This document shows, piece by piece, positions 1-51,259 of a DNA stretch of 51,259 nucleotides. The notes under the pieces are model-generated. The model ran no database searches. It was not told the DNA's origin and saw only the letters and a program-made list of their open reading frames with translations. Position 1 is the first letter of the stretch. Every line of letters begins with the position of its first letter. The stretch spans positions 1 to 51,259 of the forward strand of contig CACZRR010000005.1 of the NCBI GenBank assembly GCA_902783595.1, written 5' to 3'. The position numbers and the translations under genes are program-made. Source of the DNA: an uncultured Bacteroidota bacterium (GTDB lineage Bacteria; Bacteroidota; Bacteroidia; Bacteroidales; P3).

Positions 1-237
1 AAAGAAAGGTTTGGTAAACCTTTCGCCAGCGAGCGAGCCGAAGAGGCGAGGAGCGGAATACTCCACATCACCACAACTTACGTGCAGTACATCCAGTACC
101 TTCTCTATGGCGAACCATATGACAACCAGCCCCCCACCGGATACAGGAGCGTTATACGTTCACCGGGAAGGTGGGTGGCTTTTGTAGGGAGGGATTATTC
201 GAGAGGGAGTTCGGGGGCTTCAGAGGGGGAGTCTTGA
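1..237 (+). CDS. Possible 3' end of an unidentified gene cut by the window edge
   Basis: Frame 1 is open from the first base to a TGA at 235-237, giving 78 codons without a visible start. Codon choice in the middle (frequent TAC, ATC, CAG, CTC, GGC) resembles the real genes nearby, and the translation contains a stretch rich in Tyr and Gln (around residues 27-38). If real, its last 43 bases overlap the end of rmuC convergently. I do not recognise a family. The first 30 bases also hold a small inverted repeat (AAAGGTTT-GGT-AAACCTTT), which could be a hairpin rather than coding sequence, so this call is weak. Confidence 0.3.
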   Translation, partial: KERFGKPFASERAEEARSGILHITTTYVQYIQYLLYGEPYDNQPPTGYRSVIRSPGRWVAFVGRDYSRGSSGASEGES

Positions 238-1634
238 GTCTGAGTGTCGAGGTATTCGGAGGGGATGATGCTGTCGACACCTTTGCGGCTTTTGGAGGCT
301 TTGATGTTGGAGAGACCGAGGGAGAGGATTTTGGAAGCTGTGGTGGAGATGCTCATTCCGCCTGTCATGAGTTTTTTCTTACTGGCATCGAAGGCGTCGA
401 CGGCATCCTGCAGGTTTTTGCCCACGCTGTCGTACTCTTTAAGGAATCGTCCGGTGCGTTCTATCATTTCCTGAGCGAGTTCGTAGAGGCGTTTGTGGTT
501 GCGTTCCTGGTCGATGTGTGTCCAGGTGATGCGTATGATGCGCAGTGCGGCGTAGAGAGTGTGTTCGTCGGCGATGAATACTTTTTTCTGCATGGCATCC
601 TGCCACAGCGAGGGTTCTTCGGCCGTAGCGATCCATAGTGCGGGTGCTTGTGGGACGAACATAATGACGAAGTCGAGGTGGGGGTTGGATTGGTAGAGGG
701 TGTAGTTTTTGGCGGAGAGTTCGTCGACGTGCCGTTTGAGGCTGGCGACGTGCTCTTTGAGGTAGTTGCGTCGTAGCGTGTCGTCGTCGGTGTTGGCGTA
801 GTCGATATAGGCTGTCATGGAGACCTTGGAGTCGATGATGACATCGCGATGTTCGTCGAGATGGAGGAGTACGTCGGGGATCATGCGGTTGCCATCGGTG
901 GATAGGAGAGGATGCCCGTCGGCGTCGCGGAGTGTGGCTTGTGTCTCGAAGTCCTTGCCCTCGGTGAGCCCTTGTGCTGCGAGCAGGTTGCTCAGTACCA
1001 CCTCGCCCCAGTTGCCTTGTGTCTTGGTTTCGTGCTTGAATGCGCGTGTGAGCTCTTCGGCGCTTTTCTGTGCTGCCTCGCTCTGACGAATCATATTCTC
1101 GAGGTTGGTCTTGATCTGAGTGCTGAGGGAAGTCTGTGCTGTGGAGTTCTTTGCCATTTCCTCCTTCATTTTCTCCATGGTTTCCTTGAGGGGTGTGAGG
1201 ATGGTGGCGATGCCCTGGCTGCTTGTGGTGGTGAACTCTTCTTGTCGTTTTTTCAGCATCTCGCCCGTGGCGTTTTCCATCTGTTCGCGTACCATGCGTA
1301 CGGTGTCGTCGAAGCGTTTTTCAAGAGCTGCTGTTGCCTCGCGGTGTCGGAGTTCTTGCTCTTTGAGGAGGGTGTCGTAGCTTTGGCGCGTGGCGTCGAG
1401 CACGTCGTTGTGACGTTTAAGCACTTCTCCTTTGTAGTCGGCCAGTGCTTTTGCAGCTTCTTCTTTCTGCTGGGTGATGCTGTGCTGGAGTAGTTCCACT
1501 TCGGTGTTTTTGGAACCCAGTTGGGCCTGCATGTCGGAGAGAGATGCCTGGAGACGGGTTTGTTTGCGAGATGCAATCATGAAGCCGACGGCGATGCCGA
1601 GGCAGGCGCAGAGGAAGGGGAGGAGAATAGCCAT
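195..1634 (-). CDS. rmuC: RmuC-family DNA recombination protein
   Basis: The 479-residue product has one N-terminal membrane segment (about residues 2-20), a long Gln/Glu/Lys-rich coiled coil (about 25-190) and then the RmuC nuclease-like core, recognisable from GNWGEVVLSNLL, IIDSKVS and FVIMFVPQAPAL. RmuC proteins are membrane-anchored and are thought to limit inversions at short inverted repeats; the core resembles restriction-type nucleases. The length is typical. The ATG at 1634 places the membrane segment directly at the N terminus. It is transcribed away from nrdJ, with 248 bases between the two starts. Confidence 0.9.
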   Translation of the reverse strand: MAILLPFLCACLGIAVGFMIASRKQTRLQASLSDMQAQLGSKNTEVELLQHSITQQKEEAAKALADYKGEVLKRHNDVLDATRQSYDTLLKEQELRHREATAALEKRFDDTVRMVREQMENATGEMLKKRQEEFTTTSSQGIATILTPLKETMEKMKEEMAKNSTAQTSLSTQIKTNLENMIRQSEAAQKSAEELTRAFKHETKTQGNWGEVVLSNLLAAQGLTEGKDFETQATLRDADGHPLLSTDGNRMIPDVLLHLDEHRDVIIDSKVSMTAYIDYANTDDDTLRRNYLKEHVASLKRHVDELSAKNYTLYQSNPHLDFVIMFVPQAPALWIATAEEPSLWQDAMQKKVFIADEHTLYAALRIIRITWTHIDQERNHKRLYELAQEMIERTGRFLKEYDSVGKNLQDAVDAFDASKKKLMTGGMSISTTASKILSLGLSNIKASKSRKGVDSIIPSEYLDTQTQDSPSEAPELPLE

Positions 1635-1882
1635 GAGGAATAATGAATTAGGGGAAACGGACGGGTTTTATTTACTTTATAGGGTGTAACGGAGGAGGCG
1701 TTTTTTTATTATTCACCGACTAAAGGTTTGACAGCAAAAGGAGTGCGGCGATTCAGCCCGTGGGTTGTTGATAAGTTGTGGCGGCGGGAAGTGTTTTAAT
1801 CATTAATTTAGCAACAGGGAAGTGAATTGTGCTTCTCCGTATAAGGTATTGTAAAATAGAAAAATAATTAACATTTGACCCC

Positions 1883-4456
1883 ATGCAAGGCGATTTGTTT
1901 TCCTCTATCGAACCTCAGAAAAAAGATAAAGAGTACACCGAATATTCGCCCGAAGAAATCATGCGCTCGTCGGTGGAGTATTTCCACGGAGACGAGTTGG
2001 CTGCCAATGTCTGGATGAACAAGTATGCTTTGCGCGACGACGGCCGTATTTACGAGCTAAATCCCGACATGATGCATCGTCGTTTGGCGGCGGAGTATGC
2101 CCGCATCGAGGCGAAGTACGAGAATCCCATGAGTGAGGAGGAGATCTACGGTCTCTTGAAGGACTTCAGATATATCGTGCCGCAGGGCAGTCCGATGAGT
2201 GGTATAGGCAACACCTTCCAGGTGGTGAGTTTGAGCAATTGCTTTGTCATTGGCAATCAGGGTAACAGCGACTCGTATGGTGGCATTATGAAGATTGACC
2301 AGGAGCAGGTGCAGCTGATGAAGCGTAGAGGAGGTGTGGGTCATGACCTGAGCCACATACGCCCCACGGGCAGTCCAGTGTTGAATGCTGCTCTCACCTC
2401 GACGGGTATTGTGCCCTTTATGGAGCGCTATAGCAATACTACGCGTGAGGTGGCGCAAGGAGGGCGACGAGGAGCGTTGATGCTGAGCATCAGCATCAAG
2501 CATCCGGATGCTGAGAGTTTTATTGATGCCAAGCTGGAGCAGGGCAAGATCACCGGAGCCAACGTCAGTGTGAAGGTTACCGACGAGTTCATGCAGTGTG
2601 TGCGCAGTGGCAAACCTTTCGTGCAGCAATATCCTATTGATTCGGCTCATCCCACCTATACCAAAGAGGTTGATGCCCGAGCGTTGTGGAACAAGATTAT
2701 TGCCAATGCGTGGAGCTCGGCGGAACCCGGGGTTCTCTTCTGGGACACTATCATCAAGGAGAGTATTCCTGACTGCTATGCCGACTTTGGCTACCGCACC
2801 GTGAGTACCAATCCTTGTGGCGAGATACCGCTGTGTCCTTATGACAGCTGCCGTCTGCAGGCCATCAACCTCTACTCCTATGTAGAGCATCCTTTCACTC
2901 GTGAGGCGCGTTTCAACTTCGACCTCTTCAAGGAGCATGTCATGAAGGGACAGCGTCTTATGGACGACCTTATCGACCTGGAGCTTGAGAAGGTGGAGCA
3001 GATTATCAAGAAGATTGAGGGAGACCCCGAGAGCGACGAGATCAAGATGGTGGAGCATAACCTGTGGCTTAATATCAAGATGAAGTGCCTTGAGGGCCGA
3101 CGTAGTGGTTTTGGTATCACCGCTGAGGGCGATATGCTTGCCGCCATGGGTTTGCAGTATGGCACTGATGAGGCCACGGCCTTTGCCGTCAAGGTGCAGC
3201 AGACTCTGTGTCTGGCCGCCTATGCTTCCAGTGTGCAGATGGCCAAGGAGCGAGGCTGCTTCCCCATCTACGATGCGCGCCGTGAGGAGCAAAATCCCCT
3301 CATCAGCCGCATTCGTGAGGCTGACCCTGCGTTGTATGCTGAGATGACCAAATATGGGCGTCGTAACATAGCTCTGCTTACCATTGCACCCACGGGTACT
3401 GTGAGCATCTGCACGCAGACCACCAGTGGTATTGAGCCCGTCTTCCTGGTGAGCTATAAGCGTCGCAAAAAGATTAACCCCAACGACAAGGACAGCAGCA
3501 AGCACACCATCATCAAGGATGAGAATGGTGACTTCTTTGAGGAGTACAATGTGTTCCATCCGAAGTTTTTGACATGGGCGGAGCAAAATGGCCATGATGC
3601 CGATCAGGTGCGTACTATGGGTGATGTCGAGTTACAGAAGCTGATAGAGCAGAGTCCATACTACCATGCTACCAGCAATGATATTGATTGGGTTGCCAAG
3701 GTGCGTATGCAGGGTGCCATACAGAAGTGGGTGGACCATAGTATCAGCGTCACCGTCAATATTCCCAAGGAGACCACCAAGGAGACTGTGGCGCAGATTT
3801 ACGAGGCTGCATGGGAGTGTGGCTGCAAGGGATGCACCATCTACCGTGATGGCTCGCGCACCGGTGTGCTCGTCAGCAATAGTGGCGATAAGAAAGAGGC
3901 CCCCTGTTTTGGAGAAAACAAAGCTCCCAAGCGCCCCAAGAAATTGGATGCCGAGGTAGTGCGTTTCAAGAATGAGAAAGAGGATTGGGTTGCCGTTGTA
4001 GGCATGTACGAAGGGAGACCTTACGAAATCTTTACGGGTCGTGCAGAGAGTTTTCTGTTGCCCAAGCAGGTGGAGAAAGGGTGGGTGATTCGTGTCAAGG
4101 AGAAGGGACAGGAGCATGCGCGTTATGACTTCCAGTTCCTTGACCAGGACGGCTACCATATTACCATAGAGGGTCTCTCGCGTATGTTCCGCAAGGAATA
4201 CTGGAACTATGCCAAACTTATCTCCGGTATTCTGCGTCACGGGATGCCTATAGCCAATGTCGTGGAGCTCATCGGCAAGCTTACCTTCGATACCGACAGC
4301 ATCACCACGTGGAGTAATGGTGTGGCGCGGGCCTTGAAGCGCTACATCAAGGATGGTACCGAGACCGACGAGGTGTGTCCCGATTGCGGTGGCAAGTTGG
4401 TCTATAATAGTGGTTGCAAGAGCTGTCCCAATTGTGGTTGGAGCAAGTGTAGCTGA
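1883..4456 (+). CDS. nrdJ: Adenosylcobalamin-dependent (class II) ribonucleotide reductase
   Basis: The 857-residue protein reduces ribonucleotides to deoxyribonucleotides using a radical made from coenzyme B12. It shows the reductase barrel motifs NPCGEIPL (about residue 310) and APTGTVSI (about 502). These are followed by the TSCPD-type C-terminal region (about 690-800) and a cysteine-rich tail, C832-x2-C835-x9-C845-x2-C848-x2-C851-x4-C856, which likely shuttles electrons to the active site and may bind zinc. No N-terminal ATP-cone is apparent, and no class I small subunit is nearby. The stop codon overlaps the rnhA start by one base (TGATG), so the two are probably co-translated. I saw no cobalamin riboswitch in the 248-base leader region. 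Confidence 0.93.
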   Translation: MQGDLFSSIEPQKKDKEYTEYSPEEIMRSSVEYFHGDELAANVWMNKYALRDDGRIYELNPDMMHRRLAAEYARIEAKYENPMSEEEIYGLLKDFRYIVPQGSPMSGIGNTFQVVSLSNCFVIGNQGNSDSYGGIMKIDQEQVQLMKRRGGVGHDLSHIRPTGSPVLNAALTSTGIVPFMERYSNTTREVAQGGRRGALMLSISIKHPDAESFIDAKLEQGKITGANVSVKVTDEFMQCVRSGKPFVQQYPIDSAHPTYTKEVDARALWNKIIANAWSSAEPGVLFWDTIIKESIPDCYADFGYRTVSTNPCGEIPLCPYDSCRLQAINLYSYVEHPFTREARFNFDLFKEHVMKGQRLMDDLIDLELEKVEQIIKKIEGDPESDEIKMVEHNLWLNIKMKCLEGRRSGFGITAEGDMLAAMGLQYGTDEATAFAVKVQQTLCLAAYASSVQMAKERGCFPIYDARREEQNPLISRIREADPALYAEMTKYGRRNIALLTIAPTGTVSICTQTTSGIEPVFLVSYKRRKKINPNDKDSSKHTIIKDENGDFFEEYNVFHPKFLTWAEQNGHDADQVRTMGDVELQKLIEQSPYYHATSNDIDWVAKVRMQGAIQKWVDHSISVTVNIPKETTKETVAQIYEAAWECGCKGCTIYRDGSRTGVLVSNSGDKKEAPCFGENKAPKRPKKLDAEVVRFKNEKEDWVAVVGMYEGRPYEIFTGRAESFLLPKQVEKGWVIRVKEKGQEHARYDFQFLDQDGYHITIEGLSRMFRKEYWNYAKLISGILRHGMPIANVVELIGKLTFDTDSITTWSNGVARALKRYIKDGTETDEVCPDCGGKLVYNSGCKSCPNCGWSKCS

Positions 4457-5136
4457 TGGCTGGCAAGCAGCGATACTATGCGGTGTGGCAGGGTCGCCAG
4501 CCGGGAGTCTATAGAGACTGGGAGACCTGCAAGGCGCAGGTGCAGGGTGTTGCTGGTGCGCAGTACAAAAGTTTCGGCAGCCTGGCGGAGGCCGAGGCAG
4601 CCCTCAAGATGCCGTACAGTAGTGTGGTAAAGACGGGGACGTCTAATGGACGTAATGGGGCCAATGGGCAGAGTGGATGTCTTATTGTCGACGATAACGG
4701 TATGACTGTTGTGAAGCCTGGCACCGAGAATGCTCCTGTTCTCGATGCCCTGGCAGTGGATGCTGCCTGCAGCGGTAATCCTGGGGTGATGGAATATCAG
4801 GGCATCTATATTCCCACAAGGACGCGTGTCTTTCACTACCGTTCGGAGAAGGGTACCAACAATATCGGTGAGTTTCTAGCCATTGTACATGGGCTGAGCT
4901 ACCTCAAGCGGCATCATCTGAATCAAATTATTTATAGTGACAGCGTCAATGCAATCGGCTGGGTGCGACAGAAAGTGTGTAAGAGCAAGTTGCCCGAGGA
5001 CGCCACGACTGCTGAGTTGTGGGACTATGTGCACCGTGCTGAGAGCTGGCTGCGCACCAATAGCTACACCACCGAGATCCGTAAGTGGGACACCGAGAGG
5101 TGGGGCGAGATACCGGCGGACTTTGGCCGCAAGTAG
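4456..5136 (+). CDS. rnhA: Ribonuclease HI with N-terminal viroplasmin (hybrid-binding) domain
   Basis: The protein degrades the RNA strand of RNA:DNA hybrids. Residues 4-46 form a viroplasmin-like domain (starting KQRYYAVWQGRQPGVY) that binds hybrids. After a linker of about 50 residues, the RNase H fold starts near residue 98 with acidic residues D102 (VDAACSGNPG), E139 (NIGEF) and D162 (YSDSVNA); D212 in KWDTERWG could be the fourth. The 226-residue length fits eukaryote-like bacterial RNase HI. The start overlaps the nrdJ stop by one base, which suggests a nucleotide and replication-maintenance operon. Confidence 0.9.
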   Translation: MAGKQRYYAVWQGRQPGVYRDWETCKAQVQGVAGAQYKSFGSLAEAEAALKMPYSSVVKTGTSNGRNGANGQSGCLIVDDNGMTVVKPGTENAPVLDALAVDAACSGNPGVMEYQGIYIPTRTRVFHYRSEKGTNNIGEFLAIVHGLSYLKRHHLNQIIYSDSVNAIGWVRQKVCKSKLPEDATTAELWDYVHRAESWLRTNSYTTEIRKWDTERWGEIPADFGRK

Positions 5137-5168
5137 ATTTCCATCTTGTGGCGTAATCCATAAATCCA

Positions 5169-6056
5169 ATGAATACGCGTAATCTTCGCTTTCGGTCTAA
5201 TCGGGTTAGAGACGTCATTTCCTTATTTCATGAGGAGTTGGATGAGATGTATGGTAGTGGCGAGGTGGGTGTCTTTTTGGAGATGCTCTTTGAGTCCTAC
5301 TTGGGGTGGGGAAGGGTGCGTCTGCTGACCTCGCGGGAGCAGACCATCGACCAGAGTGACCTGCTGCGGTTCCACTGGGCGTTGGAGGATTTGAAGCTCT
5401 GGCGACCCATACAACATATCATTGGTCATGTGGACTTTTGTGGCTGCAGGATAGGGGTGAGCCCTGACGTGCTGGTGCCGAGGCCCGAGACGGAGGAGAT
5501 GGTGAAGTGGATAGTGGATAGTGGACAGTGGACGGAGGGTAGCATTCTCGACTTATGTACAGGTAGCGGATGTATAGCGATAGCGTTGAAGAATTATTTT
5601 CCGGCGGCAGAGGTGACTGGGGTGGATGTGTCTGTCGCGGCTTTGGAGATGGCGTGTGAGAATGCCAAAAACAATGGCGTGGAGGTATGCTTTCGTCAAG
5701 CCGATGTGCTGGCTATGCCGTCGACAGAATCGGTGGACACTGTGAGATATGAGCTTATTGTGAGTAATCCGCCCTATGTTAGAGTCAGTGAGCGTGTGCA
5801 TATGCGACGCAACGTTCTCGACTATGACCCTGCGCTGGCTCTCTTTGTGCCCGATGACGACGCGCTACGCTTTTATAAGGCAATTGCAGGTATCGCAAAA
5901 GAACATTTGGCGGAAGACGGTATGCTTGTTGTTGAGATCAACGAAGTCTTGGCCGATGAGACCTGCGAGGTGATAAAAGATGCAGGTTTCACCCCCGAGG
6001 TGCACAGCGATTTCCGCGGCAAGGCGCGTTGGATTAGAGCCCGACACCAATCATAA
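5169..6056 (+). CDS. prmC: Peptide chain release factor N5-glutamine methyltransferase (PrmC/HemK)
   Basis: The enzyme methylates the GGQ glutamine of release factors using S-adenosylmethionine. The SAM-binding motif LDLCTGSGCIAIAL lies near residues 127-140, and the diagnostic substrate motif is N200-P-P-Y203. The length (295) is typical. It starts 32 bases after rnhA on the same strand. Just before the SAM motif the coding sequence contains four 7-bp repeats (5506-5533), encoding an extra VDSGQWTEG-like stretch. Confidence 0.93.
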   Translation: MNTRNLRFRSNRVRDVISLFHEELDEMYGSGEVGVFLEMLFESYLGWGRVRLLTSREQTIDQSDLLRFHWALEDLKLWRPIQHIIGHVDFCGCRIGVSPDVLVPRPETEEMVKWIVDSGQWTEGSILDLCTGSGCIAIALKNYFPAAEVTGVDVSVAALEMACENAKNNGVEVCFRQADVLAMPSTESVDTVRYELIVSNPPYVRVSERVHMRRNVLDYDPALALFVPDDDALRFYKAIAGIAKEHLAEDGMLVVEINEVLADETCEVIKDAGFTPEVHSDFRGKARWIRARHQS

Positions 6057-6097
6057 AAAACCGACGACCTGATGTGACAACAGGGGTACCAATTAAA

Positions 6098-6685
6098 ATG
6101 AATGCAAATCACTATAGAGCAGCCAGTGGAAGGATTTTTCGTGGTGCGCTAGGTCTGTCTATCCTCGCCATTTTGGGAGGTCTTTTTTCGGTTGTTTCCG
6201 CCGCCGTACCTTCGATGGAGGGAGGGATGGTGTGGGCACGCATTGTGGTGCCCATTCTGATGGTGTGCTGCTATGTGTACTTTTTTCTAGGTCTTGGGGA
6301 TCTCTGCAAAGAATTTGAGGGCGTCACTGCTACAAATATCAGGAGGATACGTGCCGCCGCCATCTTCTCCATTATGGGGATCCTGCTTTTCTTGATTCCC
6401 GTAATGGGTGTCATCCTCTACGTCATCCTCCTGGAGGTTGCCGCCGTCATAAGCCTTGTGTCCTATGGGGGTCTGCGCTGCGACGGGAGCTTTCCTGGCT
6501 GTCAAGGCATGAAGACCCTGTATGCCGCTTCCGTCTTGCAGATCATCGGTTGTGTTTTTCTCCTCATACCTCTCATCAATATTATTGGCCACATCATCAA
6601 CGTTGTCGCCTTCGTGGGTGTTATCGTGGGATGGTTACGGGTGATGAATGCTCCGCTGCCCACCGAAGGTGATGATGTCCAGTGA
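6098..6685 (+). CDS. Four- to five-helix membrane protein of unknown function
   Basis: This 195-residue hydrophobic protein has predicted membrane segments at about residues 13-32, 43-65, 86-125 (probably two) and 144-185 (one or two). I do not recognise a family; it resembles small multi-pass proteins of unknown function in Bacteroidota. I chose the ATG at 6098 because it follows an A-rich stretch (AATTAAA). An in-frame GTG at 6074 would add eight residues. It lies 41 bases after prmC and ends 12 bases before the convergent dtd gene. Confidence 0.75.
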   Translation: MNANHYRAASGRIFRGALGLSILAILGGLFSVVSAAVPSMEGGMVWARIVVPILMVCCYVYFFLGLGDLCKEFEGVTATNIRRIRAAAIFSIMGILLFLIPVMGVILYVILLEVAAVISLVSYGGLRCDGSFPGCQGMKTLYAASVLQIIGCVFLLIPLINIIGHIINVVAFVGVIVGWLRVMNAPLPTEGDDVQ

Positions 6686-6697
6686 TAATGACGATGC

Positions 6698-7159
6698 TCA
6701 GAATTGGTCGCGGAGGAGGGAATCCATGATGATGGTCACGGGACCGTCGTTGACGAGAGCGACCTGCATGTCGGCGCCGAAGGTGCCTGTTTGGATTTCT
6801 TTGCCGAAGAGGTCCTGTAGCTTGGCGATGAGCTTTTCGTACATGGGGATGGCGAAGTCGGGCCGTGAGGCGTGGATGTAGCTGGGGCGGTTGCTCTTGC
6901 GGGTAGATGCCATGAGTGTGAATTGGCTGACGACGAGGATGCCGCTATCCGACACCTCCGTGATTGGGATATTCATCACGCCTTTGTCGTCGTCGAAGAT
7001 GCGCAGCTTTACAACCTTTTGACAGAGGTATTCGATGTCCTCGTCGGTGTCCTCGTCGCATATACCCACAAGGATGAGCATGCCGGTGTCGATGGCTGAC
7101 TTCTGTGTGCCGCCGATGCTGACGGAAGCCTTTTTTACGCGTTGGATAACCAGCCTCAT
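6698..7159 (-). CDS. dtd: D-aminoacyl-tRNA deacylase
   Basis: The 153-residue enzyme hydrolyses D-amino acids mis-attached to tRNA, and also Gly-tRNA(Ala), acting in the cytosol. It begins MRLVIQRVKKASV and carries both family signatures: the SQFTL motif (VVSQFTLMA, about residue 78) and the NxGPVT motif near the C terminus (NDGPVT). The ATG at 7159 gives the canonical N terminus. It starts 13 bases after the uvrD stop and is probably co-transcribed with uvrD. Confidence 0.93.
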   Translation of the reverse strand: MRLVIQRVKKASVSIGGTQKSAIDTGMLILVGICDEDTDEDIEYLCQKVVKLRIFDDDKGVMNIPITEVSDSGILVVSQFTLMASTRKSNRPSYIHASRPDFAIPMYEKLIAKLQDLFGKEIQTGTFGADMQVALVNDGPVTIIMDSLLRDQF

Positions 7160-7172
7160 ATTACGTCGGGTG

Positions 7173-9521
7173 TTATTGGTCGATGATGGTGAGTTTGGCG
7201 AATTTGAGCATGAGTTGTTTCTGCCCCACGCCATCGAAGAATACCACGGCTTTGCGTGAGTCGCCGCTACCTTCTATGCCGAGTACCTTTCCGATGCCGA
7301 ATTTTTCGTGTTGCACGCGCATGCCAGGCATGATGGCGTTGATGGCTGCCGGGCTGTTGGTCACTGCCGGTCCGTGGTGTACGACGGGTGTCTGTCTTTT
7401 TTTCTGTTGTGTTGCGGGTTTGCCGATGTTGAAGAGGGCGCTAGGCATGCTGACGCGGTCGTTCTGGGTGCGTCGTCCGGCCGGTATTTCGATGTACTGT
7501 GGGTCTATCTCCTCTACGAAGCGGCTCATCTCGCCATCCATGTGTTGGCCGTTGTTGAAACGCGTTTGTGCGTAGGATAGCGTCACCTGTTTTTCTGCGC
7601 GTGTCACGGCGACGTAGAACAGACGCCGTTCCTCTTCCAGTTCGGCTCGAGAGGATGCCATAAACGAGGGGAATATCTGTTCTTCCATACCCACCACGAA
7701 AACGTAGGGGAATTCGAGACCTTTGGCGGCATGGATGGTCATCAATGACACCTTATCGGCGTCCTTATCTTTGTCCTTATCCTCGCTGGTGTAGAGCAAT
7801 ACCTGTTGGAGGAACTCGTCGAGAGTGCGGAGCGTTTTGCCCGAGTTGTCCGAGTCATTTCTATTATCAGGTAATTGGGTCTCTTCGGGTAAAGTATCTT
7901 CTGATTCGCAGAATTCCTGTATGCCGTTGAGCAACTCGTCGATGTTGTCGATCCGTTCGGCGCTTTCCGGGTCGTCTTCTTCGCGTAGTGCTTTGACGAT
8001 GCCGCTGGCGTGGACAATCTGTTTGGCCAGGGAGAAAGCGTCGGAGGAAGAACGTTCGGCTTCGAAGCGTTTGATCATGAATACGAACTCAGTGATGCGC
8101 TGTATGGCGCCGCTGTTGATGGGCAGTGCGAAGTCTTGAATGTTTTCCAGTACCGTCCATATGCTCACGTCGTTGTCGGCCGCTGCGAGGCGTATGCGGT
8201 CCATGGTTGTCTGCCCGATGCCGCGTGCGGGGTAGTTGATGATGCGTACCAGGCTTTCGTCGTCGTGGGGGTTGACTGTGAGGCGTAGATAGGCTAGTAC
8301 GTCCTTCACTTCGCGACGGCCGTAGAAGGATAGTCCTTGGTAGATGCGGTAGGGGATGTTCATTTTGCGCAAAGCATCTTCCACGGCGCGTGACAGCGAG
8401 TTTTGGCGATAGAGGATGGCGAAATCGCGGTAGTTGGCGTCGTCGGAGAGGCGGTAGTTCTGTATGGCCTCTGCTACACGTATGCCCTCGTCGCGTTCGT
8501 CATTGGCGCGCATTAGTCGCAAGCGGTTGCCCACGCTGTTGTCGCTCCACAGTTCTTTCTGTATTTGGTCGCGGTTGTGTTCGATGATGCTGTTGGCGGC
8601 CTGCACGATATTCTTTGTGGAGCGGTAGTTTTGTTCCAGTTTGAAGAGTTGCATGTTTGGGTAGTCGCGCCGGAAGTTAAAGATATTTTGTATGTTGGCT
8701 CCGCGGAAGGCGTAGATGCTTTGGGCGTCGTCGCCTACGACGCAAATGTTTTGGTTGCGTGCTGCCAGTTTTTTGACAATAAGGTACTGTGCGAAGTTGG
8801 TGTCTTGGTACTCGTCCACCATGATGTAGCGGAAGCGTTGTTGGTATTTAAGCAGCACATCTGGGAAGTCGCGCAGCAGGATGTTCATGTTGAACAGCAG
8901 GTCGTCGAAATCCATGGCGTTGCTGTTGTGCAGCCGCTGGTCGTACATTTGGTAGATTTGTCCTATGGCAGGGCGTTTACTGTCGATATCTGTCTGGTAG
9001 ACCTCAGGATTTTCCATGTAGTCTTTAGGGCCCATGAGGTTGCTCTTGGCCATGGAGATACGGCTGGCTACATAGGAGGGTTTATAGGCTTTTGGGTCGA
9101 GGTTGAGAAGTTTGACGATCTGTTTGATGGCGGCCTTGCTGTCGTCGGTGTCGTAGATGGTGAAGCTGGATGTGTAGCCCAGTTTGGACGCTTCGGCTCG
9201 TAGCACGCGTGCGAACACCGAATGGAAAGTCCCCATCCACAGGTTGCGGCCCTCGCTTCTCATGCTGGCGGCGTCCTTTGCGCTGCTGCGTTCGCGAAGG
9301 AGTTTGATGATGCGTTCCTTCATCTCGCCAGCTGCTTTGTTTGTGAAGGTGAGTGCGAGGATATGGAATGGGTCGACGCCCAGTTCCATCAAGTGTGCTA
9401 TGCGGTAGGTGAGTGTACGAGTCTTGCCGCTTCCGGCTCCGGCAATAATCATCACGGGGCCTTCGGTGCACGCTGCTGCTTCGCGTTGCGGTTCGTTCAG
9501 TTGGTCAAGCAGATCGCTCAT
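7173..9521 (-). CDS. pcrA: UvrD/PcrA-type superfamily 1 DNA helicase
   Basis: This 782-residue ATP-dependent 3'-5' helicase acts in repair and replication-fork processing. Visible motifs are Q-motif LNEPQREA (8-15), Walker A AGAGSGKT (27-34), DEYQDTN (about 235), the QNYRST motif, and VSLMTIHAAKGLEF with VAVTRAEK near the end of domain 2B. The C-terminal segment (about 735-782) contains KFGIGKVLGIEG, the Tudor-like PcrA/UvrD tail. A short acidic/lysine repeat (DKDKDKDADK) precedes the VSLMTIHAAKG motif. It is the promoter-proximal gene of the uvrD-dtd unit, with a -7-like element just upstream. Confidence 0.94.
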   Translation of the reverse strand: MSDLLDQLNEPQREAAACTEGPVMIIAGAGSGKTRTLTYRIAHLMELGVDPFHILALTFTNKAAGEMKERIIKLLRERSSAKDAASMRSEGRNLWMGTFHSVFARVLRAEASKLGYTSSFTIYDTDDSKAAIKQIVKLLNLDPKAYKPSYVASRISMAKSNLMGPKDYMENPEVYQTDIDSKRPAIGQIYQMYDQRLHNSNAMDFDDLLFNMNILLRDFPDVLLKYQQRFRYIMVDEYQDTNFAQYLIVKKLAARNQNICVVGDDAQSIYAFRGANIQNIFNFRRDYPNMQLFKLEQNYRSTKNIVQAANSIIEHNRDQIQKELWSDNSVGNRLRLMRANDERDEGIRVAEAIQNYRLSDDANYRDFAILYRQNSLSRAVEDALRKMNIPYRIYQGLSFYGRREVKDVLAYLRLTVNPHDDESLVRIINYPARGIGQTTMDRIRLAAADNDVSIWTVLENIQDFALPINSGAIQRITEFVFMIKRFEAERSSSDAFSLAKQIVHASGIVKALREEDDPESAERIDNIDELLNGIQEFCESEDTLPEETQLPDNRNDSDNSGKTLRTLDEFLQQVLLYTSEDKDKDKDADKVSLMTIHAAKGLEFPYVFVVGMEEQIFPSFMASSRAELEEERRLFYVAVTRAEKQVTLSYAQTRFNNGQHMDGEMSRFVEEIDPQYIEIPAGRRTQNDRVSMPSALFNIGKPATQQKKRQTPVVHHGPAVTNSPAAINAIMPGMRVQHEKFGIGKVLGIEGSGDSRKAVVFFDGVGQKQLMLKFAKLTIIDQ

Positions 9522-9545
9522 GGGGGTTACGTATTGTTATGCTTG

Positions 9546-9553
9546 CAAAGATA
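9546..9553 (-). promoter_or_regulatory. -7 element for uvrD-dtd
   Basis: The minus strand reads TATCTTTG, an exact match to the Bacteroidota -7 consensus TAnnTTTG, 24 bases before the uvrD ATG. No TTTG is seen at the usual -33 spacing. Confidence 0.5.
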
Positions 9554-9583
9554 CAAAAAGATATCTTATTTTTGTTCTTGTTG

Positions 9584-10180
9584 TCAGAATATTTGCACTG
9601 TTCGCAGATTTTTTACGTCATCGTAGAAGCGTACGCTTAGGCTCTGACGTACTGCTACTTCTAGGCTGCAGTCGAGGCCGTAGTTGGTGTTCTCGGGTTT
9701 GATGTCGTAGTCTTTGAGGATGCGCATCACGTCGTTCATTGATTCGTATGCGAAGTGCAAGTTGTAGCGCACGTCGATGGTGCGTTCGACTATGGTGGCG
9801 TGGTCGATAGCTTCGCGTGCTGCTGTCTTGTAGGCATTTGCTAGGCCGCTTGCTCCCAGCAATATGCCGCCGAAGTAGCGCACCACCACGATGAGAGTGT
9901 TGGTGAGGTCGGCTGACAGCAGTTGCCCATGTATTGGGCGTCCGCCCGTGCCGCTGGGTTCGCCGTCGTCATTGGCCCGGAAGGCGTCCTTGTTGGCTCC
10001 CAGTATGTAGGCATAGCAATGGTGACGTGCATCGAAGTAGTCTTTGCGTAGCTGTTCCAGATGCTGTTTCACATCGTCGACGTTGTGCACGGGGTATGCG
10101 AAGGACAAAAATTTGGAGCCTTTTTCCTTATAGAGTCCTTCTGCTGGTGCTGCTATGGTGCGGTAGGTGTCGTCGAACAT
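9584..10180 (-). CDS. YigZ/IMPACT-family protein (UPF0029)
   Basis: The 198-residue protein has the conserved IMPACT N-terminal motif: KGSKFLSFAYPV, then DARHHCYAY, DDGEPSGTGGRPI and VVVRYFGGILLGASGLANAY. A ferredoxin-like C-terminal domain follows (about 135-198). Eukaryotic IMPACT modulates the kinase Gcn2; the bacterial role is not established and proposals include a ribosome- or translation-associated function. The ATG overlaps the ribD stop by one base (TGATG), so the two are translationally linked. Confidence 0.9.
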   Translation of the reverse strand: MFDDTYRTIAAPAEGLYKEKGSKFLSFAYPVHNVDDVKQHLEQLRKDYFDARHHCYAYILGANKDAFRANDDGEPSGTGGRPIHGQLLSADLTNTLIVVVRYFGGILLGASGLANAYKTAAREAIDHATIVERTIDVRYNLHFAYESMNDVMRILKDYDIKPENTNYGLDCSLEVAVRQSLSVRFYDDVKNLRTVQIF

Positions 10181-11112
10181 CAGTCAATAATTGTTAGGCG
10201 GTGTGGTGCGATAGGAGGTATGGTTGGAGCAGGAAGCCCTGTGCCGAGATAATGAGGGCTACGGAGTATGCGCACTTCGTCGTAGATGCCGGAGGCAATG
10301 AATGCGTCGAGCGTTTGGCGTCCACCCTCTACGATGACGCTCTGCAGCTTGTGGTTATAGAGTGCTTGCAGTGTTTCTGATATTGTGGTGGTATGGAGGT
10401 GGAGCCAATGTGCTGGCACGTCGTGCAGTCTTTTGCGTCTGTCGAGTACTACGGGTTGAGGGTTGGTTCCCAGGTAGTGACGTGCTGTGAGTGCTGGGTG
10501 GTCGCTGAGGAACGTGTCGCTGCCTACCAGTATGGCGGCTTCCTCGGTGCGCCAGCGGTGGTTAAGACGGTTTTGGTCGGGAGTGCTGAGCCAGTAGTTG
10601 TTGGGGGATGATGGCGCCATGAAACCGTCGGCACTCTCGGCCCATTTGAGGATGACGTAGGGTCGTTGCTGCTCCATGAAAGTGAAGAATCGGCGGTTTA
10701 GTTCACGTCCTTCCTCGTTGAGCACATGGCGTATCACTTTGATACCTGCCGCTTCGATTTTGGAGAATCCGCGTCCGGCGACCAGCGGGTTGGGGTCATC
10801 GTTGCAGCACACCACGCGGCCTATGCCCTTTTCCACGATGAGGTCGGCACAGGGTGGTGTGAGACCGTGGTGGGAGCAAGGTTCGAGGTTCACGTAGAGT
10901 GTGGCGTCACGGTAGCTTCCTTCGCGCAGTAGGGCATTGCGTTCGGCATGGTTGTGCCCGTATTGCTGGTGATAGCCTTCGCTGACGATGCGTCCGTTGT
11001 CATCTACCACCACGCATCCCACCAGTGGGTTGGGTCGTGTGCGTCCCAGGCCGTGTGAGGCCAGGGCGAAACAGCGCCGCATGAAAGTCCTATCCAAATC
11101 TTCCTGTGTCAT
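10180..11112 (-). CDS. ribD: Bifunctional riboflavin deaminase/reductase RibD
   Basis: The enzyme performs the second and third steps of riboflavin synthesis: zinc-dependent deamination of the pyrimidinone intermediate, then NADPH-dependent reduction of its ribosyl side chain. The deaminase half shows H55-A-E57, C79 and C88 (LEPCSHHGLTPPC). The reductase half begins near residue 145 (YVILKWAESADGF) and includes VGSDTFLSDHP. At 310 residues the reductase half is slightly short, but the protein appears complete. It is the first gene of a two-gene unit with the YigZ-type gene. Confidence 0.92.
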   Translation of the reverse strand: MTQEDLDRTFMRRCFALASHGLGRTRPNPLVGCVVVDDNGRIVSEGYHQQYGHNHAERNALLREGSYRDATLYVNLEPCSHHGLTPPCADLIVEKGIGRVVCCNDDPNPLVAGRGFSKIEAAGIKVIRHVLNEEGRELNRRFFTFMEQQRPYVILKWAESADGFMAPSSPNNYWLSTPDQNRLNHRWRTEEAAILVGSDTFLSDHPALTARHYLGTNPQPVVLDRRKRLHDVPAHWLHLHTTTISETLQALYNHKLQSVIVEGGRQTLDAFIASGIYDEVRILRSPHYLGTGLPAPTIPPIAPHRLTIID

Positions 11113-11131
11113 GATGTGTGCAGGTTTCTAA

Positions 11132-11163
11132 ACGAAAAGGCGCACCGCTGTTGTGGTGCGCCT
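11132..11163 (-). terminator. Intrinsic terminator after tRNA-Cys
   Basis: AGGCGCACC (11155-11163 read on the minus strand) pairs perfectly with GGTGCGCCT (11138-11146) around an 8-base loop and is followed on the minus strand by TTTCGTTT. It lies just downstream of the tRNA. Confidence 0.75.
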
Positions 11164-11172
11164 CTCATGGTG

Positions 11173-11243
11173 AGGTCGCTTCCGGATTTGAACCGGAGTA
11201 GCAGGTTTTGCAGACCTGTGCCTAGCCCCTCGGCCAAACGACC
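11173..11243 (-). tRNA. tRNA-Cys (GCA)
   Basis: The 71-base sequence folds as a cloverleaf. The acceptor stem is GGTCGTT/AGCGACC with discriminator T. The anticodon stem CAGGT/ACCTG encloses loop CTGCAAA (anticodon GCA), and the T-arm is TCCGG-TTCAAAT-CCGGA. CCA is not encoded. It has its own promoter and terminator. Confidence 0.95.
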
Positions 11244-11286
11244 TTACTGTTTGTTGCCTCTCTCTATCGGGAGGCGAAATCAGGTG

Positions 11287-11317
11287 CAAAAGTACAAACT
11301 TTTCCTTGCTTGACAAA
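11287..11317 (-). promoter_or_regulatory. Promoter of tRNA-Cys
   Basis: On the minus strand TTTG (11314-11317) is followed by 19 bases and then TACTTTTG (11287-11294), a full match to the Bacteroidota housekeeping promoter TTTG-N19-TAnnTTTG. The tRNA begins about 44 bases downstream. Confidence 0.85.
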
Positions 11318-11337
11318 ATATTTTTCTCTTTTTTTAG

Positions 11338-11376
11338 ATAAATATATGATTTATAGAACTTTTTTTTGTATTTTTG
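11338..11376 (+). promoter_or_regulatory. -7 element and upstream inverted repeat of the sensor kinase gene
   Basis: TATTTTTG (11369-11376) matches TAnnTTTG exactly and ends four bases before the GTG chosen as the kinase start. Upstream, ATAAAT-N5-ATTTAT (11338-11354) is a perfect inverted repeat at the place where a -33 box would lie, so it could be an operator. The operator role is inference. Confidence 0.45.
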
Positions 11377-11380
11377 TCTC

Positions 11381-13357
11381 GTGAAAACGTTGTCAAACTT
11401 TCTTTTGTTCCTACTCTTTTTGCCCTTTTGTGGCTGTGAGAGACCTGCTACTGTAGACCCCTTGCGGAGGGCTACTGTTGATGATCTCAACCGCCGGGCA
11501 TTCTTGCTGCGCTACCGTCAGCCCGACTCCTGTGTGCTTCTCAGCGACAGCGCCTTGTGTTATGTTGCCGACTCTCTGCCTGCTTACCATGACGGAGCAT
11601 TGCGAGCCTACAACAACAAGGCTTTCGCCCACTTCCTCGTCTCCGACTACGATGCTGCCCATGATGCCCTGCGTCGGGTGGAACAGTTGCTTGCCAGCGA
11701 CGCTGCTATGTCGTCCAATGCAGCTATAGAGGGTGTCATAGCGCGGTTATTGCGGGCGCGCCTTATGCAGCGCGATTGTCAGATTGCCGATTCTTATCGT
11801 CTACTTTATAGCATAGATAGCTCTGGTATCTTGCGTGGTGGTGATGGCGAACTGCTTCACAGTTATGCTTTGGCGGAATACTACATCACCCTTCTCACTC
11901 TCAACTACCATTATCGTGACGGAAAGGAGGGTGATGTGCGCATCCTTATCGACGAAGTGGAGCAGCGGCGTTCCTCTATGAGGGTGGATTATGCAGAAGA
12001 TATGGCCCTCAACTACGCCCTTGCTTATGGACTACTATCCGCCGGTGAGAGTGACCGTGCCCTCGACTACTGTGGGCAGACTGCCGACCTTTTGCTGCGA
12101 CACCCTGCCTCGTTTTGTCTATACAACTATGCCAATAATCTGCAGATGACCGCTGCCGCCCTCAAGGCACAGCCCGGCGAGGTGGCACCCGACAGCATTC
12201 TTGCTCTTTACGAAGAGGCGCGGCGTTGCTTCTTTGATTATGGCGACCCTTACCAGATGCTTGGTGCTGTTACCTCCACGGCACGATATGCGCTTCTTGT
12301 TAGCGACACCCTCTTTGCCCATGCTGTGCTTGAAGAGTGGCGTGCATTGCGAGGCACATGGACTCCTTTTGCGGCGCCCAAGATGGAATTGGGTTATTTT
12401 GATGTGCTCATACGTAGTCGTTTGGCCGACAGCCCCGATCAGAATCGTCGTTGGTACATGCGACGTTGCGAATTGCAGGACTATATAGCGCAAAATGAGA
12501 GGGAGGACTTCGCCTTGCAGCTTTCTCTTGACCAAAGCCATCGTCGCAACCGTTCCCTCACTTTCTTTTCTTTGGCGCTCATACTGCTTTTGGCATCGTT
12601 GGTGGTATTGTCCCTGTTGCTTGCTCGTTCCGCGCGACGTTTGCGCCGTGAGAAGCGGCAGCTTGAGGAAGCCAAGAGACGCGATGTGGAGCGCATCGCC
12701 AACGTGGAGACCTGTCTCTCTGTATTGCGCCATGATGTGAGTCCATTTGTGAGTTACCTCAGCCGTAGCGACCTTCCTTCCGCGTTGCGTGACGAGGTAC
12801 TTGGACAGTTGCTACGCACCTTCGATAATATCAAGAGTTGGACCTCACTTTCCATACCCAGTGGTTTGGTGTTCAATGCCTCGCGTTTCGATGTGCAGGC
12901 TCTCTTTGACGAGGTGTCGCGGCAGGTGGTGCCCTCCGCGGCCATTGTGAAGTTGTGCTTCGAGCCAAGTGATTGTCGCATATGGGGAGATAGATTGCTG
13001 GTCGTCATATTGTTGCGCAATTTGGTGAACAATGCGTTGCAGCATACCACGGCAGGCAGCATCATTGTGTCTGCGCAGCCCTATGCTGACGATGGTGCCT
13101 TTGTGCATATCACCGTACGCGATACAGGCAAGGGCATGAGTGCCGAGCAGTTGGAGGGTCTCTTCCGCGCCGACCGTTATGACAGTGATGCTGCGGGGCA
13201 TTTGTCTGGGGACCATGGGTTCGGCCTCATTCTCTGTCGCTATATTGTCAAGAAGCACGATGACCTCACCCGTCGTGGCTGTCGCCTTTGGGCTGAGAGT
13301 GAGGAGGGCCAAGGCAGTGTTTTCCATCTGCTATTGGCGGATGGTAGCCATGATTAA
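11381..13357 (+). CDS. Sensor histidine kinase with periplasmic helical-repeat sensor and lipoprotein-like N terminus
   Basis: The 658-residue kinase starts at GTG 11381 with a hydrophobic signal ending in a lipobox-like FCGC (C19). A long helical, TPR-like extracytoplasmic region follows (about 25-385), then one membrane helix (about 393-416) and a short coiled coil. The phosphoacceptor motif is LRHDVSPF (H451). The ATPase domain has RNLVNNALQ (about 546), VRDTGKGMS and GDHGFGLILC (about 612). The family autophosphorylates and passes phosphate to a response regulator, here probably the product of the next gene 24 bases downstream. The stimulus is unknown. A TTG at 11366 would add five residues but overlaps the -7 element. 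Confidence 0.88.
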   Translation: MKTLSNFLLFLLFLPFCGCERPATVDPLRRATVDDLNRRAFLLRYRQPDSCVLLSDSALCYVADSLPAYHDGALRAYNNKAFAHFLVSDYDAAHDALRRVEQLLASDAAMSSNAAIEGVIARLLRARLMQRDCQIADSYRLLYSIDSSGILRGGDGELLHSYALAEYYITLLTLNYHYRDGKEGDVRILIDEVEQRRSSMRVDYAEDMALNYALAYGLLSAGESDRALDYCGQTADLLLRHPASFCLYNYANNLQMTAAALKAQPGEVAPDSILALYEEARRCFFDYGDPYQMLGAVTSTARYALLVSDTLFAHAVLEEWRALRGTWTPFAAPKMELGYFDVLIRSRLADSPDQNRRWYMRRCELQDYIAQNEREDFALQLSLDQSHRRNRSLTFFSLALILLLASLVVLSLLLARSARRLRREKRQLEEAKRRDVERIANVETCLSVLRHDVSPFVSYLSRSDLPSALRDEVLGQLLRTFDNIKSWTSLSIPSGLVFNASRFDVQALFDEVSRQVVPSAAIVKLCFEPSDCRIWGDRLLVVILLRNLVNNALQHTTAGSIIVSAQPYADDGAFVHITVRDTGKGMSAEQLEGLFRADRYDSDAAGHLSGDHGFGLILCRYIVKKHDDLTRRGCRLWAESEEGQGSVFHLLLADGSHD

Positions 13358-13381
13358 TCATTATACCTTTTTCTCTTACTT

Positions 13382-14185
13382 ATGCAAGAAATACGAGTGA
13401 TGATGGTTGACGACGAGCCGTTGATACGCAAGATCGTCAAGATGGAGATGAACGAGCGTGGTGCCGAAGTGGAGCGCCATGCTGCCGGTGATCTGAACAC
13501 CGAGCGGCGTCATGTGACTATGGTTGATACTTTTGCTTCGGGGCCAGCTCTCATGGCGGCTCTCGAGCAAACCGAGATTCCCGACTATGTGTTGGTCGAT
13601 ATGGAGTTTCAAGGGGAGCCTACGGGAGGTCTTCTTATCACGCGGCGTCTACATGAGCGCTATCCGGCGGTGCGAATCATCATCTTCTCTGGTCGTTTTG
13701 ACAACCCGCTGTCACATGAGGAGGATCGACAGCATCGCATGGCTGAGATTGGCGGTGTGGTGATGGAGGCGTTGCGTCTTGGAGCTTCTGCTTTTGTGAG
13801 TAAGAATGCCACGGGAGGTTTCTCTGTGGAGAACATACTGCGTGCCATTGAATGTCTGGAGAGAGGCGAGGAGTGTTACTTTAACTACCCTGTGATGCTT
13901 ACTCTCAAGGAGGCTGCCGAACGCTATTTTGCCATGCTGCCTGGAGGCAGTGAGGGGGTTATGCTTAGTGACACAGAACGTAGCTTGTTGCTACTCGAGG
14001 CGGCGGGCCACACCGCTTCGGAGATATCCGACCGTCTTGGAGAAGGGGAGAAAGCCATACAGGAGCGCCAGAAGGAGCTGTCGCGGCGCTTAGGTATTGT
14101 CAACAAATCGGCCTCTCGGGTAGCCAAAGCGCTTGTCCTGGGGTTGATTCGTGCTGGTGACGTGCAGTTTATTGCACGTTCATAG
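13382..14185 (+). CDS. Response regulator with receiver and LuxR-type helix-turn-helix domains
   Basis: The 267-residue protein has receiver residues D10-D11 (MVDDEP), a probable phosphoacceptor D73 (VLVDMEF), a switch Ser (IIFSGRF) and a conserved Lys (ASAFVSK). The C-terminal part (about 196-262) looks like a NarL/LuxR DNA-binding domain: LSDTERSLLLLEAAGHTASE, then ISDRLG. The receiver is longer than usual: D73 would normally lie near residue 53, and the Ser-to-Lys distance is about 15 residues longer than average. It follows the kinase gene by 24 bases and is its likely partner. Its 3' end overlaps manC by six bases, convergently. Confidence 0.87.
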   Translation: MQEIRVMMVDDEPLIRKIVKMEMNERGAEVERHAAGDLNTERRHVTMVDTFASGPALMAALEQTEIPDYVLVDMEFQGEPTGGLLITRRLHERYPAVRIIIFSGRFDNPLSHEEDRQHRMAEIGGVVMEALRLGASAFVSKNATGGFSVENILRAIECLERGEECYFNYPVMLTLKEAAERYFAMLPGGSEGVMLSDTERSLLLLEAAGHTASEISDRLGEGEKAIQERQKELSRRLGIVNKSASRVAKALVLGLIRAGDVQFIARS

Positions 14186-15259
14186 GGTGCCCTTCATTAG
14201 GTGCTTGAGTTCGATGTCGGAAGCGAATTTGAACACCATGTCTTCGTTGTTGCGTCGGCATACCATGAGGGTATCGCTTCCTGCTGCCACGATATAGCCG
14301 TCGAGTCCCTCGAGTACTACTGTCATTTTGCTGTCGGGAGGCATCACTACGAGGCAATCGTGGCTGTTGTATGCCATTAGTTCACCGCGTATTGTGGCGT
14401 TGCCGCTGCCGTCGTGTTGAGCGACGTCGTAGAGAGTGCTCCACGTTTCCACGTCGCTCCATCCAAACGCTGCTTCCAAGACGTGCACGTTGGCCGCTTT
14501 CTCCATGATGCCGTTATCTACCGAAACAGCATCGCAGAGGGAATAGATTTGTTCGAGGCTCTCGTAGGGTGTTTCTGCTGTGACATGACGGAAAGCTTCG
14601 GCGACTGCCGGCAAATGTTCGTTGAATGCTGCCGTCAGCACTGGCAGACGCCATACCAGCAGGCCTGTGTTCCACAGGAATTCACCGCTGGCTATAAACT
14701 GGCGGGCCATCTCTACTGGTGGTTTTTCCGTGAATGTTACCACGGGGTGCATGTTGGGGGAGGAGGGCAGCGAAGTCTTATGGTCGAATTGTATATATCC
14801 GTAGGTTGTGTCGGGCCTTGATGGTTGTGCGCCGAGAGTGATGATCCAGTCGTGGTGAGCCGCAGTGTCTATAGCCTGGCGTAGGTCGCTGAGGAAAAGA
14901 TCCTCGTGGAAGATGGCGTGGTCGGAAGGAGAGACAACGATGGTGGCATCGTGGTCCATGTTATGTATCATTGCTGCGGCGTAGGCGATGCAGGGTGCTG
15001 TGTTGCGTCGCAGCGGTTCGCCGAGCACCTGGTAGGGAGCCAGGTCGGGCAGCTGTTCACGAACGCGGTCGACGAACTGTTCGCCTGTTACCACAATGAT
15101 ATTCTCGCGCGGACATACTTTTGAGAAGCGCTGGAAAGTGAGTTGCAGCATGGAGAGACCCACTCCCATCACATCGAGGAACTGCTTGGGTTTGTCGGTT
15201 CTGCTGATAGGCCAGAAGCGGCTACCCAGGCCGCCGGCCATGATGACTACCCACGTCAT
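14180..15259 (-). CDS. manC: Mannose-1-phosphate guanylyltransferase
   Basis: The 359-residue enzyme makes GDP-mannose from mannose-1-phosphate and GTP, feeding surface polysaccharide and glycan synthesis. The nucleotidyltransferase signature [14 protein letters not shown] with DKPKQF lies at residues 7-27; VVSPSDHAI and FTEKP follow at the expected places. It lacks the C-terminal isomerase domain of the longer bifunctional enzymes. The start overlaps the thyA stop by four bases (ATGA), so the pair is translationally coupled. Confidence 0.93.
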
Positions 15260-16050
15260 ACGCTTACCTCCGCTTTAATGTGTGGGTGAGGGTTGTAGCC
15301 TTCAAGACGGAAGTCGTCGTAGTGGAAGGAGAAGATGTCGTGAACTTCTGGATTGATGTGCATGGTGGGAAGAGGACGCGGATCGCGGGTGAGTTGTAGG
15401 CGAGCCTGGTCGAGATGGTTGCGGTAGAGATGGGCGTCGCCGAGGGTATGGATGAATTCACCCGGCGTGAGATCTGTTACCTGAGCTACCATCATGGTGA
15501 GCAGTGCGTAGCTGGCGATGTTGAATGGTACACCGAGGAAGATGTCGGCGCTACGCTGGTATAGTTGGCAGGAGAGACGGCCGTCTGCTACGTAGAACTG
15601 GAAGAGGCAATGGCAGGGAGGCAGAGCCATTTGGGATAGTTCTGCGGGGTTCCATGCCGTGACGATGAGGCGGCGGCTGGTGGGATTGTTTTGGATGTCG
15701 TGTACGAGGTTGGCTATCTGGTCGATGGTTCCGCCTTGCCCGTCGGGCCACGAGCGCCATTGGCTGCCATAGACGGGGCCGAGGTTCCCGTCGGCATCTG
15801 CCCATTCATCCCAGATGCTTACACCATTGTCTTTGAGGTATTTGATGTTGGTATCACCACGGAGGAACCATAGTAGTTCGTGGATGATGCTGCGGAGGTG
15901 CAGTTTTTTTGTTGTGAGGAGAGGGAACCCTTGGCTGAGGTCGTAGCGTGCCTGATAGCCGAAGACGCCCACGGTGCCTGTACCGGTGCGATCGTCGCGG
16001 AGGTTGCCGTGATCAAGCACATGGCGCAGGAGGTTGAGATATTGTTGCAT
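15256..16050 (-). CDS. thyA: Thymidylate synthase
   Basis: The 264-residue enzyme converts dUMP to dTMP with methylene-tetrahydrofolate. The catalytic cysteine is C146 in [14 protein letters not shown], the same number as in the 264-residue E. coli enzyme. Conserved [20 protein letters not shown] and the C-terminal Y-x-PHPHI-x-AEVSV region are present. It is the upstream gene of the thyA-manC pair. The 239 bases to the divergent phosphate transporter hold no clear thyA promoter that I could identify. Confidence 0.96.
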
Positions 16051-16217
16051 GCTGAAGATAACGGCAGTGTGGGGGAAATGTTGTGTGAGAGTGCAGTTTT
16101 TTTATTCTTTTGGAGGAGTGGCTGTTGACTATGGGAATCCGGATATTGTTAGGTCCAGGATGGAGTTGTTGCTATAGAGGTTGTGGTGGGCAGTCATTAA
16201 AGATGTATGTAAAAAAC

Positions 16218-16263
16218 TTAACAAAAATGTAACAGGCTCGTAACATTATTCTCTGTACCTTTG
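16218..16263 (+). promoter_or_regulatory. Pho-box-like triple repeat and -7 element before the phosphate transporter
   Basis: TTAACA (16218-16223), GTAACA (16229-16234) and GTAACA (16240-16245) stand exactly 11 bases apart. Ten bases later comes TACCTTTG (16256-16263), an exact TAnnTTTG -7 element; the ATG lies at 16290. The repeats occupy the place of the missing -33 TTTG. Direct repeats of this hexamer type at 11-bp phasing are how PhoP/PhoB regulators bind in other bacteria, so phosphate-starvation control is likely but inferred. Confidence 0.6.
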
Positions 16264-16289
16264 CACCATCGAAAACGAACGAAAAAGAT

Positions 16290-18002
16290 ATGGATACTAT
16301 TGGTATTTTATTGACAATCATTAAATTGACTGGTGCATTGGCTGTCTTTCTCTTCGCCATGAAACTGATGAGTGAAGGATTGCAGAAGTTTGCTGGTTCC
16401 AAATTGCGCCATACGCTAACGAAGATTACTGGCAAGCCATGGAGTGGCATTTTGGCCGGTACAGGTGTCACGTCCATCATACAGTCATCGACGGCCACCA
16501 CGGTGATGACCGTAGGTTTTGCCGGTGCCGGTTTGCTCACTCTGGCTGGTGCCATTGCCGTTGTTATGGGCGCCAATATTGGCACCACTGTGACGGCATG
16601 GATTATTACCCTCTTTGGTTTGAGTGGTGGTGGTGATGAGAAGGTGCCGTTGATGCCCATGGTCATTGCCGCCATTGGTCTCTTTTTTATTTTCAGCAAA
16701 AAAGACCGGATGCAATATCTTGGCCAAACCATTATCGGTTTGGCAATGCTTATCTTGGGTCTCGGCCTTATGGGAGATTCGGTGCCGCCGTTGAACGAGG
16801 ATGTGGCGCAGTCTATTGCCTCGTTGGGTCATTGGGGCTATTGGTCGGTGTTGCTTTTCATTGTTGTTGGGGCAATATTATGTATCATATTGCAGACCTC
16901 GTCGGCCATGACAGCCGTCATTTTGTTGATGGCCAGCCAGGGGTGGATAGATTTTCCCACGTCAATGGCGCTGGTGATAGGTCAGAATCTGGGTACTACG
17001 CTGACGGCGCAGGTGGTGGCTATGACCACTGGCACCACTGGTAAGCGTACGGCTCGTGCCCATTTGGTATTCAATGTGGTGGGAGCCATTCTGTTTATCG
17101 TTCCCTTCTATCCTATATGTGATGCAGTGTGGTTTGTGGCCGAGAAGCTGGATCCTATTCTTCCCCATGTTCCCATTCTCCCGTTGGCTATCACCATCTT
17201 CCATACCCTCTTCAATGTATTCACTACCATTGTTCTTTCTTTCTTCATCCCGCAGCTTGTCAAGATTGTTACGTGGATGGTGCCAGACAAGAATGCCGAT
17301 GAGGGTGATGAGGAATTCCGTCTGACGTACTTGGAGCCCAATCTGCTCTCTACTGCTGAGCTTAACCTGCAGAGTGCCAAGAGCGAGATTGAGGAATTCA
17401 GCAAGCGAGTGCTCAGGATGTATACATTCCTTCCCGGTTTGCGTACCGCTAAGAATGACGAGGAATTTGATGCTATCATGGCGCGCATAGCCAAGTATGA
17501 AGGTATCACTGACCGTATGGAGATGGAGATTTCGAAATTTCTCACCAAGGTGGGCAGTGGAGACGTCAGTGTGCATGCTTCGGAGCGTGTGAGTACGATG
17601 TTGCGTATCATAGACAATTTGGAGAGTATTGGCGATGCCATCTACCAGATAGCTATGACGCGTCAGAACAAGCGAGAGGATGCGGTGCATTTCGATGCTG
17701 GCCTCAATGCCAACCTTGACCAGATGACGCAGCTGGTGCAAGAAGCCCTCGATGTCATGGATCGCAACTTGCATGATTATGACCATGTGGATCTTGATGC
17801 TGCCTATGATGCTGAGCATGCTATCAATGCCTATCGTGACCGCTTGCGCAAGCAACATCTTGACGCTTTGAAACTAGGTGTCTACGACTATGCCATCGGC
17901 AATGCCTATAGCAGCCTTTATGCCCTTTATGAGAAGTTGGGAGATTATGTGCTCAATGTCAGCGAGGCCATCGACAGTAGCCGTAAGCATAGCGAGGATT
18001 AG
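16290..18002 (+). CDS. Na+/phosphate cotransporter with C-terminal PhoU-like domain
   Basis: The 570-residue inner-membrane protein has two inverted NptA/PNaS repeats, each with the family's glutamine-serine signature (IIQSSTATT near 70 and LQTSSAMTA near 200), each followed by a G-x-N-x-GTT motif (GANIGTT, GQNLGTT). About nine membrane segments span residues 1-335. The cytoplasmic tail (about 355-560) is helical and PhoU-like, as in many bacterial homologues, where it is thought to sense or restrain transport. A Pho-box-like triple repeat lies directly upstream, which supports phosphate as the substrate. A terminator follows. Confidence 0.9.
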   Translation: MDTIGILLTIIKLTGALAVFLFAMKLMSEGLQKFAGSKLRHTLTKITGKPWSGILAGTGVTSIIQSSTATTVMTVGFAGAGLLTLAGAIAVVMGANIGTTVTAWIITLFGLSGGGDEKVPLMPMVIAAIGLFFIFSKKDRMQYLGQTIIGLAMLILGLGLMGDSVPPLNEDVAQSIASLGHWGYWSVLLFIVVGAILCIILQTSSAMTAVILLMASQGWIDFPTSMALVIGQNLGTTLTAQVVAMTTGTTGKRTARAHLVFNVVGAILFIVPFYPICDAVWFVAEKLDPILPHVPILPLAITIFHTLFNVFTTIVLSFFIPQLVKIVTWMVPDKNADEGDEEFRLTYLEPNLLSTAELNLQSAKSEIEEFSKRVLRMYTFLPGLRTAKNDEEFDAIMARIAKYEGITDRMEMEISKFLTKVGSGDVSVHASERVSTMLRIIDNLESIGDAIYQIAMTRQNKREDAVHFDAGLNANLDQMTQLVQEALDVMDRNLHDYDHVDLDAAYDAEHAINAYRDRLRKQHLDALKLGVYDYAIGNAYSSLYALYEKLGDYVLNVSEAIDSSRKHSED

Positions 18003-18064
18003 TCTGTATTGTTGAGGTTCGCGGGCCATCCTCTCGTTTGTCTTGTGGGATATGCAGTGTTCAC

Positions 18065-18100
18065 ATCACAGGCTGGGAGGATGGTCTGTGATTTTTTTTT
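18065..18100 (+). terminator. Intrinsic terminator after the phosphate transporter
   Basis: ATCACAG (18065-18071) pairs with CTGTGAT (18086-18092) and is followed directly by a run of nine T (18092-18100). Confidence 0.7.
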
Positions 18101-18131
18101 CATGGTAGGGGCATATGTTAAAAAAAATGCG

Positions 18132-18139
18132 TATCTTTG
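18132..18139 (+). promoter_or_regulatory. -7 element for the sigma factor gene
   Basis: TATCTTTG matches TAnnTTTG exactly and is followed by GCAGCC. It lies 78 bases before the ATG at 18217. There is no -33 TTTG at the expected spacing. Confidence 0.5.
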
Positions 18140-18216
18140 CAGCCGAATTAGAGTTGAACTAACCTATGTTGCATGAAGCAAAGCTATCAGTTTCAACCCC
18201 TTAAATAGAAGAGGAT

Positions 18217-18810
18217 ATGACGGACGTAAGAACCAGACAGCTGTCAGACTATGAACTGATAATGCGCTACAAGGATGGCGACACCTCTTGTTTTGAGGCC
18301 TTGCTGGATCGCTACCAGGCAAAGGTTTACGGCTATATTATTTCTGTTGTGAAAGACAAAGAAATGGCTGATGACCTGTTTCAGGAGACTTTTTACAAGG
18401 TTATTGTCACTATCAATTCGGGTGTTTACAAAGATGAAAACAAGTTTGTGCATTGGGTGATGCGAATTGCCCATAATCTCATTGTCGACACTTACCGTAG
18501 GAGCAATAAGATGCCGATGGTGCCCAACAAGCCTGAGGGCGATGTTGTGGACAATCTGCGTGTTCATGACGACAATGTGGAGACTTCCATTATCAAGAAG
18601 GAGACCAGCCGAAATATCCGCAAACTTGTTCGTCTGCTTCCTCCGGAACAGCGTCGTGTGGTGATTCTGCGACACTATGGCAAGTGTGACTTTAAGGATA
18701 TTGCGGCTCGTACGGGTGTAAGCATTAATACAGCCTTGGGACGTATGCGTTATGCTATTATCAATTTGCGTCGATTGGCGCGGGAGCATAATATGGTCAT
18801 TGAGCTTTAA
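18217..18810 (+). CDS. ECF-type RNA polymerase sigma factor
   Basis: The 197-residue protein has sigma region 2 (about 10-95, including DRYQAKVYGYI, DLFQETFYKV and FVHWVMRIAHNLIVDTYRR) and region 4 (about 130-190, PPEQRRVVILRHYGKCDFKD and a helix-turn-helix ending NTALGRMRYAI). It directs RNA polymerase to a specific promoter set. No anti-sigma factor gene is adjacent, unlike many ECF loci. The next gene starts 28 bases downstream on the same strand, so a shared transcript is possible. The regulon is unknown. Confidence 0.92.
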   Translation: MTDVRTRQLSDYELIMRYKDGDTSCFEALLDRYQAKVYGYIISVVKDKEMADDLFQETFYKVIVTINSGVYKDENKFVHWVMRIAHNLIVDTYRRSNKMPMVPNKPEGDVVDNLRVHDDNVETSIIKKETSRNIRKLVRLLPPEQRRVVILRHYGKCDFKDIAARTGVSINTALGRMRYAIINLRRLAREHNMVIEL

Positions 18811-18838
18811 ATTGATTACTACATAGAGAGTTGGCATT

Positions 18839-19594
18839 TTGATAGGTAAAAATAAACTCAAGCAATTGGCCGCCTACCGCCTGCAGAAACGTTGCGACGA
18901 GGAGGCGGTTTTTGTTGTCGAAGGTCCCAAGATGGCAGGCGAGGCACTGGTGTCGGGTTTCGAGGTGGTGGCGGTATGTGCCACCGCAGAGTGGGGAGAG
19001 GAGAGTAGGGGTGAGTGGGAGTTTTATGAGGTGACGCAAGGAGAGTTGGAACGGCTATCGAACATGCGAGCTCCCAACCAGGTGTGGATGCTGTTGCGTC
19101 GTCCTAGTAGTCAGCAGATTCAGAGTTTGGTGGCGCATATTCACCACACTGATCTTATACTTGCGTTGGACCACATACAGGATCCTGGAAACCTTGGCAC
19201 CCTGCTACGTATCGCTGACTGGTACGGTGTGCGCCATGTGGTGTGCAGTGAGGAGACAGTGGGATGTTATACCCCCAAGGTGGTGCAGGCGTCAATGGGT
19301 GCGGTGTTCCGTACGCAGGTGGATTATGTGGAGTTGCCGGAGTGGTTGGCGGGTTGTGGTCGTTCCGTATATGGCGCGTCTCTGCAGGGCGATGCTATCG
19401 ATGCTGCACCACGGCAGATTGAAGAGGGTGCTGTGTTGCTCATTGGCAACGAGAGTCGAGGTATCGGTGCGGAAGCCATGCGGCACGTCACACATCCTGT
19501 ACTCATTCCGAATATAGGAGGCACTGCCGAGAGTCTTAACGCAGCAGTGGCGGCAGGGATACTGATGAATTGGATGGTGGGGGCGAAGAACTAA
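18839..19594 (+). CDS. TrmH/SpoU-family RNA 2'-O-methyltransferase
   Basis: The 251-residue SPOUT enzyme shows the three knot motifs: DHIQDPGNLGTLLRIADW (about 108), LLIGNESRGIG (about 200) and NIGGTAESLNAAVAAGIL (about 225). The N-terminal part resembles the small RNA-binding domain of rRNA ribose methyltransferases. The start is a TTG at 18839. It gives MIGKNKLKQL, which matches the conserved MISKNxIK-type N terminus of the family, and an in-frame stop at 18824 excludes a longer start. The exact target nucleotide is unknown. Confidence 0.9.
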   Translation: MIGKNKLKQLAAYRLQKRCDEEAVFVVEGPKMAGEALVSGFEVVAVCATAEWGEESRGEWEFYEVTQGELERLSNMRAPNQVWMLLRRPSSQQIQSLVAHIHHTDLILALDHIQDPGNLGTLLRIADWYGVRHVVCSEETVGCYTPKVVQASMGAVFRTQVDYVELPEWLAGCGRSVYGASLQGDAIDAAPRQIEEGAVLLIGNESRGIGAEAMRHVTHPVLIPNIGGTAESLNAAVAAGILMNWMVGAKN

Positions 19595-19617
19595 GTGGTT
19601 ATTATCAAAGAAAAAAT

Positions 19618-20643
19618 ATGGAACGATTGGAATATCAAGAGGGACGTACCGAGATTAGTCATCTGGGACGTGTAGCGCTTATTGAGCGCCTCACTGCCGA
19701 CAGTGGATGCCAGGGTGACGACTGTGCTGTGATTGGCGAAGGAGAGCAGAAAACCCTCGTCACTACGCAGACGTTGGTGGAGGGTGTGGATTTTGATATG
19801 ATGTATACCCCCCTCAAACATCTGGGTTACAAGGCTGTGGCTGTAGCGCTGAGCAATATTGCCGCCATGAATGGTACGCCTCGCCAAGTGCTTGTCAGCG
19901 TTGCTGTCAGCAATCGCTATTCTGTAGAGGCCCTGGATGAATTCTATGCCGGCATCCATTTATGCTGCCAGCGCTATGACACCAAGCTTGTCGGCGGTGA
20001 TTTTGGCAGTACGCGTGCTGGTATGGTCGTCACCGTCACTGCTTTGGGCGATGTTGCTGCCGACCATGTTGTTTGGCGGCGAGGAGCTCATCACAACGAC
20101 CTTCTGTGCGTCAGTGGTGACCTGGGCAGTGCGTATGCGGGGTTGCTGGTGTTGGAGCGCGAGAAGGTGACCTATCAGGCAGATCCAAATTTTCAGCCTG
20201 ACCTGGCAGGTTTTGACTACGTGCTGGAGCGTTTTTTAAAGCCCGAGCCGCGTGTTGATATCGTGCGTGAGTTGGCGCGACGTGGAGTGGTCCCCACGGC
20301 TATGACTGACGTCAGTGAGGGTTTGGCCGACAGCCTACTGCACCTCACACGTGCATCGGGCTGTGGCTGCGAAGTGTATGAGGATCGCATTCCCATCGAC
20401 TACCAGACCTCGCGAGTATGCTCTGAGATGAGCAAGAATATGTTGCCGGTCTCTTGTGCCCTCAATGGGGGCAAAGACTACGAGCTGCTGTTTGCGGTGG
20501 CGCAGTCGGACTACGAGAGAATTAAGGAGATGGAGGGGGTGCATATTATCGGTTACGTCACCGAAGAGGGTATGCCAGCGGTGATGGTGACGCCGCAGAA
20601 TACGACGATAGAACTCAAGGCGCAGGGTTTCGCTAGACAATGA
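19618..20643 (+). CDS. thiL: Thiamine-monophosphate kinase
   Basis: The 341-residue enzyme phosphorylates thiamine monophosphate to the coenzyme thiamine diphosphate. Characteristic ThiL motifs are GDDCAVIG (about 35), LVEGVDFD, YKAVAVALSNIAAMNG (about 75), GGDFGSTRAG, TDVSEGLADSLLHL and NGGKDYELLFAV. The ATG at 19618 follows an A-rich tract and gives the normal N terminus; an upstream in-frame ATG would overlap the previous gene. It is linked to pcm by an ATGA overlap. Confidence 0.94.
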   Translation: MERLEYQEGRTEISHLGRVALIERLTADSGCQGDDCAVIGEGEQKTLVTTQTLVEGVDFDMMYTPLKHLGYKAVAVALSNIAAMNGTPRQVLVSVAVSNRYSVEALDEFYAGIHLCCQRYDTKLVGGDFGSTRAGMVVTVTALGDVAADHVVWRRGAHHNDLLCVSGDLGSAYAGLLVLEREKVTYQADPNFQPDLAGFDYVLERFLKPEPRVDIVRELARRGVVPTAMTDVSEGLADSLLHLTRASGCGCEVYEDRIPIDYQTSRVCSEMSKNMLPVSCALNGGKDYELLFAVAQSDYERIKEMEGVHIIGYVTEEGMPAVMVTPQNTTIELKAQGFARQ

Positions 20644-21302
20644 TACGGCAGGATACATTCAAACACAAGGGGCTGCGGAAGCAGATGGTTGAGGCTTTGA
20701 GGGCCAAGGGTATCGGTTCGGATGCTGTGTTGAGGGCCATGGAGGAGGTTCCGCGGCATTGGTTTTTGGACAGTGCATTGGATATGCTGGCTTATGATGA
20801 CCGGGCGTTGAAGATAGGTTGTGAGCAGACTATTTCGCATCCCTCCACGGTGGCTATGCAGAGTCAACTGCTTGACGTGAGTCCAGGTATGAAGGTGCTT
20901 GAGATTGGAACGGGCAGTGGATATCAGACCGCTATTCTTTGCCGGTTGGGAGGGCGTGTTTTCACTATAGAGCGTCAAAAGGGTCTTTTTGACCGGACAC
21001 GTCCGCTATTGGCGTCGTTGGGCTACCATGCGCGTTGTTTTCTTGGTGATGGCTATCAGGGTTTGCAGGAGGTGAACTATGGTCCATATGACCGTATTAT
21101 TGTCACTTGTGGGGCCCGAGAGATTCCCGAGGCGCTAATGGCGCAACTGAAGGTGGGTGGGATTATGGTGATTCCGCTTGGTGAGCAGCAGCAGGAGATG
21201 TTGCGAATCACCAAGGCTGGCGAGAGTAGAGACCTGTGGCGAGAGGAACGTTTTGGTGTCTATAGCTTTGTGCCTATGCTTGACGGACGCCAGATGGCGT
21301 GA
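20640..21302 (+). CDS. pcm: Protein-L-isoaspartate O-methyltransferase
   Basis: The 220-residue SAM-dependent enzyme starts repair of damaged aspartyl residues in proteins. It has the family-specific DDRALKIGCEQTISHPSTVA segment (about 52-71) and the SAM-binding motif VLEIGTGSGYQTAIL (about 87), followed by YDRIIVTCGA. The start overlaps the thiL stop by four bases (ATGA). Confidence 0.93.
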   Translation: MIRQDTFKHKGLRKQMVEALRAKGIGSDAVLRAMEEVPRHWFLDSALDMLAYDDRALKIGCEQTISHPSTVAMQSQLLDVSPGMKVLEIGTGSGYQTAILCRLGGRVFTIERQKGLFDRTRPLLASLGYHARCFLGDGYQGLQEVNYGPYDRIIVTCGAREIPEALMAQLKVGGIMVIPLGEQQQEMLRITKAGESRDLWREERFGVYSFVPMLDGRQMA

Positions 21303-21342
21303 ACGGTATGGGGAAAACAGGAGAAAGAGGGGGATGACGATG

Positions 21343-21705
21343 CTAGCGCAGAATGAAATGCTGACGGCTGAGATTCTTGTTGGCTATGACAACGCCCACG
21401 GAGAAGAGGTCGATGGTGACTTGGTAGGAGGGGTTGTCGAGCAGATGCTGCCAACGATGCTCGTTGCGATGGGGGTGGTCGATCACCAGGAATGTCAGCG
21501 TGCCGCATTGCAGCCGTGCCGAATCTGCGCTTCGCTCGGCGGTAGTTTTGTAGCGCTGCTCGAGACGCCATACCACATCCTCGTAGCGGTTGTGAGGCGC
21601 TTGGGGCACATGAGCGGTAAGCACCTCGGTGTAAAGGTTGTAGACGAAAGGTGAGTGCAGATTGTACTGCGTGCCGGCGCGGAGAAAGTGCGAGAGACGA
21701 TTCAC
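21343..21705 (-). pseudogene. Internally deleted Bacteroidota SAM-dependent methyltransferase
   Basis: The 120-residue reading frame joins the two ends of a common Bacteroidota methyltransferase of about 250 residues. The N terminus (NLHSPFVYNLYTEVL, about 14-28) and the C terminus (TFLVIDHPHRNEHRW, then TIDLFSVGVV and QHFILR) match that family from memory. The SAM-binding Rossmann core between them, about 130 residues, is missing; the junction lies near residues 50-70. The frame is still open, so the gene may be a recent relict or a small protein with a new role. The start is GTG at 21705, four bases after a -7 element. Confidence 0.55.
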
Positions 21706-21709
21706 GCTG

Positions 21710-21717
21710 CAAAATTA
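21710..21717 (-). promoter_or_regulatory. -7 element for the deleted methyltransferase gene
   Basis: The minus strand reads TAATTTTG, an exact TAnnTTTG match, then GCAGC-type sequence running into the GTG start four bases later. No -33 TTTG is visible. Confidence 0.4.
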
Positions 21718-21762
21718 AGAAAAAAAATGAAAAGAGCATATTTCGGACGGCAGCAGGGATCG

Positions 21763-21817
21763 AACTGGGAGCGAACTGGGAGCGGACTGGGAGCGGATAT
21801 GGAGCGGATATGGATAA
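21763..21817 (+). repeat. 11-bp tandem repeat array, copy A
   Basis: Five consecutive 11-bp units: AACTGGGAGCG twice, GACTGGGAGCG, GATATGGAGCG and GATATGGATAA. The array ends 21 bases before the gldD start. A diverged inverted copy lies at 35590-35633, and the flank on the gldD side (AGAAATCAG-like) is also similar between the copies, so this is a dispersed element rather than a chance repeat. Confidence 0.8.
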
Positions 21818-21838
21818 GCTATTAGAAATCAGTAGATT

Positions 21839-22432
21839 ATGAAGAAAACTAATTACTGTATACTGATAATCAGTTTTTTAGGGATGTTTGTAATGGTCTC
21901 TTGCGGGGAAGGAGATTATACTCCGAAGCCGCAAGCCTACCTTCGCATAGACATGCCTGATCACGACTATGCGCTGTGTGACACCATGGGGCTGCCATTT
22001 ACTTTTGAGAAGAGCACGCTGGCCGGTATAACATTGAAAAAGAGGACGTCTGGCGAGACGTGGGTAGACCTGAACTATCCGCAGTGGCAGGGTGTTGTGT
22101 TCCTCACCTATCGGCGTTTGCGAGGCGCTGCAGACCTGCGTGGTCAGACAGACACTTCGATGCGTCTTATGGAGAGCCATCATCAATTGGCTACGGGTGT
22201 GGACGAGCATCTTTATGTGAGTGACGATGGGGCTGTTCACGCTGTCACATGGCATATCAAGGGGCGCCAAGTAGCTTCGACCTATCAGTTTTATGCTACT
22301 GACTCGTTGCATCACTTTCTTCGAGGAGCCCTTTATTTGGACCGCAGTCCCAATAACGACTCTTTGTCGCCTGTGTTGAATTACCTGCAGGCTGATCTTG
22401 ACCACCTGGTGGAGACGCTACGTTGGCGGTGA
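21839..22432 (+). CDS. gldD: Gliding motility / T9SS-associated lipoprotein GldD
   Basis: The 197-residue protein begins with a lipoprotein signal ending at C22 (MVSC), followed by the GldD hallmark DYTPKPQAYLRIDMPDHDY. GldD is needed for gliding and T9SS function in Flavobacterium and is kept in non-gliding Bacteroidales, probably at the inner membrane or in the periplasm. It lies directly upstream of mrdA and rodA on the same strand (71-base gap). The 11-bp repeat array occupies its immediate upstream region, where no TAnnTTTG element is seen. Confidence 0.85.
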   Translation: MKKTNYCILIISFLGMFVMVSCGEGDYTPKPQAYLRIDMPDHDYALCDTMGLPFTFEKSTLAGITLKKRTSGETWVDLNYPQWQGVVFLTYRRLRGAADLRGQTDTSMRLMESHHQLATGVDEHLYVSDDGAVHAVTWHIKGRQVASTYQFYATDSLHHFLRGALYLDRSPNNDSLSPVLNYLQADLDHLVETLRWR

Positions 22433-22503
22433 TAGTATCTGCCCATGATTTTTTCTTTTTGACGATACAATAAACAGCGCTGACTGGCGTTGGTTGTTTT
22501 ATT

Positions 22504-24366
22504 ATGTCGAAGCAGTTTTCGGAGCGCAGTCAGGTGGTGAGGATGATTATCCTCGTTGTTGCCGTCATTTTTGTTGTGCGGCTGGCTGTGTTGCAGCTCT
22601 TCAATCCAAAATACAAGGAGCTGGCCGAGATGCAGTCGTTACGCAATGTTACGCAATATCCGGCCCGAGGTTTTATCTACGACCGCCACGGCAAATTGTT
22701 GGTACACAATGAAGCGGTGTATGACCTGATGGTTATTCCCCGGATGGTGAAGAACCTGGATACGGCTTATTTCTGTCGAGCGTTGGGCATAGAGCGTTCG
22801 GACTTTGACGAGCGGATGGACAAGGCGCGCAGGTACTCGCCCTATTCGGCGTCGGTGTTTATGAAGCAGATTTCCAAGGAGGAGTATGCCAAGTTTGAGA
22901 ACAAGATGTTCCGCTTCAAGGGTTTCTACATATCGCAGCGTACGCTACGCATCTACGATCGTCCGATTGCGGCGCAGGTGTTGGGATATGTAGGAGAGGT
23001 GAATCAGGGCGATTTGGACCGTGATACATACTACAAACGAGGTGACTATATAGGCAAGAGTGGATTGGAGAAGAGTTATGAGGAGGTGTTGCGGGGCATC
23101 AAGGGGCGGAAGATGATGCATGTTGATGTGCATAACCGCGAGATAGGCCACTACCAGGATGGGCGTTATGACACACTGCCAGTTGAGGGCAGCAATCTAT
23201 ATACCACCCTTGACGCCGACTTGCAGAGCTATGCCGAGGAGCTAATGGCCAATAAACGCGGATGTGTGGTGGCTATAGAGCCAAGCAGCGGTGAGGTGTT
23301 GGCCATGGTGTCGGCGCCCACCTACGATCCCAATTTGCTCGTGGGGCGCATCCGCGGCAAGAACTACATGATGCTCAATAGCGATATTGCCAAACCCATG
23401 CTCAACCGCGCCCTTATGGGACAGTATCCGCCTGGATCTATTTTCAAGGTTGCGCAGAGCATGGTGGCATTGGACCTTGGTGTCATCAATCCTGGTAGCG
23501 GGTTTGCCTGTGAGAAGAACCTTGTAGGTTGCCACAACCACCCCTCGGCGCGGACGGTGCAGGAGGCCATCAAGATGAGTTGTAATCCCTACTTTTATCA
23601 AGTCTATCGCAGGGTCATACAACAGGGAAAGTATAAGAATATTTACAAAGATGCGCAGTATGGTCTCACGGTGTGGCATGACTATATGTTGCGCTTCGGC
23701 TTCGGCCAAAAGATTGACATTGACCTGCCCAAAAGTGGCATGTCGAGTGGCAATATTCCCGATACGGCCTTCTACAATCGATGGTATGGTAAGGAACATT
23801 GGGCTTTTTCGACAATCTACAGCAATTCTATAGGTCAAGGAGAGGTTACGGTGGTGCCCATCCAGATGGCAAACCTTGCCGCCATCGTTGCCAACCGTGG
23901 TTACTATATCACGCCTCATTTGGTGCGTTTTTATGGAGCCGACTCGGTGCGCGACGAGCAGTACCTTGTCAAGCATGAGACTGGTATTGATCGCCGCTAT
24001 TTTGATATTGCTGCGGCGGGCATGTATGATGTGGTACATGTGGCAGGCGGGACGGCTCGTCGAGCGAGGGTCGATGGTCTTGACATTTGTGGCAAAACGG
24101 GGACAGCAGAGAACTATGGCAACGACCACTCGGTCTTCATTTGTTTTGCCCCCAAGGATAATCCCCGGATAGCCATGGCCGTTTATGTGGAGAACGCACA
24201 AGGAGGTGGTGGCACGTGGGCAGCGCCCATAGCAGGTTTACTATGCGAAAAATATCTCAATGGCGAGGTGAAACGCAAAGATGTGGAGAAGATGTACAAA
24301 GAAATAAATCCCTGCCAGAAATTGCCACTGACGCGCAGGGTAAAGAAAGCGAAAAAGAAGAGATAA
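22504..24366 (+). CDS. mrdA: Penicillin-binding protein 2 (peptidoglycan transpeptidase)
   Basis: The 620-residue inner-membrane enzyme cross-links peptidoglycan during cell elongation. One membrane helix (about 12-32) precedes the pedestal region, which starts with the typical YPARGFIYDRHG (about 52). The transpeptidase domain has S312-x2-K315 (PPGSIFK), S359-C-N361 and K531-T-G533 (CGKTGTAEN). The tail (about 590-620) is rich in Lys. rodA follows after seven bases, giving the usual synthase pair. Confidence 0.94.
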   Translation: MSKQFSERSQVVRMIILVVAVIFVVRLAVLQLFNPKYKELAEMQSLRNVTQYPARGFIYDRHGKLLVHNEAVYDLMVIPRMVKNLDTAYFCRALGIERSDFDERMDKARRYSPYSASVFMKQISKEEYAKFENKMFRFKGFYISQRTLRIYDRPIAAQVLGYVGEVNQGDLDRDTYYKRGDYIGKSGLEKSYEEVLRGIKGRKMMHVDVHNREIGHYQDGRYDTLPVEGSNLYTTLDADLQSYAEELMANKRGCVVAIEPSSGEVLAMVSAPTYDPNLLVGRIRGKNYMMLNSDIAKPMLNRALMGQYPPGSIFKVAQSMVALDLGVINPGSGFACEKNLVGCHNHPSARTVQEAIKMSCNPYFYQVYRRVIQQGKYKNIYKDAQYGLTVWHDYMLRFGFGQKIDIDLPKSGMSSGNIPDTAFYNRWYGKEHWAFSTIYSNSIGQGEVTVVPIQMANLAAIVANRGYYITPHLVRFYGADSVRDEQYLVKHETGIDRRYFDIAAAGMYDVVHVAGGTARRARVDGLDICGKTGTAENYGNDHSVFICFAPKDNPRIAMAVYVENAQGGGGTWAAPIAGLLCEKYLNGEVKRKDVEKMYKEINPCQKLPLTRRVKKAKKKR

Positions 24367-24373
24367 TCGCGCT

Positions 24374-25633
24374 ATGGAGTATCAGGAAAAACTCAAGATA
24401 GACTGGTGGACGGTAGTAATCTATCTCGTCATCATGTTCTTTGGGTGGCTTAATGTCTATGCTGCAGGATACAGTGAGGCCCATTCTTCGATTTTTGATT
24501 TTTCGGTGCAGCATGGCAAGCAATTTATTTGGATAGTGATGGCGCTAGCGCTCGCGGGTGTCATACTTCTCACTGAGCCACGTCTCTTTTCCAACACCGC
24601 CTATGCCATCTATGGCTTTGTCATGGGGCTACTTGTGCTAACGCTATTTTTGGCTGTTACCGTCAATGGAGGAAAATCATGGATTGACCTTGGGTTCTTC
24701 CGCTTACAGCCTTCGGAATTTGCCAAGTTTGCCACTGCATTGGCAGTGTCCAAATATCTCTCGGCACTGCATATTGAGATGAAGGACATGCGTACCCAAA
24801 TAGTGGTGGCGGCACTTATTGCCATTCCGGCCTTGCTTATTTTGTTGCAGCACGATACCGGGTCGGCACTTGTTTTCGTGGGTTTTATACTGCCTTTCTA
24901 CCGTGAAGGTCTTTCAGGAGCCTTTCTCATCATTGGAGTGGCTGCCATTGCTCTTTTTGTTCTTGCCCTATTGGTCAACAAGTATATTCTCATGGGCGTC
25001 CTCGCCGTAGTGGCGTTGCTCTACCTCTTCGTATGGCTCAATAAGCGTAGCGGTCGTATATATTGGAGAACGATAGGGATCTGGCTGTGCTGTGCGCTGT
25101 TTATCTTTTCGGTCGACTTTGTATTCAATAACATCCTTGAATCTCACCAGCGAGAGCGCATCGATGTGTTGCTGGGTAAGACTGAGGATCTGCGAGGGTC
25201 AGGATACAATGTCAATCAATCGAAGATAGCTATCGGTTCCGGAGGATTTGCAGGGAAGGGTTTTTTGGGCGGTACCCTTACCAAAGCTGACTTTGTCCCG
25301 GAGCAGGAGACCGACTTTATATTCTGTACTGTTGGAGAGGAATGGGGCTGGTTAGGGTCGTCGACGTTAGTGGCTCTCTACGCATGGTTGCTCCTGCGCC
25401 TTATAGCAATGGCCGAACGACAGCGGTCGCCGTTTTCGCGTATATACGGTTACTCAGTGGCCAGCATTCTTTTTGTCCACCTCTTTGTCAATGTGGGCAT
25501 GGTATTGGGATTGGTACCTGTCATTGGCATTCCCCTTCCTTTCTTCTCCTATGGAGGCTCGTCACTGCTGGCATTCACGATTCTGCTCTTCATTTTCATC
25601 CGCCAGGATGCTTCGAAAAATCAGTTGTTATAG
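24374..25633 (+). CDS. rodA: Rod shape-determining protein RodA (SEDS glycosyltransferase)
   Basis: The 419-residue integral membrane protein polymerises lipid II into glycan strands as partner of PBP2. About ten membrane helices are visible. SEDS signatures include GGKSWIDLGFFRLQPSEFAK (about 96-115) and the later GLVPVIGIPLPFFSYGGSSL (about 377-396). It follows mrdA by seven bases, so the two partners are almost certainly co-expressed. Confidence 0.94.
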   Translation: MEYQEKLKIDWWTVVIYLVIMFFGWLNVYAAGYSEAHSSIFDFSVQHGKQFIWIVMALALAGVILLTEPRLFSNTAYAIYGFVMGLLVLTLFLAVTVNGGKSWIDLGFFRLQPSEFAKFATALAVSKYLSALHIEMKDMRTQIVVAALIAIPALLILLQHDTGSALVFVGFILPFYREGLSGAFLIIGVAAIALFVLALLVNKYILMGVLAVVALLYLFVWLNKRSGRIYWRTIGIWLCCALFIFSVDFVFNNILESHQRERIDVLLGKTEDLRGSGYNVNQSKIAIGSGGFAGKGFLGGTLTKADFVPEQETDFIFCTVGEEWGWLGSSTLVALYAWLLLRLIAMAERQRSPFSRIYGYSVASILFVHLFVNVGMVLGLVPVIGIPLPFFSYGGSSLLAFTILLFIFIRQDASKNQLL

Positions 25634-25665
25634 AACCCAACGTCAAACGATAAATCATTATTTTC

Positions 25666-26901
25666 GTGTCCAAAAAGAATACTCACGACGAACATTGTTC
25701 CTTTTGTGGTCGACCCGCTTCGCAGGCAGGCATGTTGGCCAGTGGTCTAAATGGATATATTTGTGCAGATTGTGCCCGTCTGGCACAGCAGATTTTTAAT
25801 GATGCAGCCGCTTCGCAGGGGCATCCTGCCGCTCCCCAGGTGCAGTTGACCGACATACCCACACCTCAGGAAATAAAGACCTTTCTTGATCAGTATGTCA
25901 TCGGACAGACGGAGGCCAAGAAGGTGCTCTCCGTCGCTGTCTACAACCACTACAAACGCCTCCGTTACAATGAGCAGCATGGAGACAAGAACGATGTGGA
26001 GATAGAAAAATCGAATATCATGCTTGTCGGAGAGACCGGTACCGGGAAGACGCTTCTTGCTCGCACCATAGCGCGCATGTTGCAAGTGCCATTCTGTATC
26101 GCCGATGCCACCACTCTTACCGAAGCTGGCTATGTGGGCGACGATGTTGAGAATGTCCTTGTACGGCTGTTACAGGCTGCCAACTACAATGTGGAGGCAT
26201 GCGAGAAAGGTATTGTCTTTATCGACGAAATCGACAAGATAGCTCGCAAGAGCGAGAATACATCCATTACTCGTGATGTCAGCGGTGAGGGAGTGCAGCA
26301 GGCCCTCCTTAAGCTGTTGGAGGGAGCTCTGGTTTCGGTGCCTCCGGAAGGTGGGCGCAAACACCCTGAGCAGAAGCTCATCACTATCAATACACGCAAT
26401 ATTCTCTTTATTTGCGGAGGCGCCTTCGACGGCATAGAGCGCGTCATCGGGTCGCGCCTGAATACCGGAGTGATTGGCTTTAACAACAACGAGTCGCGTC
26501 GGCGTGTCGACCGTGAGAACATGTTGCGTCATGTGCAACCCATGGATGTCAAAAAGTTTGGCCTCATTCCCGAATTGGTGGGCCGTTTTCCTGTACTTAC
26601 AGCCCTCCAGCCTCTCGACCGTGAAGCCTTGCTCAGCATCCTTACGGAGCCTAAAAATGCTCTTGTCAAGCAGTATAAGGAACTCTTCAAGATGGACGAT
26701 ATTGACCTTGAGTTTGCGCCCGATGCTCTTGATTTAGTTGTCGACCGGGCGATGGAATACCACCTTGGAGCTCGTGGTTTGCGCTCTATCATGGAGAGTA
26801 TCATGACCGACTTGATGTTTGAATTACCGACGTTGAAGAAAGGGTCAACTTTCACTCTCACACGCGACGAGGCGGAAAGCAAACTGCAAAACAAGGGGTG
26901 A
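25666..26901 (+). CDS. clpX: ATP-dependent protease ATPase subunit ClpX
   Basis: The 411-residue AAA+ unfoldase feeds substrates to ClpP. An N-terminal zinc domain has C11, C14, C33 and C36. Walker A is GETGTGKT (122-129) and Walker B FIDEID (I186-D187-E188). The pore loop GYVGDD and the sensor-region [12 protein letters not shown] are present. The start is GTG at 25666, which gives the normal N terminus. The location is unusual: clpX is commonly next to clpP and tig, but here it follows mrdA-rodA by 32 bases and no clpP lies in the window. Confidence 0.95.
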
Positions 26902-26918
26902 ACTGCCGTTTACTTTTT

Positions 26919-26949
26919 TTTGCTGTTTGATAAAAAAGTTGTAATTTAG
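26919..26949 (+). promoter_or_regulatory. Promoter of the PorE-like gene
   Basis: TTTG (26919-26922), 19 bases, then TAATTTAG (26942-26949) match the Bacteroidota promoter with one mismatch in the -7 box. The start codon lies about 90 bases downstream. Confidence 0.6.
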
Positions 26950-26964
26950 CGCTTTGAATAAGCA

Positions 26965-26994
26965 CATTGAAAGGGCCGTAAAGTCCCTTCAATG
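26965..26994 (+). other. 5' UTR stem-loop of the PorE-like gene
   Basis: CATTGAA-A-GGG (26965-26975) pairs with CCCTTCAATG (26985-26994): ten base pairs with one bulged A around a nine-base loop. It lies between the predicted promoter and the start codon and is not followed by a T run, so it is more likely a leader structure than a terminator. Its role is unknown. Confidence 0.5.
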
Positions 26995-27041
26995 AGTTGG
27001 TTCGGATATTGATACAGAGAAAAAAGAAGAGCGATAAATAT

Positions 27042-29813
27042 ATGAAAACACTTAAAAAAGGTTTCTTTTTGCTGATGACTGCCATGATGGTGGCATCTTT
27101 CGCTAATGCGCAGAGCATCGCAAAAAAGGCTGACGACCTCTTCGATCAGTACCGCTATGTTGAGGCATGTAAGGAGTACGAGAAGGCCTACAATAAGATC
27201 AAGAACAACAAGGCTGAAAAGAACCGTATCTATTTCCAGATGGCCGAGTGCTATCGTTTGACATACAATTACCCCATGGCCAAGGTTATTTACAAGCGAT
27301 TGGTTAATGAGGAGTACTACAATAGTGAACGCAAGCTCTATTTTAATCTGGCCGAGATGTGCCGTTTTCAAGAGGAGTTTGAGGAAGCAGAGATCTATTA
27401 TGACAAATATCTGGAGCTGGAGCCCGACGATACCCATGCCATCAAGCGAAAGAAATCGCTTATCCATCATGCTGAGATGGGTCAACACCGCACGCGTCAT
27501 GAGGTGACGCAGATGGACGACTGGAATAGTGATTTTAACGATTTCGCCCCCCGTTTCCTGGGCAATGATACCACGAAGGTTCTATTCACTTCGTCGCGCT
27601 TTGCCGAAGGTGAGGGCGAGAACAGAGATCCTTGGACAGACCAGGCTTTTTCAGATATTTATTTCGTCTTCATGGACCGCAATGGGCAGTGGAATTCTAC
27701 TCCAGAACCATGGGATAAGAGTGGAAAAATCAATACTGCCGTCAACGAGGGCGAACCATCGTTCACCCCTGATGGTAACATGGTATTCTTCACACGTTGC
27801 GACATTCGAGAGAACACCACGTCACTCTGCCGTATCTATTCGTCAACGCGCACTCCCGAAACACTCGACAAGAAGGGTAAGAAAGGCACCGCCAAGAAGA
27901 AAACTCTGAAAAAAACAACAAAAAAGAAGGGTAAGAAAGGTAAGGATATCGATGACGAACAGCCTGCCGAGATGGAGCAGCCTACAGAGCTGAAGGCAGG
28001 TGAATGGTCGGAGCCCGTCTATGTACATCTGGGTGACACCGCCTATAGTTATCTCTATCCCGCCATTACCTCCGATGGCCTCACCCTCTATTTCACCTCC
28101 GATATGCCTGGTGGCTTCGGCGAATATGATATCTGGCGTGCCACACGTAAGTCCACCGCCGACGATTTCGGCCGACCCGTTAACCTCACCTCGGTTGTCA
28201 ATACTCCTGGCAAGGAGATGATGCCTGTTTTGCGCAACGATTCACTGCTCTATTTCTCGTCAGATGGTCTCCCTGGTGTGGGTGGTCAGGATCTCTTCAG
28301 CACAAAACTTAGCCCCAACGGGCGCTGGTCGGTGCCGCAGCACCTGGGCGTACCCATCAACTCGTCGTACGATGAGCTGTCCATCGTCTTCTATCCGGAC
28401 AATGAGATGAGCAATATTGTGGAGCGCGGTTTCTTCTCATCCAATCGCCCCTACAACGAGCCTCACAATGATGCTAACCGTAACGAGAACCGCAGCACCA
28501 AGCGTAAAGGTCCGTTACCCATCAATGATAATATTTTCTATTTTGAGCTGCAAGGTCTGAATTATGCCATTCAGGGCACTGTGCGTGACGAGAAATCGAT
28601 GCAGCTCATCAAGGACGCACGCCTTAAAATCGTTGGCTCTGATGGTATGGAGGCCGAGACGCGTACCGACAAGAAGGGCTTCTACAAGTTCGATAGTACG
28701 CTGATACGCCGCGATGTGGTGTACAAGATGTATCTCTCCAAGTCGGGGTATTACAGTACTGAGGGTTCAGAAAGTACACGTGGCTATACCACCAACAAGA
28801 CCCTGGTGCATGACTTCCGCATGGAGCCCGTCCCGCGTCGTCCCATTGTGCTGCCACAGATACAATTCGATCTGGCAAAAGCGGATCTGAAGGCAGATTT
28901 CATGGATTCGTTAATGGATCTTTACCTCATTATGGATAACAATCCTAACCTTGTGGTGGAGATACGCTCACATACCGACTGTCAGCCCTATGTGGGTCTC
29001 ACCAACGATACCCTCTCGCAGCGCCGCGCACAGAGTGTGGTGGACTATCTGGTGAGCCGCGGTATCGAACGCGACCGTTTGGTGGCCAAGGGCTATGCCG
29101 AACGTGTACCTCGGGTATTGGATGAGGATATGGTTGTTGAGTACAATGGCCAGAAATATGAGTTCTCGGCAGGATCCGTCATGGATTGCGACTATATCGC
29201 CACCCTCAGCGGTGACAGGCAACAGGCGGCACACTCCCTCAATCGTCGTATCGAGTTCCTGGTGCTGCGCGAAGATTATGTGCCGCGCAGATTGGTGGAA
29301 AATATGACGGCTCCCCAACCGGTGGCAAAGGTCGACGAAAACGGTAAGGTGGTCGACCTCGTCAACCGCGACGTCAACGACGATATCGAGGAGACACAGC
29401 CCACCATCGTACATGACGAGAGCGTGGTGCCGGTGGTGATGATTAATGCCACACGCGGCGAGATGAGCTGTATCGCCAACGGTTTCCAGATTCCCATGCT
29501 TATCGACGAGCGCTATGCTGAGCCTATAGCCATCTCTTGGGAGGAAGCTATGAATCTCCTATACCAGCAACGTATCACCAAGGAGGACTTCCCCCTGCGC
29601 GACCAGTCTTTCGATGCCGAGGGCAATATCGTCGACCGCACAACACTTGTGTTCAAAAACATGCAGATTGGTGAACAACGCCGCGAGAAGGTCGAGGTGA
29701 TAGTCGTCAAGGGTATAGACTACAAGTTTATCATCAACCGCACCGGCCTGCTGCAATTCGGCAAGTACGAATTCGACAAGCAGCGGTCTCGCCTCATCTT
29801 CTTGGATGAATAA
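27042..29813 (+). CDS. PorE-like T9SS envelope protein (TPR, beta-propeller, CRD, OmpA) with C-terminal protease-like domain
   Basis: The 923-residue protein has a signal peptide (1-24), TPR repeats (about 25-155), PD40-type beta-propeller strands (about 170-500), a carboxypeptidase-regulatory-like domain (about 506-585) and an OmpA peptidoglycan-binding domain (about 603-743, with IRSHTDCQ and SQRRAQSVVDYL). That order is the architecture of PorE, a T9SS component anchored in the periplasm. Two additions stand out. A lysine-rich insert (about 276-301) lies inside the propeller region. An extra domain (about 796-923) resembles clan AA (retropepsin-like) proteases, but the catalytic DTG is replaced by D822-E-R824. 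The start is ATG 27042, since the longer frame would spoil the signal peptide. It overlaps miaA by eight bases. Confidence 0.85.
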   Translation: MKTLKKGFFLLMTAMMVASFANAQSIAKKADDLFDQYRYVEACKEYEKAYNKIKNNKAEKNRIYFQMAECYRLTYNYPMAKVIYKRLVNEEYYNSERKLYFNLAEMCRFQEEFEEAEIYYDKYLELEPDDTHAIKRKKSLIHHAEMGQHRTRHEVTQMDDWNSDFNDFAPRFLGNDTTKVLFTSSRFAEGEGENRDPWTDQAFSDIYFVFMDRNGQWNSTPEPWDKSGKINTAVNEGEPSFTPDGNMVFFTRCDIRENTTSLCRIYSSTRTPETLDKKGKKGTAKKKTLKKTTKKKGKKGKDIDDEQPAEMEQPTELKAGEWSEPVYVHLGDTAYSYLYPAITSDGLTLYFTSDMPGGFGEYDIWRATRKSTADDFGRPVNLTSVVNTPGKEMMPVLRNDSLLYFSSDGLPGVGGQDLFSTKLSPNGRWSVPQHLGVPINSSYDELSIVFYPDNEMSNIVERGFFSSNRPYNEPHNDANRNENRSTKRKGPLPINDNIFYFELQGLNYAIQGTVRDEKSMQLIKDARLKIVGSDGMEAETRTDKKGFYKFDSTLIRRDVVYKMYLSKSGYYSTEGSESTRGYTTNKTLVHDFRMEPVPRRPIVLPQIQFDLAKADLKADFMDSLMDLYLIMDNNPNLVVEIRSHTDCQPYVGLTNDTLSQRRAQSVVDYLVSRGIERDRLVAKGYAERVPRVLDEDMVVEYNGQKYEFSAGSVMDCDYIATLSGDRQQAAHSLNRRIEFLVLREDYVPRRLVENMTAPQPVAKVDENGKVVDLVNRDVNDDIEETQPTIVHDESVVPVVMINATRGEMSCIANGFQIPMLIDERYAEPIAISWEEAMNLLYQQRITKEDFPLRDQSFDAEGNIVDRTTLVFKNMQIGEQRREKVEVIVVKGIDYKFIINRTGLLQFGKYEFDKQRSRLIFLDE

Positions 29814-30735
29814 CGCGGAGGCTATCCATCGTCCGCTGATCACTATCTTGGGCCCTACGGCCACTGGCAAGACAGCTGTGGCGGCAGAGGTGGCCTACCG
29901 TCTGGATGGCGAAATTATCAGTGCCGACTCACGGCAGGTGTTCCGTGGCATGGACATCGGAAGCGGGAAGGACATTGCTGACTATACTGTTCATGGCAAA
30001 CACGTTCCCTACCACCTTATCGACATCTGCGACCCCTCCGAGGAGTACAATGCCTATCGTTTCCTGTGCGACTTCAAGTCGGCTTTCGAACATATCGTTG
30101 CTGCCGGTCGGCAGCCCATTCTTTGTGGCGGCACAGGGCTATATGTCGATGCCGTCGTGCGGGGCTACCACCTGGCCGATGCCCCAATCAACGAGGACTT
30201 CCGACGTTCTTTGGAGCCATTCAGCGACGAACAGTTAGAGACTCGCCTGGCATCGCTGGTGAAGCTCCACAACCACACCGATACGGAGACACGCGACCGC
30301 CTCGTCCGCGCACTCGAGATACAGGAGTTCGCCATGCAGCATCCGGAAGCCTACATCCATTTGCCCGCCATGCGCCATTTCATCTTCGGCATCAAATTCG
30401 ACAGACAGCAGATTGTCGAACGCATAGAGCGGCGTCTACGTCTACGTATGGAGGAGGGGATGACCAGTGAAGTGCAACGGCTACTCGACTCCGGCGTCAG
30501 CCCCGAGCGCCTTATGCGCTTTGGATTGGAGTATCGTCACGTGACGCGTTATCTGCTGGGACAATGCACTCGCGACGAGCTTTTCCGCGATCTTTTTACT
30601 GATATCCGCCGTTTCGCTAAACGACAGATGACCTGGTTCCGCCGCATGGAACGCAACGGCGTAGACATCCATTGGATCGACGGCACACTCTCTCTCGAAG
30701 AGAAGGCTAACATTATTGTCTCATCAGTTTCCTGA
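29806..30735 (+). CDS. miaA: tRNA dimethylallyltransferase
   Basis: The 309-residue enzyme adds the isopentenyl group to A37 of tRNAs that read codons starting with U. The P-loop is GPTATGKT (16-23), followed by the MiaA signature SADSRQVFRGMDIGSGK and later GGTGLYVDAV and GLEYRHV. It starts eight bases inside the PorE-like gene, so translation is coupled. Its last 23 bases overlap the convergent T9SS-substrate gene. Confidence 0.95.
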   Translation: MNNAEAIHRPLITILGPTATGKTAVAAEVAYRLDGEIISADSRQVFRGMDIGSGKDIADYTVHGKHVPYHLIDICDPSEEYNAYRFLCDFKSAFEHIVAAGRQPILCGGTGLYVDAVVRGYHLADAPINEDFRRSLEPFSDEQLETRLASLVKLHNHTDTETRDRLVRALEIQEFAMQHPEAYIHLPAMRHFIFGIKFDRQQIVERIERRLRLRMEEGMTSEVQRLLDSGVSPERLMRFGLEYRHVTRYLLGQCTRDELFRDLFTDIRRFAKRQMTWFRRMERNGVDIHWIDGTLSLEEKANIIVSSVS

Positions 30736-32026
30736 TACAGCTGCCTGCCGGTGTGCTGAATCGCAGGGTGTAGAGCCCCGTGGGGAGTGCGCGCATATCG
30801 ACGCTGATCGTGGTGCTACCCGTCGCAGGGCGGATGGAATAGCACAGCCTGCCTGCAGGGCCAATGACCTCCAGCAGACTGCCCGCCACAGCCGGCGAAG
30901 CCAAAGAGAGTGTCGCCGTGTGGCTGGTGGGATTGGGCGAGAGGGAGAAGGAGGCATCTCCCGCCGTGCTCACCCCGACGTTGCGTAGCGACAGGTGCTG
31001 CGGCGCATGCCATTCGCCGGCGACGAGGGTGTCGTAGTGGCTGGTGGCGTAGTGACAGGTCTTGCGGACGGAGTAGAGGTAGTCCTGCTGAGGGTCCAGA
31101 TTGGAGAATGTGTAGGACGTGGTGTTGGTGTCAAGATCTATCGGCGTGCCGTTTTCTATCGGTGTGCCTGCCGGGACGATGACCACCTGCCACCCCACGG
31201 CATCGTCGTGCGAGTCCCACCCCACAGTGACGGCATCCATCTCCCGTCCCGTCTCCCTCAGCCGCTTGGGCTGTGTACAGCGCAATTTCACAATGGGGAA
31301 AAAACCGCCCCAGAGAGAGAATAAACAGCCACCTCTATCTCCTAATGAATTATCGTATCTTAAAAAATGAATACTATCCTCGTTGAAATCAGAGGTTCGC
31401 TGATTTCTCCAATAATAATCATGTGGTGTGTTACTTGGATAATAGAGATACCATTCCGTTGCATAGTGCTGTGAGCTGGACATATTGTTGTGTATTCCTA
31501 CGGCAAAGGTATCCAGAGATGCTTCCAACTGATTCTTTGAAGGCGGCTGGCTAAAATAGAATTCGTAGCAGGGGTATACGACGGTATCGTTTTGTGGCTC
31601 CCCCCAATGTAGGTTTGACTCATATTGGAAATACAATTCTCTCACCACCCCCCTCGCCGATGTGGTGTCAATGAGAGAAAAGGTATGGAAATTTAGTATC
31701 TCGCCCTCGGTCCTTCCCATGTTTTTAAACATTCCTACTTGAATGGGATTGATGCTGTCATGTAATGTGGCTACAACTGCCACTCCGTAAATATTGCTAT
31801 TTTCAATATAGGGCAACTCATATAAGTCCCACCAAGGGGCCATGATTCTATTTGTAATATCACCATTATTTGTTTGGATCCAACAAGGACCCTCTCTGTC
31901 ATCCATGTTCTCCGCTTGTGGCCAATACTGATAATAGGGATCCAGGTAATGGATTGTGTCTACTTGTGCTTGAACGAAGGAACAAGCACTTATCGCTATA
32001 AATAGAAGAAGTCTTTTTATATTCAT
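30713..32026 (-). CDS. T9SS-secreted protein with fibronectin III-like domain
   Basis: The 437-residue protein has a signal peptide (1-20, ending VQAQ) and an N-terminal domain I do not recognise (about 21-255) with several Trp/Tyr-rich segments. A fibronectin III-like domain follows (about 258-345, starting TVGWDSHDDAVGWQVVIVP). The C-terminal T9SS sorting domain (about 362-437) has SLSPNPTSHTATLSL, LPTGLYTLRF and terminal CIRKLMRQ. The protein is expected to cross the outer membrane through the T9SS and be attached to the surface or released. Its coding end overlaps miaA by 23 bases. A truncated reading frame of similar style lies just upstream. Confidence 0.85.
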   Translation of the reverse strand: MNIKRLLLFIAISACSFVQAQVDTIHYLDPYYQYWPQAENMDDREGPCWIQTNNGDITNRIMAPWWDLYELPYIENSNIYGVAVVATLHDSINPIQVGMFKNMGRTEGEILNFHTFSLIDTTSARGVVRELYFQYESNLHWGEPQNDTVVYPCYEFYFSQPPSKNQLEASLDTFAVGIHNNMSSSQHYATEWYLYYPSNTPHDYYWRNQRTSDFNEDSIHFLRYDNSLGDRGGCLFSLWGGFFPIVKLRCTQPKRLRETGREMDAVTVGWDSHDDAVGWQVVIVPAGTPIENGTPIDLDTNTTSYTFSNLDPQQDYLYSVRKTCHYATSHYDTLVAGEWHAPQHLSLRNVGVSTAGDASFSLSPNPTSHTATLSLASPAVAGSLLEVIGPAGRLCYSIRPATGSTTISVDMRALPTGLYTLRFSTPAGSCIRKLMRQ

Positions 32027-32044
32027 TGCATTTTTTGAAAGGGA

Positions 32045-32352
32045 TTAATAGGGTCTTATGCAATTCATATTAGGATAAAAAGAAAATACAGATGAACCTA
32101 TCGGCTCGTTAGAATTGGTATTTAAATTCCATGAAGGACTAGTAACTCCAACGATTCTTTCAGCCACTGGCAGCACATAAGCGTCAAACTTGTAAGCCTT
32201 GGGACAGTAGGTCTGGCTCATGATCATGCTCAATGTGGGGTTCTGCACCAGCCAAAAGTATTTTCCTGTGGAGATAAAGTGTGTCCCAAATCGGTGTATG
32301 GAAGTGAAATCTTTCCCCCTATAACGCTCTGTCCCCGTTATTATTGCCTCCT
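32045..32352 (-). pseudogene. 5'-truncated reading frame, possible relict of a secreted protein
   Basis: On the minus strand the frame is open for about 100 codons, from a homopolymer tract (C9 then A9 on the plus strand, 32353-32370) to a TAA at 32045. Its codon use and composition (Tyr, Phe, Asn, Ser rich) look coding, but there is no ATG; the only candidate start is a GTG at 32248, giving 67 residues. It ends 19 bases before the T9SS-substrate gene on the same strand and has a similar flavour (AYVLPVAERIVGV), so it may be the tail of a lost paralogue. It has no sorting domain. Apart from this frame and the rpsT terminator, the stretch 32027-32422 holds nothing I can identify. Confidence 0.4.
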
Positions 32353-32361
32353 CCCCCCCCC

Positions 32362-32396
32362 AAAAAAAAATCGCGCCAAATCTCTTGGCGCGATTT
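32362..32396 (-). terminator. Intrinsic terminator of rpsT
   Basis: AAATCGCGCCAA (minus strand, 32385-32396) pairs perfectly over 12 bases with TTGGCGCGATTT (32368-32379) around a five-base loop and runs into T9 on the minus strand. It lies 26 bases after the rpsT stop. Confidence 0.9.
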
Positions 32397-32422
32397 CATT
32401 TCGTTAGCTGTGAGGTCGCTCC

Positions 32423-32674
32423 TTACATGGCGTTGACCTTCAGCATCAGTTTCGATTTGAGGTTGGCGGCTTTGTTCTTGTGGATGACAGAACGCTTGGC
32501 CAGCTTGTCGATGATGGAAATCATCTTGGGAAGGCGCTCGGTGGCCTGACCCTTATCTTCCAATGCACGGAAGTCGCGCAGGGCATTGCGCATGGTCTTG
32601 GCATAGTACCTGTTCTCAACCCTTTTTGCCTCGTTCGAACGAATTCTCTTTTTTGCAGACTTGTGGTGTGCCAT
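32423..32674 (-). CDS. rpsT: 30S ribosomal protein S20
   Basis: The 83-residue basic protein starts MAHHKSAKKRIRSNEAKR, the S20 signature, and keeps the helical Lys/Arg-rich body ending KNKAANLKSKLMLKVNAM. S20 is a primary 16S rRNA-binding protein. The gene lies 48 bases after tRNA-Glu on the same strand and probably shares its promoter. A strong terminator follows. Confidence 0.96.
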   Translation of the reverse strand: MAHHKSAKKRIRSNEAKRVENRYYAKTMRNALRDFRALEDKGQATERLPKMISIIDKLAKRSVIHKNKAANLKSKLMLKVNAM

Positions 32675-32722
32675 AGATTGCTTTGTTCTTTCTTTTTATA
32701 TATGTTTTCTTTCTTTCTTCTG

Positions 32723-32797
32723 TACCGCGTGCGGGATTCGAACCCGCGATTTTGAGAATGAAAATCTCACGTCCTGGGCCATCTAGACGAACGCGGC
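32723..32797 (-). tRNA. tRNA-Glu (UUC)
   Basis: The 75-base cloverleaf has acceptor GCCGCGT/ACGCGGT, the D-arm sequence TCGTCTAGATGGCCCAGGAC typical of tRNA-Glu, anticodon loop TTTTCAT with anticodon TTC, and a T-arm GCGGG-TTCGAAT-CCCGC. CCA is not encoded. The first base pair is G-U. Confidence 0.95.
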
Positions 32798-32827
32798 AGC
32801 ATGCTTTTTTTCACTTAAAAGCGGGTG

Positions 32828-32858
32828 CAAAAGTACTAACTATTTCCGACATGGCAAA
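32828..32858 (-). promoter_or_regulatory. Promoter of tRNA-Glu / rpsT
   Basis: On the minus strand TTTG (32855-32858), 19 bases, then TACTTTTG (32828-32835), followed by GCACCCGC. The -7 box and spacing are identical to the tRNA-Cys promoter. Confidence 0.85.
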
Positions 32859-32895
32859 ATTTTTTTCAACGGCGGCGGTTGATATCTTTTCCCAG

Positions 32896-33570
32896 CTACT
32901 CGTTATCTGCCTGAAAACGAAAGCCTAATCGTTTCCCCGTGACCAACGTTTTTTTGTCAAAATTGCTCCGCATCTCACCCACCGACACCATCTTGACTTC
33001 GTCATACGGAGGGGTGAGAAGATCAAAATTGGTGGTGTACTCAATGGCCGATTCTACTATCCCATGAACACTCTCTTCACTGATTACGGAGGTGTTGAAG
33101 TTGTTGTACAGCATGCCCAACTCTCGTTTCCCCTCAATGAAGTAGTGGTGCTCGTTGTTCACGAACACACGCCCTATCATGTACCCAAGGTCGTTGTCAC
33201 GCTGATAGGCAAAACTGTCGGCCAAGAAGTTGTAGATGTGTATCACACCGCAATACGACCGCTTCGGATCTTCGCGGATGTAGGCCGATTTCATCACCTG
33301 GTGGTCCCGCGAGAATTCAAAGACGTTGCTGTGCATCATGAAAAGCAGTATATCACCGGCGAATTTTACCTCAAATTCAAAGTCACCGCGATCGGTGAAT
33401 TCAAAGGCTATCTTCTTCCCTTCCTGCTGGCAGGCATCCTGAAATTGGTGTATGACATCGCGTGTGGTGACGCGGAAGAGCTCGAAGGCCTCCTTGGTAG
33501 AGCGGAATACATTCTGCTTCAACTCGCTCTTGTTAAAGACCAACTCTTTCAGTGTTCTGTTCAGTTCCAT
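32896..33570 (-). CDS. Conserved protein of unknown function, downstream of recJ
   Basis: The 224-residue protein has no signal peptide or membrane segment and looks cytosolic. It begins MELNRTLKELVFNKSELKQN; notable segments are FEFTDRGDFEFEVKFAGDIL (about 57-76) and IGRVFVNNEHHYFIEGKREL (about 133-152). I have the impression of a Bacteroidales-conserved protein but cannot name a family or function. It starts 23 bases after recJ ends on the same strand, so it is probably co-transcribed with recJ. Confidence 0.8.
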   Translation of the reverse strand: MELNRTLKELVFNKSELKQNVFRSTKEAFELFRVTTRDVIHQFQDACQQEGKKIAFEFTDRGDFEFEVKFAGDILLFMMHSNVFEFSRDHQVMKSAYIREDPKRSYCGVIHIYNFLADSFAYQRDNDLGYMIGRVFVNNEHHYFIEGKRELGMLYNNFNTSVISEESVHGIVESAIEYTTNFDLLTPPYDEVKMVSVGEMRSNFDKKTLVTGKRLGFRFQADNE

Positions 33571-33593
33571 GCTGTTATCGTTAGTTGGGGTGT

Positions 33594-35429
33594 TCAGTAG
33601 TTGAATTTGATGTCCTTCACGTTAAGCTGCATCTCTGTCTTGCCGTGGTAGTGGTTCTCTTCCAGGTGGTAACAGATGTCGAAGCGCTCATGCCGCAGGC
33701 GCGGCAGCACCTCGCCCATCTGGAAGGCTATGGCAGGGTAGGGGTCGGAGCGCTCGGCGATGGGGATGGCCGAGAATTTAAGGTGGTTGAGACCCACTAT
33801 GCGCGCCTTGCCGGTATCCACAATCTCTCGGGTGAGAAACAGCGGCGTGTTGTTCTCCGGACCAAAGGGGGCAAACTGCTTCAAGATACGCTGGAATTTC
33901 GGCGTGATCTGCGAGAACTTAATCTCCGCATCAATCTCCAATTCAGGTAGTATCTCCTGCTCTCCGAGACTCTGGCGAGCCAAGGCCTCAAAACGCTCCA
34001 CAAAGGCTTTCATGTTCTCCTGACGGAGCGACACGCCCGCAGCACTCTTGTGGCCGCCGAAGTGCTCCAACAGGTCGGCACACTGCTCCAAGGCCTGGTG
34101 CATGTCGAAGTCGCCAATCGAACGGGCCGATCCCGTGATGAGATCGTCGCTCCCTCGCGTGAACACGATAGTGGGCTTGTAGTAGGCTTCGACAATGCGC
34201 GACGCCACAATGCCAACCACACCACGGTGCCACGACGGATCGTACAATATTAGCGACTGGCGCCCCTGGTAGAACGGGTCCTTGGCTATCCGCTCCTTGG
34301 CCTGCTCTGTGGCCGAGGTGTCAAGCTCTTTGCGCTGCATATTGTAGGTGTTGATATCTTCGGCCAGCCGTCTGGCTATGTTGGGATCGTCGGTGAGCAT
34401 CAACCTCACCGAGTCAAAGGCCGACCGTATGCGGCCGGCAGCGTTGATACGTGGCCCCACAAGGAAGATGAGGTCCGAGATGGTGAGCTCTTTCTCAAAG
34501 TATCCCGTTTTCGTGCCCGCACCATCAGCACTCTCCGTACCCTCTGTCTTGCGACGGTCCACATGGCCATACTTCAGGATGGCCTCAATACCGGGACGCG
34601 GCTTGGTGTTCAGCACGCGCAGGCCGAAGTAGGCCAGCACTCGGTTCTCTCCCATGATGGGCACAATGTCCGAGGCTATACTCACCGCCACCAGGTCAAG
34701 GAAGGGAAGCAGGTGCAGCTTCAGCAACTCCTGGCGTTCTCTCCGTGCCGCATCAAGCTGCTCGGGAAGGTCACAGAGCCTCACCCCAAGCTGCTGCTCC
34801 AGGTGCCCCTGCACAATCTTGAACCCGATGCCGCAGCCCGACAACTCTTTGTACGGGTACGGACAATCCGCCTGCTTCGGATCCAGTACAGCCACGGCAG
34901 CAGGCACCTCGTCGCCAGGCAAGTGGTGGTCACCGATGATGAAGTCTATCCCAAACTGTTTGGCATAAGCCACCTCCTCTACAGCTTTGATGCCGCAGTC
35001 AAGGGCTATCACCAGTTTTACCCCCGTATCGTGCGCATAGTCAATGCCCTGTCGCGAGATACCATAACCCTCGCGCTCGCGATCCGGAATGTAAAAGTCA
35101 ATGTTGCTATCCAACTCCTTCAGGTACGAGTACACCAAGGCAACCGCCGACGTGCCATCCACGTCGTAGTCGCCATAGACCATGATGCGTTGTTTCTGTG
35201 CTATCGCCGCATCGATACGCGCCAAGGCCTCTCTCATGCCTTTCATCAGTAGCGGATCATGTATCTGATCCAACCCCGGCCTGAAGAAGCGCCGCGCCTC
35301 TTCAAAGGTGGTGACACCCCGCTGCACAAGCAGCGTGGCGATGATTTTGTCTACGCCCAACGAAGCAGCTAATCTCTCAACGGTCTCTAAATCATAGTCT
35401 TTTTTAATTATCCAATGTTTTTCCTTCAT
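33594..35429 (-). CDS. recJ: Single-stranded-DNA-specific exonuclease RecJ
   Basis: The 611-residue 5'-3' exonuclease acts in recombination and mismatch repair. Motifs are VYGDYDVDGTSAVAL (about 86), ALDCG, IIGDHHLPG (about 165, the DHH motif), VGPRINAAGRI and the DHHA1 motif GGHKSAAG (about 456). A C-terminal OB-like region follows. The ATG at 35429 (MKEKHWIIKKDYDLE) is the better start; an upstream in-frame ATG adds eight residues and would overlap the -7 element. Confidence 0.93.
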   Translation of the reverse strand: MKEKHWIIKKDYDLETVERLAASLGVDKIIATLLVQRGVTTFEEARRFFRPGLDQIHDPLLMKGMREALARIDAAIAQKQRIMVYGDYDVDGTSAVALVYSYLKELDSNIDFYIPDREREGYGISRQGIDYAHDTGVKLVIALDCGIKAVEEVAYAKQFGIDFIIGDHHLPGDEVPAAVAVLDPKQADCPYPYKELSGCGIGFKIVQGHLEQQLGVRLCDLPEQLDAARRERQELLKLHLLPFLDLVAVSIASDIVPIMGENRVLAYFGLRVLNTKPRPGIEAILKYGHVDRRKTEGTESADGAGTKTGYFEKELTISDLIFLVGPRINAAGRIRSAFDSVRLMLTDDPNIARRLAEDINTYNMQRKELDTSATEQAKERIAKDPFYQGRQSLILYDPSWHRGVVGIVASRIVEAYYKPTIVFTRGSDDLITGSARSIGDFDMHQALEQCADLLEHFGGHKSAAGVSLRQENMKAFVERFEALARQSLGEQEILPELEIDAEIKFSQITPKFQRILKQFAPFGPENNTPLFLTREIVDTGKARIVGLNHLKFSAIPIAERSDPYPAIAFQMGEVLPRLRHERFDICYHLEENHYHGKTEMQLNVKDIKFNY

Positions 35430-35442
35430 GTTTTTCTGGCCG

Positions 35443-35450
35443 TAAAGATA
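35443..35450 (-). promoter_or_regulatory. -7-like element for recJ
   Basis: The minus strand reads TATCTTTA, one mismatch from TAnnTTTG, 13 bases before the recJ ATG. Confidence 0.4.
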
Positions 35451-35589
35451 CAACTTTTTTCTCTATGCCCAAAAAATTGTTTCCGCAAAATGTTAAAACC
35501 GTCTCCCTTCACACCCCATCATAAACCATGAAAAATAACACAACTTACTGATTCTCAGTATACTATGTAATAAGCTGATTCTCTGTACC

Positions 35590-35633
35590 TTATCGGTATC
35601 CGCTCCATATCCGCTCCATATCCGCTCCCAGTC
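35590..35633 (-). repeat. 11-bp tandem repeat array, copy B
   Basis: Read on the minus strand: GACTGGGAGCG, GATATGGAGCG twice, then GATACCGATAA, four 11-bp units; a fainter unit precedes them. It is the inverted, diverged counterpart of the array at 21763-21817, and the flank (AGAGAATCAG) is also similar. The 351-base gap between recJ and the next gene holds this array, a recJ -7 element and a -7 element at 35704; I see no gene in it. Confidence 0.8.
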
Positions 35634-35703
35634 CCTCCCATCCTCGCCTCATCATTGTTGGTGATTTTGCCCCTGCCATACGTCCTATACCCCCTTATTA
35701 TAC

Positions 35704-35711
35704 TACTTTTG
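35704..35711 (+). promoter_or_regulatory. -7 element for the large T9SS-secreted protein
   Basis: TACTTTTG matches TAnnTTTG exactly and is followed by GCACC, as at the phosphate transporter promoter. No -33 TTTG lies at 19 bases. The ATG is 69 bases downstream. Confidence 0.5.
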
Positions 35712-35780
35712 CACCGCCATCTCAAAATGGTAATTCCATGTAAGTAATCGAATATTAATTCACTAAAGCAATAATACATC

Positions 35781-38700
35781 ATGAAAAAAACCGTCCTGAA
35801 AACAATTTTCTTTTTGCTGTCGCTCTCAGTCGTAGGGCGCGCTGCAGCTCAATCCCTCATCGACTATACGCTCGTTTACGATAACAGCACCTTCCAGACC
35901 ATCGTCGGCACCGACGGCGCCCAAAAACTCGACGCCGTCTCGGGCGACAATTCCTTCGACTACACCACGCTACCCTTCTCATTCCCCTTCGGCGAAGCAC
36001 GTATAGAAGTCGGCACGCGCGTGAATATCAGCTCCAACGGCTACCTCTTCTTTGGATCGGTAAACCCTGGCGACTATGTGGCATCTGTGTGGGGCAACAG
36101 CGGCCTCTCCTACCGCATCATTGCACCTGCGGTGCTGGGTGACGGCTATTGTACTACCACGGCCGAAAACCAAGGCGCCTGGTACACCTACACCGAGGAC
36201 GCCGCAGGCGATAGCACTTTGGTCTTCGAAGTGAGAGGGGTGAGCCCCTATCAGGTCCGCGACAATAGCGAGTACCTCAACTACCAAATCTGGCTCTATC
36301 CTTCCGGCACCATTGTCATCCACTTCGACGAGTCGCTCTTCACCCACACCTCCAATATCAACACCATGCTCGCCAATGGCTATGGCGACAAGGCTTGTCT
36401 CACAGGCAGTTGGAGCGAGCCTACCCTGGGACAGCCCTCCTCCATCCCCTCCATGAGCACCGCTCCTGCCGCCGGCAGCCGCTACGTATACAGCCGTCCC
36501 GAAGGGTTCTGCAACAAACCCCAGAACCTCCTGGCCGACCAGCCCACAGCCAGCTCCATACATCTCTCCTGGAGCGGCGAGGCGGTCGACTACACCCTCT
36601 ACTGGGCTCCCTCTGGTAGCGATTGGTCCGACAGCATCACCACCGACGGCGCCACCGAATACACGGTGTATGATCTCAACAGCAGCAGCTCCTATACCTT
36701 CGCTGTGCGTAGCCTCTGCGAGGACGGCCAGCAAAGTAACCTCTCTGCCTCCGTCACCCTCTTCACCTCTTGCGCCCCGCTGACCAGCGACTACCTGCCC
36801 TTCCGTGAGACTTTCGAAGGTATGGCGACATCGGACTGGAACCCCTGCTGGACGCGTTGGTACAAGGACGACAGCGGAAATCTCTCTTCGGGCTATTCAC
36901 CGTATAGCAGTTACATCATTCCCACCACCTCCGATGGCACTTCGGGTACCAACTCACTGCGCCTGCAAGTCACTCCCTACCACTCCGCCTCCATAGACCA
37001 CAAGTGGTGTATCATAGCTATGCCACAGGTCGAGGCCGATTTCTCCGACATCACCCTCTCCTTCAGCAAGAAGTTCTCCAAAGACAGCAACAACGTGCTC
37101 ATCATGGGATTCATGTGCGATCCCACCGACACAGCCACTTTCGTCCCCTTTGACACCATACCCGCCAACAACACCGTATGGGACACCGCCACCATCTCTC
37201 TTGCCGACTACAACGGCGTGGGCACCTATCCGGCACTCCTTTTCTATACCAGCACCTCCAGCGGGTGGGACACCTACTACGCCTACATCGACGATGTGAC
37301 CCTTACCGGCAGCGACATCTGCTCCCAGCCGCAAGGTATCACCATCGGCGAGGTGACGTCGACCTATGCCAGCCTCACCATCGTCGACGACAATCCGGCT
37401 TCCTACGAGGTGAGCATCTGGCACGAGGACTCCGACACTACCACCACAACACAATCCTCCCTCGATCTCTTCTTCAACCTCCTGCAGCCCGCCACACACT
37501 ATCATGTCGAGGTGGTGAAAATTTGCTCCAATGGCACCCGCGCTTTCTCCATCTCGTCCCAGTTCCTCACTCCCTGCGAACCCTTCAGCCATGTCGACCT
37601 GCCCCTGCAGGAAAACTTCGACAGCTACCCCTCCTGCCAGGGCGGCTTCGTCAACCCCTGCTGGACAATCCATAATTACAACAACAACGGCACCTACCCC
37701 TATCCCACATCCTACACCCGTCATGGCTCCACTGGCAATAGCTTGATGTTCTATGCCAGCACGACCCAGGAAAACCAGGTGGTGGCAATGCCTGTTGTCG
37801 ACTATCTCAACGACCTCACTCTCCGATTCTACTCCTACACCACCAGCGCTTACAACCGCCTCGAGGTAGGCTACATGACCGACCCCTCCGACACGGCTAC
37901 TTTCGTCCTCTTGCGTACCATCCAACCGACAGAGGATGAGACATCGCAGTGGATCCTCAACGAGATCGACCTCGCCGAGGTCCAAGGCGACAATATCGCC
38001 CTCGCTTTCCGCCATACCCACACCTCCAGCGCTACAGGTTACAGCTACTGCATCGACGACCTCGAGCTTGTTCTCACACCCTCTTGCCACCAACCCGATT
38101 CTCTCTCTTTCTACGACATCACTCCCACCTCTTTCACTCTCACCATCCACGACTCCTCCGCCGTCAACCACTACGTGGTATCCATAGGCGACGAGGAGGT
38201 GATTGTACGCGACTTCAACGAGGTGACAATCGATGACCGCACGCCCGGCACTACCTACAACATCCTCGTGGTGGCCGTATGCGAGAGCGGCGACACGACA
38301 CAGGCTGTCAGCACCTCTGTCACGCTACCCTGCATGGCTGTGGCGGAGGAACAGCTGCCTTGGAACGAGAATTTCGATACGTGGGCCACAGGTAACTACG
38401 CTCCTTTCCCAAGTTGCTGGCAACGCTACTATGGACGTACCGGCAACTGGAGTGAGTATACGGAGTCGCGCGTGAAAGCCACCGACTTGAATGGCCGTCG
38501 TATGCTCTACATGTATGGCGCCGGTGGCTATTCCAATGCCTATCAAGATGCCTATGTCGTGCTGCCCGAATTTGATGTCGAGCTGGCACGTCTCGAAATC
38601 ACTGCGGTGCTCCACTTCCAATCCTCTGTCTCCGACAGCAACGATTTCTTCCAGATTGGCGTGATGGCGTCGGCCGACCAGCCCGACACCTTCGAGCCGC

Positions 38701-39152
38701 TCTATACGCACAACAATGATGGCAGCCAGGGCTTCGACACCGTCGTCGCTCGCCTCAACCATACCACCCTCGAACACGGTGTCGTCGCCGTACGCTATGC
38801 ATACCGTGTCTCCGGCGACTACTACTACGCCTACATCGACTCCATTGCTGCGCGCATCAATGATGAACCCGAACCGGAGCCCGAACCCGTGGCTATCGAT
38901 TCGCCTGAGAGCAGCCTCGACGCTGTTGTCATCGCTCCCAACCCCGCCACTACCACAGCAACCATCAGCGGCATCCAGCACGCCTGCCAGATTGCGGTCA
39001 TCGACCAGAACGGACGCTCCATGATGACTATGCAGCACGACGCGTCGGCATCCCCCCTCAGCATCAATGTCTCCACGTTGCCTAAGGGTATTTATTATGT
39101 GCGTATATCCTCGTCCTCGGCAGCAGTCACACGCAAACTTATCGTCCGATAA
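35781..39152 (+). CDS. Large T9SS-secreted adhesin-like protein with three fibronectin III / adhesin-type modules
   Basis: The 1123-residue protein has a signal peptide (1-24) and an N-terminal beta domain (about 25-240). Three repeats follow, each a fibronectin III-like unit plus a 'choice-of-anchor'/MAM-like unit. The FN3 units start near 243 (CNKPQNL), 513 (CSQPQG) and 768 (CHQPDS). The partner units start near 331, 599 and 850, with CWTRWY, CWTIHN and CWQRYY and recurring DPTDTATF or DPSDTATF. An EPEPEPEP linker (about 1029) leads to the T9SS C-terminal domain (about 1049-1123, APNPATTTATISG, LPKGIYYVRI, KLIVR). It probably sits on the cell surface and binds glycan or protein, but the ligand is unknown. 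It is Ser/Thr-rich and more GC-rich than its neighbours. Confidence 0.87.
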   Translation: MKKTVLKTIFFLLSLSVVGRAAAQSLIDYTLVYDNSTFQTIVGTDGAQKLDAVSGDNSFDYTTLPFSFPFGEARIEVGTRVNISSNGYLFFGSVNPGDYVASVWGNSGLSYRIIAPAVLGDGYCTTTAENQGAWYTYTEDAAGDSTLVFEVRGVSPYQVRDNSEYLNYQIWLYPSGTIVIHFDESLFTHTSNINTMLANGYGDKACLTGSWSEPTLGQPSSIPSMSTAPAAGSRYVYSRPEGFCNKPQNLLADQPTASSIHLSWSGEAVDYTLYWAPSGSDWSDSITTDGATEYTVYDLNSSSSYTFAVRSLCEDGQQSNLSASVTLFTSCAPLTSDYLPFRETFEGMATSDWNPCWTRWYKDDSGNLSSGYSPYSSYIIPTTSDGTSGTNSLRLQVTPYHSASIDHKWCIIAMPQVEADFSDITLSFSKKFSKDSNNVLIMGFMCDPTDTATFVPFDTIPANNTVWDTATISLADYNGVGTYPALLFYTSTSSGWDTYYAYIDDVTLTGSDICSQPQGITIGEVTSTYASLTIVDDNPASYEVSIWHEDSDTTTTTQSSLDLFFNLLQPATHYHVEVVKICSNGTRAFSISSQFLTPCEPFSHVDLPLQENFDSYPSCQGGFVNPCWTIHNYNNNGTYPYPTSYTRHGSTGNSLMFYASTTQENQVVAMPVVDYLNDLTLRFYSYTTSAYNRLEVGYMTDPSDTATFVLLRTIQPTEDETSQWILNEIDLAEVQGDNIALAFRHTHTSSATGYSYCIDDLELVLTPSCHQPDSLSFYDITPTSFTLTIHDSSAVNHYVVSIGDEEVIVRDFNEVTIDDRTPGTTYNILVVAVCESGDTTQAVSTSVTLPCMAVAEEQLPWNENFDTWATGNYAPFPSCWQRYYGRTGNWSEYTESRVKATDLNGRRMLYMYGAGGYSNAYQDAYVVLPEFDVELARLEITAVLHFQSSVSDSNDFFQIGVMASADQPDTFEPLYTHNNDGSQGFDTVVARLNHTTLEHGVVAVRYAYRVSGDYYYAYIDSIAARINDEPEPEPEPVAIDSPESSLDAVVIAPNPATTTATISGIQHACQIAVIDQNGRSMMTMQHDASASPLSINVSTLPKGIYYVRISSSSAAVTRKLIVR

Positions 39153-39182
39153 TTTCTGCATAACGGACAATTCAACAAAATG

Positions 39183-39210
39183 AAACGGCGGGTCGCACGA
39201 CCCGCCGTTT
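39183..39210. terminator. Bidirectional terminator between convergent genes
   Basis: AAACGGCGGGTCG (39183-39195) and CGACCCGCCGTTT (39198-39210) form a perfect 13-bp stem with a two-base (effectively four-base) loop. It is placed between the T9SS adhesin gene and the ABC permease gene and can serve both. Confidence 0.85.
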
Positions 39211-39234
39211 TCATTGTCTCTTAGTCTCGTGATT

Positions 39235-40500
39235 TTAAATTAGATGCTTCCGATAACTCCGTGCGGCCCACAGCGCCATGGGTACGAGCACCACAAGCGT
39301 CAGCACGGCACCGCCCACCACCTCGCCAATCGGCATCCCGAAGGGAAGCCGCAGCATGACGGCACCGGGCGACGTGAAGGGCAGCAGGGTGAGCAACGTG
39401 GCAATCCACCCGTCGGGATGCAGCAGCAGCCACGGCGTCAGGGGCAGCAGGGCAAGCAGCGGCAGGGCAAGCAGCAGCGTGTACTGCAGCGCATCGGCAT
39501 CGGGGTGCAGGCGCACGCCAACGGCGGCAAGCAGCAGGCCATAAAGCAGATAGCCGAGCACAAAGAACACGACAAAGAGCACCACGATGGTCGTCAGGTC
39601 AAGCGACGCCAACCCCTGTAGCGCTTCGTCGGGAATGAAGGTCGGGGTATCGTATTGCATCGTGGCATCGGCACCACGCGAGGCCAAAGCATCGCCGGCA
39701 AGATAGCGGTCGGCGGCAGCAAAACGCTCGGCATTGCAACTCCTCACCAAGGCTATACCGCCGCCAGAAAGAGCACTCCATAGCAGCAACTGGCTCAAGG
39801 CAACCAATGACAGCGCTACCACTTTGGCAGAAAGCAGGCGTAGCGGCGCAACCGTTGTGGCCACAACCTCGACAATGCGCGACTGCTTCTCCTCACGTAC
39901 AGCACGCAGCACCTGGTGGCAGAAGAGAATCAGCACCAAAACCATGAGAGCAACAAGCAGGGTGGCGACAACGCTCTTGACTTTCACCAAGCTGTCGCGT
40001 CCCGTGGCAGCATCGCGGGCATGGAGGCGTATGTGCGCTCCGGCAACAGAGTGCCACACAGAGGGATCTAGACCATAGACGTCCTCGGCTATGGCGGTGT
40101 GCAAAAGGAGCTGCAGCTGGCTGTCGACAAGACTCTCAAGCAATGGTGGCGGTGTGGCGGAGCGGTGGTAGAGGTAGGCGTCGCGGGGCAGCGAGGTCTG
40201 CAGCAACGGGATATGAAGGATGGCAACAGCTTGGCAGGTGTCGAAGGTGCGGCGCGCATACTCCAGGGTCGGCATGGTGCGAATGCGCAACTGCGGCAAC
40301 GTGCGCAGGCCACCGTCAAACAAGCCCGTTTCATCAACCAGCAACACCTCCTGCACCTCTTTGCCGCTGCGGTCGGCTATCACGGGAAGGGCATAAAGCA
40401 ACGTGACCGCCATGGGCACCAGCAGCGAAAGCACCCAGAAGGAAGGACGACGCACACGTTGGCGGTACTCGCGGGCGAGGATGAGCATCACTTGTTTCAT
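39235..40500 (-). CDS. ABC-2 type transporter permease (NatB-like)
   Basis: The 421-residue membrane protein starts MKQVMLILAREYRQRVRRPS, with a membrane helix at about 22-40, a large extracytoplasmic loop (about 45-195) and five or six helices between 200 and 415. The cytoplasmic motif VREEKQSRIVEVVATTVAP (about 215-233) is characteristic of NatB-type exporters. It overlaps the ATPase gene by four bases. The substrate is unknown; NatAB exports sodium in Bacillus, but many homologues do not. Confidence 0.88.
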   Translation of the reverse strand: MKQVMLILAREYRQRVRRPSFWVLSLLVPMAVTLLYALPVIADRSGKEVQEVLLVDETGLFDGGLRTLPQLRIRTMPTLEYARRTFDTCQAVAILHIPLLQTSLPRDAYLYHRSATPPPLLESLVDSQLQLLLHTAIAEDVYGLDPSVWHSVAGAHIRLHARDAATGRDSLVKVKSVVATLLVALMVLVLILFCHQVLRAVREEKQSRIVEVVATTVAPLRLLSAKVVALSLVALSQLLLWSALSGGGIALVRSCNAERFAAADRYLAGDALASRGADATMQYDTPTFIPDEALQGLASLDLTTIVVLFVVFFVLGYLLYGLLLAAVGVRLHPDADALQYTLLLALPLLALLPLTPWLLLHPDGWIATLLTLLPFTSPGAVMLRLPFGMPIGEVVGGAVLTLVVLVPMALWAARSYRKHLI

Positions 40501-41141
40501 AGTTCAAGGGTTTGGGTGGCAAGACTCGCGGCAAGAGAACGACGATGGCTGGAGAGAACCACGGCGGTGCCTTCATCAAGGAGGCGTCGCAAGTGCATCA
40601 CAAGCAGCTCTTCGCCTTGGCTGTCAAAGCCAGAAAAGGGCTCGTCAAGCAACAGCAGTCGCGGGTGGTGCACCACGGAGGCGGCAATCTGTATGCGCTG
40701 CTGCATGCCTTTGCTGAGGGTCTGCGGAAGCCGCGACCAGGTATCTTCCATGCCGAGCTGCGCAAGCCACCACCGCGTGGCATCCTCGGCAGCACGCTTG
40801 TCCATACCTTTGAGGCGCGCCAGGTAGACGAGTTGCTCGCCGACAGGCATCTGGCGGTACAATCCACGCTCCTCGGGAAGGTAGCCTATACTCGGCAGAT
40901 CGTGCTGACAGAGGGGATGCCCGTCGAAAACTACTTCGCCGCGATCGGCGGCAAGAAGCCCCACAAGGATGCGCAGCAGGGTGGTTTTGCCGGCACCATT
41001 GGTGCCGAACAACGCCAGACATTCTCCGCCATCAAGACGGAAAGAAAGGTCGTCAAGGACGCTGTGGCGACCGAACATCTTGCTTATGTGGTTCACTTCG
41101 AGGAGCATGGCAGAAAAGGTGTTGTGGAATGTCCTATTCAT
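40497..41141 (-). CDS. ABC transporter ATP-binding protein (NatA-like)
   Basis: The 214-residue ATPase has Walker A GTNGAGKT (46-53), the NatA-type GYLPEERGLY in place of a Q-loop glutamine, signature LSKGMQQRIQ, Walker B LLLLDEPFSG and a switch histidine in LSSHR. It is shorter than NatA-type proteins with a C-terminal extension. The start at 41141 overlaps the preceding gene by four bases; an internal ATG at 41108 (MLLEVNHISK) gives a more typical N terminus. It pairs with the next gene, a permease. Confidence 0.9.
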   Translation of the reverse strand: MNRTFHNTFSAMLLEVNHISKMFGRHSVLDDLSFRLDGGECLALFGTNGAGKTTLLRILVGLLAADRGEVVFDGHPLCQHDLPSIGYLPEERGLYRQMPVGEQLVYLARLKGMDKRAAEDATRWWLAQLGMEDTWSRLPQTLSKGMQQRIQIAASVVHHPRLLLLDEPFSGFDSQGEELLVMHLRRLLDEGTAVVLSSHRRSLAASLATQTLEL

Positions 41142-43159
41142 GATTTCCGCCCGCCAAAGCGCAACAGCAGCACTTCGGCAAGCAAGGCGGCAAGGGCGAC
41201 GAGCAGAAAGTAGCGCCAGAGAGGGGCGGCACCGTCAAGTTCGCGCAACTGCACATCAAGGGGTTTGTCGGCATGGCCTACGACGCGTATGGCCTCATTG
41301 TCGGCAACAGCGTCGCTCACCTCACCGGCGGTGACGAAGGTCAGCGGCGATTCACGGCGGTCATAATTGAAGGCTATATGTTCAGAGCCAATGCTGTAGT
41401 GACCCGCAGCATGCACCTCGCCGTGCAGGGTCAGCAGCGTACGCCCTCCATTGTTGCGTAGATCGGGGAGCAGAGGAGTGAAGGAGGCACTGTCCCCCCC
41501 AAGACGCTTCAACAAGGGCATGGCCGTCGGATCAACGCTATGCGACAAAAAGAGGCTCTGCTCGCCGCAGAGGGTGTGGCACGCAGCAGGGAGCGGCCGG
41601 CTGTAGAGCACCATGTTATACAGCAGGGGAACAAAGAGCGCCTGCGTGGGTAGTGAGGTCCAACGGCTCTCAAGGGGGGTGGTGAAGAGGTAGAGACGAC
41701 CACGGTCATGTGGAGTGCAGAGCAGCAGGTCGCCGCCATCGGCAAAGGAGAGAATGGATTGCGACACACCACCGGTGGTGCGGTAGTGGCCCTGGGTGCT
41801 GGGAAGCTCCATCTCGTCGTTGCTGCCGACAAACACGCCGCGGAAGAGCGCATGATTTCGGTCGACTGCAGTTACGGGGGCAGGCCGGTTCACCCACTCG
41901 CCAAGGGTAGGAGCTTCGAGAAGGCTGAGCAGCAGGTTGACGTCGGCGACATCGCCATCGGCGGCAGGACATAGCACCAAGCTTCCTCCCTGCGAAACCC
42001 ATTGTGCCAAAGACTGTGCTCGCCCAGAGGGCAGAGACATAGGACTGTCAATGATGATGGCGTCATAGCCGTCGAGGGGGGTGTCCTCACTGCCGCGATC
42101 AAAAGCCACCATGGTGTCGCCATCGAAGAGTTTCTCCAAGAAGGTATTGTGGTGGTCAACGACCAGCAGGCGCACCGCCTCGTCGGCAGGAAGGGTGAAA
42201 TAGTAGCTGTCATCAAAGGTGACAGGGTGGTCGGCAATGGCTACATAGCCGTCAACCCACCAGGGCCTGTCAATAGTGAAATGCAGCGTGGTGGTGACCG
42301 ACGTGCCGGCGGGAAGGTCTACAGTGGCCAGAGCACGCTCCCTGTCACCGACAAAGAGACGCACCGGCAAATTCTCAATGTCGTTGTCGCCATAATTCGA
42401 GAGGGTGGCTTCAACACCGACAGTGCCTCCCACAAAGTAGGCGGGGGCATCAAGACGCAGGGTGTCGATAGAGAGGTTGTCGCTGGCAACGGCACTGAGG
42501 GGCACGAAGGTGAGACGCAAGGGCAGCAAGCTGTCGCCACAAGGCAGGGCGTCAAGGTCGGCACAGCTGCGTTGGAAGTCGCTGATGACGAAAGCATGGC
42601 AGGCATCCATACCCTGGCGTGTGAGGAAGGTATGCAGGCGCTGCACCACATCGGCGAGGCGTCGGCTGGAGGACCCGATGGATATATCATCCAGCAACCC
42701 AACATATTCGTCACGATTTATCCAGCGGAACTCCTCGCCACGCAGGTCTCCCGTGAGCAGCATGAAACGCGTCGAAGGACTATAGGTGGAAGCGATCTCA
42801 CGGGCTTTCTGACACGCCACATCAAGCTGCGACCCCTGGCTACCGGCGTTCTCCATGCTGAACGAGTTGTCGATATACACAATCACCCCAGTGGGGGGCA
42901 CCCCGACCTGCGCCTCCTCGTCCACAACGACAGGATGCGCAAAGGCCAGCACCAGCGCCGTTACGGCAAGCAGACGTACAGCAAGGAGCCACCAACTGCG
43001 CATACGTCGGCTGCGATGACTCTCCTGGTACAATTCGCGCAGCCGCTCCACATTGCTAAAATAAACTTTCCGATAGCGTCGAAAGTTGAACAGGTGTATG
43101 ACGATGGGCACCAGCAGTGCAAAGAGCGCCCACAGGTATCCCGGGTGCATGAAGGTCAT
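41138..43159 (-). CDS. BatA-like membrane protein with von Willebrand A domain
   Basis: The 673-residue protein starts with the aerotolerance-type N-terminal domain (MHPGYLWALFALLVPIVIHL) and a second membrane helix (about 56-76). A VWA domain (about 90-270) follows, whose metal-ion motif is D97-N-S99-F-S101. A large periplasmic region leads to a C-terminal membrane helix (about 645-668). Unlike Bat operons, no MoxR ATPase or second Bat gene is adjacent. It is linked by four-base overlaps to nth upstream and the ABC ATPase downstream. The ATG at 43159 is chosen because the longer frame lies inside nth. Confidence 0.87.
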   Translation of the reverse strand: MTFMHPGYLWALFALLVPIVIHLFNFRRYRKVYFSNVERLRELYQESHRSRRMRSWWLLAVRLLAVTALVLAFAHPVVVDEEAQVGVPPTGVIVYIDNSFSMENAGSQGSQLDVACQKAREIASTYSPSTRFMLLTGDLRGEEFRWINRDEYVGLLDDISIGSSSRRLADVVQRLHTFLTRQGMDACHAFVISDFQRSCADLDALPCGDSLLPLRLTFVPLSAVASDNLSIDTLRLDAPAYFVGGTVGVEATLSNYGDNDIENLPVRLFVGDRERALATVDLPAGTSVTTTLHFTIDRPWWVDGYVAIADHPVTFDDSYYFTLPADEAVRLLVVDHHNTFLEKLFDGDTMVAFDRGSEDTPLDGYDAIIIDSPMSLPSGRAQSLAQWVSQGGSLVLCPAADGDVADVNLLLSLLEAPTLGEWVNRPAPVTAVDRNHALFRGVFVGSNDEMELPSTQGHYRTTGGVSQSILSFADGGDLLLCTPHDRGRLYLFTTPLESRWTSLPTQALFVPLLYNMVLYSRPLPAACHTLCGEQSLFLSHSVDPTAMPLLKRLGGDSASFTPLLPDLRNNGGRTLLTLHGEVHAAGHYSIGSEHIAFNYDRRESPLTFVTAGEVSDAVADNEAIRVVGHADKPLDVQLRELDGAAPLWRYFLLVALAALLAEVLLLRFGGRKS

Positions 43160-43803
43160 ACCGCACCCCCTTTCTTGGCGTAATACTGGCAGTAGGCACT
43201 GATGCCACACTCCGCACAGCGCGGCTTACGGGCTTGGCACACATAACGGCCGTGCAAGATGAGCTGGTGGTGCGCCGTGGGTATCTTCTCGGGAGCGATG
43301 TGCTTCACCAATTCGCGTTCAGTCTCCAAAGGAGTGCGCGAGTTGCGCGTGAGACCTATGCGGTTTGAGACCCTGAAAACATGGGTGTCGACAGGCATGG
43401 CAGGCTGGTCATAGGCTACGGCAGCCACTACATTAGCGGTCTTGCGACCCACTCCCGGGAGCTTCTGCATCTCGTCAATGTTGTCAGGCACCACACCGCC
43501 ATAGCGCTCCACAAGCATCTGCGCGGCAGCATGCAGGTGACGGCTCTTGCTGTTGGGGTAAGAGACGGAACGTATATAGCCATAGATGTCGTCAACCGTG
43601 GCAGCAGCCATGGCTTCGGCATCAGGATAAGCCGCGAAGAGGGCTGGGGTAACCATGTTGACACGCTTGTCAGTGCATTGCGCCGACAACATCACGGCGA
43701 CAAGCAGCTGGAAGGTGGAGGCAAAATGCAACTCACTCTCGGCAGCAGGCATGGTGGATTCAAACCAGGCCATCACTTTGTCGTAGCGCTCCTGACGTCT
43801 CAT
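43156..43803 (-). CDS. nth: Endonuclease III (DNA glycosylase/AP lyase)
   Basis: The 215-residue repair enzyme removes oxidised pyrimidines and cuts at abasic sites. The helix-hairpin-helix LPGVGRKTANVV carries catalytic K121; D139 lies in VDTHVFR. Four cysteines (C189-x6-C196-x2-C199-x5-C205) bind the [4Fe-4S] cluster. The ATG at 43803 overlaps the previous stop (ATGA) and gives the normal N terminus. Confidence 0.95.
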   Translation of the reverse strand: MRRQERYDKVMAWFESTMPAAESELHFASTFQLLVAVMLSAQCTDKRVNMVTPALFAAYPDAEAMAAATVDDIYGYIRSVSYPNSKSRHLHAAAQMLVERYGGVVPDNIDEMQKLPGVGRKTANVVAAVAYDQPAMPVDTHVFRVSNRIGLTRNSRTPLETERELVKHIAPEKIPTAHHQLILHGRYVCQARKPRCAECGISAYCQYYAKKGGAV

Positions 43804-44867
43804 GGCTCTTGCAGTTGAAGGGTGACAGCAACAGGGTGGTGGTCGGAGATGGCGGTGCGTATGCGCCGATAGGCACAGGTGGAGAAATGCTCGCTGCGCC
43901 ACACCATATCAATGCGGAAACGAGGAAAGTGACCGTTATAGGTTGCTCCGAAGCCGCTTCCCTCGTCGCAGTACGTGTCGTGCAGCAACTCCGCAAAGCG
44001 GCTGTAAAGCCACGACCCGGGAATATCGTTCATGTCTCCGGCAACAACAACAGGGGTGCTGCACTCGGCAAGCAAGGGACGTAACTGTTCGTTCCACTCC
44101 TTCTCGTGGTACAAGATGGTTTGCTTCACTTTGCTAAGGGTGCGTTGCGAAGTGGAGTCAATCATGCCGTGACGCAACTGCGCAATATCTTCCCTGTCTT
44201 CGTTGTCAAAGGAGTAGCTCCCCATGTGAATACAACAGAGCCGCATGCGACGTTCCCCGAGAAGCATCTCCACCATCACCTTCTGCTGGTCAATTTTTTT
44301 CACATAGGTGAAGGGCAGCTTCGAGAAAACGGTAGTGCCTGCAGGTGCATGGGTGCTGCCGGCCGACGAGAAAAAGTGGTTGTACCCCATCAACATGAGA
44401 CTGTCAACCACATGGACACCCTTCGGACGACTGAATTCCTGTAGGCACAGCACGTCGGGACGCTCCTCACGAATCAAAGAGAGAAAAGCATCGGCAATGC
44501 TGTCGGTGGGTCGCGACTCGATGCCGGCACCACCGAATTGGTGCACGTTGAAGCTCAGCAACTGCAGCGTGCCAGCATCCTTGCCGTCAGCAGCAAAACT
44601 GCTGGCGCCTCCAATTTGGAAAAAAAGACCCAAGAATGTATATCGCACTGCGATGGCAGCAACAGAAAGTAGGCAGTACCAACGATGCATCAAAAGCCAC
44701 AGCAGCACGAAAAGAAGATTCACCGCCAAAGCAGGAATAGCTATATAGGCGAGCAACGACGGCCAAATGCTCGTCGACGGAGCAAACGTCCCAGCAAGGG
44801 TTGTGGCTACCCACGCTAAAACAGCGATAATATTAATTATCAATAGTATGATACGGACAACCTTCAT
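43800..44867 (-). CDS. Membrane-anchored endonuclease/exonuclease/phosphatase-family protein
   Basis: The 355-residue protein has three N-terminal membrane helices (about 5-85), then an EEP catalytic domain with LSFNVHQFG (about 110), CLQEFSR, AGDMNDIPGSW and the terminal ISDHHPVAV. The family includes DNases and phosphodiesterases of sugar or lipid phosphates; the membrane anchor with an outward catalytic domain suggests an extracytoplasmic substrate, which is inference. It is the first gene of a five-gene minus-strand unit. Confidence 0.87.
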   Translation of the reverse strand: MKVVRIILLIINIIAVLAWVATTLAGTFAPSTSIWPSLLAYIAIPALAVNLLFVLLWLLMHRWYCLLSVAAIAVRYTFLGLFFQIGGASSFAADGKDAGTLQLLSFNVHQFGGAGIESRPTDSIADAFLSLIREERPDVLCLQEFSRPKGVHVVDSLMLMGYNHFFSSAGSTHAPAGTTVFSKLPFTYVKKIDQQKVMVEMLLGERRMRLCCIHMGSYSFDNEDREDIAQLRHGMIDSTSQRTLSKVKQTILYHEKEWNEQLRPLLAECSTPVVVAGDMNDIPGSWLYSRFAELLHDTYCDEGSGFGATYNGHFPRFRIDMVWRSEHFSTCAYRRIRTAISDHHPVAVTLQLQEP

Positions 44868-44879
44868 ACTTTAATTCGG

Positions 44880-44887
44880 CAAAGATA
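44880..44887 (-). promoter_or_regulatory. -7 element for the five-gene unit
   Basis: The minus strand reads TATCTTTG, an exact TAnnTTTG match, 12 bases before the ATG at 44867. No TTTG stands at 19 bases upstream. Confidence 0.5.
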
Positions 44888-44956
44888 CGAAAAATAATCA
44901 TAACCAATCCCCACACCACCATAAAAAACTATTTCCGAATCCTCATTGCAACAAAA

Positions 44957-44982
44957 AAAGAGAAACATCTTTGTTTCTCTTT
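44957..44982 (-). terminator. Terminator hairpin after the decayed tRNA-Leu end
   Basis: AAAGAGAAAC (minus strand 44973-44982) pairs with GTTTCTCTTT (44957-44966) around six bases and runs into T-rich sequence on the minus strand. It is a second terminator of the same type as the one at 45065-45098. Confidence 0.7.
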
Positions 44983-45015
44983 GGTGCCCGGAACAGGACT
45001 TGTGCCGAAGGCTGC
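44981..45015 (-). pseudogene. Decayed 3' end of a tRNA-Leu gene
   Basis: The 19 bases at 44984-45002 are identical to the 3' end of tRNA-Leu(CAG) (45099-45117). On the minus strand they are followed by CCA, which the intact gene lacks. The T-arm and 5' half are lost or unrecognisable, so this cannot be a working tRNA. A terminator hairpin follows, as at the intact gene. Confidence 0.65.
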
Positions 45016-45064
45016 CGACCGAAGAGAGGCAACCGACCCCCCATAAAGGACTGCTCTGGGAAAA

Positions 45065-45098
45065 AAAAGAAAGAGAGTCTTGCAACTCTCTTTCTTTT
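45065..45098 (-). terminator. Intrinsic terminator of the tRNA-Leu pair
   Basis: AAAAGAAAGAGAGT pairs perfectly with ACTCTCTTTCTTTT over 14 bases around a six-base loop and continues into four more T on the minus strand. It begins two bases after the end of tRNA-Leu(CAG). Confidence 0.85.
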
Positions 45099-45099
45099 G

Positions 45100-45181
<82 letters not shown>

Positions 45182-45241
45182 AAAAATAATTCTGCGATGT
45201 GAACTTCGAAATTCGAATTTCATCATCCAGAATTTCAGGTG

Positions 45242-45324
45242 TGCCCAGGACAAGACTTGAACTTGCACCGCCTATGGCGACTACCCCCTCAAAGTAGCGT
45301 GTCTACCAATTCCACCACCTGGGC
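45242..45324 (-). tRNA. tRNA-Leu (GAG)
   Basis: The 83-base cloverleaf begins GCCCAGG and ends CCTGGGC plus A. The anticodon stem CTACT/GGTAG encloses TTGAGGG (anticodon GAG), and the variable arm and T-arm (CAAG-TTCAAGT-CTTG) are typical of tRNA-Leu. It is upstream of tRNA-Leu(CAG) in the same unit. Confidence 0.94.
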
Positions 45325-45352
45325 ATGCTTCTTTCTCTCTCGAAAGCGGGTG

Positions 45353-45383
45353 CAAAAGTATGAACATTTTTCAATACGACAAA
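45353..45383 (-). promoter_or_regulatory. Promoter of the tRNA-Leu pair
   Basis: On the minus strand TTTG (45380-45383), 19 bases, then TACTTTTG (45353-45360) and GCACCCGC. This is the same promoter as at tRNA-Cys and tRNA-Glu. Confidence 0.85.
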
Positions 45384-45484
45384 ATTATTTTTCAATATTT
45401 TTCGCAAGTCAAAGACTTTGAGATGGTTGTGAAATCTGCGTCTGCAAGGTCCACTGATAAATAAAGGATGTGATGAACACCCTT

Positions 45485-46261
45485 CTATGATTTTTTTATC
45501 GCTTGGGACGCACTCCAATGTTGCCAGCTGAGGTCGGCTTGCAGATGCAGCATCTCCAGGCCATCTTTTACCTTCGCACCCTTAGCAGCAGCACAGCGCA
45601 TCAGCAGGGTGGGAGAGGGGTTATAGATAAGGTCATAGAGCGTGATGTGCTCACCAAAGGGAAAGTCAGACGGTAAGGCCGATTGGCTGATGGTCGAAGG
45701 CATGCCCACTGGCGTGGCGTTGACAATGAGCACACGGGACGATTTATCAGTCACTGAAAGGGCACTACGTAGGCTATCGTAGCCTATCGTCCCCGCATGT
45801 TGCGCGGGTGTTCGCGAAACATAACTATGGGTTATTGACAATTTTTGCAATGCATAGCCTACAGCATGTGCTGCACCACCACTGCCAAGGATATAGGCCT
45901 GTGTGTACACTGTACCTTGCACCTCCATGAGCCTCTCCAGTGTCTGTTGGAAGGCCGGAGCATCGGTGTTATATCCCACGAGTGATCCATCTTCCATGCA
46001 AATGCAATTCACGGCATTGACGGCGGCGGCGCTGACGTCGAGCCGGTCAAGGTGGGCGATCACCTGCTGCTTGTAGGGCGAGGTGACGTTACAGCCGCTG
46101 AGACCCTCACGACGGAACCAGGCACCAAAATCATCAAGAGAGGAAAGCTCATAGAGACCATAATGACAATCCTCAAGCCCTAACCGGGCAAAGAGTCGGT
46201 CGAAATGATCCTTCGATGCCGAATGCCCCAAGGGCATGCCAATGAGTCCGTAACGCGGCAT
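45485..46261 (-). CDS. aroE: Shikimate dehydrogenase
   Basis: The 258-residue enzyme reduces 3-dehydroshikimate with NADPH in aromatic amino-acid synthesis. Residues 5-17 (GLIGMPLGHSASK) bind shikimate, and the catalytic lysine is K64 in NVTSPYK. The nucleotide-binding loop is GSGGAAHAV, followed by NATPVGM and DLIYNPSPT. The ATG at 46261 gives the normal N terminus; the longer frame runs back into the previous gene. It begins seven bases after the 1515-residue gene and is probably on the same transcript. Confidence 0.94.
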   Translation of the reverse strand: MPRYGLIGMPLGHSASKDHFDRLFARLGLEDCHYGLYELSSLDDFGAWFRREGLSGCNVTSPYKQQVIAHLDRLDVSAAAVNAVNCICMEDGSLVGYNTDAPAFQQTLERLMEVQGTVYTQAYILGSGGAAHAVGYALQKLSITHSYVSRTPAQHAGTIGYDSLRSALSVTDKSSRVLIVNATPVGMPSTISQSALPSDFPFGEHITLYDLIYNPSPTLLMRCAAAKGAKVKDGLEMLHLQADLSWQHWSASQAIKKS

Positions 46262-46268
46262 GGGATGA

Positions 46269-49200
46269 TTACTCTTTGCCCGAATAGGCGGTGCGACTGA
46301 ACCAATCAAGCCAGTTGGGTACCTCGGAACTATTGTTGCCGGCAAAGTAGCGGAAGGTGCCAAGACCCTCTTTGCTGATCTTTCTCTGGTCAACAGGAAT
46401 GGATTTTATCAGGTCTATCCACGTGCCCATCGAGCTGTAGAGCGTGAGCTCCTGAGTGCCTAAGTCGTATTTGAAGTAGTACCAGTGATCGCGGGTGGCC
46501 TGTACGTAGAGGACCATCTGCTGGCTGTTGTTACGACGGTATATCTGCGCCTTGAGAGTCACCTCCACACCAAGGTTCTCTCCCCCGGCAGTAAGAAGAC
46601 CCACTTTGCCGTCGTAGTATAGTCCCATGGCCGGATGGTATTGCCATTTGATGTTGTCGAAGAGCAACATGGAACGCATTTCGGTAGGCAATGAGGTCGC
46701 GTCGCCAGTGCTGGAGAAAAGCGCGTATGCGGCAGCGCCCTTGTCGGCACCGAGGTGATGCATCATGGCGTGACGCATCTCGGCATTGGTAGTGATACCA
46801 ATGGGCTCCAAGCGAATATCTTCCTTGAGGTTGGTACCCAAGGCCTTCGTAATCTCCCCGGCAAGGGGGAATGTGACACCAAAGACGGTGGTGAGGTGGT
46901 CGTCGTCGCTGTGCTGTATGCCCACATGAGCCGTGCCGTAGGCGTAGAAGGAGGCTTGCGAACGACGCGTGGCAAAGTTGATGAGACCTTCTCCCTCCAC
47001 GGAACAATCAGCGGTGGAGAGCGCCAGGAAGGGCTGCACCACACCATCGGGATCCGTTACCTTCTCCTCAGAGCCAATCATGTACATCTTCTCGTCGCCA
47101 AAGTAGGTGAGAACACCGTGGGCGCTGAGCAACTCGTTGCCGGCAATGTCGGCACTCTTGTTGGCGGTGAGGAAGGCACACACGGGACGCAGATTCTGCT
47201 TGTCCATGAGGATAGAGGCTGTGATGCGACGACCCTTCCAGTCGGTGGGCACTTCGGGCACGGACACATGAACATGCTCGGGATCGGTATAACCGGAGTA
47301 GGCAAGCAGACTCAGCTGATTGGCAGGCAGACAGGGCTGTATGAGGCGCACACCGCCATCGAAGTAGGGCCACTGGTGGTTCCCCTCCAGCCGCACCGTG
47401 CCGGCAAAGCCAAAGGCACTGCTGAGACTGAATGATGCACTATCGCTGATGGTGCCGTGGGCAACGGTATGACCATCCTTTACCTCGATGTTGTGTAGTG
47501 TGAGGCGCTGCTTGCGACCTAGATCATCGGTGTAGTCGAACTGACCTTTGCCGCTGTAGCTGCTGGCGGAAGCAATGGCGAGGTCGGCATTGAAGATATG
47601 ATGCCAGCCGTCGGTACGGTTGCAGACGAGTGCGGCTTTGGCAAGGGGAGCTATGCGACCACCTTTCTGTACAAGCAGGGTGTCGGAAGCAGGTGCTATG
47701 GCAGCGTCGGCAACGGGGATGAGATACACGCCCGAGGCGGAAAGACGTGCGGCATCGTAGTAGTAGTTGCCCTGAAGGGCATGGAAGGTGAGGCCATCGG
47801 CTTTGCTGTCAGTGGCAACAAAGCGTACTCCCGGCATATCATTCAGCTTCATAACCCTCATGCGCAAATCTAAGCCCTCAAGACCTTCAGATGTGCTACG
47901 TGTGGTGTTGACGATGGTGAGCTCTTTGCGGTCCATCTGCCAAGTGAAACGGTCGGCATAGGCGTCGTAGTGTAGCAAGGGCAGGTTCGTAAGTCTCACC
48001 CCACTGCGCGACCGTATGTCGGCAATGCGCCCGTCATAGTCCACCTTCGAGGTGACATCGCTGGCACTGAAGGCCATCTCTTTGTAACGCTGCGAGTAAA
48101 GAGTGAAGGTACTCACGTCAGCATTCATCTCCCGCGGCGCTAGCACGAAGTGGTCGGAACGTAGAGTGGCGTCAAGCACAGTGGCATCTCCGGAGGCAGA
48201 GGCACCCTGGGGGGTGATGCCTACGCGACCCCGCAAAGCAGCATCGCCGCGATACATGACCAAATCACGTCCTCCCTGCGTGGTGGCAACATTCATCGAG
48301 TCGGCATAGGGAAGCCAATGCAAGTCCGTCTTGCCACCACGAATGTCGGGATAGATCCCCTCCTCGCGTAGCGCGAAGGTGTCTGTGATACCGATAGTGG
48401 AATCAGGCAAGAAGAGGAAGTTCTTCGAGGTGGCACGAGAAGCTAAGTACTGCAAGTCTCCACCACCACGCAAACCATTGTGATCCAAGCGCAATTTCTT
48501 GCTGTAGGTTCCTTTCCCTCCATAGGCAGGATAGCCACCGCCAGGGGTCTCGATGCGGAAGCCTAAATAGTAGTCACGCTGCACACGCAACGGCTCCTCG
48601 ATGTCGGGGAATATGCCGGCCGAGACAAGCACACCGTTGAACTGGAGGCTGTCGGTGACAAAACGCACCATGTTCTGTATGGTGAAGGGTCGTAGGATAT
48701 AGTAGAACCGGTCGCGGCTATATTGGCGCCCCTGAATCTCCTTGCGATCATAGAACACACGGCTCTCTTCGAGACTGTTGAAGATGGGGTAGTCTTTGTT
48801 GCGCGTCAAACCCGAATGGTTGTCGGGTTTGTCGACGGCCAGAGTGCCTACGAGATTACTCAAGGGCGTGCGCACCAACTGCTCTATCTTGTCAGGCTGC
48901 TCAAAATCGGGCACGTAGAATTCCAGGTGCTCAATGCGCGGCATGTTGAAACTGTAACTCTCGTAGTCAAAATCACAGTCGGTGACGGTGAGGATAAATT
49001 TTCCTACATGTATCTCTCCCGAGAAGTGGAGTGTGCGATTGCGCCCTACGGCTACCTCGTAGCCCCTCAAACTGTCGGGATAAACAACTACCCGCTGGCT
49101 GTCGCTCACCACAAATTTGTTTACTCCCCGCACCACGAGGTTGGTGTCGCCAAAGGAAAGACGCGCATTGGTGCCATCGGTGACCGACTGGAATGTGAGG

Positions 49201-50816
49201 GCGTCGTAGTCATATTCACGGTTGCGCGAATTGGCCATCTGGTAGTCCACCAGTTTGTCCTTGGTCTGCACACGTCCTGTGTTCTCGTTGTAGGTGACGA
49301 GGCCGTGGCGTGTGAGGTTATGGATCATGAGTTTGGCCTGTGAGATATCGAGACCAATATAGTCGGCGAAACCGTTAATGCCAAACTCCGAACCCATAGA
49401 AGACATATATTCATAGACTCTCTTCACGGGACTGATGGCATCAATGCCATTGATCTCACGCAGTTTGGTTTGGGTATAGTAGTTGGTCGACTCAAAGGTG
49501 GACATGCTGACGGCACCTGTAGCGCTGAGGCTCGAGAAGAGAAGATCGTCCCTGTCTATACGCCACACAATACGCTCACTGAAGATGTCAAGGTTGTGAT
49601 AGCTGTCGGTATAGGGGCTGTAGTAGTTGCGCCCCGCATTATTGATAAGAGTCACCTTCTTCTCGTCGGGCTGGTAGCGTACGTCAATGCCGGTGTTGCT
49701 GATGGAGTCATCAGTACCTAGATAGAGGGCTACGGCAGCATTATCGGCGGTGAGACGTGTGGGTGTGACCACGAATTTCAACGAGGTGACGGTCATCCTG
49801 CGCCGGCCATCCTTACGGAAGATGAGACTGGCCGGGTGCTTGCTCGAGGCGGTGATGAATTTCGACCCGTTCATCATAAAACTGCCGCTGTAATCTACCT
49901 CGGGCATGATGTCGGGAATGACAAAATCGCGCTGATAGGAGCGGAAACGAGGATAGCTATACTTCTCTGGCTCCTGCGGCGTGGACAGCTGCTCCTCGAT
50001 GCGACCGGGGATGGCAGCGGTGAAATAGCCTGTATGCATGAACGACACGGAGTCGGCACTGAATTTGGGAAGCTTCGCATTTACGGTGTAACGCTGCAAG
50101 TCGGCATAGCAGGTGGCGGCAGCAAGGCCCGTCCGTACCCAGTCAATGCGACCTCCTTCGCCGCGCCATTCGCACTCTTTGTAGTCGTAGACACCACGGG
50201 TGGCATAGATGGTGCTGGCATCCTTGGCAGAGGTGTAGTGCAGGTCGGCGGCGGTCTCGAAACGCACCACGGCGACACCACCCTCCACATCAAGACGGAA
50301 CGGCACTCCTTTGTCGAAATACCACCCGCAACTGGTGCTGCGGTGCAGCACACGCTCGCTGATGAGCTGGTCGCAGAAGTCAAGGTAATCCATCAATGCC
50401 TTCGGTTTGGCATTGCGCGTCTTGAAAGACTCCAACGAGGTGAGGTACCCCTCCACATTGCCGCTACCCAAAGCAGGCGTGGTGGCAAAGGTGGTGAACA
50501 ATCGTGTCATGGTGCTCATCTCGGGGTTGCCCTTCATCTTCGCCTGCACAGCATAGGCGTACAAGGCTACCAATCGATCCTGCATGCCACTCTCAAGCCC
50601 ATCGTAGACGGGTCGGAAGGCTTTGATGATTTTGCTGTTCTCTTTCTGCTTGTCAGACGACGAGGTGCTCTTGTTCATGTATTCCAGAAGCTGCTCCGGA
50701 AGCCCATCGGCACTGAATTCAACAGTTTTCGCTTTCTGCGCCTGTAAGGGATTTGAAATCGTGTATTGAAGACTGAAGACCAAGCCCACGCAAACGAGGA
50801 GGATATATTTTTTCAT
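46269..50816 (-). CDS. Very large exported protein of unknown function
   Basis: The 1515-residue protein has a signal peptide (about 1-29, ending LQAQ) and is otherwise mostly beta-rich, with no internal membrane helices and no T9SS sorting domain at its end. I do not recognise a family, though a long protein of this style seems to be conserved in Bacteroidales. Residues about 455-525 read like a winged helix-turn-helix (FGINGFADYIGLDISQAKLM, then IHNLTRHGLVTYNENTGRV), which is odd in an exported protein. Its regular long strands suggest a periplasmic or outer-membrane structural role, an inference only. The ATG at 50816 is chosen because it yields the signal peptide; the longer frame adds 20 non-signal residues. 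Confidence 0.85.
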   Translation of the reverse strand: MKKYILLVCVGLVFSLQYTISNPLQAQKAKTVEFSADGLPEQLLEYMNKSTSSSDKQKENSKIIKAFRPVYDGLESGMQDRLVALYAYAVQAKMKGNPEMSTMTRLFTTFATTPALGSGNVEGYLTSLESFKTRNAKPKALMDYLDFCDQLISERVLHRSTSCGWYFDKGVPFRLDVEGGVAVVRFETAADLHYTSAKDASTIYATRGVYDYKECEWRGEGGRIDWVRTGLAAATCYADLQRYTVNAKLPKFSADSVSFMHTGYFTAAIPGRIEEQLSTPQEPEKYSYPRFRSYQRDFVIPDIMPEVDYSGSFMMNGSKFITASSKHPASLIFRKDGRRRMTVTSLKFVVTPTRLTADNAAVALYLGTDDSISNTGIDVRYQPDEKKVTLINNAGRNYYSPYTDSYHNLDIFSERIVWRIDRDDLLFSSLSATGAVSMSTFESTNYYTQTKLREINGIDAISPVKRVYEYMSSMGSEFGINGFADYIGLDISQAKLMIHNLTRHGLVTYNENTGRVQTKDKLVDYQMANSRNREYDYDALTFQSVTDGTNARLSFGDTNLVVRGVNKFVVSDSQRVVVYPDSLRGYEVAVGRNRTLHFSGEIHVGKFILTVTDCDFDYESYSFNMPRIEHLEFYVPDFEQPDKIEQLVRTPLSNLVGTLAVDKPDNHSGLTRNKDYPIFNSLEESRVFYDRKEIQGRQYSRDRFYYILRPFTIQNMVRFVTDSLQFNGVLVSAGIFPDIEEPLRVQRDYYLGFRIETPGGGYPAYGGKGTYSKKLRLDHNGLRGGGDLQYLASRATSKNFLFLPDSTIGITDTFALREEGIYPDIRGGKTDLHWLPYADSMNVATTQGGRDLVMYRGDAALRGRVGITPQGASASGDATVLDATLRSDHFVLAPREMNADVSTFTLYSQRYKEMAFSASDVTSKVDYDGRIADIRSRSGVRLTNLPLLHYDAYADRFTWQMDRKELTIVNTTRSTSEGLEGLDLRMRVMKLNDMPGVRFVATDSKADGLTFHALQGNYYYDAARLSASGVYLIPVADAAIAPASDTLLVQKGGRIAPLAKAALVCNRTDGWHHIFNADLAIASASSYSGKGQFDYTDDLGRKQRLTLHNIEVKDGHTVAHGTISDSASFSLSSAFGFAGTVRLEGNHQWPYFDGGVRLIQPCLPANQLSLLAYSGYTDPEHVHVSVPEVPTDWKGRRITASILMDKQNLRPVCAFLTANKSADIAGNELLSAHGVLTYFGDEKMYMIGSEEKVTDPDGVVQPFLALSTADCSVEGEGLINFATRRSQASFYAYGTAHVGIQHSDDDHLTTVFGVTFPLAGEITKALGTNLKEDIRLEPIGITTNAEMRHAMMHHLGADKGAAAYALFSSTGDATSLPTEMRSMLLFDNIKWQYHPAMGLYYDGKVGLLTAGGENLGVEVTLKAQIYRRNNSQQMVLYVQATRDHWYYFKYDLGTQELTLYSSMGTWIDLIKSIPVDQRKISKEGLGTFRYFAGNNSSEVPNWLDWFSRTAYSGKE

Positions 50817-50853
50817 AGCGGTGTTTCGCTTTTGCATGTTATATTTCAAAATG

Positions 50854-50861
50854 CAAAAATA
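50854..50861 (-). promoter_or_regulatory. -7 element for the 1515-residue protein and aroE
   Basis: The minus strand reads TATTTTTG, an exact TAnnTTTG match, 37 bases before the ATG at 50816. There is no TTTG at 19 bases. Confidence 0.5.
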
Positions 50862-50869
50862 CAGCAAAT

Positions 50870-50895
50870 CCGCCACACGTGTGGGCGTGTGGCGG
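50870..50895 (-). terminator. Terminator of the right-edge gene
   Basis: CCGCCACAC (50870-50878) pairs perfectly with GTGTGGCGG (50887-50895), and ATTTGCTGTATTTTT follows on the minus strand. It lies about 40 bases after the stop of the partial gene. Confidence 0.65.
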
Positions 50896-50934
50896 AAAAG
50901 TTATCAATAGTCGATTGTTTACTTCGCAAGGCCT

Positions 50935-51258
50935 CTAATTGAGGCGGACCATGGTGGAGACAACCTGACCGGCGGTCTGCTGCCCGTCGAGGAGGACGTG
51001 CATGTGGCCGCGGTTGGCACCTTCGCAATCACCGTAGAAGCCGAGGCTGCGGCCGTCAAGGAGGCGGCAGGAGCCGATGATGGTTTGACTGTATGCGTCG
51101 GTATGGAATTCAAGAGTGCTCGTGACCATCTGCGACTGCCAAGGTTGCAGCTCGGCGGTGTTCCAGACGAAAGGCACCTGCTCGGCACCGGCGGCGTCGA
51201 GGTCGCAGCGCCAGAAGTGGGTGGGCAGGGCGCCATTGATTTGGGGCAGGCCGTAGCC
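50935..51258 (-). CDS. C-terminal part of an unidentified gene cut by the window edge
   Basis: The frame is open from the window edge to a TAG at 50935-50937, giving 107 residues without a start. The visible part has FWRCDLDAAGAEQVPFVWNT and ends GQVVSTMVRLN, with Gly-rich strand-like segments. There is no T9SS sorting motif or membrane helix in what remains. I cannot name a family. A terminator follows it. Confidence 0.65.
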   Translation of the reverse strand, partial: GYGLPQINGALPTHFWRCDLDAAGAEQVPFVWNTAELQPWQSQMVTSTLEFHTDAYSQTIIGSCRLLDGRSLGFYGDCEGANRGHMHVLLDGQQTAGQVVSTMVRLN

Positions 51259-51259
51259 C

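Follow-up and report, generated by a model that had tools for sequence, protein, structure and literature searches.

A PorE-Like Protein of Bacteroidales Carries a C-Terminal Retropepsin-Like Domain without the Catalytic Motif

Results

The PorE-like gene and its domain order

The window, by which we mean the whole analysed stretch of 51,259 nucleotides from an uncultured bacterium of the order Bacteroidales, contains a gene for a PorE-like protein, the features of which are listed in Table 1. The Pfam scan of this protein gave matches to TPR, PD40 propeller repeats, a carboxypeptidase-regulatory-like domain (CarboxypepD_reg), and OmpA, the TPR and CarboxypepD_reg matches being below the Pfam gathering scores. 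The order of TPR, propeller, CRD, and OmpA that is known from PorE was found in the window protein by Pfam, by NCBIfam, and in the full-length model. The best NCBIfam match was PorE (NF052230) with 424.6 bits against a cut-off of 600, followed by CHU_0125 with 300.4 bits against a cut-off of 620. The window protein is PorE-like, yet it stays below the curated NF052230 cut-off; this cut-off is passed by its tail-bearing relatives in the genomes G040, G050, and G119 (612.3, 605.7, and 604.7 bits, respectively).

Table 1. Features of the PorE-like gene and of other parts of the window.
Feature	Position	Strand	Basis or remark
PorE-like gene	27042..29813	+	923 aa; start ATG 27042, stop at 29813
Domain order of the PorE-like protein: signal peptide without lipobox, TPR, beta-propeller, CRD-like, OmpA_C, linker, retropepsin-like tail			
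Lysine-rich low-complexity insert in the propeller, residues 270–318	27849..27995		
OmpA_C-like peptidoglycan-binding domain (predicted), residues 604–742	28851..29267	+	Pfam OmpA 6.3e-10; PDB 6top
Flexible linker, residues 743–792	29268..29417	+	Low pLDDT, low identity, high dN/dS
Retropepsin-like domain without the catalytic motif, residues 793–923	29418..29810	+	Profiles, model, Foldseek, HHalign
D822-E823-R824 in place of the catalytic DTG	29505..29513	+	Alignment to DTGAS relatives
F896-I-I-N899 in place of the psi-loop	29727..29738	+	Gly replaced in the window protein
Gene convergent with miaA	30713..32026	-	23-base overlap with miaA
Protein with an over-threshold T9SS sorting domain	35781..39149		

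The OmpA domain of the P. gingivalis PorE (PDB 6top) matched residues 605–742 of the window protein with an E-value of 2.2e-20. Residues D646, N655, and R662 of the OmpA_C-like domain are invariant in an alignment of 29 rows (A1) and, as mapped by eye, they take the places of Asp576, Asn584, and Arg591, which are given as peptidoglycan contacts of PorE in the accessible part of the source (PMC7192894). The peptidoglycan-contact residues thus appear to be conserved between the two proteins. The P. gingivalis PorE (PG1058/PGN_1296, NF052230) has the same order of TPR, beta-propeller, CRD, and OmpA_C, and it is a lipoprotein, whereas the window protein has a signal peptide without a lipobox and no Cys following it. 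In the same part of that source, PorE is described as ending in the OmpA domain (residues 534–668; PMC7192894), so the linker and the retropepsin-like domain of the window protein are an addition to the known domain order.

In the full-length model, which had a mean pLDDT of 81.6, the tail forms a separate domain and is preceded by a disordered linker at residues 757–792, where the pLDDT falls below 50. The lysine-rich insert in the propeller was mostly disordered in the model as well (residues 277–313), and it is variable among the close relatives (identity of 0.39).

The tail is homologous to bacterial retropepsin-like proteases

The first-pass annotation had recognised the order of retropepsin motifs in the interval 29430–29813, i.e., in residues 797–923 and the stop codon. 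This order proved to be real and above chance, and the domain is better set at residues 793–923. The last 144 residues of the window protein alone gave no family match in the Pfam or NCBIfam scans, and such single-sequence scans are blind to the window's copy of the tail. An alignment (A2) of 78 fused tails consisted of the window and 77 named relatives; these were the 80 named loci without L119 and L139, which have no tail on the contig, and without L136, the frame of which is broken. The tails of A2 were scanned one by one against the family models, with the matches listed to an E-value of 10. The model TIGR02281 ("clan AA aspartic protease") was matched by 46 of the 78 tails with a best E-value of 1.2e-6 (the next family was matched by 2 of 78), PF13975 (gag-asp_proteas) by 43 with a best value of 5.5e-5, and PF13650 (Asp_protease_2) by 18. 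The next unrelated family in the Pfam scan was matched by three tails, and no unrelated family matched more than this number.

When the profile of A2 was compared with the PDB sequences, the best match was the Rickettsia protease ApRick/APRc with an E-value of 0.0013, which points to a modest similarity at the sequence level. The AlphaFold2 model of the tail, built from the 78 fused tails, reached a mean pLDDT of 89.9, and its strands and helices are those of the retropepsin fold. The Foldseek comparison of this model with the PDB found APRc at an E-value of 7.6e-7, and all 34 matches with E ≤ 1e-3 were either Rickettsia APRc or retroviral-protease-like domains of the Ddi1 type. The TM-scores on the query were moderate, 0.41–0.58 over the 34 best matches, with an rmsd of 3.5–7.8.

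The fused tails were also compared by HHalign with 11 relatives that have no PorE core, ten of which carry DTG or DSG; the result was a probability of 99.9 and an E-value of 3.6e-31 over 131 columns. DTGAS is found in the strongest of the core-less matches; two of the core-less relatives, L142 and L143, matched the tail profile at E-values of 5.8e-22 and 2.0e-19 within their own genomes. Both the retropepsin fold in the model and the sequence homology in the profile and profile–profile comparisons place the tail in clan AA, and we conclude that residues 793–923 are a separate domain homologous to the bacterial retropepsin-like (clan AA) proteases.

The catalytic motif and the cleft residues of the fused tails

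In the alignment to the DTGAS relatives, the place of the catalytic DTG is held by D822-E823-R824, just where the first-pass annotation had located it. For the survey of this motif, 125 distinct PorE-fused tails were used, namely 55 rows of the order sample (window included) and 70 named rows, after the rows with identical last 100 residues had been dropped; L142–L145 were checked separately for the PorE core and none was found in them. Neither DTG nor DSG was present in any of the 125 tails aligned to the tail profile. The first position of the triplet is Asp in 85 tails and has lost it in 40, the second is Thr or Ser in three, the third is Gly in eight, and none of the 125 combines Asp, Thr/Ser, and Gly. 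The triplets DER or DEK occur in 43 of the fused tails, including every one of the 32 distinct rows from the window's close relatives. Among the 12 matches without the PorE core, nine have DTG, one DSG, one DTL (L145), and one EEE (L187); the last is cut by the contig end and groups with the fused tails.

As for the survey of PorE homologues proposed in the first-pass annotation, the domain turned out to be widespread (54 of 198 genomes, see below), but a tail with DTG did not come to light. This absence is one of the two outcomes that the first-pass annotation had named as speaking against it, but it does not refute the homology, since the core-less relatives carry DTGAS and match the same profile.

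The Gly of the psi-loop is kept in 58 of the 125 fused tails (one row being gapped) versus 12 of the 12 core-less matches. The window protein has F-I-I-N where the pattern is two hydrophobic residues followed by Gly, LLLG in most of the DTG relatives. The window tail therefore has neither the catalytic D-T/S-G of clan AA, which is replaced by D-E-R, nor the psi-loop of this clan.

The information in single columns was compared between 96 fused rows and 10 DTG rows, with L145, L187, and the named rows L062–L090 left out. The five columns of DTGAS fell from 3.85–4.32 bits in the DTG rows to 1.1–2.2 bits in the fused tails, and the flap Ala859 and the LLG of the psi-loop were also lower in the fused tails. 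Meanwhile, the columns of L840 (4.24 vs. 2.60 bits), F850 (4.03 vs. 2.56), and I863 (3.94 vs. 3.02) were higher in the fused tails than in the DTG rows; as the DTG set of 10 is small and inflates its own values, these gains are conservative and the losses are somewhat overstated. The column values indicate that the constraint in the fused tails has moved off the cleft, the residues of the helix and of the core being kept.

Distribution and origin of the fused tail

The window tail, used as a single query, had matches in 77 of the 198 genomes of the order sample at E ≤ 1. A fused tail, for which we required E ≤ 1e-3 and a frame length of 500 aa or more, is present by a manual reading of the table in 54 of these genomes belonging to 36 families. 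All 54 frames contain the PorE core, and the identity of the relatives' tails to the window tail ranges from 18 to 86%. In a phylum sample of 395 genomes, the tail profile had matches in 21 at E ≤ 0.1, and the only one of these loci with the PorE core was the window's own. Unfused DTG relatives were found in some genomes that also bear fused tails (G003, G073, and G107).

The search of the 198 genomes for PorE listed places down to about 564 bits. Of the 54 tail-bearing genomes, 21 are found among these listed matches, in each case through a tail-bearing protein and never through a tail-less one, and the other 33 have no place among them; weaker PorE-like matches occur in most of the 198 genomes. 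The genome G046 holds a second PorE-like copy, L185, which has a tail, is diverged, and forms a long branch in the core tree.

The core tree was calculated with the tail excluded from 93 rows, 55 with the tail and 38 tail-less, which were picked by hand and are not the full set. In this tree, the tail changes once; the support is 77/92, and a single change was seen in 78% of the bootstrap trees. In the tail tree, which was built by a quick method from few columns with 137 rows thinned to 112, the fused tails make up one side of a branch if L187 is not counted. The core tree needs one gain or loss of the tail, and, as its root is not fixed, a loss of an older tail may also account for it.

A remnant of the tail was considered for the tail-less proteins L219–L226, which continue for 20–103 residues past the core, but no match of the tail profile was found there at E ≤ 1e-3. 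Most of them, as seen by eye, keep an I-x-I-like strand before a low-complexity end, and Ile is found at position 789 in 79 of the 96 fused rows. Being conserved in the fused tails, yet beyond the region in which the DTG relatives align, this strand may belong to PorE itself.

Purifying selection on the tail

The dN/dS values were obtained from the 55 pairs formed by the window sequence and ten of its close relatives, with residues 791–923 taken as the tail. The tail had a mean pairwise identity of 0.81 and a median dN/dS of 0.126, with the synonymous sites near saturation and 54 of the 55 pairs usable. The OmpA domain gave an identity of 0.83 and a dN/dS of 0.137, and the TPR gave a dN/dS of 0.154, while the linker residues 743–790 had an identity of 0.50 and a dN/dS of 0.495. 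The tail is under purifying selection, and no other domain of the PorE-like protein has a dN/dS as low among these close relatives.

Gene neighbourhood

The neighbours were compared at 44 diverse tail-bearing loci, taken from the 50 loci named L091 and higher, each neighbour cluster being named from one scanned member. On the 5' side of porE, secDF was found at 25 and tatA/E at 14 of the 44 loci, and on the 3' side a purM-like gene was found at 24, prfA at 15, and pyrF at 12. The order secDF, tatA/E, porE, purM-like, prfA, pyrF recurs at L127, L137, L123, L125, and other loci, and in many lineages the PorE gene lies beside genes for general export, those of SecDF and TatA/E.

At least one of secDF, the purM-like gene, and prfA is also located near 11 of 16 tail-less PorE genes. 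The purM-like gene is present at nine of the 16, eight of which also have prfA; L244 has prfA and the end of SecDF, and L243 has secDF. None of the three genes was found in the fetched stretches of L236, L237, L238, L241, and L242. With this common neighbourhood, the tail-bearing and a part of the tail-less porE genes look like positional orthologues.

The gene of the window differs, as it lies between clpX on the upstream and miaA on the downstream side; the 33 close relatives (L061–L090, L098, L101, and L111) all have this downstream neighbour. This clpX/miaA context gave no functional clue, and the secDF of the window's genome is located elsewhere, away from the PorE-like gene. The gene convergent with miaA encodes a product in which a T9SS sorting domain scores below the threshold (20.6 bits against a cut-off of 27).

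The type IX secretion system and the membrane anchor

The translocon protein SprA of the type IX secretion system (T9SS) is encoded in the window's genome, in 187 of the 198 genomes of the order, and in all 54 genomes with a fused tail. As SprA is near-universal in the order, its presence shows only that a T9SS exists there. The window itself encodes a protein with an over-threshold T9SS sorting domain (Table 1), and the PorE-like protein would be expected to work in this system. According to the accessible parts of the sources, the P. gingivalis PorE binds PorP and peptidoglycan and has been suggested to bridge the outer membrane and the wall (PMC9143113, PMC7192894), and PorP, which PorE contacts, binds the cargo with type B CTDs (PMC9143113).

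A crude lipobox pattern was found in none of the 80 named relatives, 79 of which gave a signal-like N-terminus. Tail-bearing exceptions with a lipobox are L181, recognised by the pattern, and L176, recognised by eye. The pattern matched 1 of 24 tail-bearing versus 8 of 35 tail-less proteins, and it missed further Cys-bearing N-termini visible by eye, mostly in tail-less proteins. A Cys-bearing signal peptide is, by eye, typical of the clade around the canonical PorE. We also considered the tail as a replacement of the lipid anchor and rejected this as a general rule, because many tail-less PorEs are likewise without a Cys-bearing signal.

Discussion

The profiles, the structure, and the survey support the reading of the tail as a pseudo-retropepsin, fused to a PorE-like protein that has an OmpA domain of the peptidoglycan-binding kind, and the first-pass annotation was right on this point. 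In our best explanation, a periplasmic aspartic protease would have become attached to the C-terminus of PorE in a single event within the Bacteroidales, so that the tail was gained rather than lost. The DTG would then have been lost in the fused lineage, and the domain of about 130 residues would have been retained as a non-catalytic interaction module. Taken as a whole, we consider this explanation probable. The tail would be carried on a flexible tether of about 40 residues behind the peptidoglycan-binding OmpA domain, and its most likely role would be a protein–protein contact in the scaffold that the type IX system has at the outer membrane and peptidoglycan. Such a contact could be the self-association of the tails, an option suggested by the fact that retropepsins are natural dimers, or the docking of the tail to another protein, for instance a PorP-like protein or a protein of the ring. 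The more specific proposal, in which the pseudo-retropepsin connects the peptidoglycan anchor to the PorP/ring assembly, by linking or by dimerisation, or reads the cargo sorting domains there, is tentative, and we would sooner expect it to fail than to hold.

The first-pass annotation had added that the tail is perhaps there for peptide binding. An extended peptide, for example the CTD of a cargo or a stem peptide of peptidoglycan, would then lie in the former cleft. The retropepsin fold has such a cleft, PorE contacts the cargo-binding PorP, and, since DER or DEK is kept in all distinct close relatives of the window (and in 43 of the 125 fused tails overall), the old cleft may be in use there. 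However, the motifs lining the cleft, i.e., the DTGAS loop, the flap Ala859, and the LLG of the psi-loop, are the very part that is relaxed across the family, with the helix and the core kept, and for this reason peptide binding is not favoured and appears unlikely to us.

A tail that is still an aspartic protease, with D822 working among other neighbours, has in its favour the Asp at this column in 85 of the 125 fused tails, and through this Asp some residual chemistry may persist. This is countered by the loss of the Asp in 40 tails, by the lack of any fused tail with Asp, Thr/Ser, and Gly together, and by a psi-loop Gly kept in only 58 of the 125 (one row gapped); in addition, Arg at the place of Gly should not support catalysis in clan AA. 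Judged from these residues, catalysis by the tail is very unlikely, and we give the protease reading little credence.

The lost catalytic motif and the diverse sequence (18–86% identity to the window tail) would also fit a decaying remnant without function. Nevertheless, the tail is not one decayed gene: it persists in 36 families of the order sample, its model has the strands and helices of a retropepsin, and its dN/dS of 0.126 is the lowest of the domains among the close relatives. Unless this constraint arises only from the stability of the whole protein, the evidence against a remnant is strong, and we regard this reading as very unlikely. A chance similarity of an unrelated beta domain, for which the empty Pfam and NCBIfam scans of the single window tail could be cited, is hardly credible, as the profile, profile–profile, and structure comparisons all give retropepsins.

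If the retropepsin tail of PorE is indeed a non-catalytic interaction module, a secretion machine would have taken over a protease fold of the retroviral type and made it a dedicated part without catalysis, as seen in about a quarter of the genomes sampled from the order (54 of 198). Little is understood about the module that anchors the type IX system, which comprises PorE and its partners, and a tail that occurs in only some lineages, lacks DTG in all copies found, and yet is strongly conserved would be a handle on what PorE contacts. It would also be a clear bacterial case of a retropepsin turned into an apparent pseudoenzyme with one apparent origin. Our literature searches, the coverage of which did not extend to most subscription papers or any preprints, gave no description of a retropepsin joined to type IX secretion. 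PorE and the retropepsins themselves are known, and the novelty would lie in a PorE with a pseudo-retropepsin tail.

The best match of the tail in the PDB, both by profile and by fold, is APRc (RC1339) of Rickettsia conorii (PDB 5c9b, 5c9d, and 5c9f). APRc has DTG and, in the accessible part of its description, is an active enzyme accumulating as a dimer (PMC4140852), whereas the tail has no DTG. The secreted retropepsin-like RloA proteins of Pseudomonas have signal peptides and are dimeric and active with DTG, and the accessible part of the source describes no fusion to a part of a secretion system (PMC12239564), in contrast to the DTG-less fused tails. The clan AA proteases of TIGR02281 and PF13975 are the families matched by many of the fused tails. 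In the unfused Bacteroidota relatives L050, L142, L143, and L184, the match to the tail profile covers almost the entire domain; they are short, carry DTGAS and LL(L/V)GQ, and look by eye like lipoproteins, while the fused tails are without DTG. These four are likely relatives of the tail's ancestor. Two long core-less proteins, L059, in which TPR-like repeats can be seen by eye, and L188, have a retropepsin domain at their end in which DTGAS is intact, and they seemingly represent a parallel fusion that kept the motif.
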